Shown: piece after piece, positions 1 through 38,030 of the stretch
Numbering within the stretch: the stretch's first letter is position 1
How the letters are laid out: every line of letters begins with the position of its first letter
Source of the DNA: Caldilineales bacterium
GTDB taxonomy: Bacteria; Chloroflexota; Anaerolineae; JAAEKA01
Assembly: GCA_025055015.1 (NCBI GenBank)
Contig: JANWYQ010000027.1
Coordinates: forward strand, 1 to 38,030
Length of the DNA: 38,030 nucleotides
Direction of reading: 5' to 3'
Translations under genes and position numbers: made by a program
The notes under the pieces: generated by a model
Told to the model about the DNA's origin: nothing
Database searches by the model: none
Seen by the model: only the letters and a program-made list of their open reading frames with translations

Positions 1-1
1 A

Positions 2-49
2 CAGCTGGCAAGGATGGGCATACTTCTGGGTGAGCAGACCGGCGCCTAG
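2..49 (+). CDS. Possible C-terminal tail of a gene cut by the window edge
   Basis: Frame 2 is open from the left edge and ends in TAG at 47-49, giving a 15-residue tail ending in LLGEQTGA. Nothing in so short a piece identifies a family. It is offered only because the next gene starts at 173 and an upstream gene would be expected to end about here. It may be chance. Confidence 0.2.
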   Translation, partial: QLARMGILLGEQTGA

Positions 50-172
50 CCACAGGCTCTGTCTGCTGATTTGCTGTCACCATCCTTACTCGAAAACGCC
101 CTGTTCGTCAACCTGCTCCAAAAGTGTCAGGTAGCTAGGAAAGCAACAGGCGTTGCAAAGCGCGTCCAACCT

Positions 173-871
173 ATGACTAACCAGAAACCCGTCACAGCCA
201 GAATGTACGCCTTACTCCAGGAGTTGGAAAAAGCATCCGACCGGCGGGCCATCTTTTTGAACTGCTATCTGTTGATGACCCAAAATGTGTTAGAGTCCAT
301 TCAGGAGGGTGAATTCAATGACCCGGATTGGGTAGACACGCTCCTGCACCGGTTTGCAGACTATTATTTTGAGGCCCTGACGGCGTATGAGTTGAATGAC
401 CCGGCCACACCGGCTGTTTGGCAGTTGGCCCACCGGGCTGCCGGTAAGTCGGAAACATCGGTGCTGCAAAACTTGCTATTGGGGATCAATGCGCACATCA
501 ACTATGACCTGGTGTTGACCCTGGTGGATCTACTGGAGCCGGAGTGGCGGCAGTTATCGGCCGACCGGCGTGAACAGCGTCATTCTGACTACTGCCAGGT
601 GAACCAGATTATTAGATACACGATTGATGCGGTGCAAGATGATGTGGTGGAACGTTATAGTCCAATCATGGACCTGGTGGACAAAATGCTGGGGTCGCTG
701 GACGAATGGCTGATATCTCAACTGATTACAAAGTGGCGGGATGAGGTTTGGGATAAAGCCGTTGGAATGATGACCACGGTAGATATTGAGGAACGCCGGA
801 GGCTGCTTGACCGGCTCGAAACCACTACTCTCGATCGGGCGAAGGCCATACAGTTTAAGGGACGACTTTAA
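173..871 (+). CDS. DUF5995 family protein
   Basis: A 232-residue soluble protein of unknown function. Seen: an early DRRAIFLNCYLLMT block, FNDPDWVDTLLHRFADYYFEAL-like helix, then PAVWQLAH and a LLLGINAHINYDL block; these are the conserved blocks of the DUF5995 family as I know it. The family has no established reaction; the conserved histidine and asparagine in NAHINYD could be functional, which is inference. The frame is open back to 71, but only through TTG, and the family match begins just after the ATG at 173, so I use that start. No clear ribosome binding site is visible. It is followed by a strong terminator at 927-956, so it is probably monocistronic. Confidence 0.75.
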   Translation: MTNQKPVTARMYALLQELEKASDRRAIFLNCYLLMTQNVLESIQEGEFNDPDWVDTLLHRFADYYFEALTAYELNDPATPAVWQLAHRAAGKSETSVLQNLLLGINAHINYDLVLTLVDLLEPEWRQLSADRREQRHSDYCQVNQIIRYTIDAVQDDVVERYSPIMDLVDKMLGSLDEWLISQLITKWRDEVWDKAVGMMTTVDIEERRRLLDRLETTTLDRAKAIQFKGRL

Positions 872-926
872 AATCCTGACCCAGGGCCTGCCATCTCCTC
901 TCGCACCCAATTCTTCAGTTGGCTAA

Positions 927-956
927 GCGCAGGCCGGAGAGGGCCTGCGCTTTTTT
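927..956 (+). terminator. Rho-independent terminator after the DUF5995 gene
   Basis: A perfect 9-bp GC-rich stem (GCGCAGGCC at 927-935 with GGCCTGCGC at 942-950) and a 6-nt loop is followed at once by six T residues (951-956). Confidence 0.9.
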
Positions 957-1030
957 GATTGACCCTCCCCCCCGGAAAGGCGCAGCGCCCGTCGGTTCAT
1001 CCGGCCGGCCCCAAGCCATGGCGTTGCCGG

Positions 1031-1059
1031 TTGACCATCTCTGCCCGCGACGCTATAAT
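1031..1059 (+). promoter_or_regulatory. Promoter for recJ
   Basis: TTGACC at 1031-1036 and a perfect TATAAT at 1054-1059, separated by 17 bp. The predicted start of transcription is near 1066, leaving a leader of about 50 nt before the recJ ATG. Confidence 0.8.
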
Positions 1060-1117
1060 CCGGTAGCCGCCCTCTGGCGTCGAGCGCTCCTCCCTGTGCC
1101 TGGCCCCGCGAGCCCCC

Positions 1118-3439
1118 ATGCCCCCCTGGCTCGAACTCTCGCCCCAGCCCGTCTCCCCCGAGCTGCTGGCCGTCGCCGGCGGCCATCCCCTCCTGGCCCA
1201 AGCCCTAGCCCACCGCGGGCTGACCGACCCGGCAACCGCCCGCGCCTTCCTGGACCCCGGCCACTACCGCCCGACCTCTGCCTGGGAGCTCCCCGACATG
1301 GAGCGCGCCGTGGAACGGGTGGCCCTTGCCCTGGCCCGGCGGGAGCCCATCGCCGTCTGGGGAGACTTCGACGTGGACGGCCAGACCGCCACCGCCCTGC
1401 TGGTCTCCGCCCTGCGCTCCCTGGGCGGGGACGTCGTCTACCACATCCCCGTGCGCGAGGCCGAGGGGCACGGAGTGAACATCGCGCGGCTGGACGCGTT
1501 GCTCGACCGGGGGGTCGGCCTGGTGCTCACTTGCGACACGGGGGTCAGCAGCCACGCAGCCGTGGAGCACGCCCGGCGCCGTGGGGTGGACGTGGTCGTC
1601 ACCGACCACCACGACCTGCCTCCCGCGTTGCCGCCCGCGCAGGCTGTCGTCAACCCCAAGCGCCTGCCTGCGGCCCATCCCCTGGCCACCCTGCCCGGCG
1701 TGGGGGTGGCCTACAAGCTGGTGGAAGCCCTGCTGGAGCGCTTGGGCCGAGGCGAGGAGGCCCAGGCCTACCTGGACCTGACGGCCCTGGGCATCGTGGC
1801 GGACCTAGCCCTGCTGGCCGGCGACACGCGCTACCTGCTGCAGCGGGGGCTGGTAGAGCTGCGTCGGACCCGGCGGCTCGGCCTGCAGCGCCTCCTGGCC
1901 GCGGCCGAGGTCAGCCCGGCCCACCTCAACGAGGAGCACGTGGCCTTTGCCCTGGCCCCCCGACTGAACGCCCTGGGCCGCCTCGACGACGCCAACCCCA
2001 TCGTCGAGTTCCTCGCCACGGACGACCCCGTCCAGGCCGGCGTGATGGCCCAGCGGCTGGAGGCCCTCAACGCTAAGCGGCAGTGGATGACCCGCCAGGT
2101 GCTCCAGGCTGCGCTGGACCAGGTGCAGCGGGACCCGGCCCTGCTGGCACAGCCGGCGCTGGTGCTGAGCAACCCCAGCTGGCCGGCCGGGGTCATCGGC
2201 ATCGTGGCCAGCCACCTGGTGGAGCGGTTTGGCCGGCCCACCCTGCTGATCGCCGCGCCGCCGGGCGAGCTGGCGCGGGGCTCGGCCCGCTCGGTGCCCG
2301 GGGTCAACATCACCGCGGCCATTGCGGCCGCGGCCCAGGACGACCACGGCCGGCCGCTGTTGGCCGGCTACGGCGGCCACCCCATGGCAGCGGGCGTCTC
2401 CCTGCCGCCTGACCACCTCCCCGCCTTCGTGCAGCGACTGCAGGCAGCCGTGCAGGCGGAGGCCCACGGCCGCGTCGAGCAGCCTCTCGCCGTCCTCGCC
2501 ACCCTCGGCCTCTCCGACCTCACCCTGGAGCTGGCCTTGGCGCTGGAGCGGCTGGCGCCCTTCGGCCCTGGCAACCCGCCGCCGGTGCTGGCCGTGCGCG
2601 GGCTGCGCCTGGTGAGCCACCGGGAAATCGGCCGCCACCGGGAGCACCGCCTGGTGACCGTGGAGGACGACGCCGGGGTGCAGGCCAAGGTGCTGTGGTG
2701 GAACGGCGCGGGCTGGCCCCTGCCGATGGGCGTGTTTGACCTGGCCGTTACCGTGCGCGCTGCCACCTTCCGCGGGCAGCCGGGGGTGCAGCTGGAGTGG
2801 CAGGACGCGCGCGGCGAGGCCGAGGCGCCCATCGAGCTGTGGCCGCCGCCCATCCCCGTGGTGGACCACCGGGGCGTCGCCGACCCGCGCGGGGAGCTGG
2901 AGGCGCTGCGCGCGGCCCAGGGCGCAGACCAGGTGGCGGTCTGGTGCGAGGGAGACGATCAGGCCGCGCTGGGCGGCTACGACCGCTACAGCCTGCCGCC
3001 GGCCCCGGTGCTGGCCGTGTGGACGGCGCCGCCCTCCCGCCGCGAGCTGCAGGCGGCGCTGCACCGGGTAGCGCCGCTGGAGGTGCACGTCTTTGCGGCT
3101 GAGCCGCCGCCCGGCGATCTGGACGGCTTTCTGCGCCGCCTGGCGGGCCTGGTGAAGCACACCCTGGCTGCGCGGCAGGGGCGCACCAGCGTGGCTGCCC
3201 TGGCTGCGGCCACTGCCCAGACCGAAGCCGCCGTGCGCTTTGGCCTGGACTGGCTGGCCGCGCGCGGGGTGGTGACGGCTTCCATCGCCGAGGCCGGCGA
3301 GGTTCAGTTGGCCGCCGGCGGCCACCGATCCGACGATCGCGCTCGCCTGGTGGCTGCCCAGCTTCGGGCTGTGCTGGAGGAAACCGCCGCCTACCGGGCC
3401 TACTTCGCCCGCGCGGCCGCCCCAACGCTCATCGAATAG
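1118..3439 (+). CDS. recJ: Single-stranded-DNA-specific exonuclease RecJ
   Basis: 5'-3' exonuclease acting on single-stranded DNA in recombinational and mismatch repair; 773 residues. The DHH-phosphoesterase core is plain: DFDVDG at about 83-88, DTG at about 140, DHH at 163-165 and an LPGVGVAYK stretch. A DHHA1 domain follows with GGHPMAAG near 419-426, then an OB-like domain (ending about 570). The last ~200 residues form an extra C-terminal region like the additional domain of long RecJ proteins of Firmicutes and Chloroflexota. All metal-binding motifs are intact. The ATG at 1118 is the first in frame after the promoter; no strong Shine-Dalgarno is seen. It is the first gene of a three-gene run; the next gene's ribosome binding site overlaps its stop codon. 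Confidence 0.95.
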   Translation: MPPWLELSPQPVSPELLAVAGGHPLLAQALAHRGLTDPATARAFLDPGHYRPTSAWELPDMERAVERVALALARREPIAVWGDFDVDGQTATALLVSALRSLGGDVVYHIPVREAEGHGVNIARLDALLDRGVGLVLTCDTGVSSHAAVEHARRRGVDVVVTDHHDLPPALPPAQAVVNPKRLPAAHPLATLPGVGVAYKLVEALLERLGRGEEAQAYLDLTALGIVADLALLAGDTRYLLQRGLVELRRTRRLGLQRLLAAAEVSPAHLNEEHVAFALAPRLNALGRLDDANPIVEFLATDDPVQAGVMAQRLEALNAKRQWMTRQVLQAALDQVQRDPALLAQPALVLSNPSWPAGVIGIVASHLVERFGRPTLLIAAPPGELARGSARSVPGVNITAAIAAAAQDDHGRPLLAGYGGHPMAAGVSLPPDHLPAFVQRLQAAVQAEAHGRVEQPLAVLATLGLSDLTLELALALERLAPFGPGNPPPVLAVRGLRLVSHREIGRHREHRLVTVEDDAGVQAKVLWWNGAGWPLPMGVFDLAVTVRAATFRGQPGVQLEWQDARGEAEAPIELWPPPIPVVDHRGVADPRGELEALRAAQGADQVAVWCEGDDQAALGGYDRYSLPPAPVLAVWTAPPSRRELQAALHRVAPLEVHVFAAEPPPGDLDGFLRRLAGLVKHTLAARQGRTSVAALAAATAQTEAAVRFGLDWLAARGVVTASIAEAGEVQLAAGGHRSDDRARLVAAQLRAVLEETAAYRAYFARAAAPTLIE

Positions 3440-3443
3440 GAGG
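3438..3443 (+). promoter_or_regulatory. Ribosome binding site pointing to an ATA codon
   Basis: AGGAGG overlaps the recJ stop codon. The codon 8 nt downstream, in frame with the CaMKII-domain gene, is ATA (3452-3454), not ATG or GTG. Either AUA is used as a start, or an ATG has mutated or been misread. Confidence 0.6.
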
Positions 3444-3463
3444 CACGGACGATAGAAGAGGAA

Positions 3464-3871
3464 GTGCTGGCCGTTCTGCACCGCAACCTGCAGGCCATCT
3501 GGAACGGCGACCCGGAGGCCTACCGCGCCACCTGCGCCGAGGACGTCTCCTTCTTCGAGTGGTACGTCACCACCCAGCGCATAGACGGCCTGGACTTCCA
3601 CCTGCGGGAGATCCGGGTGCACGCGCAGGCCCTGGGCGGCGGGGAGGGCGCCTACACCGAGCACGAGGTGTTGCAGCCGCGGGTGCAGCTGTACGGCGAC
3701 ACCGCCATCGTCACCTACACCCTGCTGGTGCGCTCCGTGCGCGGCGGCCACGTTGTCCGCACCCAGCAGAACGAGACGCGCGTTTTCCACCGCTTCCCCG
3801 ACGGGTGGAAGTTGGTGCACTGCCACAAGTCCCCCTGCTGGCGCGCGCCCCACGACCCGCCCACGCGCTGA
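3464..3871 (+). CDS. CaMKII association-domain-like / SnoaL-fold protein
   Basis: A small cone-shaped (NTF2/SnoaL fold) protein close to the association domain that oligomerises eukaryotic CaMKII. Seen: an NGDPEAYRATCAEDVSFFE block, GLDFH, then NETRVFHR and WKLVHCHKS, in the order found in the family (NGDFESY..., EGLDFHR, ETRVWHR, WQIVHFHRS). In bacteria its role is unknown; a ligand-binding or oligomerisation module is inference. Start choice is awkward. The ORF begins with GTG at 3464, but the strong AGGAGG at 3438-3443 is 20 nt away. It is placed ideally (8 nt) for an in-frame ATA codon at 3452, which would add IEEE. It is cotranscribed with recJ, whose stop codon overlaps that ribosome binding site. 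Confidence 0.8.
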   Translation: MLAVLHRNLQAIWNGDPEAYRATCAEDVSFFEWYVTTQRIDGLDFHLREIRVHAQALGGGEGAYTEHEVLQPRVQLYGDTAIVTYTLLVRSVRGGHVVRTQQNETRVFHRFPDGWKLVHCHKSPCWRAPHDPPTR

Positions 3872-3904
3872 CCCCCTTGTCATCCGGCCCCTAGGAGGTG
3901 TGCC

Positions 3905-4306
3905 ATGTCGTCTCTGCAACCCGGCTTGCACGGCGTCGCCGAAGCGGTCGTCAGCGAGGCCACCACGGCCCAGGCCATGGGCAGCGGGCTGGTGCCGGTC
4001 TTCGCCACGCCGGCCGTGGTAGCGCTGGTGGAGCGGGCGGCCGTTGCCGCCGTCGGCCCGGCCCTGGCCCCCGGCCAAACCACCGTGGGCGTGCACGTGG
4101 ACCTGCGCCACCTAGCCGCCACGCCCGTGGGCATGGCCGTGCGGGGAGAAGCCACCCTCACCGCCGTGGAGGGCCGCCGCTTGACCTTCGCCGTGGCCGC
4201 CTACGACGAGGTGGAGAAGATCGCCGAGGGCACCCATCAACGGGTGCTCGTGGACGAGGCGCGGTTCATGGCGGGGGTGGCTAAAAAGAGTTCCCCGGAG
4301 AGCTAG
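3905..4306 (+). CDS. Hotdog-fold thioesterase, FlK-like
   Basis: A 133-residue single-domain thioesterase that hydrolyses an acyl-CoA; natural substrate unknown. It resembles the family named for fluoroacetyl-CoA thioesterase FlK. The catalytic triad of that family is present in order: Thr36 (FATPAVV), Glu43 (LVERAA) and His69 (VDLRHLAATP), with Glu-to-His spacing the same as in FlK. Specificity for a fluorinated substrate should not be assumed, since most relatives lack it. AGGAGG at 3893-3898 sets the ATG at 3905. It is the third gene of the recJ run, 33 nt after the CaMKII-domain gene, and converges on the oxidoreductase gene across a shared hairpin. Confidence 0.85.
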   Translation: MSSLQPGLHGVAEAVVSEATTAQAMGSGLVPVFATPAVVALVERAAVAAVGPALAPGQTTVGVHVDLRHLAATPVGMAVRGEATLTAVEGRRLTFAVAAYDEVEKIAEGTHQRVLVDEARFMAGVAKKSSPES

Positions 4307-4320
4307 CGCTTTCCGGGGAA
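4284..4320 (-). terminator. Terminator for the disulfide oxidoreductase gene
   Basis: Stem TTCCCCGGA (4291-4299) with TCCGGGGAA (4312-4320). Read on the minus strand it is followed by CTCTTTTT (4283-4290 on plus), a proper U tract. The hairpin overlaps the last codons of the convergent thioesterase gene and could also stop plus-strand transcription, though without U residues there. Confidence 0.75.
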
Positions 4321-4331
4321 CCGCTCAGGTC

Positions 4332-4991
4332 TCAGTTCAGCGGCAGCCGGGCCACCAGCATGGCCTCTGGCACCGCGCCCTCGATGTGGATCGTCTCGTT
4401 GATCACCGTGCGCGGGACGCCCATCACCTGGTACTTGTACGACAGATGCGGGAACTCGGTGGCCTCCACCATGTCGGCCCGCACCTTGTCGCTGGCGAAG
4501 GCCAGCTGGTGCGCCAGCACCACCGCGCGCGGGCAGTAGGGGCAGGTCGGTGTGACGAAAACCTGGATGTGCAGCGGCTGCTGGAGCTGGGCCAGCTTGT
4601 CCAGGGTCTTCTGGCTCAGGCTCAGGGGGGCGCCGCCCACCAGCTTGATGGCCTCCAGCAGGCTGACGAACTCGTAGCCGCTGGGGATGCCGAAGAAGCG
4701 GATGCCGTAGTCCTTGTCCGGCTGGCCGTCCTTGCCGGCGCGCAGCACGGCGATGGCCGGGATCTTGTCCACCCCGTAGGCCTCAGCCAGCGCCTTTTCC
4801 GCCTCGAAGTCGTGCACCTCCACCGCCAGCAGGGGGGAAAGCTCCGCCAGCTCCTCCAGGATCTGCCGCGTCTCCCGGCAGTAGGCGCACTCGAACTCCT
4901 GGGTAAACATCACCAGCTTCACGGGTTCGGTGACGGCCGCCGCTAACATCTCGCGCACGGCCTTTGCGTCCTTCTCCGATAACAATGCCAT
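4332..4991 (-). CDS. Protein disulfide oxidoreductase with two thioredoxin folds (archaeal PDO type)
   Basis: A 219-residue cytoplasmic thiol-disulfide oxidoreductase made of two thioredoxin/glutaredoxin folds. Each has its own active site: CAYC at 35-38 and CPYC at 150-153, with cis-proline motifs (KIPAI near 78, GVPRT near 193). The Pyrococcus furiosus PDO has the same length and the motif pair CQYC/CPYC. Such proteins form disulfides in cytosolic proteins of many hyperthermophiles. The frame is open to 5066, but an AAGGAGA ribosome binding site fixes the ATG at 4991, where the family match begins. There is no signal peptide, so it acts in the cytoplasm. No thioredoxin reductase lies beside it. 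Transcribed alone on the minus strand. Confidence 0.9.
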   Translation of the reverse strand: MALLSEKDAKAVREMLAAAVTEPVKLVMFTQEFECAYCRETRQILEELAELSPLLAVEVHDFEAEKALAEAYGVDKIPAIAVLRAGKDGQPDKDYGIRFFGIPSGYEFVSLLEAIKLVGGAPLSLSQKTLDKLAQLQQPLHIQVFVTPTCPYCPRAVVLAHQLAFASDKVRADMVEATEFPHLSYKYQVMGVPRTVINETIHIEGAVPEAMLVARLPLN

Positions 4992-5102
4992 CGCTTGATC
5001 TCTCCTTTTGTCCGGCTTTGTACTGCAGCACAACTGCGAGCGGTTGCGCTGCAACCCAGTTGGCACATGTAGGATGCAAGCGCGAGAGGGGCCGTTACAG
5101 AA

Positions 5103-5130
5103 AGAAAAATCGGCGGCCCAGGGCCGCCGA
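5103..5130 (-). terminator. Terminator of the small coiled-coil gene
   Basis: On the minus strand, a stem of at least 7 bp (TCGGCGG/CCGCCGA, plus positions 5110-5116 and 5124-5130) is followed by ATTTTTCTTT (5101-5110). It stands 7 nt after the stop codon at 5137. Confidence 0.85.
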
Positions 5131-5136
5131 TCGGCG

Positions 5137-5286
5137 CTAGATCATGTTGCGAATGGCCGTTAACTCGTCTTCGATCTGCTCCATGCGCTGCTGCATCTTG
5201 GCGATCACTTCCTTCAGCGCCTTCAGCTCAGAGCGCAGGGCCTGGACCTCGGCTTGCAGGGTCGAGGGGCTGGGTTCAGTGGTCAC
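5137..5286 (-). CDS. 49-residue coiled-coil protein
   Basis: A short protein of unknown function. After a ten-residue polar head (VTTEPSPSTL) the rest is one amphipathic helix with heptad-spaced Leu, Ile and Met (QAEVQALRSELKALKEVI, then MQQRMEQIEDELTAI), so a parallel coiled coil is likely. The start is GTG at 5284-5286, chosen because GGAGG lies 5 nt before it; the longer frame upstream is unsupported. It has its own promoter-like TATAAT and its own terminator, which argues that it is a real gene despite its size. I do not recognise a family; leucine-rich short coiled coils of this kind may act as adaptors, which is inference. Confidence 0.65.
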   Translation of the reverse strand: MTTEPSPSTLQAEVQALRSELKALKEVIAKMQQRMEQIEDELTAIRNMI

Positions 5287-5370
5287 GGTAACCTCCAATG
5301 TAGGGTTGGTGGAACAAGGTGTGATATAGCCTGACCAGGCGGCTGACCGGGGTCGGCGCCACACAAGCCC

Positions 5371-5399
5371 ATTATAGCAAAACAGCAAGGGGCCACAAA
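5371..5399 (-). promoter_or_regulatory. Promoter for the small coiled-coil gene
   Basis: Minus-strand TATAAT at 5371-5376 with a weak TTTGTG at 5394-5399, spacer 17 bp. The weak -35 overlaps the T tract of the terminator just upstream. Confidence 0.5.
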
Positions 5400-5439
5400 A
5401 AAGAGGTTGGGGTGGCGGTCCGTCCCTAACCGCCACCCC
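5397..5439 (-). terminator. Hairpin with T tract downstream of hutH
   Basis: Perfect 11-bp stem (5409-5419 with 5429-5439, GGGGTGGCGGT/ACCGCCACCCC). On the minus strand a six-T run follows 6 nt later (5397-5402). It lies about 210 nt after the histidine ammonia-lyase stop codon. The bases between 5440 and 5649 hold no gene that I can support. Confidence 0.65.
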
Positions 5440-5649
5440 GCAAGGAGGAAGGAAGGAGCATCATCCGCCGGGATGTCAGGCAACCTGTATCCCCGAATGA
5501 CGGCTTCACTATACCGCAAGGCTGTTAACCTGGTATGTAAGCCCGATTAAGAACTCCTTACACGCAGTAAGAGAACGGGAACGCATAGGAAGACAGCCTA
5601 CAACACCCCCACGGCCGCACGACCACCGCACACCGCCCCTCGCACGGCC

Positions 5650-7260
5650 TCACGCCTCCAAGGCCGCCATCACCGCGCGGCGCAAGCTGCCGTCGGCCAC
5701 CATCCGGCGCACGGCCTCCATGTGGGGATACATCACCGCGTCCTGGGCCAGAAAGGGCACCCGCTCCCGCACCATGCGATAGGCCACGGCCGTGCCCCGG
5801 CCCAAGCGGCCGTCCGGCTGCGCAGCCCGCCGGAAGTCCACCCCCTGGGCCGCCGCGAAGAGCTCGATGGCCAGGATGGTCTCCACGTTGCGCAGGATGC
5901 GCCGCGCCTGCCGCGCCGCGGTCGGGCCGTTGCTGACGTGGTCCTCCCAGTTGCCGCTGGTGGGGATGGTGTCCGCGCTGGCCGGGTGGGCCAGGGACTT
6001 GTTCTCCGAGGCCAGCGCCGCAGCGGTGTACTGCACCAGCATGAAGCCGCTGTTCAGCCCGCCCGCCTGGGTGAGGAAGTCGGGCAGCACGTGGCGGTTG
6101 CTGGCACCGTCGGTGAGGCGGGTCAGGCGGCGCTCCGCCATGTTGCCCAGCTCCGTCATGGCCAGGGCCAGGTAGTCGAAGGCAATGGCCAGAGGCTCGC
6201 CGTGGAAGTTGCCGCCGCTGATCACCTCCGCCTGGCCGGTGGCCTCGTCCACGAAGATCAGCGGGTTGTCGGTGGCGGAGTTGAGCTCGATGTCCACCAC
6301 CCAGCGTGCGTACTTCACCGCGTCGTGGCAGGCGCCGTGGACCTGGGGCATGCAGCGGAGGGTGTAGGCGTCCTGCGGCTCCTCGATGGCGCCGTTGGCC
6401 GATGCAGCCTTGGCGCTTAGGCCGGTAGTGGGCGTCTGGCGCACCAGGGTCGAGCCCTCCAGCAGGCGACGCAGACGAGCCGCGCACTCCACCGCGCGCG
6501 GGTGTGGCCGCACCGCCTGCAGCCGGGGATCGAAGGCCGCCGGCGTGCCATGCAGCGCCTCCAGGCTCAGGCACCCGGCGATGTCGGCCACCCAGGCCGC
6601 GTTCTCCGCCTCCACCACGGCCAGCGCGCCCAGGGCCGCCATCAGCGCCGTGCCGTTGGTCAGCGCCAACCCCTCCTTGGCCTGCAGCTCCACCGGCGCC
6701 AGGCCGGCCGCCGCCAGGGCCTGGTCGCCCGGCAGGACCCGGCCGTCCACCTCCGCCTCCCCCAGGCCGATCATCACCAAGGCCATGTGGGCCAGGGGCG
6801 CTAGGTCGCCGCTGGCGCCCAGGGAGCCCTGCCGGGGCACCACCGGATGCACGCCTCGCTCCACCATGCGCAGCAACAGGTCAATCACCTCCGGCCGGCA
6901 GCCGGAATGCCCTTTGGCCAGCGTGTTGGCGCGGATCAGCATCATAGCCCGCACCACCGGCGTCTCCAGCGGCTCGCCCACGCCCACGGCGTGGCTCATG
7001 ACGATGTTGCGCTGGAGCTGCGCCGTCTCCTCGGGCGGGATGAAGCGGTTGCACAGCGCGCCGAACCCGGTGGTGATGCCGTACACCACCTGCTGCCGGG
7101 CCACGAAGTCCTCCACAGCCCGCCGCGCGGCTGTCACCCGCTGCCGCGCTTCCGGGGCCAGGTCGAGCCGGCAGCTGCCCGGCGGGGCGTAGGCCACTGC
7201 CACCACGTCCTCGATGGTCAGCGACTGGCCGTCTAGCAACAGCGGAGTTGGTGATTGCAT
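5650..7260 (-). CDS. hutH: Histidine ammonia-lyase
   Basis: Removes ammonia from L-histidine to give trans-urocanate, the first step of histidine breakdown. The electrophilic MIO cofactor forms from Ala149-Ser150-Gly151 in GSLGASGDLAPLAH. Tyr60 (VVYGITTGFG) and His90 (MSHAVG) match the catalytic Tyr and His of the Pseudomonas enzyme with a constant +7 offset. The SHA.G motif favours histidine over phenylalanine or tyrosine as substrate. The product is 536 residues, longer than the usual ~510; part of the excess is an insertion of about 15 residues before the QDAYTLRC block. ATG at 7260 has AAGGA 8 nt upstream; the longer frame to 7350 is not needed. No other hut gene is in the window, so regulation with the pathway cannot be judged. 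Confidence 0.93.
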   Translation of the reverse strand: MQSPTPLLLDGQSLTIEDVVAVAYAPPGSCRLDLAPEARQRVTAARRAVEDFVARQQVVYGITTGFGALCNRFIPPEETAQLQRNIVMSHAVGVGEPLETPVVRAMMLIRANTLAKGHSGCRPEVIDLLLRMVERGVHPVVPRQGSLGASGDLAPLAHMALVMIGLGEAEVDGRVLPGDQALAAAGLAPVELQAKEGLALTNGTALMAALGALAVVEAENAAWVADIAGCLSLEALHGTPAAFDPRLQAVRPHPRAVECAARLRRLLEGSTLVRQTPTTGLSAKAASANGAIEEPQDAYTLRCMPQVHGACHDAVKYARWVVDIELNSATDNPLIFVDEATGQAEVISGGNFHGEPLAIAFDYLALAMTELGNMAERRLTRLTDGASNRHVLPDFLTQAGGLNSGFMLVQYTAAALASENKSLAHPASADTIPTSGNWEDHVSNGPTAARQARRILRNVETILAIELFAAAQGVDFRRAAQPDGRLGRGTAVAYRMVRERVPFLAQDAVMYPHMEAVRRMVADGSLRRAVMAALEA

Positions 7261-7348
7261 AGGAGCCGTCCTTGAAGGTCTTCCGTTAGAATTGGCGGCC
7301 ATCGTTTGGGCCACACGAGCACACCTAGTCCTACCTCGCGTCGTCGGC

Positions 7349-7354
7349 ATTGTA
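7349..7354 (-). promoter_or_regulatory. Candidate -10 element for hutH
   Basis: TACAAT on the minus strand. No -35 hexamer is recognisable at 16-18 bp, and the neighbouring palindrome occupies the spacer, so the promoter may depend on a regulator. Confidence 0.4.
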
Positions 7355-7380
7355 GCACAACTCCACGGGAGTTGGGCTAC
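7352..7380. promoter_or_regulatory. 29-bp palindrome, likely operator between hutH and xpt
   Basis: GTAGC-A-CAACTCC / ACG / GGAGTTG-G-GCTAC: 12 of 13 positions pair around a 3-bp centre. It covers the spacer of the hutH promoter and lies 28 bp upstream of the xpt -35. The placement suits a repressor or activator dimer site. I do not recognise the regulator. Confidence 0.55.
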
Positions 7381-7407
7381 AGGCGTTGCGCTACTGCGGC
7401 TGCCAAC

Positions 7408-7436
7408 TTGCCCGCCCCTTCCCCGTCGGCTACAAT
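7408..7436 (+). promoter_or_regulatory. Promoter for xpt-guaA
   Basis: TTGCCC at 7408-7413 and TACAAT at 7431-7436, spacer 17 bp. Predicted transcript start near 7443, only about 40 nt before the xpt ATG, so there is no room for a purine riboswitch. Confidence 0.7.
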
Positions 7437-7484
7437 ACCGTTAATCCGGCTATCATCTCAACCGCTTGCTGCGCGAGGTTGTTC

Positions 7485-8057
7485 ATGGAGATCCTCAAGG
7501 AGCGCATCCTGCGCGACGGCGTCAACCTGGGCAACGGCATCCTCAAGGTGGACAGCTTCATCAACCACCAGGTGGACCCCACCCTCATGTTGGCCGTGGG
7601 CGGCGCGCTGGCCGCGCGCTTCGCCCACCTGCACCCCAACAAGGTCTTCACCGCAGAGATCAGCGGCATCGCGCCGGCCTTCACCACGGCCCTGGCCCTG
7701 GGCGTGCCGGTGCTCTACGCGCGCAAGACCAAGCCCATCACCATGCACCCCAACGCCATCGTGCAACAGGCCCCCAGCCACACCAAGGGCCGCATCACCG
7801 AGATCATCGTCTCGCCGGAGTTCCTGGGCCCGCGCGATCGAGTGCTGATCGTGGACGACTTCCTGGCCACCGGCCAGACCATTGACGCCCTGGCCCGGCT
7901 GGTGGCGGACGCCGGCGCGCGGCTGGTGGGCATCGGCGCGGTGATCGAGAAGACCTTCGAGGGAGGCCGCGCGGCCCTGGCCCGTTGGGGCGTGCCCATC
8001 GAGGCGTTGGCCGTTATCACCAACATGGACAACGGCAAGATCGTCTTCGCCGAGTAG
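7485..8057 (+). CDS. xpt: Xanthine phosphoribosyltransferase
   Basis: Converts xanthine and PRPP to XMP in purine salvage; 190 residues, the usual length. The start [12 protein letters not shown] and the [17 protein letters not shown] block are typical of Xpt. The PRPP-binding loop is [13 protein letters not shown] at about 120-132, and the tail ([11 protein letters not shown]) also fits. The frame is open to 7386, but the family match begins at the ATG at 7485. guaA follows after 4 nt, so salvage-made XMP can be aminated directly to GMP by the next gene product. Confidence 0.92.
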
Positions 8058-8061
8058 CCCC

Positions 8062-9675
8062 ATGGCCCACGACACTATCGTCGTCCTCGACTTCGGCTCG
8101 CAGTACGCCCAGCTCATCGCCCGCCGGCTGCGGGAGCAGCATGTCTACTCCGAGCTCGTCCCCTGGGACGAGCCGGGCGAGCGGGTGCTGGCCAACCCCC
8201 AGGTGCGCGGCCTGGTGCTCAGCGGCGGGCCGGCCAGCGTCTACGAGCCGGGCGCGCCCACCCTGCCGCCCTGGGTGTTGAAGTCCGGCCTGCCGGTGTT
8301 GGGGATCTGCTACGGCATGCAGCTCCTGGCCCACCACCTGGGGGGCCGCGTGGCGCCGGCCGCCGCGCGCGAGTACGGCCCAGCCCAGGTGGAGGTGCTG
8401 GACCCGTGCGACCCGCTGATGGCCGGCTTCGCCGCTGCTGCGCCTGGGGGCCGGGGACCGCTGCCGGTGTGGATGAGCCATGGCGACCGCATCGAAGCCC
8501 TGCCCCCCGGCTGGCACAGCCTGGCCCGCTCGGTCAACGCGCCCTACGCAGCCATGGGCGACCCCGGCCGCGGGCTCTACGGCGTCCAGTTCCACCCCGA
8601 GGTCACCCACACCCCCCAGGGCGCAGCCCTGCTGCGGGCCTTCGCCGTGGAGGTGTGCGGCGCGCTGGCCGACTGGACCCCGGCCAACTTCGTGGTGGAA
8701 AGCGTGGAGTCCATCCGCCAACAGGTGGGGCCAGAGCACGTCCTCTGCGGCCTGTCAGGCGGCGTGGACTCGGCGGTGGCTGCTGCGCTGCTGCACAAGG
8801 CCATCGGCGACCGGCTCACCTGCCTGTTCGTGGACCACGGGCTGCTGCGCCAGGGCGAGGCGACCCAGGTGATTGACACCTTCCAGCGCCACATGCAGAT
8901 GCGCCTGGTGGCCATCAACGCGGCCGAGGCCTTCCTCACCGACCTGCAAGGCGTCACCGACCCGGAGGAGAAGCGCCGGCGCATCGGCAACCGCTTCGTC
9001 CGCGTCTTCGAGGAGGAGGCGGCGCGCATCGTTGCCCAGTGGCAGCAGGAGGCCGGCAGCCGGCCCTCGCCCGGCGCCATCGGCTTCCTGGCCCAGGGCA
9101 CCCTCTACCCCGACGTGATCGAGAGCGCCAGCGGCAGCCGCGAGCGCGCGGCGCGCACCATCAAGACCCACCACAACGTGGGCGGCCTGCCGGCGGACAT
9201 GACCTTCCGGCTGATCGAGCCGCTGCGCTGGCTGTTCAAGGACGAGGTGCGGGCGGTGGGCGAGGCCTTAGGGCTGCCGGAGGAGATCGTCTGGCGGCAT
9301 CCCTTCCCCGGCCCCGGCCTGGCCATCCGCGTCCTGGGCGAGGTCACCTGGGAACGGCTGGAGACCCTGCGCCGGGCCGACGCCATCCTGCTGGAGGAGC
9401 TGCGCCGCGCCGGCCTCTACCGCCAGACGGCCCAAGTTTTCGCCGTGTTGCTGCCGGTGAAGAGCGTGGGCGTGATGGGCGACAACCGCACCTACGCCGA
9501 CGTGGTGGCGCTGCGGGCCGTCACCACCGACGACTTCATGACGGCCGACTGGGCGCGGCTGCCCTACGACCTGCTAGCGCGGGTCAGCAACCGCATCGTC
9601 AACGAGGTGCCCGGCGTCAACCGGGTGGTGTACGACATCACCAGCAAGCCGCCCGGCACCATCGAGTGGGAGTGA
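8062..9675 (+). CDS. guaA: GMP synthase (glutamine-hydrolysing)
   Basis: Aminates XMP to GMP using glutamine and ATP. The 537-residue protein has an N-terminal class I glutamine amidotransferase domain with nucleophile Cys83 (GICYGMQ) and the His178/Glu180 pair (HPEV). The ATP-pyrophosphatase domain starts with SGGVDS at 232-237. The C-terminal dimerisation domain contains [22 protein letters not shown] and the usual ending KPPGTIEWE. It sits 4 nt after xpt, and its TGA shares one base with the ATG of the following hydrolase gene, so the three are translated from one message. Confidence 0.97.
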
Positions 9676-11183
9676 TGCGCAGCTTCTTGCTCTTCCTGCT
9701 GTTCCTGCTGGCGGCCCTGGCCCTGCTGCTGGGGCCCAGCGCCTACGCGTTCTACATCAGCCAGGGGCCGCTGCCGGGCGGGGTGACCCTGGCCGGCATG
9801 CCGCCTCAGGGGGAGACGCTGGAGGAGGTGGCCCGCAACCTGTACGAGGCCTTCCAGCAGCCGGTGGCGGTGTACTACGACCAACAGCGGATCGTCCTGC
9901 GGCCCAGCGACATCGGCTTCCAGGTAGACGTGAACGCCATGGTGGCCGAGGCGGTGCCCCTAGGCCAGGGGCTGCGCTTCTGGCGCCCCTTCCTGGGCCA
10001 GGTGCTGCAGCGGCCGGTGCGGCCGGTGGACGTGCCGCTGAAGTACACCCTGGACGTGCCCAAGCTGGCCGCCTGGTTCGAGGACGTGGCCCAGCGCTAC
10101 GACCAGCCGGCGCGGCCGCCCTACAGCGTGGCCCTGGCGCCCGGCACCCCCTACACCACCACCTTCATGTTCCAGGCGGGCAAGCCGGGGCTGGAGCTGG
10201 AGCCCAACCTCTCCCTGCCCTACGTGCTGGACGCGCTCACCTCGCCCACCGACCGGGAGGCGCACCTGGTGCTGGTGGAGGTGCCGCCGCCGCCCCCCTC
10301 CATCAAGGAGCTGGAGAAGCTGATCCAGCGGCGGGCGCAGCACTTCCCCGGCGTGGTGAGCGCCTGGGTGCGCCCGGTGGGCGGCGACGAGGAGGCGGCC
10401 GTGGACCCCGAGGTCGCCTTCGCCGGCATGAGCACCATGAAGATCCCCATCTTGGTGGAGCTCTACCGCTCGGTGATTGACGGCAAGCCCGACCTGGAGA
10501 CCCACAACCTGATCACCAAGACCATTGACCTGAGCGGCAACTTCACCGCCAACCTGCTGCTGCGCCAGATCGGCGGGGGTCCCATCGGCGCGGAGTGGGC
10601 CGGCGCCGACCGGGTCACGGCCACCATGCAGGCCCTGGGCCTGCGCAACACCTTCATGGCCACCCCCTACGACCGCGAGGAGCTGCCCAAGACCTACACC
10701 ACCCCCGCCAACAGCCGCACCGACGTCACCACCGACCCAGACAAGCACATGCAGACCACGGCCAAGGACATCGGCCTGCTGCTGGAGTGGATCGTGCAGT
10801 GCAGCCAGGGCGGCGGCACCCTGCTGGCAGCCTTCCCCGGCGAGCTCACCCCCGACGAATGCCAGCAGATGCTGGACTACATCGGCCTGAACAAGATCGG
10901 CCTCCTGCTGGAGCGGGGGGTGCCGGAGGGCACGCGCATCGTGCACAAGCACGGCTTCGTGCCCGACAGCCACAGCGACGCGGCGGTGGTGTGGGGCCCC
11001 ACCGGGCCCTACGTGGTCGCGCTCTTCATCCATAAGCCGGTGTGGGTCGAGTGGCACCTGAGCCAGAGCATCATGGCCGACGTCAGCAAGGCCGCTTGGG
11101 ACTACTTCACGCTGGTGGCCAACGGCGGCCAGCCGCCAGGCGCCGACCAGGAGACGGCGGGGAGCCCGTCGAGCAGCCCATGA
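9675..11183 (+). CDS. Exported serine hydrolase: peptidoglycan-binding-like domain plus beta-lactamase-fold domain
   Basis: A 502-residue protein. Residues 1-24 are one hydrophobic segment (signal peptide or anchor). Residues about 30-100 resemble the putative peptidoglycan-binding domain of VanW/YoaR proteins (GVTLAGMPPQGET...). From about 210 there is a class A beta-lactamase-like fold: Ser253-T-M-K256 (SxxK), Ser287-G-N289 in a stretch close to the SDN-TAANLLL-IGG block, and K425-H-G (KTG position). The Asp of SDN and the Thr of KTG are replaced, and no ExxLN Glu is seen, so true beta-lactamase activity is doubtful; a cell-wall peptidase or esterase is likelier. The ATG overlaps the guaA stop by one base. 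Confidence 0.8.
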   Translation: MRSFLLFLLFLLAALALLLGPSAYAFYISQGPLPGGVTLAGMPPQGETLEEVARNLYEAFQQPVAVYYDQQRIVLRPSDIGFQVDVNAMVAEAVPLGQGLRFWRPFLGQVLQRPVRPVDVPLKYTLDVPKLAAWFEDVAQRYDQPARPPYSVALAPGTPYTTTFMFQAGKPGLELEPNLSLPYVLDALTSPTDREAHLVLVEVPPPPPSIKELEKLIQRRAQHFPGVVSAWVRPVGGDEEAAVDPEVAFAGMSTMKIPILVELYRSVIDGKPDLETHNLITKTIDLSGNFTANLLLRQIGGGPIGAEWAGADRVTATMQALGLRNTFMATPYDREELPKTYTTPANSRTDVTTDPDKHMQTTAKDIGLLLEWIVQCSQGGGTLLAAFPGELTPDECQQMLDYIGLNKIGLLLERGVPEGTRIVHKHGFVPDSHSDAAVVWGPTGPYVVALFIHKPVWVEWHLSQSIMADVSKAAWDYFTLVANGGQPPGADQETAGSPSSSP

Positions 11184-11408
11184 CAGGCCCCTGAGGAACA
11201 GCCCCTGGCAGTCAGGGCCGGAACAGGCTGGGGGAAGGCAACGCAGTCTACAGCGGCCGAGGCGCTGACGCGGGTGGGTTAGGATGACACGCGTCATTTT
11301 TCCAGGCGTTGCACCCTGCTAAAATGGGGCATAGCAGGCGCAAACGCAGCCCGGCCAGCACGCCGTGCTGCCCCGGGCTCCTTAACCTGCCCGCACGCGA
11401 GGTCTTCG
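11184..11408 (+). promoter_or_regulatory. Gap before the ATPase operon with weak terminator and promoter signals
   Basis: No gene is seen. ATGAC-ACGC-GTCAT at 11284-11297 followed by T residues to 11301 could be a weak terminator. TAAAAT at 11320-11325 is the best -10 candidate for the ATPase operon, with only a poor -35 (TTTTTC at 11297-11302). GAGG at about 11399 serves as the ribosome binding site of subunit D. Confidence 0.35.
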
Positions 11409-12092
11409 ATGACCCTGTCAACCGCTGCAGGCGATCCCATCACCCCCACGCGCATGGAGCTGTTGGCGCGACGCAGCCAGCTCGAGCTGGCTGCGCAGGG
11501 TCGCGACCTGCTGAAGGAGAAGCGCAACGCGCTCCTGAAGGAGCTGCGCAAGGTGGCGGACCTGGTCATGACCAGCAGCGAGGTGCTGGAGCGAGCGGCC
11601 GCCGAGAGCGCGCGGCTGCTGGCCCAGGCGGAGGCGTTGGACGGGCCCGAGGCAGTGCGATCGGCCGCGCTGGCCGCCGCTGCTGACCTGTCCCTCCAGG
11701 TGCGCACCGTCACCGTCATGGGCGTTACCGTGCCTGAGATCGAGCACCAACCGGTCACCCGCAGCCTGACCGCGCGCGGCTACAGCCTGGACAGCACCTC
11801 GGCGCGCATTGATGCGGTGGCTGAAAGCTTCGAGCGCCAGCTGGACCTGCTTCTGGAGCTGGCCACCAGCGAGCTGCGGCTGCGTCGTTTGGCCGTGGAG
11901 GTGGGCAAGACGACCCGCCGCGTGAACGCCCTAGAGCATGTGCTGATCCCGCGGCTGCGCCGCCAGATCGCCCTGATCGAGATGGCGCTGGAGGAGCGGG
12001 AGCGCGAGGACCACGTGCGACTGAAACGGGTGAAGGCGCGGCTGGCTAGGCGCAACAGCTCTCAAGCGCCGGAAGCGGAGACACGACCATGA
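11409..12092 (+). CDS. atpD: V/A-type ATPase subunit D
   Basis: Central-stalk (rotor shaft) subunit that couples catalysis in the A3B3 head to rotation of the membrane ring. The 227-residue, almost wholly helical protein starts with TPTRMELLARRSQLELAAQG and RDLLKEKRNALLKEL, and carries TTRRVNALEHVLIPRL near the C-terminal third, both hallmarks of subunit D. The final residues are polar and variable. It is first in the operon, whereas in Thermus and most bacterial A/V-ATPase clusters D is last. Its TGA overlaps the next ATG by four bases. Confidence 0.93.
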   Translation: MTLSTAAGDPITPTRMELLARRSQLELAAQGRDLLKEKRNALLKELRKVADLVMTSSEVLERAAAESARLLAQAEALDGPEAVRSAALAAAADLSLQVRTVTVMGVTVPEIEHQPVTRSLTARGYSLDSTSARIDAVAESFERQLDLLLELATSELRLRRLAVEVGKTTRRVNALEHVLIPRLRRQIALIEMALEEREREDHVRLKRVKARLARRNSSQAPEAETRP

Positions 12093-12442
12093 GGGCCACC
12101 GAGGCTTCGTCTCCCCAGGTCACGCCGCTCGAGGCGATCTTGCTCAAGGAGCAGGAGGTGGCGGAGCGCCTCCAGGCCGCCCGCGAGGCGGCCGAGGCGC
12201 GGGTGCAGGCCGCCCGCCAGGCCGCTGAGCGCTTGGTGGCCGAGGCACAGGCGCGCAGCGAGGCCCGCAGCCGGCAACACTACGCCCAGGGGATGGCCGC
12301 TGCGCAGGCCGAGGCGGCGGAGATCGTCCGCCAGGGGGAGATGGCCGGCGCTCAGCTGGAGAAGGAGGCGGAGCTTCACATGGCCGAGGTGGTGCGCCAA
12401 ATGGTGGCGTTGGTGCTACCCTCTCCCGGAGGACGCCCATGA
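12089..12442 (+). CDS. V/A-type ATPase peripheral-stalk subunit G/H
   Basis: A 117-residue coiled-coil protein rich in Ala, Glu, Gln and Arg (for example EQEVAERLQAAREAAEAR). By composition, length and position it is the G (also called H or F) subunit, which pairs with subunit E as the peripheral stalk. No catalytic residues are expected. Translationally coupled on both sides: ATGA overlap with subunit D and with subunit I. Confidence 0.8.
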   Translation: MRATEASSPQVTPLEAILLKEQEVAERLQAAREAAEARVQAARQAAERLVAEAQARSEARSRQHYAQGMAAAQAEAAEIVRQGEMAGAQLEKEAELHMAEVVRQMVALVLPSPGGRP

Positions 12443-14343
12443 TCGTGCCCATGGCCAAAGTGCAGATCATCGGCCACCTGCGCTGCCTGGACGAGACGCT
12501 GCAACAGCTGTATCAGCTCCGGCTGGTGCATATCATCGAGCACGGGCCGCAGGCGGGCGCTGCGCTGCGCACTGCGACTCTCGGCGCCGAACGTCTCAAG
12601 GAGCAGGAGACGCTGCGCTACCTGCGCGCGCGGCTGGAGGCCGTCCTTCAGCTTCTGCCGCCCAGGGCTGGTCCGGCACAGCCGGCCGAGCCGCCCACGG
12701 TGTTCAGCGCCGAAGAGATCGAGGCGCTGCGCGCCGAGATCGAGACCATCACCCCGCGCCTCGAGGCCTTGGTGCAGCAGATGGACGCGCTGCGCCAAGA
12801 GCAGGCCACCTTGCCCCGCTATGCCCAGTCCATCCAGCGGCTGCTGCCCCTGGTCCCCACCCTGGCCCAACCCCAGCGGTTCGAGACGGTGGCCCTCCTG
12901 CTCAACCGTCGCCACGCGCGCGTGTTGGAGCTCCTGAGCGAGGATCTAACTGCGCTGATGGGCCAACGCTTCGTCATCACCTCGGCGCCGGTGGACGGCG
13001 ATACTCTCGGGGCCGTGTTGGTCTTCCCGCGACGCTACTCGGCCCAGGTCCACGCACTGCTGGGGCGAGAGCGGGTCAGCGAGGTGCGGCTGCCGCCGTC
13101 GCTCGCCGACATGCCCCTCTCGCGCGCCCTGGCGACCATCGAGCAGCGCCTCCACCAGATCCCGGCGGAGCTGGCGGCGGCCGAGGCGGAGCTGGACGCG
13201 CTGACGGCCCCCCACCGCGAGCGCTGGGCTGCGGCCAGCCGCTATATCGCCGACCGCTTGAACCAGCTCAACGCAGTGCGCCTGTTGGGCGCCACGGAGC
13301 ACACCTTCGTGCTGGTCGGCTGGGTGCCACGGCAGGAGGTACCCCGGCTGCAGGCGCTGCTGGCTGAGCGTGTCGGTCCGGCGGTCGTGTGCCACGAGCT
13401 GCCCTTGTCGGAGGAGGATCGAAGCCAGGCGCCGGTGCTGTTGCAGAACCCGCCCCCTGCGCGGCCCTACGAGTTCCTGGTGCGGCTGCTGTCGCTGCCC
13501 CGCTACGGCACCATAGATCCTACCCTGCTGATGAGCCTGTTTCTGCCCTTGTTCTTCGGGATCACCCTGGGCGACGTCGCCTACGGCCTGGCGCTGATAG
13601 GGATCGCCCTGCTCTTGCGCCGCCGGCTGGGCGGCAGCTCGGCGACGTGGCGCGACCTGAGCCACGTGCTGCTGATGGGCGGGGCCTGGTCGGTCGTGTT
13701 TGGTTTCGTGTACGGCGAGCTCCTGGGCAACCTGGGACACCAGCTGGGCATGCACCCCCTGTGGCTCAACCGAGAGGAGGCCCTGCAGCCGCTGCTGCTC
13801 TTCTCCGTGGCCATCGGTGTAGGCCATGTCACCTTGGGTCTGCTGCTGGGGGTGTGGGTGGCCTGGCGGGAGCGCCACCGCCATGCGCTGCTGGAGAAGG
13901 TTGGCCTGTTGGTGGCGCTGATGGGGCTGTTCCTGATGGCGGCGCAGGTGATCGGCCGGCTGCCGCGCGGCTTCTTCACCCCGGGCTTGGCCGCCCTGGT
14001 GGTCGGGCTAGTGCTGCTGATCCGCTCCATGGGCGCGCTGGGGCTGCTGATGGCTCCCCTGGAGGTGTTGAGCACCGTCGGCAACATGCTGTCGTACCTG
14101 CGCATCGCTGCGATTGGGCTATCCTCCGTCTACCTAGCGCGGGTGGCCAACGAGATGGTGGGCGCGCTGGGTCCGCTCTGGCTAGGCGTGCTGGTTGCGG
14201 TGTTCTTCCACGCGCTGAACGTGGCCCTGGGCGCCTTCAGCCCCACCATCCACTCGCTGCGCTTGCACTACGTGGAGTTCTTCGGCAAGTTCTACCAAGA
14301 GGGCGGCAGGCCGTACGAGCCGTTTGGCGCTGCCTCCCCATGA
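12439..14343 (+). CDS. atpI: V/A-type ATPase membrane subunit I (a)
   Basis: Stator membrane subunit with the two ion half-channels and the arginine that releases the ion from the rotor ring. The 634-residue protein has a soluble N-terminal half (to about 340, with long coiled helices) and a C-terminal half of about seven to eight membrane segments. Typical blocks are seen: RYGTIDPTLLMSLFLPLFFGITLGDVAYG (first membrane part), LGNMLSYLRIAAIGL-like STVGNMLSYLRIAAIGLSS, and the ending SLRLHYVEFFGKFYQEGGRPYEPF. The Arg in SYLRIAA is the expected essential arginine (family knowledge). Coupled to the previous gene by an ATGA overlap. Confidence 0.93.
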   Translation: MIVPMAKVQIIGHLRCLDETLQQLYQLRLVHIIEHGPQAGAALRTATLGAERLKEQETLRYLRARLEAVLQLLPPRAGPAQPAEPPTVFSAEEIEALRAEIETITPRLEALVQQMDALRQEQATLPRYAQSIQRLLPLVPTLAQPQRFETVALLLNRRHARVLELLSEDLTALMGQRFVITSAPVDGDTLGAVLVFPRRYSAQVHALLGRERVSEVRLPPSLADMPLSRALATIEQRLHQIPAELAAAEAELDALTAPHRERWAAASRYIADRLNQLNAVRLLGATEHTFVLVGWVPRQEVPRLQALLAERVGPAVVCHELPLSEEDRSQAPVLLQNPPPARPYEFLVRLLSLPRYGTIDPTLLMSLFLPLFFGITLGDVAYGLALIGIALLLRRRLGGSSATWRDLSHVLLMGGAWSVVFGFVYGELLGNLGHQLGMHPLWLNREEALQPLLLFSVAIGVGHVTLGLLLGVWVAWRERHRHALLEKVGLLVALMGLFLMAAQVIGRLPRGFFTPGLAALVVGLVLLIRSMGALGLLMAPLEVLSTVGNMLSYLRIAAIGLSSVYLARVANEMVGALGPLWLGVLVAVFFHALNVALGAFSPTIHSLRLHYVEFFGKFYQEGGRPYEPFGAASP

Positions 14344-14366
14344 CGAAGGCAACGAGGAGACCCGAC

Positions 14367-14591
14367 ATGGAGCTTGGCTTGCTCGCTTTGGGCGCGGGCT
14401 TGGCCGTGGGGCTGACAGCCATCGGCACCGGCTACGCCCAAGCCCGCATCGGCTCGGCCGGCATCGGCGCCATCGCCGAGAAGCCGGAAGTCGCCGGCCG
14501 CGTGATTCTGTTGGTGGCGATTCCGGAGACCATGATCATCCTCGGTTTCGCCGTGGCCGCCATGATCATCCTGCTGCTGGGCGGCGGATGA
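14367..14591 (+). CDS. atpK: V/A-type ATPase rotor-ring subunit K (c)
   Basis: A 74-residue proteolipid with two membrane helices (about 3-28 and 45-72), the single-hairpin form rather than the four-helix form of Enterococcus NtpK. The ion-carrying carboxylate is Glu54 in IPETMIILGF. The loop is IAEKPEVAGR. Helix 1 carries Gln25 (TGYAQARIG), and Thr55 follows the Glu; both residue types occur in sodium-binding rings, but the full set of ligands cannot be assigned here, so H+ or Na+ remains open. It starts 23 nt after subunit I, with GAGGAG upstream, and its stop overlaps the ATG of subunit E. Confidence 0.93.
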   Translation: MELGLLALGAGLAVGLTAIGTGYAQARIGSAGIGAIAEKPEVAGRVILLVAIPETMIILGFAVAAMIILLLGGG

Positions 14592-15217
14592 CGGAGTCGC
14601 CGATGGCCCTGGAACACCTCCTGGCTGCCATTGAGCAAGAGACAGCACAAGAGATCGGCCGCATCGAGGCGGAAAGCCATCGCGCGGCCCAAGAGATCCT
14701 GGCCCAGGCGCACGCCCGCAGCCAGGAGATTGAGGCAGAGGCGCTGGCCGCGGCCGAGCGGGCCCTGCGCGGCGACGCGGCACGGCTGGTCGTTCAGTCG
14801 CGCATCCAGGCCACGCGCTCGGTGATGCACGCCCGCGAGGCCATCTACCGCCGCGCAGTGCAACAGACGGAGGCTGAGCTGGCCGCCGCGCGCAGCCGGC
14901 CCGACTACCCCGCTCTCCTGGCGGCGCTGCTAGCCGAGGCGATCGCTGCCCTGCCCAGGGAAGTCGTTGACGGTCCCGACGCCGGCCTGGTGGTCTACTG
15001 CGACCCGCGCGACGCTCCGTCGGTGCAGGCGCTGCTGGCGGGCCGACGGGCGACGGTGGCGCCGTCGCTGACCACTTGGGGCGGGGTGGATGTGGCCACG
15101 GCCGACCAGCGCATCGTGGCCCGCAACACCCTGGAGGCGCGGCTGGCACGCGCCGAGCCACACCTGCGCCGCCTGGTAGCCCAGGCGCTCTTCGCCGTCG
15201 CTGAGCCCCATGTCTGA
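14588..15217 (+). CDS. atpE: V/A-type ATPase peripheral-stalk subunit E
   Basis: A 209-residue protein: helical N-terminal half rich in Ala/Glu/Gln (IEQETAQEIGRIEAESHRAA) and a globular C-terminal part with GGVDVATADQRIVARNTLEARL, the typical end motif of subunit E. It forms the peripheral stalk with subunit G/H. The ATG at 14588 overlaps the stop of subunit K (ATGA); an in-frame ATG at 14603 is a less likely alternative. Its last codons overlap the start of subunit C by eight bases. Confidence 0.9.
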   Translation: MTESPMALEHLLAAIEQETAQEIGRIEAESHRAAQEILAQAHARSQEIEAEALAAAERALRGDAARLVVQSRIQATRSVMHAREAIYRRAVQQTEAELAAARSRPDYPALLAALLAEAIAALPREVVDGPDAGLVVYCDPRDAPSVQALLAGRRATVAPSLTTWGGVDVATADQRIVARNTLEARLARAEPHLRRLVAQALFAVAEPHV

Positions 15218-16325
15218 CGACTTCGGCTACGGCAATGCCCGCCTGCGCGCCATGAAGGCGCACCTGTTCGACGCCCGGCACTACCAAGAGCTGCTGGCCA
15301 AGGACCTGGACGGGCTGATCGGCAGCCTGGCTCAGACCGTCTACAAGCCCGACGTGGACGCGGCCCTGGTCCGCTTTCGCGGGGTGCAGGTGGTGTACGA
15401 GGCGGTGCGCACCCACCTGGCCCGCACCTTGCGCCGGGTGGCCGGCTTCTACCAGGGCCGGCCGCGACAGCAGGTGGACCTGCTGCTGGCGCGCTGGGAT
15501 CGGCGCAACCTGCTGACGGTGTTGCGCAGCCAGGCCCTCCCCCCGCTGCGCCGGCCGGAGGAGCCCACGGCCCTGCTGGTGCCGGCCGGCGCCCTGGACG
15601 AGGCGGCGCTTGCTGAGCTGTTGCGCCAGCCCGACCTACGCAGCACCGTTGACCTGCTGGTGAGCTGGCTGCCCGACGCGGCCATGGCCCACAGCCTATT
15701 GGACGCCTGGCCGACCTACGCACAGACCGGCAACCTGGCCGTGCTGGAGCACGCGCTCAACAGCGCCTACGCCCGCTGGCTGGATGCCCAGGTGCAGTGT
15801 GCCCAGCCGATCGGAGACGGCCAGGGCTGGCTGCGCCGCGTGCTGTGCGCCGAGATCGAGCAGGCCAACCTGCTGATCAGCTTGCGGCTGCGCCAGGCGC
15901 GGCTGGTCGGCCAGCACGGCTGGGAAGCGGCGGTCCAGGGCGAGACGGACGAGACCCCCTTCCTGCCCTGTGGCCGGATCAAGCCCGGCCTGTTGGCCGA
16001 CATCGTCTCCTGCGAGACTGCAGCCGAGGTGGTTGGCCTGCTGGCCAGGGTCCCCGGCCTGAGCGCGTGGCAGCCGGCCCTGGCCGAATGGCAGGAGACC
16101 GATGACCTGCTGGCCCTAGAGCGAAACCTGGAGCGCGCGCTGACCCGCCAAGCCATAGACTTGTTCGTGGTCGGCGATCCGCTGAGCGTGGCCGTGCCCA
16201 TTGCTTTCGTGTGGGCCAAGGAGAACGAAGCCCGCAACCTGCGCTTGCTAGCCCAGGGCTTGGCGCACCAGATGCCGCCGGACGAGATACGGCAGACGCT
16301 GTTCTTATGGCCCGCCTCATCGTAG
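15210..16325 (+). CDS. atpC: V/A-type ATPase subunit C (d/AC39)
   Basis: Funnel-shaped subunit that seats the central shaft on the membrane ring; 371 residues, mostly helical. The N-terminal part FGYGNARLRAMKAHLF and the C-terminal GDPLSVAVPIAFVWAKENEARNLRL block are the signatures of the AC39 family. Both neighbours overlap it (8 bases with E, 19 bases with F). Confidence 0.9.
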   Translation: MSDDFGYGNARLRAMKAHLFDARHYQELLAKDLDGLIGSLAQTVYKPDVDAALVRFRGVQVVYEAVRTHLARTLRRVAGFYQGRPRQQVDLLLARWDRRNLLTVLRSQALPPLRRPEEPTALLVPAGALDEAALAELLRQPDLRSTVDLLVSWLPDAAMAHSLLDAWPTYAQTGNLAVLEHALNSAYARWLDAQVQCAQPIGDGQGWLRRVLCAEIEQANLLISLRLRQARLVGQHGWEAAVQGETDETPFLPCGRIKPGLLADIVSCETAAEVVGLLARVPGLSAWQPALAEWQETDDLLALERNLERALTRQAIDLFVVGDPLSVAVPIAFVWAKENEARNLRLLAQGLAHQMPPDEIRQTLFLWPASS

Positions 16326-16654
16326 TCACCACGCCCGAGCTGGCGCCCGGCTTTCAGCTCACCGGCGCAGTGACCCTGGCCGCCGGCTCTGCCCGTGCGG
16401 CCAGCGCCCTGGTGCGCGAGCTGCTGCAGCGCAAGGAAGAAGGCATCATCGCCGTACACGAGCCCTACTGGCAGGAGATGGACCTCGACTTGCGCCGTCG
16501 GCTGGAGCGCATTGTCAACCCCGTGGTGATCCCCTTGCCCACCGGCCGGCTGGCGGCTGCGCCGGCCGAGCGCCGAGCGGCCATTGCGGCGATGCTACGC
16601 CAGGTGATCGGCTATCGCATCACGCTGCCCGGCGAGGAGGCCACAGCCAAGTGA
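16307..16654 (+). CDS. atpF: V/A-type ATPase subunit F
   Basis: Small shaft subunit (115 residues) bound to subunit D. Seen: an N-terminal strand MARLIVVTTPELAPGFQL, Gly/Ala turn, KEEGIIAVHEPYW, and PVVIPLPTGR, all in the family order. The ATG at 16307 lies inside the end of subunit C, and the family match begins there; the frame open to 16211 is not needed. Confidence 0.88.
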   Translation: MARLIVVTTPELAPGFQLTGAVTLAAGSARAASALVRELLQRKEEGIIAVHEPYWQEMDLDLRRRLERIVNPVVIPLPTGRLAAAPAERRAAIAAMLRQVIGYRITLPGEEATAK

Positions 16655-16674
16655 CCGGACCCGGAGTGAGCGCT

Positions 16675-18429
16675 ATGGCAGAGGTCGGATCGGTCGTGCG
16701 GGTGGCAGGCCCGGTGGTGGTGGCCGAAGGCCTGCCTCGCGCGCGGCTCTACGACGTAGTCTACGTCGGCCCGCTTCAGTTGATCGGCGAGGTGATCCGG
16801 CTGCAGGGGGACCTGGTCACGGTGCAGGTGTACGAGAACACCTCCGGCCTGCAGGTGGGAGATCCGCTGGTGGAAAGCGGCGCGCCCCTGGAGGTAGAGC
16901 TAGGGCCGGGGCTGCTGGGCTCGATTTTCGACGGCGTGCAGCGCCCCCTGCCTGCCATGGCCTGCAGCGCTGCGGACCCCTTCGGTCAGCCCTTCGTCCG
17001 CCGCGGGGGACAGACTGCGCTGCCGGCGCTCGATCGGCAGCGGGTGTGGGAGTTTGAGCCCAAAGTGCAGCCGGGCCAGGCCGTAGCTGCCGGGGACGTG
17101 TTAGGCGTGGTGATGGAGACTGCCCACCTGGCCCACCGCGTGTTGGTGCCGCCCCGGCGCGCGGGAACGGTGACCCAGGTGCGCGCCGGCCGGGTCACCG
17201 TCGAGGAGCCGGTGGTGTGGCTGGACGGCGAGCCGCTGACGCTGCTCCAGCGCTGGCCGGTGCGCCAACGGCGGCCTTTTGTGCGCAAGCTGGACCCCAC
17301 CGAGCCGCTGATCACCGGCCAGCGGGCCATAGACATGCTCTTCCCCTTGGCGCGCGGGGGCTCGGCCATCATCCCCGGCGGCTTCGGCACAGGCAAGACC
17401 GTGGCGCAGCAGACCATCGCCAAGTGGGCCGACGCGGACATCATCGTCTACATCGGCTGCGGCGAGCGAGGCAACGAGCTGACCGACGTGTTAGAGGAGT
17501 TTCCGGCCCTGGTGGACCCACGCACCAACCAGCCCCTGATGCAGCGCACCATCCTGATCGCCAACACCAGCAACATGCCGGTAGCGGCGCGCGAGGCCAG
17601 CATCTACACGGGCATCACCATCGCCGAGTACTACCGCGACCAGGGGTACCACGTGGCGCTGATGGCCGACAGCACCAGCCGCTGGGGCGAGGCGCTGCGC
17701 GAGGTGTCCGGCCGCCTGGAGGAGATGCCGGGGGAGGAGGGCTTTCCGGCCTATCTGCCCACGCGGCTGGCGGAGTTCTACGAGCGCGCCGGCCGGGTGG
17801 AGTGCCTGGGCAGCGACGACCGCATCGGCTCGGTGAGCATCATCGGCGCCGTCTCGCCTCCGGGCGGCGACTTCTCCGAGCCCATCACCCAGCACAGCCT
17901 GCGCATCGCCGGCACCTTTTGGGCGCTGGACACGGACCTGGCGCGACGACGCCACTTTCCGGCCATCCACTGGACCCGCAGCTACACCCTGTACAGGCTC
18001 GGAGGCTGGTTCAACCGCCAGGTGGCCGCCGACTGGGAGGACCACCGGGAGTGGGCGCTGGCCCTGCTGCAGCGGGAGACCGATCTGCTGGAGATCGTGC
18101 AGCTGGTGGGCGCGGACGCGCTGGCGCCCGCCGAGCGCGCCATCCTGCTCACCGGTCGGCTGGTGCGCGAGGACTTTCTGCAGCAGTCGGCCTTCGACGA
18201 TGTAGACGCTTTCTGTCCACTGTCTAAGCAGTACCACATGCTGGCGGTGATCCGCCACTTCCACGAGGTGGTCAACCGGGCGCTGCGCCGTGGGGCTTCG
18301 ATTGAGCAGATTGCAGGGCTGCGCTGCTTGGCGCAGATCGCCCGCATGCGCCTCTGGGACCCAGCGGAGGCCGCCGCTCAGGCCCAGGCGCTGCGTGCGG
18401 CCATCGAAGAGGAGGTGTCCCACCTGTGA
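16675..18429 (+). CDS. atpA: V/A-type ATPase catalytic subunit A
   Basis: Catalytic subunit of the A3B3 head. Walker A is GGFGTGKT (Lys241), followed by the [14 protein letters not shown] segment with the catalytic Glu and by the [22 protein letters not shown]-type region. The A-type non-homologous insert (residues ~115-190, with [14 protein letters not shown]) is present, confirming A rather than F1-beta. A GTG at 16651 overlaps the previous stop and would add eight residues, but GGAG 8 nt before the ATG at 16675 and the start of family similarity ([15 protein letters not shown]) favour 584 residues. Its stop overlaps the GTG of subunit B. Confidence 0.95.
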
Positions 18430-19925
18430 GCTCCTTATCGCAGCCCGTGTCCGTTAGCTCGAGCACAGCCCAACCGGCGCTGCCCGGCCGAGATCGTCCC
18501 AGCCTGGTGACCATCGAGTACCGCACGCTGACCCACATCACCGGCCCGTTGTTGTTTGTCGAGCGGGTGCAGGGGGTGGGCTACGACGAGATCGTGGACG
18601 TGCTGTTGCCCACGGGCGAGGTGCGCCGCGGCCAGGTGCTGGAGGTGAACCGGGACCGAGCCGTCGTGCAGGTGTTCGCCGGCACCCGTGGCCTGGGCTT
18701 GGAGGACACGCGCGTGCGCTTTCGCGGGGAGGTCATGCGCCTGGGCGTGGGCCTCGACATGCTGGGCCGCACCCTTAGCGGCTCCGGGCTGCCCATAGAC
18801 GGCGGCCCCCCCATCACGGCCCAGGAGTGGCGCGACATCAACGGCCTGCCCATCAACCCCGTGGCGCGCGACCATCCCTCGGAGTTCATCCAGACCGGCA
18901 TCTCGGCCATAGACGGGCTGAACACCCTGGTGCGCGGCCAGAAGCTGCCGATCTTCTCCGGCTTCGGCCTGCCGGCCAACGAGCTGGCGGCTCAGATTGC
19001 GGCCCAGGCGCGCGTGCGCGGGGCCGAGGAGGAGGCGGAGGGCGCGGTCAGCCAGGAGTTTGCGGTGGTGTTCGCAGCCCTGGGCATCACCTACCGGGAG
19101 GCGAGCTTCTTCCGCCGCCATTTCGAGGAGAGCGGTGCGCTGGAGCGCTCGGTGCTCTTTCTCAACCTGGCCGACGACCCCACCATCGAGCGGCTGCTGA
19201 CCCCGCGCGCAGCTCTGACCACCGCCGAGTTTCTGGCCTTCGACCAGGGCATGCACGTGCTGGTGATCATGACCGACATGACCAACTACTGCGAGGCCCT
19301 CCGCGAGGTCTCCAGCGCGCGGGAGGAGGTGCCCGGCCGCCGCGGCTATCCCGGCTACATGTACACCGACCTGGCCACCCTGTACGAGCGCGCCGGCCGC
19401 ATTCGCGGGCGCCCCGGCTCGGTCACCCAGTTGATCATCCTCTCCATGCCGGACGACGACATCACGCACCCCATCCCAGACCTGACCGGCTACATCACCG
19501 AGGGACAGATCGTGCTGTCGCGCGACCTGCACCGCCGCGGCATCCGTCCCCCCATTGACGTGCTGCCCAGCCTAAGCCGGCTGATGAACGCCGGCATCGG
19601 GCCGGGCAAGACCCGCGAGGACCACCGCAGCGTGGCCGACCAGCTCTATGCGTTCTATGCCCAGGGCCGCGACCTGCGCCGGCTGGTGGCCATCGTCGGC
19701 GAGGCCGCCCTGTCTAGGGAGGATCAGCGCTACCTAGCCTTCGCCGGCCGCTTCGAGCAGGAGTTCATCCACCAGGGGGACGCCAACCGCTCCGTCGAGG
19801 AGACGCTGGACCTGGCCTGGAAGCTGCTGGCCGCCTTCCCCATCGCCGAGATGAAGCGCATCAAGCCGGAGCTGATCCGGCGCTACCTGCCCAGCCTGCC
19901 CGCTCAAGAGGAAGAGGAGGACTGA
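18426..19925 (+). CDS. atpB: V/A-type ATPase non-catalytic subunit B
   Basis: Regulatory nucleotide-binding partner of subunit A in the head; 499 residues. Seen: [17 protein letters not shown] at the start of the family region, [41 protein letters not shown] and [31 protein letters not shown]. The P-loop of subunit A is absent, as expected ([10 protein letters not shown] in its place). The GTG start at 18426 overlaps the stop of subunit A and gives about 27 extra N-terminal residues; no better start is visible. Confidence 0.95.
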
Positions 19926-19927
19926 GG

Positions 19928-20212
19928 GTGGAGCGAACGTTGGAGCTGATCCCCGCCGAGCGGCGCATTGTCTGGCGGCTGCGGGAGGCGCCGCCGGTAG
20001 CCCATCGCGGCCTGGCGCTGGGCGAGGCCGTGGTCAGCCTGGCGGCCGAGGCGGACACGGGGGGCGGCATCGTGGTCACGGTGGAGACCACGCACCCCTT
20101 CCACCTGGAGATCGAGGGGGAGTTCGCCACGTTCGTGGAGCAGGTGCCGGCCGGCCGCACCCGCTATCTGCTGACCTACCTGGACCGCACCGACGTGCGC
20201 ACGGTGGAGTAG
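19928..20212 (+). CDS. Unknown 94-residue protein at the end of the ATPase operon
   Basis: Starts with GTG two bases after the subunit B stop (GAGG in AGGACTGAGG provides a close ribosome binding site) and is clearly part of the operon. The product has no membrane segment and looks strand-rich (GGGIVVTVETTHPFHLEIEG, RTRYLLTYLDR). I do not recognise a family. It occupies the position that subunit D usually holds, but shows none of the features of D. A role in assembly or regulation of the ATPase is inference from position only. Confidence 0.65.
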   Translation: MERTLELIPAERRIVWRLREAPPVAHRGLALGEAVVSLAAEADTGGGIVVTVETTHPFHLEIEGEFATFVEQVPAGRTRYLLTYLDRTDVRTVE

Positions 20213-20231
20213 GCCGGCCTGCGCCGCGCGC

Positions 20232-22055
20232 CTACTCGGCGCGGAAGTAGGCCTCCAAGTTCGGGAGGTCCACGTCCACCAAGGTCAGGGGGACCACGCT
20301 GTTCAGAGGGAGCTCCCGGCGCAGGGTCACCTTGGTCTCCCAGGCCAGCTCAGGGATCAGCAGCGTCGCGCGGGTCCCCTTGGCCTCCACCACCACCCCC
20401 TGGCCGCGCCACTTGGGGTGCTGCAGCAGGTAGACCAGGGTCCAGTGCTGACGCGACAGCCGCTCGGCGTAGGCCACGGCGCCGGTGACTGCCTCGGCCG
20501 CGCCCACGCGCTCCAACACCGCCTGGGCGTCCAGCGTCGGTCGGCCCCGGAGAAAGGCGCGCAGCTGCTGGTGAGCCACCAGGTCCAGATAGCGGCGCAA
20601 GGGGCTGGTGAGCCGCACGTAGGCGTCCAACCCTAGGCCGCTGTGGGGGGTGGGGATGCTGCTCTGCTGGCTGCGCTTGAGGGTCTTGCGCAGGGCGTAC
20701 ATGCCGGCCAGGCCGTCGGGCAGCGGCTCTTCGGGCGGGTCTGGCCGGTCCTGGGTGGTGAAGGGGATGGGGATCTGATGGGCCAGCGCAAAGCGCGCGC
20801 CGGCCTCGCCCGCGGCCAACATGGCCTCTGAGACCAGTTCCCGGCTCTGCAGCGGCGGCAGCGGCTTGATCGTTACCTGGCCGTCCTGCACGCGGATCTT
20901 CACCTCCGGCAGGTCCAGGGAGAGCGCACCGTGAGCCTTGCGCCGTTCTGCACGCAACCGCGCTAAGCGGTGCAGCGTGGCAAAGGGCTCCTCCGTCAGC
21001 CGCGCCTCCACCTCCTCGTAGGTGAGGCGGGTGGCCCGCACCCACGTGGGCACGATCTCGACGTCTACCACCTCGCCGTCGCCGTTGAGGCGAAGGGCAA
21101 AGGAGAGGGCCGGGGAGACCTCGGCCAGGCCCAGCGCCAGTCGCTGCGTGGCCTCGGGCGGCAGCATGGGCACGGTACCCTCCGGCAGGTAGAGGTTGGC
21201 CCCGCGGCCCTGTGCCTCCTGGTCCGCCGGGCTGTCGGGCGTCACCAGGGACGCCACGTCGGCCACGTGCACCCACAGCCGCTCGCCGTCCCAACTCACG
21301 GCGTCGTCGGGGTCGGCCGAGCCCTCGTCGTCAATGGCAAAGGCGGACAGGTGGGTCAGGTCCAGGCGCTCCTCGTCGGCCAGGGGCGGCAAGGGGACGG
21401 ACGGCGGCTCGGTCGGCACCCCCAGGCGCAAGGGATAGGGGTTGACGAAGGGGGTCCAGAAGCCTACCTCCAGCAGCAGCGCGTGGGCGCTCTCCTTGCT
21501 CTGGGTGCGGCCGAGGTCCCGCAGCAGGTTGGTGCGCTCGCGGCGGCCCAGGGCCTGGTCCTCCACGTCGCGCAGGAAGCGCTCGTCCTCCGGCGCGTAG
21601 CGGCCCTGGCGCACCCGCTCCAGACAGGCAGCCCAGGCCTGTTGCTCGGCAGCGCGGCGGGCGCGAACGGCCTGTTCCGCTGCCACCTCGTCGGCCGTGG
21701 CGACGCGAATGACCTCCCCGGTGCGGCGGAAGTACAAGCCCTCCTCCACCAGCTGCCACGTCGCCCAGGCCGCAGCGGGCGTCCAGTCGCCGTAGATCAG
21801 CTCTGCCAGCTCCTGGAGGGTCGTCTCGCCGCCCGCAAGGAGCTCCCAGGCGGCCTGCAGCTCGCCAGGCGGCGGTTGGAGCTGGTGGAAGGTCTCCAGC
21901 GGGCCGGGGTGCAGCAGCTGCACGTCCTTGGCGCGCACCTTGACCGTCTTGCCGTCGGCCAGCAGGATGTCCAGCTTGTCGTCGGCGCGCTGTACCAGGG
22001 CCGGCTGGCCCTTGTAGAGCACGAGGCTGCGGGGACGCAAGGTAGGGTCGGACAT
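20232..22055 (-). CDS. RNB-domain 3'-5' exoribonuclease (RNase II/R family)
   Basis: Degrades RNA processively from the 3' end. The 607-residue protein has an N-terminal beta-rich part (LVLYKGQPALVQ...), then the RNB catalytic domain. The metal-binding aspartates are visible in AIDDEGSADPDDAVSWDG (residues ~240-257; Asp242, 248, 250 and 251), and YVRLTSPLRRYLDLVAHQQL is the characteristic RNB C-terminal motif. A short OB/S1-like segment ends the protein. It lacks the double cold-shock domains of E. coli RNase R and resembles the shorter form seen in cyanobacteria and Chloroflexota. The frame extends to 22280, but ATG 22055 is where similarity starts and lies just after a promoter. It converges on the ATPase operon with a 19-nt gap. 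Confidence 0.88.
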   Translation of the reverse strand: MSDPTLRPRSLVLYKGQPALVQRADDKLDILLADGKTVKVRAKDVQLLHPGPLETFHQLQPPPGELQAAWELLAGGETTLQELAELIYGDWTPAAAWATWQLVEEGLYFRRTGEVIRVATADEVAAEQAVRARRAAEQQAWAACLERVRQGRYAPEDERFLRDVEDQALGRRERTNLLRDLGRTQSKESAHALLLEVGFWTPFVNPYPLRLGVPTEPPSVPLPPLADEERLDLTHLSAFAIDDEGSADPDDAVSWDGERLWVHVADVASLVTPDSPADQEAQGRGANLYLPEGTVPMLPPEATQRLALGLAEVSPALSFALRLNGDGEVVDVEIVPTWVRATRLTYEEVEARLTEEPFATLHRLARLRAERRKAHGALSLDLPEVKIRVQDGQVTIKPLPPLQSRELVSEAMLAAGEAGARFALAHQIPIPFTTQDRPDPPEEPLPDGLAGMYALRKTLKRSQQSSIPTPHSGLGLDAYVRLTSPLRRYLDLVAHQQLRAFLRGRPTLDAQAVLERVGAAEAVTGAVAYAERLSRQHWTLVYLLQHPKWRGQGVVVEAKGTRATLLIPELAWETKVTLRRELPLNSVVPLTLVDVDLPNLEAYFRAE

Positions 22056-22085
22056 GGCAGCGCTGCTCCGGTGCGAGCAGCGGAC

Positions 22086-22115
22086 AGTGTACCACAGGTG
22101 TGCCGTTTTTGTCTC
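22086..22115 (-). promoter_or_regulatory. Promoter for the RNB ribonuclease
   Basis: Minus strand: GAGACA (22110-22115) and TACACT (22086-22091), spacer 18 bp; about 25 nt before the ATG at 22055. Confidence 0.55.
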
Positions 22116-22142
22116 ACGGCGAAGGAGGAGGGAAGCGCCGGC

Positions 22143-22171
22143 TTGGCCTGTCGTCAGTTTTGGAATACAAT
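22143..22171 (+). promoter_or_regulatory. Promoter for the YbaK-type gene
   Basis: TTGGCC at 22143-22148 and TACAAT at 22166-22171, spacer 17 bp, divergent from the ribonuclease promoter. Confidence 0.7.
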
Positions 22172-22205
22172 GGCGACCGCTTGCTCCACGCGAGGAGCCA
22201 CAACC

Positions 22206-22694
22206 ATGCGCACCCCCGCCGACCTCGACCAGTACATCCGCAAACACGGCATCGCGGCCGCCTTGGTGGCGCCGCCCCACGAGACCCCCACCGTGCCCCT
22301 AGCGGCCCAGGCCATGGGCTGCGCCGAGGAGCAGATCATCAAGTCGGTGGTGTTCCTCGTCAAAGACGACGCCATCCCGCGCGCCGCCCTGGTGATCACC
22401 AACGGCACGGCGCCGATTGACTACCGCAAGCTGGCCGCCTTGATGGGCGTAAGCCGCAAGCGCCTACGACTGGCCTCCGCCGAGGAGGTGGTGGCCATCA
22501 CCGGCTATCCGGCAGGCGGTGTGCCGCCCTTCGGGTTTTCCGAGCCGCTGGAGACTTGGGTGGACGCGCGCGTGATGGACCAGCCGGTGGTCTACGGCGG
22601 CGGCGGGGACGAGCGCACCCTGCTGAGGACGACGCCAGCGGAGCTGCTGCGGGTTACCGGCGGCCGCGTGGTAGACGTGCGCGCCGGACCTTGA
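22206..22694 (+). CDS. YbaK/ProX-type aminoacyl-tRNA deacylase
   Basis: A 162-residue single-domain editing enzyme that removes wrongly attached amino acids from tRNA (in the best known case Cys from tRNA-Pro). Family features: EEQIIKSVVFLVKD with the conserved Lys, VITNGTAPIDYRKL, and the GYPAGGVPPFGF motif. Exact substrate cannot be told from sequence. ATG 22206 follows the promoter and a GAGGAG-like GCGAGGAG ribosome binding site; the much longer frame to 20970 runs antisense to the ribonuclease and is not real. The zinc-ribbon gene follows after 13 nt. Confidence 0.87.
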   Translation: MRTPADLDQYIRKHGIAAALVAPPHETPTVPLAAQAMGCAEEQIIKSVVFLVKDDAIPRAALVITNGTAPIDYRKLAALMGVSRKRLRLASAEEVVAITGYPAGGVPPFGFSEPLETWVDARVMDQPVVYGGGGDERTLLRTTPAELLRVTGGRVVDVRAGP

Positions 22695-22707
22695 GGAGAA
22701 ACAGACC

Positions 22708-22872
22708 ATGGAGTGCTACAACTGCGGATATCAGCTGCCGGCCGACGCCGAGCGCTGCCCCCAGTGCGGCCAGCGGTTCAAGCCGCGGCCGACCGATGCG
22801 CCGCCTGAGAAGAGCCAGGGCAAGCCGTCGCTGCTGCAGCGCATCAAGCAACAGCTTTCCGGCAAGGGCTAA
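22708..22872 (+). CDS. 54-residue zinc-ribbon protein
   Basis: A very small protein with four cysteines in two CxxC knuckles, Cys3-Cys6 (CYNC) and Cys17-Cys20 (CPQC), each followed by Gly: a one-zinc rubredoxin-like ribbon. After it comes a charged, proline-containing linker and a basic amphipathic helix (SLLQRIKQQLSGKG). GAGGAG at 22693-22698 sets the ATG. Function unknown; the 13-nt distance from the deacylase gene suggests cotranscription and perhaps a tRNA- or ribosome-related job (inference). Confidence 0.75.
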   Translation: MECYNCGYQLPADAERCPQCGQRFKPRPTDAPPEKSQGKPSLLQRIKQQLSGKG

Positions 22873-22976
22873 AAGGCGTGACCGACCCCGCTGCTGCGAC
22901 GCGCAACGGGGGATGGGAGCTCCCAGCGCCCCGAGCGCAGCGATGGGTCGCAACCCGGCTTGACGGAGAGTCTGCG

Positions 22977-23022
22977 GCCCTGTGGGCCTCGCCTGCGCAG
23001 GTTCCGGCATCAGCCACAGGGC
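22977..23022. repeat. Inverted repeat with nested palindrome
   Basis: GCCCTGTGG (22977-22985) and CCACAGGGC (23014-23022) form a perfect 9-bp stem. The loop contains the perfect palindrome CCTGCGCAGG (22992-23001). No T tract follows on either strand, so a simple terminator is unlikely. Confidence 0.6.
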
Positions 23023-23093
23023 TCCAGCTGAGCGCGTAGGCCTCTCGCTAGCGGCGCTTTATGGCCCACCTACCCCAAATCTAGGGCCCGACA

Positions 23094-23124
23094 GCCCTGG
23101 AGGCACAACTAATTGTGCCAGGGC
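23094..23124. repeat. Strong bulged hairpin
   Basis: GCCCT (23094-23098) and GGCACAA (23102-23108), loop CTAA, then TTGTGCC and AGGGC: 12 base pairs with one 3-nt bulge. No T tract follows. Confidence 0.6.
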
Positions 23125-23331
23125 ACCACTCGGCGCATTAACTCAACCTTAAACTTTTGTTAATGGAAGAAGTTGTGGGTCAGACATAACTAAGCACTTA
23201 TGAAAACTAGTCGGTCGGTCTTAGTGTTATGCGAAAAACGAACACACTAAATATTGTGGGGCACAAATGTTCTAGGAGGCCCTTTTGACAATAAGTCTAG
23301 ACGGAAGACCAAAGAGCGCCCCAGACCTCAG

Positions 23332-23359
23332 TTGACGGAGGGGGAAGTTGCGCTACAAT
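23332..23359 (+). promoter_or_regulatory. Promoter for dnaA
   Basis: TTGACG at 23332-23337 and TACAAT at 23354-23359, spacer 16 bp. The predicted leader to the ATG at 23546 is about 180 nt. Confidence 0.7.
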
Positions 23360-23545
23360 GCCACAGGAACGTTGAGAGGTCTTGCGTTCTTCGTCGCTTC
23401 TGTCATCGCTGTCGCTCGAAGAGAGACTTCGCTTCCAAACGCCCACGCCAAGATTGCCGACCGCACACGGGTGAGATCATCTAGCGGCTAAGATCGCTTG
23501 CTTAACCGCAGCATTGACGCGCACTCTGGACACGAGGTACTGCCC

Positions 23546-24973
23546 ATGCCCAAGCACAGCTCTCTCCATCACGACCTGGGCAACGGCGCGTCCTTGAACA
23601 ACCCCGAACGGGCCTGGCTCGCTGCCCTCGGCGAGCTGCAGATGCAGGTCACGGCGGACATCTACCGGATGTACCTGCAGCCGGCGCGTTTTTTGGCCTA
23701 CGAGGACGGCACGTTTCTGATTGCCGTGCCCAACGGGTTTGTCAAGGACTGGCTCGAGCACCGTCTGCACCGCGTGGTGAAGCGCACGTTGGAGCACATG
23801 GTGGGCCGAGCCGTTGAGCTTCGCTTCACCGTGCAGCCGCCAGCGGTGCGCGACGCCAACGGCGCTGCGCCTGCGCCCCTTTTGCAGCCGGCGGAGGCTG
23901 TGGAGAGCCGGCCCGCTGCTCAGTCCGCTGCCGAGCCGTCGGCGCTGGTCGCCGACTACGTGTTTGAGACCTTCATCGTTGGTCCCAACAACCGCATCGC
24001 CCACGCCGCGGCCATGGCCGTCGCCGACCAGCCGGGCAGCCGCTACAACCCTCTGTTCATCTACAGCGGCGTGGGTCTGGGCAAGACCCACCTGCTGCAT
24101 GCCATCGGCCACCGCGCGCGGCAGCGGGGGCGCCGGGTGATCTACGTCTCCGGCGAGGCCTTCACCAACGAGCTGGTGACCGCCATACGCACCGGCGCGC
24201 AGGAGCAGTTCCGCGCCAAGTACCGCACCAGCGAGGTGCTGTTGGTGGACGACGTGCAGTTCGTGGCAGGCAAGCCCAGCACCCAGGAGGAGCTGTTCCA
24301 CACCTTCAACGCGCTGCACGCGGCCGGCCGGCAGATCGTGTTGGCCAGCGACCGTCCACCCAAAGCCATCGCCACCGTGGAGAGCCGGCTGCGCTCCCGC
24401 TTCGAGTGGGGGCTGATTGCGGACATCCAGCCGCCCTCCCTGGAGATGCGGGTGGCCATCCTGCAGGCCAAGGCCAAGGCCCAGGGCGCTGCGCTGCCCA
24501 ACGGCGTGCTGGAGCGCATCGCAGCGCTGGTGCCCACCAACGTGCGCGAGCTGGAGGGCGCGCTGACCAGGGTCATCGCCTACGCCGGCCTGGCCGAGGC
24601 GCCTTTGACGCCCGCCGGCGTGGATGCCATCCTGGCCGACATGGTGCCGCCCAAGGCCCAGGTGTCGCCGGAGGAGCTGCTGACGCTGGTGGCGCGACAC
24701 TTCGAGGTCTCGGTGGACGACCTGGTGGGCAGCCGCCGGTTGAAAAACGTGGTGCTGGCGCGGCAGGTGGCCATGTACCTGTTGCGGGAGGACCTGAACC
24801 TGCCCTACACCCGCATCGGCGAGATGTTCGGCGGCCGCGACCACGCCACGGCCATGCACAGCGTGCGCAAGGTCGAAGAGCTGTTGGACACAGACGAAGT
24901 GCTGCGCCATGCCGTCGACACCCTGCGCGAGCAGATGGCGCAGCCGGCCTCGGTGGCGGTGCGACGGCGCTGA
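23546..24973 (+). CDS. dnaA: Chromosomal replication initiator DnaA
   Basis: Binds DnaA boxes at oriC, opens the duplex and loads the helicase. The 475-residue protein has domain I (to ~100, AWLAALGELQMQV...), a variable Ala/Pro-rich linker (~105-140), the AAA+ domain with Walker A GVGLGKTH (Lys180) and Walker B LLVDDVQF (Asp235-236), and the C-terminal DNA-binding domain. There the signature reads GGRDHATAMHS (429-439); RDHxT is the usual form, so the Thr is shifted by an Ala. ATG 23546 has GAGG 8 nt upstream and is preferred over an in-frame TTG at 23498. No dnaN follows; a DnaA-box cluster and then a restriction-modification system do. Confidence 0.95.
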   Translation: MPKHSSLHHDLGNGASLNNPERAWLAALGELQMQVTADIYRMYLQPARFLAYEDGTFLIAVPNGFVKDWLEHRLHRVVKRTLEHMVGRAVELRFTVQPPAVRDANGAAPAPLLQPAEAVESRPAAQSAAEPSALVADYVFETFIVGPNNRIAHAAAMAVADQPGSRYNPLFIYSGVGLGKTHLLHAIGHRARQRGRRVIYVSGEAFTNELVTAIRTGAQEQFRAKYRTSEVLLVDDVQFVAGKPSTQEELFHTFNALHAAGRQIVLASDRPPKAIATVESRLRSRFEWGLIADIQPPSLEMRVAILQAKAKAQGAALPNGVLERIAALVPTNVRELEGALTRVIAYAGLAEAPLTPAGVDAILADMVPPKAQVSPEELLTLVARHFEVSVDDLVGSRRLKNVVLARQVAMYLLREDLNLPYTRIGEMFGGRDHATAMHSVRKVEELLDTDEVLRHAVDTLREQMAQPASVAVRRR

Positions 24974-25189
24974 AAACGTCGCTGCGGTGTGGAAAACTAG
25001 CTCAAAACAGTGGAAAAACGGCGCCCGCTGTGGAAAACTGGCGCCGTGATTGCGCTCTTGGCGCCTCGGCGGTCCAATCGTAGGCCGAAGCCGGCCGGCT
25101 GACCCTAGATGTAGGGGGAGAGGAGAAGGCAGTTTTCCACAGCCTGTTTTGTGGTTGTGTTCGCGCAGAAGTTGCTGGCAAACGACCGA
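24974..25189. other. Candidate replication origin (oriC) with DnaA-box cluster
   Basis: Directly after dnaA lie three same-direction boxes of TTTTCCACA type, written TGTGGAAAA at 24988-24996, AGTGGAAAA at 25009-25017 (one mismatch) and TGTGGAAAA at 25029-25037. Start-to-start spacing is 21 and 20 bp, two helical turns. A fourth perfect box in the opposite direction, TTTTCCACA, is at 25133-25141. TTTTCCACA differs from the consensus TTATCCACA by one base. The location next to dnaA and the phasing support an origin. No gene fits in this stretch. Confidence 0.7.
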
Positions 25190-25218
25190 TTGACAAGACG
25201 AGGGAGGGTGCATATACT
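25190..25218 (+). promoter_or_regulatory. Promoter for the restriction-modification genes
   Basis: Perfect TTGACA at 25190-25195 and TATACT at 25213-25218, spacer 17 bp: the best promoter in the window. Transcript start near 25225, leader about 118 nt. Confidence 0.85.
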
Positions 25219-25232
25219 GCGCTCAGGCGGTG

Positions 25233-25283
25233 GCTGGCCGGCCTCGAAAAGGCCGAGGTAAGGCGATCGAGCGACCGGCTAGC
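25233..25283 (+). promoter_or_regulatory. Structured leader before the DNA methyltransferase gene
   Basis: GCTGGCCGG (25233-25241) pairs with CCGGCTAGC (25275-25283), 9 bp including one G-U. Inside, CCTCG (25242-25246) pairs with CGAGG (25254-25258). It begins a few bases after the predicted transcript start. It matches no riboswitch class I know. It may control methylase-before-nuclease timing (inference). Confidence 0.4.
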
Positions 25284-25342
25284 GTGTTCTTCAGAGCAGA
25301 TGTTGTGCCCAAGACCTAGGCGCAGAAACGGCCCCCGGCTAC

Positions 25343-26299
25343 ATGTCCCAAATTGCGATTGCTTCCCAGTTCGACCCAGCGGCAGACCTGGTGCTCTACG
25401 AGGGCGACTGCCTCGATCTGTTGGCGCAAATCCCCGACGGCTTCGTCCAGCTGGTCGTGACGTCGCCGCCCTACAACCTGGGCAAGCCCTACGAATCGCG
25501 GCTCGACATGGCGGAGTACCTGGCTCAGCAGCGGCGGGTAATCGAGGAGTGCGTGCGCGTCGTCAACGACCGGGGCAGCATCTGCTGGCAGGTGGGCAAC
25601 TACGTGGACAACGGCGAGATTGTTCCGTTGGATATCGTGCTGTACCCTATCTTCGCCTCCCTAGGTCTTCACCTGCGCAACCGAATTGTTTGGCACTTTG
25701 GACACGGCTTGCACGCTTCCAGGCGGTTCTCCGGCCGCTATGAGGTCATCCTGTGGTTCACCAAGGGCCATGACTACACCTTCAACCTGGACGCCGTGCG
25801 CGTGCCCCAAAAGTATCCGCAGAAGAAGTACTTCAAGGGACCCAAAAAGGGGGAGCTCTCAGGCCATCCTTTGGGCAAGAACCCGAGCGATGTGTGGGAC
25901 ATCCCCAACGTAAAGGCCAACCACGTAGAGAAGACGATCCACCCCTGTCAGTTTCCCACCGAGCTGGTGGAACGCCTGGTGTTGGCCATGACAGACGAGG
26001 GGGACTGGGTGTTGGACCCGTTCATGGGGGTGGGAACAACGGCCATTGCCGCTCTGATGCACCACCGCAAGGCCATCGGCGCTGAGATTGTTCCGGAATA
26101 CGTGAGCATCGCCAGGGAACGGGTTCGTCTAGCGGAACAAGGAGCGCTTCGCATTCGCCCCATGGCCCGATCGGTGTACGATCCCGACCTGCCGCAGGCC
26201 AACGTTCCGCCGCAGGTTGTGCGGCTAGGATCGGCACCCGTGCAGGCTAAACTCTTTGAGCCACGCGCTCCATACGAGGCCGAGGAGCTCGAGCCGTGA
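25343..26299 (+). CDS. Type II DNA methyltransferase (beta-class order, probable N4-cytosine)
   Basis: Modification half of a restriction-modification pair; 318 residues. The catalytic motif IV is TSPPY (40-44), near the N-terminus, and the AdoMet-binding motif I, DPFMGVGTT (225-233), is near the C-terminus. This order is that of the beta class. SPPY rather than DPPY or NPPY is usual for N4-cytosine enzymes, though some N6-adenine enzymes share it. The target recognition region should be between them (about 100-200). The next gene encodes a BstYI/BglII-like nuclease, so the site is probably RGATCY or a close relative (inference). The nuclease start codon overlaps its stop. It is driven by a strong promoter next to oriC. 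Confidence 0.9.
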   Translation: MSQIAIASQFDPAADLVLYEGDCLDLLAQIPDGFVQLVVTSPPYNLGKPYESRLDMAEYLAQQRRVIEECVRVVNDRGSICWQVGNYVDNGEIVPLDIVLYPIFASLGLHLRNRIVWHFGHGLHASRRFSGRYEVILWFTKGHDYTFNLDAVRVPQKYPQKKYFKGPKKGELSGHPLGKNPSDVWDIPNVKANHVEKTIHPCQFPTELVERLVLAMTDEGDWVLDPFMGVGTTAIAALMHHRKAIGAEIVPEYVSIARERVRLAEQGALRIRPMARSVYDPDLPQANVPPQVVRLGSAPVQAKLFEPRAPYEAEELEP

Positions 26300-26865
26300 G
26301 GGTCGTCTACGAGCACTCGCACTTGGGTGGATCGGAGATTCTCCAGGTCCGTTATCCCGAGCACAACCGTGAGATCTATGAGGTCATTGCGACGGTTACG
26401 GCGAGACGATCCAAACCCCGTCGCGAAAAGACGATGGAGGGACAGGCCCTTTACTCGCCCAGAGACTTGAATCGGCAGTTTCTTGAGGCGTTCAGATCCC
26501 GAGGATACGCCCAACTACGGGACTCTTACACCATCACGGTGCCGAACAGCGAGGTGTCTATTCCGGGAGCGTTCAAACAGATTGACTTCGTAAAGGGAAA
26601 GGTCCTTGTTGAAGTGCAGTTCGGCAAGTACGCGTTCATGTTCTATGACATGGCCAAGTTCCAGTACTTCTTCAACGAAAACAAAGCCGATATCGGTGTC
26701 GAGATTGTCCCTTGCCACGCGCTTCATTCCAGAATGTCTACGGGCGTTTCCTATGGTGAGCAGCTCGTGTACGATATCGAGCGGTTGAAGCGCCACTTCC
26801 CTTCCGTTCCTGTCAAGGTGATCCTGATAGACGTTGACGATCCTGAGCAACCCGAGACGAGGTGA
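26296..26865 (+). CDS. BstYI/BglII-family type II restriction endonuclease
   Basis: Cuts unmodified DNA at a GATC-centred site. The 189-residue protein aligns by eye with BstYI from its first residues: start MRVVYEHSHLGG against MRIVEVYSHLNG, then KTMEGQALYSP, and FVKGKVLVEVQFGKY against FVKDRVAIEVQFGKY. It ends with VGVEI and a STGVSYGE block. The BglII-type active site D-x8-E-x-Q is complete: Asp97, Glu106 and Gln108. BstYI is R^GATCY and BglII A^GATCT, so a related site is likely but the exact one is inference. It starts at GTG (26296), overlapping the methyltransferase stop by four bases. Base composition looks less GC-rich than its neighbours, in keeping with recent transfer. Confidence 0.88.
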   Translation: MRVVYEHSHLGGSEILQVRYPEHNREIYEVIATVTARRSKPRREKTMEGQALYSPRDLNRQFLEAFRSRGYAQLRDSYTITVPNSEVSIPGAFKQIDFVKGKVLVEVQFGKYAFMFYDMAKFQYFFNENKADIGVEIVPCHALHSRMSTGVSYGEQLVYDIERLKRHFPSVPVKVILIDVDDPEQPETR

Positions 26866-26869
26866 ACCG

Positions 26870-27709
26870 ATGACTAGACTCCGCAAAGGCGGGCTCTATA
26901 GAAGCGCGCTGTTGATCTTGGCCGCCTGGGCCCTGGCCGCGTGCGGTGGACCCTCCACCCCGGAGCCGCCGGCTGCGGCCACGGCAACGCCCCTCTTGGC
27001 GCAGCCTGCGGCCGCGGCTGCGCCGACTTCGGCGCCGGCGGAAGCCTCCCCAACGGCCACCGTTGCAGCGGCGCCGGAGCCCACCCACACCCTGACGCCG
27101 ACGGCCGAAGCCACGACGTCGCCATCCCCAGCGGCTGCGGAGACGCCCACGCCGCTCCCTGCGGCGGTCTTCGGCCAGACGGCCGAGGGGCTCTACTTTC
27201 GCGGCAGCCCAGACCCGGCGGCCCTCACGGTGATCAACTACTCCGACTTTCTCTGAGGGGCCTGCCGTGGATACGTGCTATCCACTGAGCCCCAGGTGAT
27301 CGCCGCGTACGTGGACACGGGCAAGGTCCGCTACGTGTACTACCCTATGCTGGACATCGGCGACACGCAAAAGGCCTACGAAGCGGCTGAGTGCGCCGGC
27401 GCTCAGGGGGCCGAGCACTTCTGGTCCCTCCACGACGTGCTGTACGAAGAGCAAGGCCGGCTCTTCCGGCCCAGCACCGACCTATTTGTGGAGCTGGCGC
27501 AGCGGGCCGGGGTGCCCGACCTGGCGCAGTTCCGCCGCTGCGTGGAGAGCGGCCAGTTCGCCGCCAAGGCGACGGAGCTGGACCGGCTGCGCCGCGCCGC
27601 GGGCATCCGCTTGCGCCCCACCCTTAAGGTCGGCGACCAGGTCCTGCCCGGCGCCCAGCGCTTTGAGCGGCTGGCCGAGGTGATAGACGCTGCGCTGGCG
27701 CAGCGATAA
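26870..27709 (+). CDS. Selenocysteine-containing DsbA-like lipoprotein (in-frame TGA at 27254-27256 read as Sec)
   Basis: A membrane-anchored, extracytoplasmic thiol-disulfide oxidoreductase of 279 residues if TGA codes for Sec129. Residues 1-25 form a lipoprotein signal (hydrophobic stretch, lipobox ALAAC, lipidated Cys25). Residues ~28-98 are a Pro/Ala/Thr linker. From ~100 comes a DsbA/thioredoxin_4 domain: VINYSDFL, then U129-G-A-C132 where relatives have CxxC, then VLSTEPQVIAAY, the helical insertion (AEHFWSLHDVLYEE) and the cis-Pro region RLRPTLKVG. The frame is identical before and after the TGA, has no other stop, and similarity continues without a break. A SECIS-like hairpin follows the TGA. 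ACGAGG before ATG 26870 and a 4-nt gap after the nuclease gene suggest cotranscription. Alternative: a recent nonsense change. The tRNA-Sec and selA/selB genes are not in this window. Confidence 0.85.
27257..27293 (+). promoter_or_regulatory. Bacterial SECIS-like hairpin after the in-frame TGA
   Basis: Begins on the base after the TGA. Lower stem GGGGC (27257-27261) with GCCCC (27289-27293); internal loop CTGCC / TGA; upper stem GTGGATA (27267-27273) with TATCCAC (27279-27285), perfect 7 bp; apical loop CGTGC with the G-U pair of bases that SelB recognition needs. There are 17 nt between TGA and loop, in the range for bacterial SECIS elements. Confidence 0.8.
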
Positions 27710-27725
27710 GGCCGCAGAACAACGG

Positions 27726-27757
27726 GACAGGGCGGAGCCAATGGGCTCCGCCCTGTC
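27726..27757. terminator. Perfect 14-bp hairpin after the selenoprotein gene
   Basis: GACAGGGCGGAGCC (27726-27739), loop AATG, and its exact complement (27744-27757). It is 17 nt after the stop codon and is the strongest stem in the window, but no T run follows, so it would have to act as a U-less terminator or as a 3' stabilising stem. Confidence 0.6.
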
Positions 27758-27870
27758 TGCACAAGAAGGGAGCGGTCGTCTGCAGCTTGCGAGGGGCCCC
27801 GCCCGCCCTCGGCCCCAGACAGGGCCCCTCAACGCGGGCCAGTCAGGACAACGGTCGGCGAGCCCAAGGC

Positions 27871-27960
27871 TCACCGCACGTACACCAGCTGGCCGGCCCG
27901 CACGTGGTTGGGGTTGCGAATGCCGCTGGCCTGGGCGATGGCCTTGGCTGGCCTGCCCGC
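27871..27960 (-). pseudogene. C-terminal remnant of a LysM-domain gene
   Basis: The minus-strand frame ending in TGA at 27871-27873 reads AKAIAQASGIRNPNHVRAGQ followed by LVYVR, which is the second half of a LysM (peptidoglycan-binding) repeat at a protein C-terminus. Upstream (to the right) the similarity stops abruptly and there is no N-terminal half, start or signal peptide. It looks like the stump of a deleted gene. Confidence 0.55.
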
Positions 27961-27984
27961 CGACTTCGCGCCGCGACAGGTGTC

Positions 27985-28233
27985 GTCACCGGAGGCTGCC
28001 CCCATATCGCCTCCCCCGTGCTCCTCGACCACTCGGCCAGCGATGAGTTCACGGCTGCGCAGCACTCGGTGGACATCGCCGCGGCGCTGCCCGCTGGGCT
28101 GTGCTACCGCCTCCACCTCACCGGCTGGGGCTCGTCCCACGGCCAGTCGGTGGACGACAACCTGCCCGGGTATCAGGCGCTCATTCGGGAGTTCCTGGCT
28201 GCGTGCGCGCCGCAGTTTGGCGCGCGACTGTGA
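27985..28233 (+). pseudogene. C-terminal remnant of an alpha/beta hydrolase gene
   Basis: The plus frame ending in TGA at 28231-28233 reads IASPVLLDHSASDEFTAA, then LCYRLHLTGWGSSHGQS, then NLPGYQALIREFL. This is the last third of an alpha/beta hydrolase, with the acid (Asp in SASDEF) and the catalytic His (SSHGQS). The nucleophile elbow and everything before it are missing. The frame runs on leftwards into unrelated sequence that overlaps the LysM stump, so the junction of the deletion is at about 27960-27990. Confidence 0.6.
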
Positions 28234-28342
28234 GAAAAGAAAAGAGCGGCGTCCCACCGAGAGGGCAGTGGAACGCCGCTGCAGCAACCGCGCCGGCTAG
28301 AGCTTCTATTCCAAGCAAATGCCTCTTGAGAGGGTGGGCCTG

Positions 28343-28408
28343 CACGAATGACCGGCTGAAGCCTCACGAATGACCGGCTGAAGCCTCACGAATGACCGGC
28401 TGAAGCCT
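28343..28408. repeat. Three perfect tandem copies of a 22-bp unit
   Basis: Units at 28343-28364, 28365-28386 and 28387-28408 are identical (CACGAATGACCGGCTGAAGC plus CT). They are directly abutted without spacers, so this is not a CRISPR array. A GTCC/CTGTCGGG-rich stretch with further short repeats follows to about 28460. Confidence 0.9.
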
Positions 28409-28523
28409 CGAGTCCCTGTCGGGAGGAGTCCCTGTCCTTGTCGGGCGGACAAGGAATGAGCGGTGGGTCGAGCCCTTGGCCGGTGGGTTTGGCTATGTCT
28501 TAAGCCTCCACTCCAAGCGAGGA

Positions 28524-28638
28524 CCATTGACCATTGACCATTAGCCATTGCCCATTGGCCATTGACCATTGCCCATTGCCCATTGGCCATTGGCAATTGA
28601 CCATTGACCATTGCCCATTGGCCATTGACCATTGACCA

Positions 28639-28640
<2 letters not shown>
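28524..28640. repeat. Heptanucleotide tandem array (CCATTGN), about 16-17 units
   Basis: Units are CCATTGA, CCATTGC, CCATTGG and close variants, without interruption, up to CCATTAA at the stop codon of the formate-tetrahydrofolate ligase gene (TAA, plus 28639-28641). Read on the minus strand it can be translated as MVNGQWAMANGQ-like peptides, but that is a by-product of the repeat. Confidence 0.92.
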
Positions 28641-30402
<1,762 letters not shown>

Positions 30403-30425
30403 GATGGTCTCCTTCCTAGAGAGGT

Positions 30426-30467
30426 GGCAGCTCCCTTGCTGCCGCAGTACTTTAGCCTGGTTGCGGC
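30426..30467 (-). promoter_or_regulatory. Two mutually exclusive hairpins in the fhs leader
   Basis: On the minus strand GCCGCA/TGCGGC (plus 30462-30467 with 30441-30446) and GGCAGC/GCTGCC (plus 30438-30443 with 30426-30431) compete for the shared bases 30441-30443. The second stem ends about 11 nt before the AAGGAG. It could be a translational or attenuation switch. It does not resemble the known tetrahydrofolate riboswitch. Confidence 0.35.
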
Positions 30468-30561
30468 GCCTTTCATTTTACGGGCCCCGCGCAGGCCATG
30501 TCCATGACCTAGCGCATATTGGAAGCGCCGGTTGCCCTCGTGGGTCTCGTGGGTCCTGAAC

Positions 30562-30596
30562 GCAAAGAAGGCCGGCGACGCACTGATCGCCGGCCT
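30562..30596 (-). terminator. Terminator after the thioredoxin gene
   Basis: Perfect 10-bp stem (AGGCCGGCGA at 30569-30578 with TCGCCGGCCT at 30587-30596). On the minus strand it is followed by TCTTTGCG, a weak U tract. Confidence 0.65.
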
Positions 30597-30664
30597 GCCG
30601 GTGTTCAGCAGTGAACAGCCTCTTGGCTCTGCCCCTGCGTTGAGCACTGCGTCGGCTCAGGACG

Positions 30665-31045
30665 CTAGCTCAGCAGGTTCTCCAGCTTGCGGGCCAGGTT
30701 GGCGTAGCTGGTCACCCCCACCTGCCGGTCCACCTCCTTGCCGTTCTTGAAGTACAGCAAGGTCGGAATGCCCATGATGCCATAGCGGCCGGGCACGTTC
30801 GGGTTCTCGTCCACGTTGAGCTTGGCCACGACGGCGCGGCCCTGGTAGGCCTCGGCCAACTGCTGCACCGAGGGCGCGATCATGTGGCATGGGCCACACC
30901 AGTCCGCCCACAGGTCCACCACGGCCGGCAGCTCCGATTTGAGGATCACCTCGTCGAAATCGGCATCGGTGACGTGAATAGGCTCCACCTTGGGCTCCGA
31001 GGACGGCTTTGCAGCGCTGGGATTGCTCCTCTTGAACAGGTTCAT
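30665..31045 (-). CDS. trxA: Thioredoxin
   Basis: Cytosolic disulfide reductase; 126 residues. The active site is WCGPC (Cys50 and Cys53), preceded by VVDLWAD, with the cis-proline in GIMGIPTLLYFKNG. An extra N-terminal tail of about 20 polar residues (NPSAAKPSSEPKVEP) precedes the fold; it has no signal peptide features. A GGAG motif (TTTAGGAGA) sits about 7 nt before the ATG. It stands alone, with a terminator downstream and a 237-nt gap upstream. Confidence 0.93.
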   Translation of the reverse strand: MNLFKRSNPSAAKPSSEPKVEPIHVTDADFDEVILKSELPAVVDLWADWCGPCHMIAPSVQQLAEAYQGRAVVAKLNVDENPNVPGRYGIMGIPTLLYFKNGKEVDRQVGVTSYANLARKLENLLS

Positions 31046-31282
31046 GGGTGTCTCCTAAAGCTCCTTAAGGGCGCCGCCCTAGGCAAGCCGGTGCCCGGCG
31101 ACGCTGAGTTCGTGATCGTCTCCTGATGGGACAGAGTACACAGCCCATAAGATGCCAACAGCCAGCCTGCTGGTTTCATCGCCGGACCTCGGGCAGAGCC
31201 TCTCGCCGCTCAGAGGTCCTCGCCGAGGGCCAGGGGGTGGTGTGCCGCCAGGGGACGGGCAAGGCCTCTGCCCTGCGTTCGG
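31046..31282. other. Gap between trxA and lipA
   Basis: No gene is seen. GGACCTC...GAGGTCC with an inner CCTCT/AGAGG (about 31183-31224) is a possible hairpin just after lipA, without a T run. A minus-strand TACTCT near 31133 could be a -10 for trxA, but no proper -35 is found. Confidence 0.35.
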
Positions 31283-32266
31283 TCATTGGACCGCCAAGCT
31301 GACCTCCTGCCTGGCCGGCATGGGCTTCAGGACCAGCTCGTCCGCCTGGCCGTCCGCGTGGTAGGAGGAGCGGACCAACGGCCCCGACTCCACCCACTTG
31401 AAGCCGCGCGCCATGCCCTCCTGGTGCAGGCGGGCAAACTCCTCGGGCGTCCAGTAGCGCTCGATGGGCAGGTGAAAGCGGCTGGGCTGCAGGTACTGGC
31501 CGATGGTGAGGATGTCCACGTCCACGCCGCGCAGGTCGTCCATCACCTGCAGCACCTCGTCGAAGGTCTCGCCCAGGCCGACCATGATGCCGGTCTTGGT
31601 GATGCCGTCGGGGACCATCTCCTTGGCCCGGCGCAGCAGCTCCAGAGACCGAGGATATTTGGCCTGCGGCCGCACCCGGCGATAGAGCCGCGGCACCGTC
31701 TCCACGTTGTGGTTGAGGATCTCGGGCCGCTCGTCCATCACCAGCTTCAGCGCGTCCCAGTTGCCCATGAAGTCGGGGATCAGCACCTCCACGGTGCAAC
31801 CGGGGTGCACGCGGCGGATCTGGCGAATGGTCTCGGCGAAGATGTGCGCGCCGCCGTCGGGCAGCTCGTCGCGGTTGACGCTGGTGAGCACGGCGTGGCG
31901 CAGGCCCATCAGCGCCACGGTCTCGGCCACTCGCCGCGGCTCGTCCTCGTCCAGCGGCGCCGGCCGCCCGGTCTTGATGTGGCAGAAGCCGCAGGAGCGG
32001 GTGCAGGTGTCGCCCATCAACAGGAAGGTGGCGGTGCCGCGGCCCCAGCACTCGCCGATGTTGGGGCACAGGGCCTCCTCGCACACCGTGTGCAGGTTGT
32101 GCCCACGCATGAGCTGCTTGATGCGGCGATAGCCGGGGCTGTCGGGCATGCGCACCCGCAGCCACTCCGGCCGCCGCCCGCGCGTCAGCTGCTCCACCGG
32201 CTCTCGGCCGGGGCGGAAAGGCTTGAGCTCGAGCACTACGCCATCGTTGTTCCTCGCACCGTCCAT
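31283..32266 (-). CDS. lipA: Lipoyl synthase
   Basis: Radical-SAM enzyme that inserts two sulfurs into octanoyl groups bound to E2 and other lipoyl domains. Both Fe-S clusters are intact: the auxiliary cluster cysteines Cys62, Cys67 and Cys73 ([13 protein letters not shown]) and the radical-SAM CTRSCGFC (Cys88, Cys92, Cys95). The C-terminal RSSYHA motif supplies the serine that ligates the auxiliary cluster. The 327 residues are normal. It begins 15 nt after lpdA and is surely cotranscribed; the product acts on the E2 encoded upstream. No lipB is present in the window. Confidence 0.96.
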
Positions 32267-32281
32267 CTTTCTACCTTGCCC

Positions 32282-33688
32282 TTAGATATGGATCGCTGCG
32301 CCTTCGACCGCGTGGGCCGCCTCCATTAGCGCCTCCGACAGGGTCGGGTGGGCATGGACGCTGCGCGCGATCTCGTGCGCGGTGAGCTCGTTGTTGCGGG
32401 CCAACACGAACTCCGGCAGCAGCTCGGTCACCTCGGGGCCGATCATGTGCACGCCCAGGATCTCGCCGTAGCGCGCGTCGGAGATGACCTTGACCCAGCC
32501 GGTGCGCTCGTTGAGGCCCAGGGCCTTGCCGTTGGCCTGGAAGGGGAAGCGCCCGACCTTGACCTCGTAGCCGCGCTCCTTGGCCTGGCGCTCCGTAAGC
32601 CCCATGGAGGCCACCTGCGGCTGGCAATAGGTGCAGCGGGGCATGAACAGGTAGTCGTCGTCGGTCAGGCCCTGGGTCTCGTGGCCGGCGATGTGCTCCG
32701 CGGCTACCATGCCCATCGCGCTGGCCACGTGGGCCAGCATCAGCTTGCCGGTGACGTCGCCGATGGCGTAGATGTTGGGCACGCTGGTGCGCATGAACTC
32801 GTCAATCTCGATGAAGCCGCCCTTGCGCTGCCGAACGCCCACCGCCTCCAGCCCCAGGTCCTCCACGTTGGGCTGCACGCCCACAGCCACCAGCGCCTTC
32901 TCGGCGTCGAAGACCACCGCCTCGCCGGTGGCCTCGTTCTTGGCGTGGACCCGCACCCCGTCGGCCGTGCGCTCGATGCGCTCCACGCGGGTGTTGGTGC
33001 GCACGTCAATGCCCATCTTGACGTACACCTTCTCCAGCTCCTGGCTGACCTCCTCGTCCTCCAGAGGCAGCATGCGCGGCAGCATCTCCACCAGGGTGAC
33101 CTTGCTGCCGTAGGCGTTGTGCACATAGGCGAACTCGGTGCCGATGGCGCCGGTGCCGATGATCACGAAGCTCTTGGGCGACTCCTGGAGCACGATGGCC
33201 TCACGATAGCCCAGGATCCGCTCGCCGTCGGTCTCCATGCCGGGGAAGGTACGGTTGCGCGCGCCGGTGGCCAGGACGATGTGGCGCGCCTCCACCGTCT
33301 GGCCGCCTGGCTCCACCACGACGGTGGTGGGGGAGGTCAGCCGCGCCGTGCCCTCGAACACCTGGATGTTGTTCTTGCGCATCAGGAAGCCGATGCCCTT
33401 CACCAGGCGCTGGGAAACCTGGCGGCTGCGCTGGTAGGCCTTCTTGAAGTCGGCGCTGAAGTTGTCGAAGCTGAAGCCGAAGTCCTTGCCTTGCTCCTGG
33501 ATGATGTGCAGCAGCTCGGCGTTGCGCAGGAGGGCCTTGCTGGGAATACATCCCCAGTTCAGGCAGACACCGCCCAGCGCCTCGCGCTCCACCACCGCCG
33601 CCTTCAGGCCGAGCTGCGCAGCCCGGATGGCTGCCACATAGCCGCCCGGCCCACCGCCGATGACAAGCACGTCGAACTGAGAGGTCAT
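32282..33688 (-). CDS. lpdA: Dihydrolipoyl dehydrogenase (E3)
   Basis: FAD enzyme that reoxidises dihydrolipoamide of E2 and reduces NAD+. 468 residues: FAD-binding GGGPGGYVAA at the start, the redox disulfide in CLNWGCIPSK (Cys42 and Cys47), the NAD-binding part (GTGAIGTEFAYVHNAYG), a second FAD contact (YAIGDVTGKLMLAH) and the catalytic pair His447-Glu452 (HAHPTLSEAL). AGAGGA precedes the ATG. It is separated from E2 by 399 nt with repeats, and has its own likely promoter and a long folded leader, so it may be regulated apart from E1/E2. lipA follows. Confidence 0.96.
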   Translation of the reverse strand: MTSQFDVLVIGGGPGGYVAAIRAAQLGLKAAVVEREALGGVCLNWGCIPSKALLRNAELLHIIQEQGKDFGFSFDNFSADFKKAYQRSRQVSQRLVKGIGFLMRKNNIQVFEGTARLTSPTTVVVEPGGQTVEARHIVLATGARNRTFPGMETDGERILGYREAIVLQESPKSFVIIGTGAIGTEFAYVHNAYGSKVTLVEMLPRMLPLEDEEVSQELEKVYVKMGIDVRTNTRVERIERTADGVRVHAKNEATGEAVVFDAEKALVAVGVQPNVEDLGLEAVGVRQRKGGFIEIDEFMRTSVPNIYAIGDVTGKLMLAHVASAMGMVAAEHIAGHETQGLTDDDYLFMPRCTYCQPQVASMGLTERQAKERGYEVKVGRFPFQANGKALGLNERTGWVKVISDARYGEILGVHMIGPEVTELLPEFVLARNNELTAHEIARSVHAHPTLSEALMEAAHAVEGAAIHI

Positions 33689-33700
33689 GGGACGATTCCT

Positions 33701-33789
33701 CTGGGTTGCGGGATGTCGTTTGGGATAAGTTCACGCCGACGGCGCTGTCGCCAGTGTAGCCCGGTTGCCGTCGGCTATCCGCAACCCAG
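33701..33789 (-). promoter_or_regulatory. Folded 5' leader of lpdA
   Basis: In the minus-strand transcript CTGGGTTGCGG (33779-33789) pairs perfectly with CCGCAACCCAG (33701-33711). Nested inside, GCCGACGGC (33767-33775) pairs perfectly with GCCGTCGGC (33735-33743). The long stem closes the whole leader and ends right at the AGAGGA ribosome binding site. This is more than a chance hairpin, but no known riboswitch class is recognised. Confidence 0.65.
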
Positions 33790-33796
33790 TATACCA
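33788..33796 (-). promoter_or_regulatory. Extended -10 promoter for lpdA
   Basis: TGGTATACT on the minus strand: TATACT with the TGN extension, and no good -35. Transcription would start about at 33781, at the beginning of the folded leader. Confidence 0.5.
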
Positions 33797-33856
33797 TCTC
33801 CGCTCACGGCGCGCTATTCTGCACAGGGGACAGCGCGTGACGACGAGGCGCGGGGT

Positions 33857-33966
33857 CAGGCGCCCCCAGGCGCCGACGGTTCGCACGCAAGCACGGAGTT
33901 CGCACGTGGGCGTGCGAACTCCGCCTACCGTCCACCGTTCACCGTTTACCGTTCACCGATCACCGC
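33857..33966. repeat. Dispersed repeat, copy 1 (about 110 bp)
   Basis: Nearly identical to the copy at 33985. It starts CAGGCGCCCCCAGGCGCCGA, contains a perfect 12-bp hairpin (GGAGTTCGCACG at 33895-33906, loop TGGG, complement at 33911-33922) and ends in heptamers of the form ACCGTTC/ACCGTTT/ACCGTCC. Confidence 0.85.
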
Positions 33967-33984
33967 CTCCCTCCCCCGCGGAGC

Positions 33985-34094
33985 CAGGCGCCCCCAGGCG
34001 CCGACGGTTCGCACACAGGCACGGAGTTCGCACGTGGGCGTGCGAACTCCGCCTACCGTCCACCGTTTACCGTTCACCGTTCACCGTTCACCGC
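33985..34094. repeat. Dispersed repeat, copy 2 (about 110 bp), running into the E2 gene
   Basis: Offset 128 bp from copy 1 with few differences. Hairpin stem 34023-34034 with 34039-34050. Its heptamers (CACCGTT units) continue through the stop codon of the E2 gene at 34088-34090, which is read from inside the repeat. Confidence 0.85.
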
Positions 34095-35440
34095 CACTCC
34101 TCCAAGGTGCGCTTCACGACGGCCAGGAACGCATCGGCCGCGGCGCCGTCCAGCACCCGATGGTCGAAGGTGAAGCTCAGATAGGCCATGGGCCGGATGG
34201 CGATGTAGTCCTCGGCGCTGGGCTCGATGGGATGGCCGCGGCTGATCACCACTGCGCGCTTCTGGATGGCGCCCACGCCCAGGATGCCCACGTTGGGCTG
34301 GTTGATGATGGGCGTGGCGAACAGGCTGCCGCTGGTGCCGTGGTTGGTGAGGGTGAAGGTGGCGCCCTTGATCTCGTCGGGCTTGAGCCGGCCCTCGCGG
34401 GCACGCTGGGCCAGGTCGTTCACTTGGCGCGCCAGGCCCAGCAGGCTCAGCTCGTCCGCATTGTGGATCACCGGCACGATAAGGCCGTCCTCCACCGCCA
34501 CAGCCATGCCGATGTGATAGCGCCGCTGGATCAGCAGGCCATCCTCGCGCCAAACGGCGTTGGCTCGCGGCACCGCCTTCAGCCCGGCTACGATGGCCTG
34601 GATGAAGTAGGGCGTGAAGGTCAGGTTGACGCCCTGGGCCGCAAACTGAGCCTTGTGCGCCGCGCGGTGGGCCACCACTGCGGTCATGTCGGCCTCCATG
34701 ACCGTGGTCACGTGGGGCGAGGTGCGCTTGCTGGCCACCATGTGCTCGGCGATCAGCCGTCGCAGCCGCGAGTGGGGGATCAGCTCCTCGGCGGGGCCGG
34801 CGGGGGCAGTCACAGGGGACGGCGCGGGCGGCTTGGGCGGCTCGGCCAGGGGCAGTTCGTCGGTGGGCTTGAACAGGTCGCCGCTGCCGGGGCGCTCCCA
34901 GGGGGCCAGCTCCTCGGCCGGCTGGACCGCGGGCGTCGGCGCGGGCGCTTGGGCAGCCTGGTCGCGGGCGGCGATGTAGGCCAGCACGTCCTGCTTGGTG
35001 ATGCGCCCCTCGCGGCCGGTGCCCTTCACCTGGTAGAGGTCCACCTGGTGCTCACGGGCGATGCGGGCCACCACCGGCGAGATGCGGCCCAGGTCGCGCG
35101 GGGGCGGCGGGGCCGCAGCCGGGGCTGAGGCCTCGACCTCGGCTGCGTGGCCTGGCTCGGCGTGCAGGTCCACGGTTCCCGGCCGGTCGGGCGCTGCCTC
35201 GCCCGGCTGGCCGATCACGGCGATCACCGTGCCGGCGCGCACCGTCGCGCCCTCCGGGAAGTAGATCTTGAGCACCGTGCCGGAGACCGGGGCGGGCACC
35301 TCGGTGTCCACCTTGTCGGTGGAGACCTCCAAGAGCTGGGCGTACTTCTCCACCCGGTCCCCCTCGCGCACCAGCCAGCGGCTGATGGTTCCCTCCACCA
35401 CCGACTCGCCTAGCTGGGGCATGATGACGTTGGTTGGCAT
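34088..35440 (-). CDS. 2-oxoacid dehydrogenase E2 (dihydrolipoamide acyltransferase)
   Basis: Core of the complex: carries the acyl group on lipoyl-lysine and passes it to CoA. 450 residues: lipoyl domain 1-80 with Lys43 (EVSTDKVDTEV), Pro/Ala-rich linker, peripheral-subunit-binding domain about 127-165 (ISPVVARIAREHQVDL, GREGRITKQDVLAYI), a second linker, and the catalytic domain from ~220 with DHRVLDG (His427, Asp431). The frame is open to 35485, but GAGGA 7 nt before ATG 35440 and the family start MPTNVIMPQLGESV fix the start. Whether the substrate is pyruvate or branched-chain 2-oxoacids cannot be settled here. Operon E1a-E1b-E2. Confidence 0.93.
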   Translation of the reverse strand: MPTNVIMPQLGESVVEGTISRWLVREGDRVEKYAQLLEVSTDKVDTEVPAPVSGTVLKIYFPEGATVRAGTVIAVIGQPGEAAPDRPGTVDLHAEPGHAAEVEASAPAAAPPPPRDLGRISPVVARIAREHQVDLYQVKGTGREGRITKQDVLAYIAARDQAAQAPAPTPAVQPAEELAPWERPGSGDLFKPTDELPLAEPPKPPAPSPVTAPAGPAEELIPHSRLRRLIAEHMVASKRTSPHVTTVMEADMTAVVAHRAAHKAQFAAQGVNLTFTPYFIQAIVAGLKAVPRANAVWREDGLLIQRRYHIGMAVAVEDGLIVPVIHNADELSLLGLARQVNDLAQRAREGRLKPDEIKGATFTLTNHGTSGSLFATPIINQPNVGILGVGAIQKRAVVISRGHPIEPSAEDYIAIRPMAYLSFTFDHRVLDGAAADAFLAVVKRTLEEWR

Positions 35441-35502
35441 GGGACAGTCCTCGTAGGAAAACGCGCCACAGGTAAGGCGCAACAAGCAGCTCGCAACGGC
35501 GG

Positions 35503-36486
35503 TTAGTACTCGGCCAGCCAGCGCATGGCCTGGGCGATGCGGCGGGCGTCGGGCATGAAAAAGCTCTGCATAGGTGGGCTGTAGGGGACGCCCGGCACGT
35601 CGGGGCCGCCGTAGCGCAGGATGGGCGCGTCCAGGTCGTGGAAGGCCTCAGCCGCAATGATGGCCGCCACCTCAGCGCCTACGCCGAAGGAGAGGTTGTC
35701 CTCGTGCACGATCAACGCCTTGCTGGTGCGGCTCACCGACTCCAGGATGGCGGCCTTGTCCAGGGGCTGGATGGTGCGCAGGTCCACCACCTCCACCTCG
35801 ATGCCGTCCCTTGCCAGGTCGTCGGCCGCCTTCAGGCACTCGTGCAGCATCAAGCCGTAGCAGAAGGCGCTCAGGTCCCGTCCCCGGCGCTTGACGTCGG
35901 CCTGGCCGATGGGCACGATGTAGTCCTCGTCCGGCACCTCGCCCTTCACCAGGCGGTAGGTCTTCTTGTTCTCCAGGAAGAGCACCGGGTCCTCGGCCTG
36001 CAGGGCGGCGCGCAGCAGCCCCTTGACGTCGTACGGCGTGCCGGGCGTCACCACGTACAGGCCGGGAAAGTGGGCAAAGGTGGCCTCGATGGACTGGCTG
36101 TGGTATAGCCCGCCGCCGATGCCGCCGCCGTAGGGCGCGCGGATCACCAGCGGCACCGTCCACGCTCCGTTGGTGCGATAGCGCATCAGCGCCGCCTCGT
36201 TGACGATCTGGTTCATCGCAGGGAAGATGAAGTCGGCGAACTGGATCTCGCACACGGGGCGCAGGCCGTGCAGCGCCATGCCGATGCCCACGGCGACGAT
36301 GGAAGACTCCGACAGCGGCGAATCGATCACCCGGTGGGGCCCGAACTCGTCGTAGAGCCCCTGGGTGGCGCGGAAAACGCCCCCGCGCGGGCCCACGTCC
36401 TCGCCCACGATGACGATCCGGGGGTTGCGGCGCATCTCCTCGGCCAGCGTGTCGCGCACCGTCTCCACGATGTTCTTCACAGCCAT
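35503..36486 (-). CDS. 2-oxoacid dehydrogenase E1 component, beta subunit
   Basis: Pairs with E1-alpha to decarboxylate the 2-oxoacid with thiamine diphosphate. 327 residues: RIVIVGEDVGPRGGVFRATQGL near the start (with the catalytic Glu region), IDSPLSESSIVAVGIGMAL, EIQFADFIFPAMNQIVNEAA, IRAPYGGGIGGGLYHSQSIEA and, at the C-terminal half, VEVVDLRTIQPLD. ATG 36486 has a strong GGAGG 6 nt upstream. The frame continues left of the start only as an antisense artefact over E1-alpha. It starts 38 nt after E1-alpha; E2 follows after 62 nt. Confidence 0.95.
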   Translation of the reverse strand: MAVKNIVETVRDTLAEEMRRNPRIVIVGEDVGPRGGVFRATQGLYDEFGPHRVIDSPLSESSIVAVGIGMALHGLRPVCEIQFADFIFPAMNQIVNEAALMRYRTNGAWTVPLVIRAPYGGGIGGGLYHSQSIEATFAHFPGLYVVTPGTPYDVKGLLRAALQAEDPVLFLENKKTYRLVKGEVPDEDYIVPIGQADVKRRGRDLSAFCYGLMLHECLKAADDLARDGIEVEVVDLRTIQPLDKAAILESVSRTSKALIVHEDNLSFGVGAEVAAIIAAEAFHDLDAPILRYGGPDVPGVPYSPPMQSFFMPDARRIAQAMRWLAEY

Positions 36487-36524
36487 AGCTACCTCCAACG
36501 GGCTCCCACCGCAATGGCGCAGGA

Positions 36525-37586
36525 TCAGCTGCCGGGCGGCCGCCAGGAGCGCACAAAGCGATCGCCCGCGCTGCCCGGCGCGAACACGCTCACTAGGGCC
36601 TCCTCCGGCCGGGGATAGGGCGCAGCCAAGGCCTCCTCCAGGGCCTGGTCCACCTGGGCCATGGCCTCCCGCTCGATCTGCGCCTGCAGATCGGCGTTGA
36701 GCAAGCCGCGGGCCGTCAGCTGGGCGGCCAGCCGCGGGATGGGGTCCAGGCGCTTTTGCGCCTCGATCTCGGCGCGGTCGCGATAGGTGCGGTCGTCGTC
36801 GTCGCTGGAGTGGGCGGTGAGGCGGGTGGTGCGCGCCTCCAGCAGGGTGGGCCCTTCCCCGCGGCGGGCGCGCTCCACCGCCTCCTTGGTGACGTTGTAG
36901 CTCTCGAAGAAGTCGTTGCCGTCGTAGCTCACCCCCAGCATGCCGTAGGCGCAGGCGCGGTCGGCCACGCTGCGCACGGCCATCTGCTTCTCCATGGGCA
37001 CCGAAATGGCGTAGCCGTTGTTCTCCACCAGACACACGAAGGGCAGCTTGTGCACGCCGGCCCAGTTCATCCCCTCGTGCCAGTCGCCCTGGCTGGTCGC
37101 GCCCTCGCCGAGCGCGCACATGGCTACCCGATCCTCTCCTTTGAGCTTGATGGCCAGGGCAACGCCGGCGCACTGGGGCACCTGGGTGGTGGTCGGGCTG
37201 GAGACGCTCACGATGTTGGCCGGTCGGTAGTTGTAGTGGTTGGGCATCTGCCGTCCCCCGCTGTTCGGGTCGCCCGCCTTGCCGTAGGTAGCCAGGAAGA
37301 TGTCCACCGGTCGCATCCCCAACGCCAACACGGTCACCATGTCCCGGTAGTGGGGAAAGTAGTAGTCCTTGCCCGGTCGCAAGGCCAACCCCGCCGCCAG
37401 CTGGCACGCCTCCTGGCCGATGCCGGAGATGTGAAAGGCGATCTTGCCCTGGCGATGCAAAATCCAACAGCGCTCGTCCAGTTTGCGGGAGAGCACCATC
37501 AGCCCATAGGCCCGCAACAGGTCGGCCTCGGTCAGTTCGGCGCTCCAGTCGCGGGTGACGAAGTCTGCAGGTGCCAGTGCGGTCAT
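36525..37586 (-). CDS. 2-oxoacid dehydrogenase E1 component, alpha subunit (branched-chain type)
   Basis: Thiamine-diphosphate-binding subunit, 353 residues. The TPP motif reads GEGATSQGDWHEGMNWA...ENN (160-190), with Glu in place of the usual Asp of GDG. RTYRDRAE preceded by HSSDDDD is a phosphorylation-loop sequence common in branched-chain 2-oxoacid dehydrogenases of Thermus and Chloroflexota, and FHISGIGQEA also fits, so I lean to the branched-chain type; pyruvate is the alternative. AAGGAGGAGC before ATG 37586 is a strong ribosome binding site, and the longer frame to 37853 is not needed. First gene of the operon, with its own promoter. Confidence 0.93.
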   Translation of the reverse strand: MTALAPADFVTRDWSAELTEADLLRAYGLMVLSRKLDERCWILHRQGKIAFHISGIGQEACQLAAGLALRPGKDYYFPHYRDMVTVLALGMRPVDIFLATYGKAGDPNSGGRQMPNHYNYRPANIVSVSSPTTTQVPQCAGVALAIKLKGEDRVAMCALGEGATSQGDWHEGMNWAGVHKLPFVCLVENNGYAISVPMEKQMAVRSVADRACAYGMLGVSYDGNDFFESYNVTKEAVERARRGEGPTLLEARTTRLTAHSSDDDDRTYRDRAEIEAQKRLDPIPRLAAQLTARGLLNADLQAQIEREAMAQVDQALEEALAAPYPRPEEALVSVFAPGSAGDRFVRSWRPPGS

Positions 37587-37658
37587 AGCTCCTCCTTGAG
37601 CTTCGTTTCGATTGATCACCACCGAGGGAGTTACCTCGTCGCTTGGGCGGCGCCCTGC

Positions 37659-37687
37659 AGTATACAACAACGGCAGGAGATAGGCAA
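37659..37687 (-). promoter_or_regulatory. Promoter for the 2-oxoacid dehydrogenase operon
   Basis: Minus strand TTGCCT (37682-37687) and TATACT (37659-37664), spacer 17 bp, about 65 nt leader to the E1-alpha ATG. Confidence 0.75.
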
Positions 37688-37748
37688 TTGCCGTCTCTGC
37701 GAGGTATGTTCCAACCGGCACAATCCCTCCTGCCGAAACGCGATTAGT

Positions 37749-37773
37749 GGCATCAAAAGATGCCGCGTTTTTT
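37749..37773 (+). terminator. Plus-strand terminator without an obvious upstream gene
   Basis: GGCATC-AAAA-GATGCC (37749-37764), then GCG and six T residues (37768-37773). The gene to the left runs the other way, so on the plus strand this would end an unannotated short transcript or antisense RNA. Confidence 0.6.
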
Positions 37774-37785
37774 GCAGGCTCCAAT

Positions 37786-37813
37786 TTTGCGTTTGGTGGC
37801 GTTGTGCTATAAT
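37786..37813 (+). promoter_or_regulatory. Plus-strand promoter with TATAAT
   Basis: Perfect TATAAT at 37808-37813; -35 candidates are TTTGCG or TTGCGT (37787-37793) with short spacing. It would start an RNA near 37820, more than 150 nt before the next ATG. Confidence 0.5.
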
Positions 37814-37835
37814 TCGGGCAACTTCTGTTGGACCA

Positions 37836-37886
37836 CCAGGCAGCAGCGTACACCGAACTCTAACTGCGCAAAGCGCTCTGTACCTG
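37836..37886 (+). ncRNA. Possible structured leader or small RNA
   Basis: Just after the predicted start near 37820: CCAGG (37836-37840) and GTACA (37848-37852) can pair with the adjoining TGTAC and CCTGG further right (about 37877-37885), enclosing a GCGC-AAA-GCGC hairpin. The gap 37587-37976 holds only this, the promoters and the terminator. Confidence 0.3.
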
Positions 37887-37938
37887 GGGCCTGATTGACT
37901 GACAAAACCGGAAGTGGTTGTTTTGGCAGGATGTGAGC

Positions 37939-37944
37939 TATACT
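37939..37944 (+). promoter_or_regulatory. Candidate -10 for the last gene
   Basis: TATACT, with a poor TTGTTT -35 at 15 bp. It lies about 20 nt before AGGAGG (37963-37968). Confidence 0.4.
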
Positions 37945-37976
37945 GCCGCCCATCATCATCCTAGGAGGCAACAACA

Positions 37977-38030
37977 ATGACCACTTCTCAGTTGTTCGAG
38001 ACTTTGGTTCACCAGCTCGGCCCACTGGCT
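37977..38030 (+). CDS. Start of a gene cut by the window end
   Basis: ATG at 37977 follows a perfect AGGAGG with 8-nt spacing. Only 18 residues are visible (MTTSQLFETLVHQLGPLA), too few to name a family. Confidence 0.6.
   Translation, partial: MTTSQLFETLVHQLGPLA

Follow-up and report, generated by a model that had tools for sequence, protein, structure and literature searches.

The window analysed here, a stretch of 38,030 nucleotides from a Caldilineales genome, contains a gene which is predicted to encode a selenoprotein of the NCBIfam family NF041057. We give this reading, namely that an in-frame UGA codon in a family member is decoded as selenocysteine (Sec), a probability of about 0.95; the redox direction of the enzyme lies outside this figure. 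Computation supports the reading frame, the family, the decoding machinery, the covariation of the SECIS hairpin, purifying selection and the fold. The gene is a well-supported addition to an already known selenoprotein family. The analysis supports a selenoprotein which a plain ORF list breaks in two and contributes SECIS covariation from 19 genes, and the family offers a direct comparison of Sec and Cys in one probably extracytoplasmic enzyme. The coordinates are collected in Table 1.

Table 1. Features of the selenoprotein gene and its immediate surroundings, in window positions.
Feature	Position	Strand	Basis or remark
N6/N4 DNA methylase and BglII-type endonuclease genes	25343-26865	+	PF09195, PF01555; the ORFs overlap by 4 bases
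Shine-Dalgarno-like GAGGTGA	26859-26865	+	few bases 5′ of the ATG, overlapping the preceding gene's stop codon; found by eye, unscored
Selenoprotein gene, 279 codons, codon 129 TGA (predicted Sec), stop TAA	26870-27709	+	sequence; NF041057, 242.5 bits
Lipoprotein signal peptide, residues 1-25, lipobox LAAC (C25)	26870-26944	+	sequence; helix 4-24 in the model; export and lipidation putative
Ala/Pro/Thr-rich linker, residues ~26-98	26945-27163	+	sequence; low model confidence in this part
Thioredoxin_4/DsbA domain, residues 111-274	27200-27691	+	Pfam PF13462 (75.6 bits), PF01323 (36.5 bits); Foldseek
In-frame TGA, predicted Sec129, opens the U-G-A-C active site	27254-27256	+	sequence; TGA/Cys comparison across members
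Predicted SECIS stem-loop, whole, including lower stem GGGGC/GCCCC	27257-27293	+	folding
Cys132, second (resolving) active-site residue	27263-27265	+	invariant in 20 aligned proteins
bSECIS apical hairpin, 7-bp stem (27267-27273 with 27279-27285), loop CGUGC	27267-27285	+	folding, covariation
Pro250	27617-27619	+	invariant column in the 20-protein alignment; presumably where thioredoxin-fold oxidoreductases carry their cis-proline
Terminator-like 14-bp hairpin directly 3′ of the TAA	27726-27757	.	listed on the - strand; place suits the end of the full-length gene

Two stop codons are found in the frame, a TGA at 27254 and a TAA at 27707. Translation through the TGA yields 279 residues, with the active site U129-G-A-C132 and a lipobox LAAC ending in C25, a residue invariant in 20/20 aligned proteins. 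The preliminary description had presented the locus in this manner, as an otherwise open frame with a single TGA placed precisely where a DsbA/Thioredoxin_4 domain has its first active-site residue, and with a lipobox before the domain; the Pfam matches and the translation confirm each of these points. It had further argued that the TGA is not there by chance, and the codon indeed recurs at this place in another genome and in 19/31 family genes, as detailed below. The expectation that gene callers would split the gene agrees with the mechanical ORF listing, which divides it at the TGA into 26834-27256 and 27275-27709. Taken alone, both pieces stay below the family cut-off of 190 bits: the first aligns through its residues 27-140 with profile positions 2-100 (50.1 bits), the second with positions 109-246 (147.3 bits). 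An Rfam scan of the window gave no match, and terminator-like hairpin sites number two against 0.5 expected.

Against NF041057, the full-length protein scores 242.5 bits (cut-off 190), residues 15-274 covering positions 2-246 of the 247-position profile. The features of membership are all present, that is, a score above the cut-off over nearly the full length, the lipobox Cys, and U129 with a Cys at +3. Among the scored candidates, the best member of the family reaches 292.4 bits, above the window protein. In a sample of 400 genomes from the same phylum, a match at E 1e-40 or better is found in at least 84 and a score above the cut-off in at least 30; these are lower bounds, as at most six candidates were scored per genome. 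In the same order, all six genomes (the window's own included) match at E 0.001 and two of the six pass the cut-off.

The full name of the family, "Rcas_1661 family thioredoxin-like (seleno)lipoprotein", states the lipid anchor itself. Compared with NF041057, the window protein is alike in its near full-length match, its lipobox and its UxxC/CxxC site, and no difference appears among the features compared. The proposal that the protein is likely new therefore does not hold, as it passes the cut-off of a family which the tables of a 2026 review (PMC13188914) already list as a UxxC selenoprotein. In that review, NF041057 stands as "DsbG-like protein" under "Predicted with high confidence". The tables of PMC9312934 file the DsbG-like protein under Thioredoxin_4 with a UxxC site, and a DsbG-like selenoprotein was tabulated as early as 2005 (PMC1088965, UXXC) and again in 2006 (PMC1794560). 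By these table entries, the published protein and that of the window share UxxC, NF041057 and Thioredoxin_4. As for differences, the word lipoprotein is absent from the main text of all four papers. In the consulted part of PMC5029168, nothing on the NF041057 family was found. The claim that the lipoprotein architecture is undescribed finds no support, NF041057 being curated as a '(seleno)lipoprotein' family. The Sargasso Sea survey (PMC1088965) has a DsbA-like selenoprotein (9 sequences, UXXC) which resembles the window protein in its DsbA-likeness and active site but differs by its filing, under COG2761 and, in PMC13188914, under PF01323, separately from the DsbG-like family. What stands of the earlier interpretation is a DsbA-like selenoprotein which has a lipobox and a U-x-x-C site, well supported by the complete Sec machinery, the TGA/Cys exchange and a covarying SECIS; what falls is novelty, since a family already curated and tabulated leaves no discovery of a new selenoprotein.

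The exchange between Sec and Cys was followed in 31 family genes including that of the window, mostly the best match of each genome and not a random sample. The active-site codon is TGA in 19/31 and a Cys codon in the other 12/31; the script which scored it looked for Sec or Cys only, and the alignment places all 31 genes in register. Alignment with Cys homologues, the check suggested by the preliminary description, thus puts a Cys codon at the TGA position in 12 members. In total, 52 loci were scored at this site (19 TGA, 33 Cys). The 21 loci kept out of the 31-gene set all carry TGC and come from genomes of the same order, several being repeats of one multi-domain gene, while L024, L030, L044, L046-L048 and L077 were left unscored. 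L020, from genome G005, is the closest of the aligned relatives (53% identity) and shares the TGA at this codon. A tree of the 31 genes, built with the Sec/Cys residue masked, requires at least five Sec/Cys changes, three of which are forced by starred branches. Downstream of the UGA, comparison of the window gene with L020 across 150 codons yields a Ka/Ks of 0.16, with a nearly saturated Ks; in four other pairs the ratio is 0.09 to 0.21. Judging by these ratios, the sequence 3′ of the UGA is under purifying selection. A separate contig scan returned 74 loci, with best named matches in Roseiflexus and Chloroflexus (31-41% identity). Its pattern spells the active site with Cys, so that Sec forms are hardly retrievable; these loci are left uncounted and carry no statement on Sec frequency.

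Within G005, a second UGA gene (L036:1393-2349) has the site U-P-F-C and scores 162.2 bits, below the NF041057 cut-off. One of the five core pairs of its SECIS is missing, and the gene is possibly a separate subfamily. Two genomes of one genus show adjoining pairs of TGA-containing family matches (G257:C13:1424-2981 and G299:C300:5885-7425), 112 and 116 bases apart.

The putative SECIS element of the window lies directly after the UGA. Its hairpin has an upper stem of 7 bp and a loop of 5 nt, G then U from loop position 2, lies 17 nt after the UGA and falls within every bSECIS limit quoted in the consulted part of PMC13188914. Folding of the 42 nt after the UGA gives a minimum free energy of -18.9 kcal/mol and a z-score of -2.55, against z-scores of -1.29, -0.65 and 0.16 for three longer stretches. 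The lower stem GGGGC/GCCCC is absent from L020. Over the 19 UGA genes, the five core pairs are formed in 94/95 cells, with double changes in 24 cells, and the covariation score is 0.758 compared with 0.230 after shuffling. None of 500 shuffles reached the paired cells, the double-change cells or the covariation score, in a test in which related rows count repeatedly. When the helix is slid by 1-3 columns, at most 64.2% of the cells remain paired. Two further measures do not exceed the shuffles: the number of pairs with a double change (4) is reached by 143/500 and the number of further pair types (8) by 167/500.

All five core pairs are formed in 18/19 UGA members but in 1/12 Cys members, and by cells the figures are 94/95 and 41/60. 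Folding of single sequences separates the two groups weakly (mean z of -0.82 for the 19 UGA loci against 0.00 for the 33 Cys loci), so that the case for the SECIS rests on covariation. The conserved hairpin is not what minimum-energy folding returns for several UGA members, and one (L072), with -7.3, misses the bSECIS limit of -7.5. The single Cys member with all five core pairs (L069:1771-1812) is placed inside a UGA clade of the tree and therefore looks like a recent change with the SECIS kept; its hairpin is apparently a SECIS fossil, and the direction in this case would be from Sec to Cys.

The components for decoding are encoded in the same genome, a draft of 238 contigs which is 91.6% complete. 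A search for selA, selB, selD and tRNA-Sec recovered all four: SelA with 580.4 bits (cut-off 267.9), SelB with 352.5 bits when the pieces of its frame are combined (cut-off 242.25), SelD with 366 bits (cut-off 125) and a tRNA-Sec with 72.9 bits (gathering threshold 47), confirmed by ARAGORN with the anticodon tca. As these genes are present, the objection that the genome might lack them does not apply. The tRNA scans gave no hit in the window itself or in the 4.1-kb SelB locus. The SelD frame also contains a TGA, within GUASKMAP, which we take to be the known Sec/Cys site of this enzyme; another TGA, close to where the translated stretch ends, is probably its stop. Among 18 genomes whose examined family copy has UGA, SelB exceeds its cut-off in 16 and a tRNA-Sec is found in 17. 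One draft (G390) has a UGA copy but neither a SelB above the cut-off nor a tRNA-Sec at E 1e-9, and another (G251) has a SelB fragment below the cut-off only. Where the examined copy carries Cys, SelB passes in 5/12 genomes and tRNA-Sec is present in 7/12; these counts concern the examined copies.

The structure model has a mean pLDDT of 85.5, rising to at least 95 in each block of ten residues from residue 101 on. Pfam, the model and Foldseek agree on a DsbA fold with an inserted helical domain and a CxxC-type site. The best solved matches of Foldseek, DsbA/TsdA of C. diphtheriae and BdbD of B. subtilis (22-26% identity), are also the best matches of a sequence search. They share the fold and have Cys where the window protein would have Sec. 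From these elements, we infer the following course. SelB and tRNA-Sec would decode the UGA of codon 129 as Sec, directed by the stem-loop just 3′ of it. After export, the product would carry a lipid on Cys25, with the flexible linker tethering it outside the membrane. There, the DsbA-fold domain may exchange disulfides, with Sec129 as the attacking nucleophile and Cys132 as the resolving residue in a selenenylsulfide/selenolthiol cycle. Electrons could be supplied outward by a CcdA/DsbD-type transporter, for which the genome offers a weak DsbD_TM match (C134:59156-60109; 33.3 and 28.8 bits, cut-off 27.1).

Other explanations of the locus have to be weighed against Sec decoding. The TGA could be a real stop, from a nonsense mutation or in a pseudogene, so that a lipoprotein stub is left. 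Of the window ORFs taken as genes, 12/16 end in TGA, more than in any other stop, but relatives share the codon, the downstream Ka/Ks is 0.16, the Sec machinery is complete and the SECIS covaries, and we regard this reading as very improbable. The frequent use of TGA as terminal stop also means that the code is not reassigned, and a TGA read as an amino acid throughout the organism, for which no supporting sign was found, has next to no probability. An error of sequencing or assembly in place of TGC or TGT is conceivable for a window taken from a draft in 238 contigs. However, the TGA recurs in a second genome (G005) and the window hairpin is whole, as it is in 18/19 UGA but only 1/12 Cys members, which makes an error exceedingly improbable. 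Finally, the gene might form part of the BglII-type restriction-modification unit immediately 5′ of it, whose endonuclease gene lies on the same strand and stops 4 bases before the ATG. Against this, the surroundings of the gene in three relatives (L152-L154), compared over 10.0 to 11.5 kb, contain no match to the restriction genes, none of the 10 neighbouring ORFs scanned there is one, and such a link is very unlikely. All four explanations are rejected on these points.

With Sec decoding retained, the direction of electron flow is the more delicate matter. The same selenoprotein could act as a DsbA-like oxidase which inserts disulfides and is re-oxidised by VKOR. The names of its closest solved relatives (DsbA, TsdA, BdbD) and the VKOR gene of the genome are consistent with this, and we consider it a serious candidate, somewhat short of even odds. 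However, the VKOR gene (C210:15202-15573) directly follows another DsbA-like gene with a Cys site (C210:14410-15132), on a contig different from that of the selenoprotein gene, and the tables cited above name the family DsbG-like, a name given by similarity only. If the Cys-based DsbA-like/VKOR pair is taken to cover oxidation, the Sec lipoprotein would more likely reduce or isomerise disulfides. A reductase/isomerase or repair role is hence slightly favoured over that of an oxidase, a preference drawn entirely from genome content. More tentative, and in our view rather less than an even chance, is the fuller picture of a dedicated outward-facing reductase/isomerase which is kept apart from the Cys-based DsbA-VKOR oxidase and whose active site has repeatedly switched between Sec and Cys.

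The gene neighbourhood was compared with that of the same three relatives. Besides the family gene, one gene is shared, and in G005 only: the gene at 28639-30402, presumably a formate-tetrahydrofolate ligase, has a counterpart close to the G005 copy, with 77% identity across 182 aa. With one neighbour shared in one of three relatives, no partner is shown. Farther upstream, the ORF list at 12439-19925 contains what we take, by eye, to be a cluster resembling a V/A-type ATPase operon in a bacterium. On contig C134, a single frame of ~700 aa (L155:1337-3448, + strand) carries three tandem DsbA-like domains with the sites CPYC, CPFC and CPFC, preceded by a lipobox-like VAGC. It matches NF041057 three times (446.4 bits), and three such matches in one frame are also found in 4/5 other genomes of the order.
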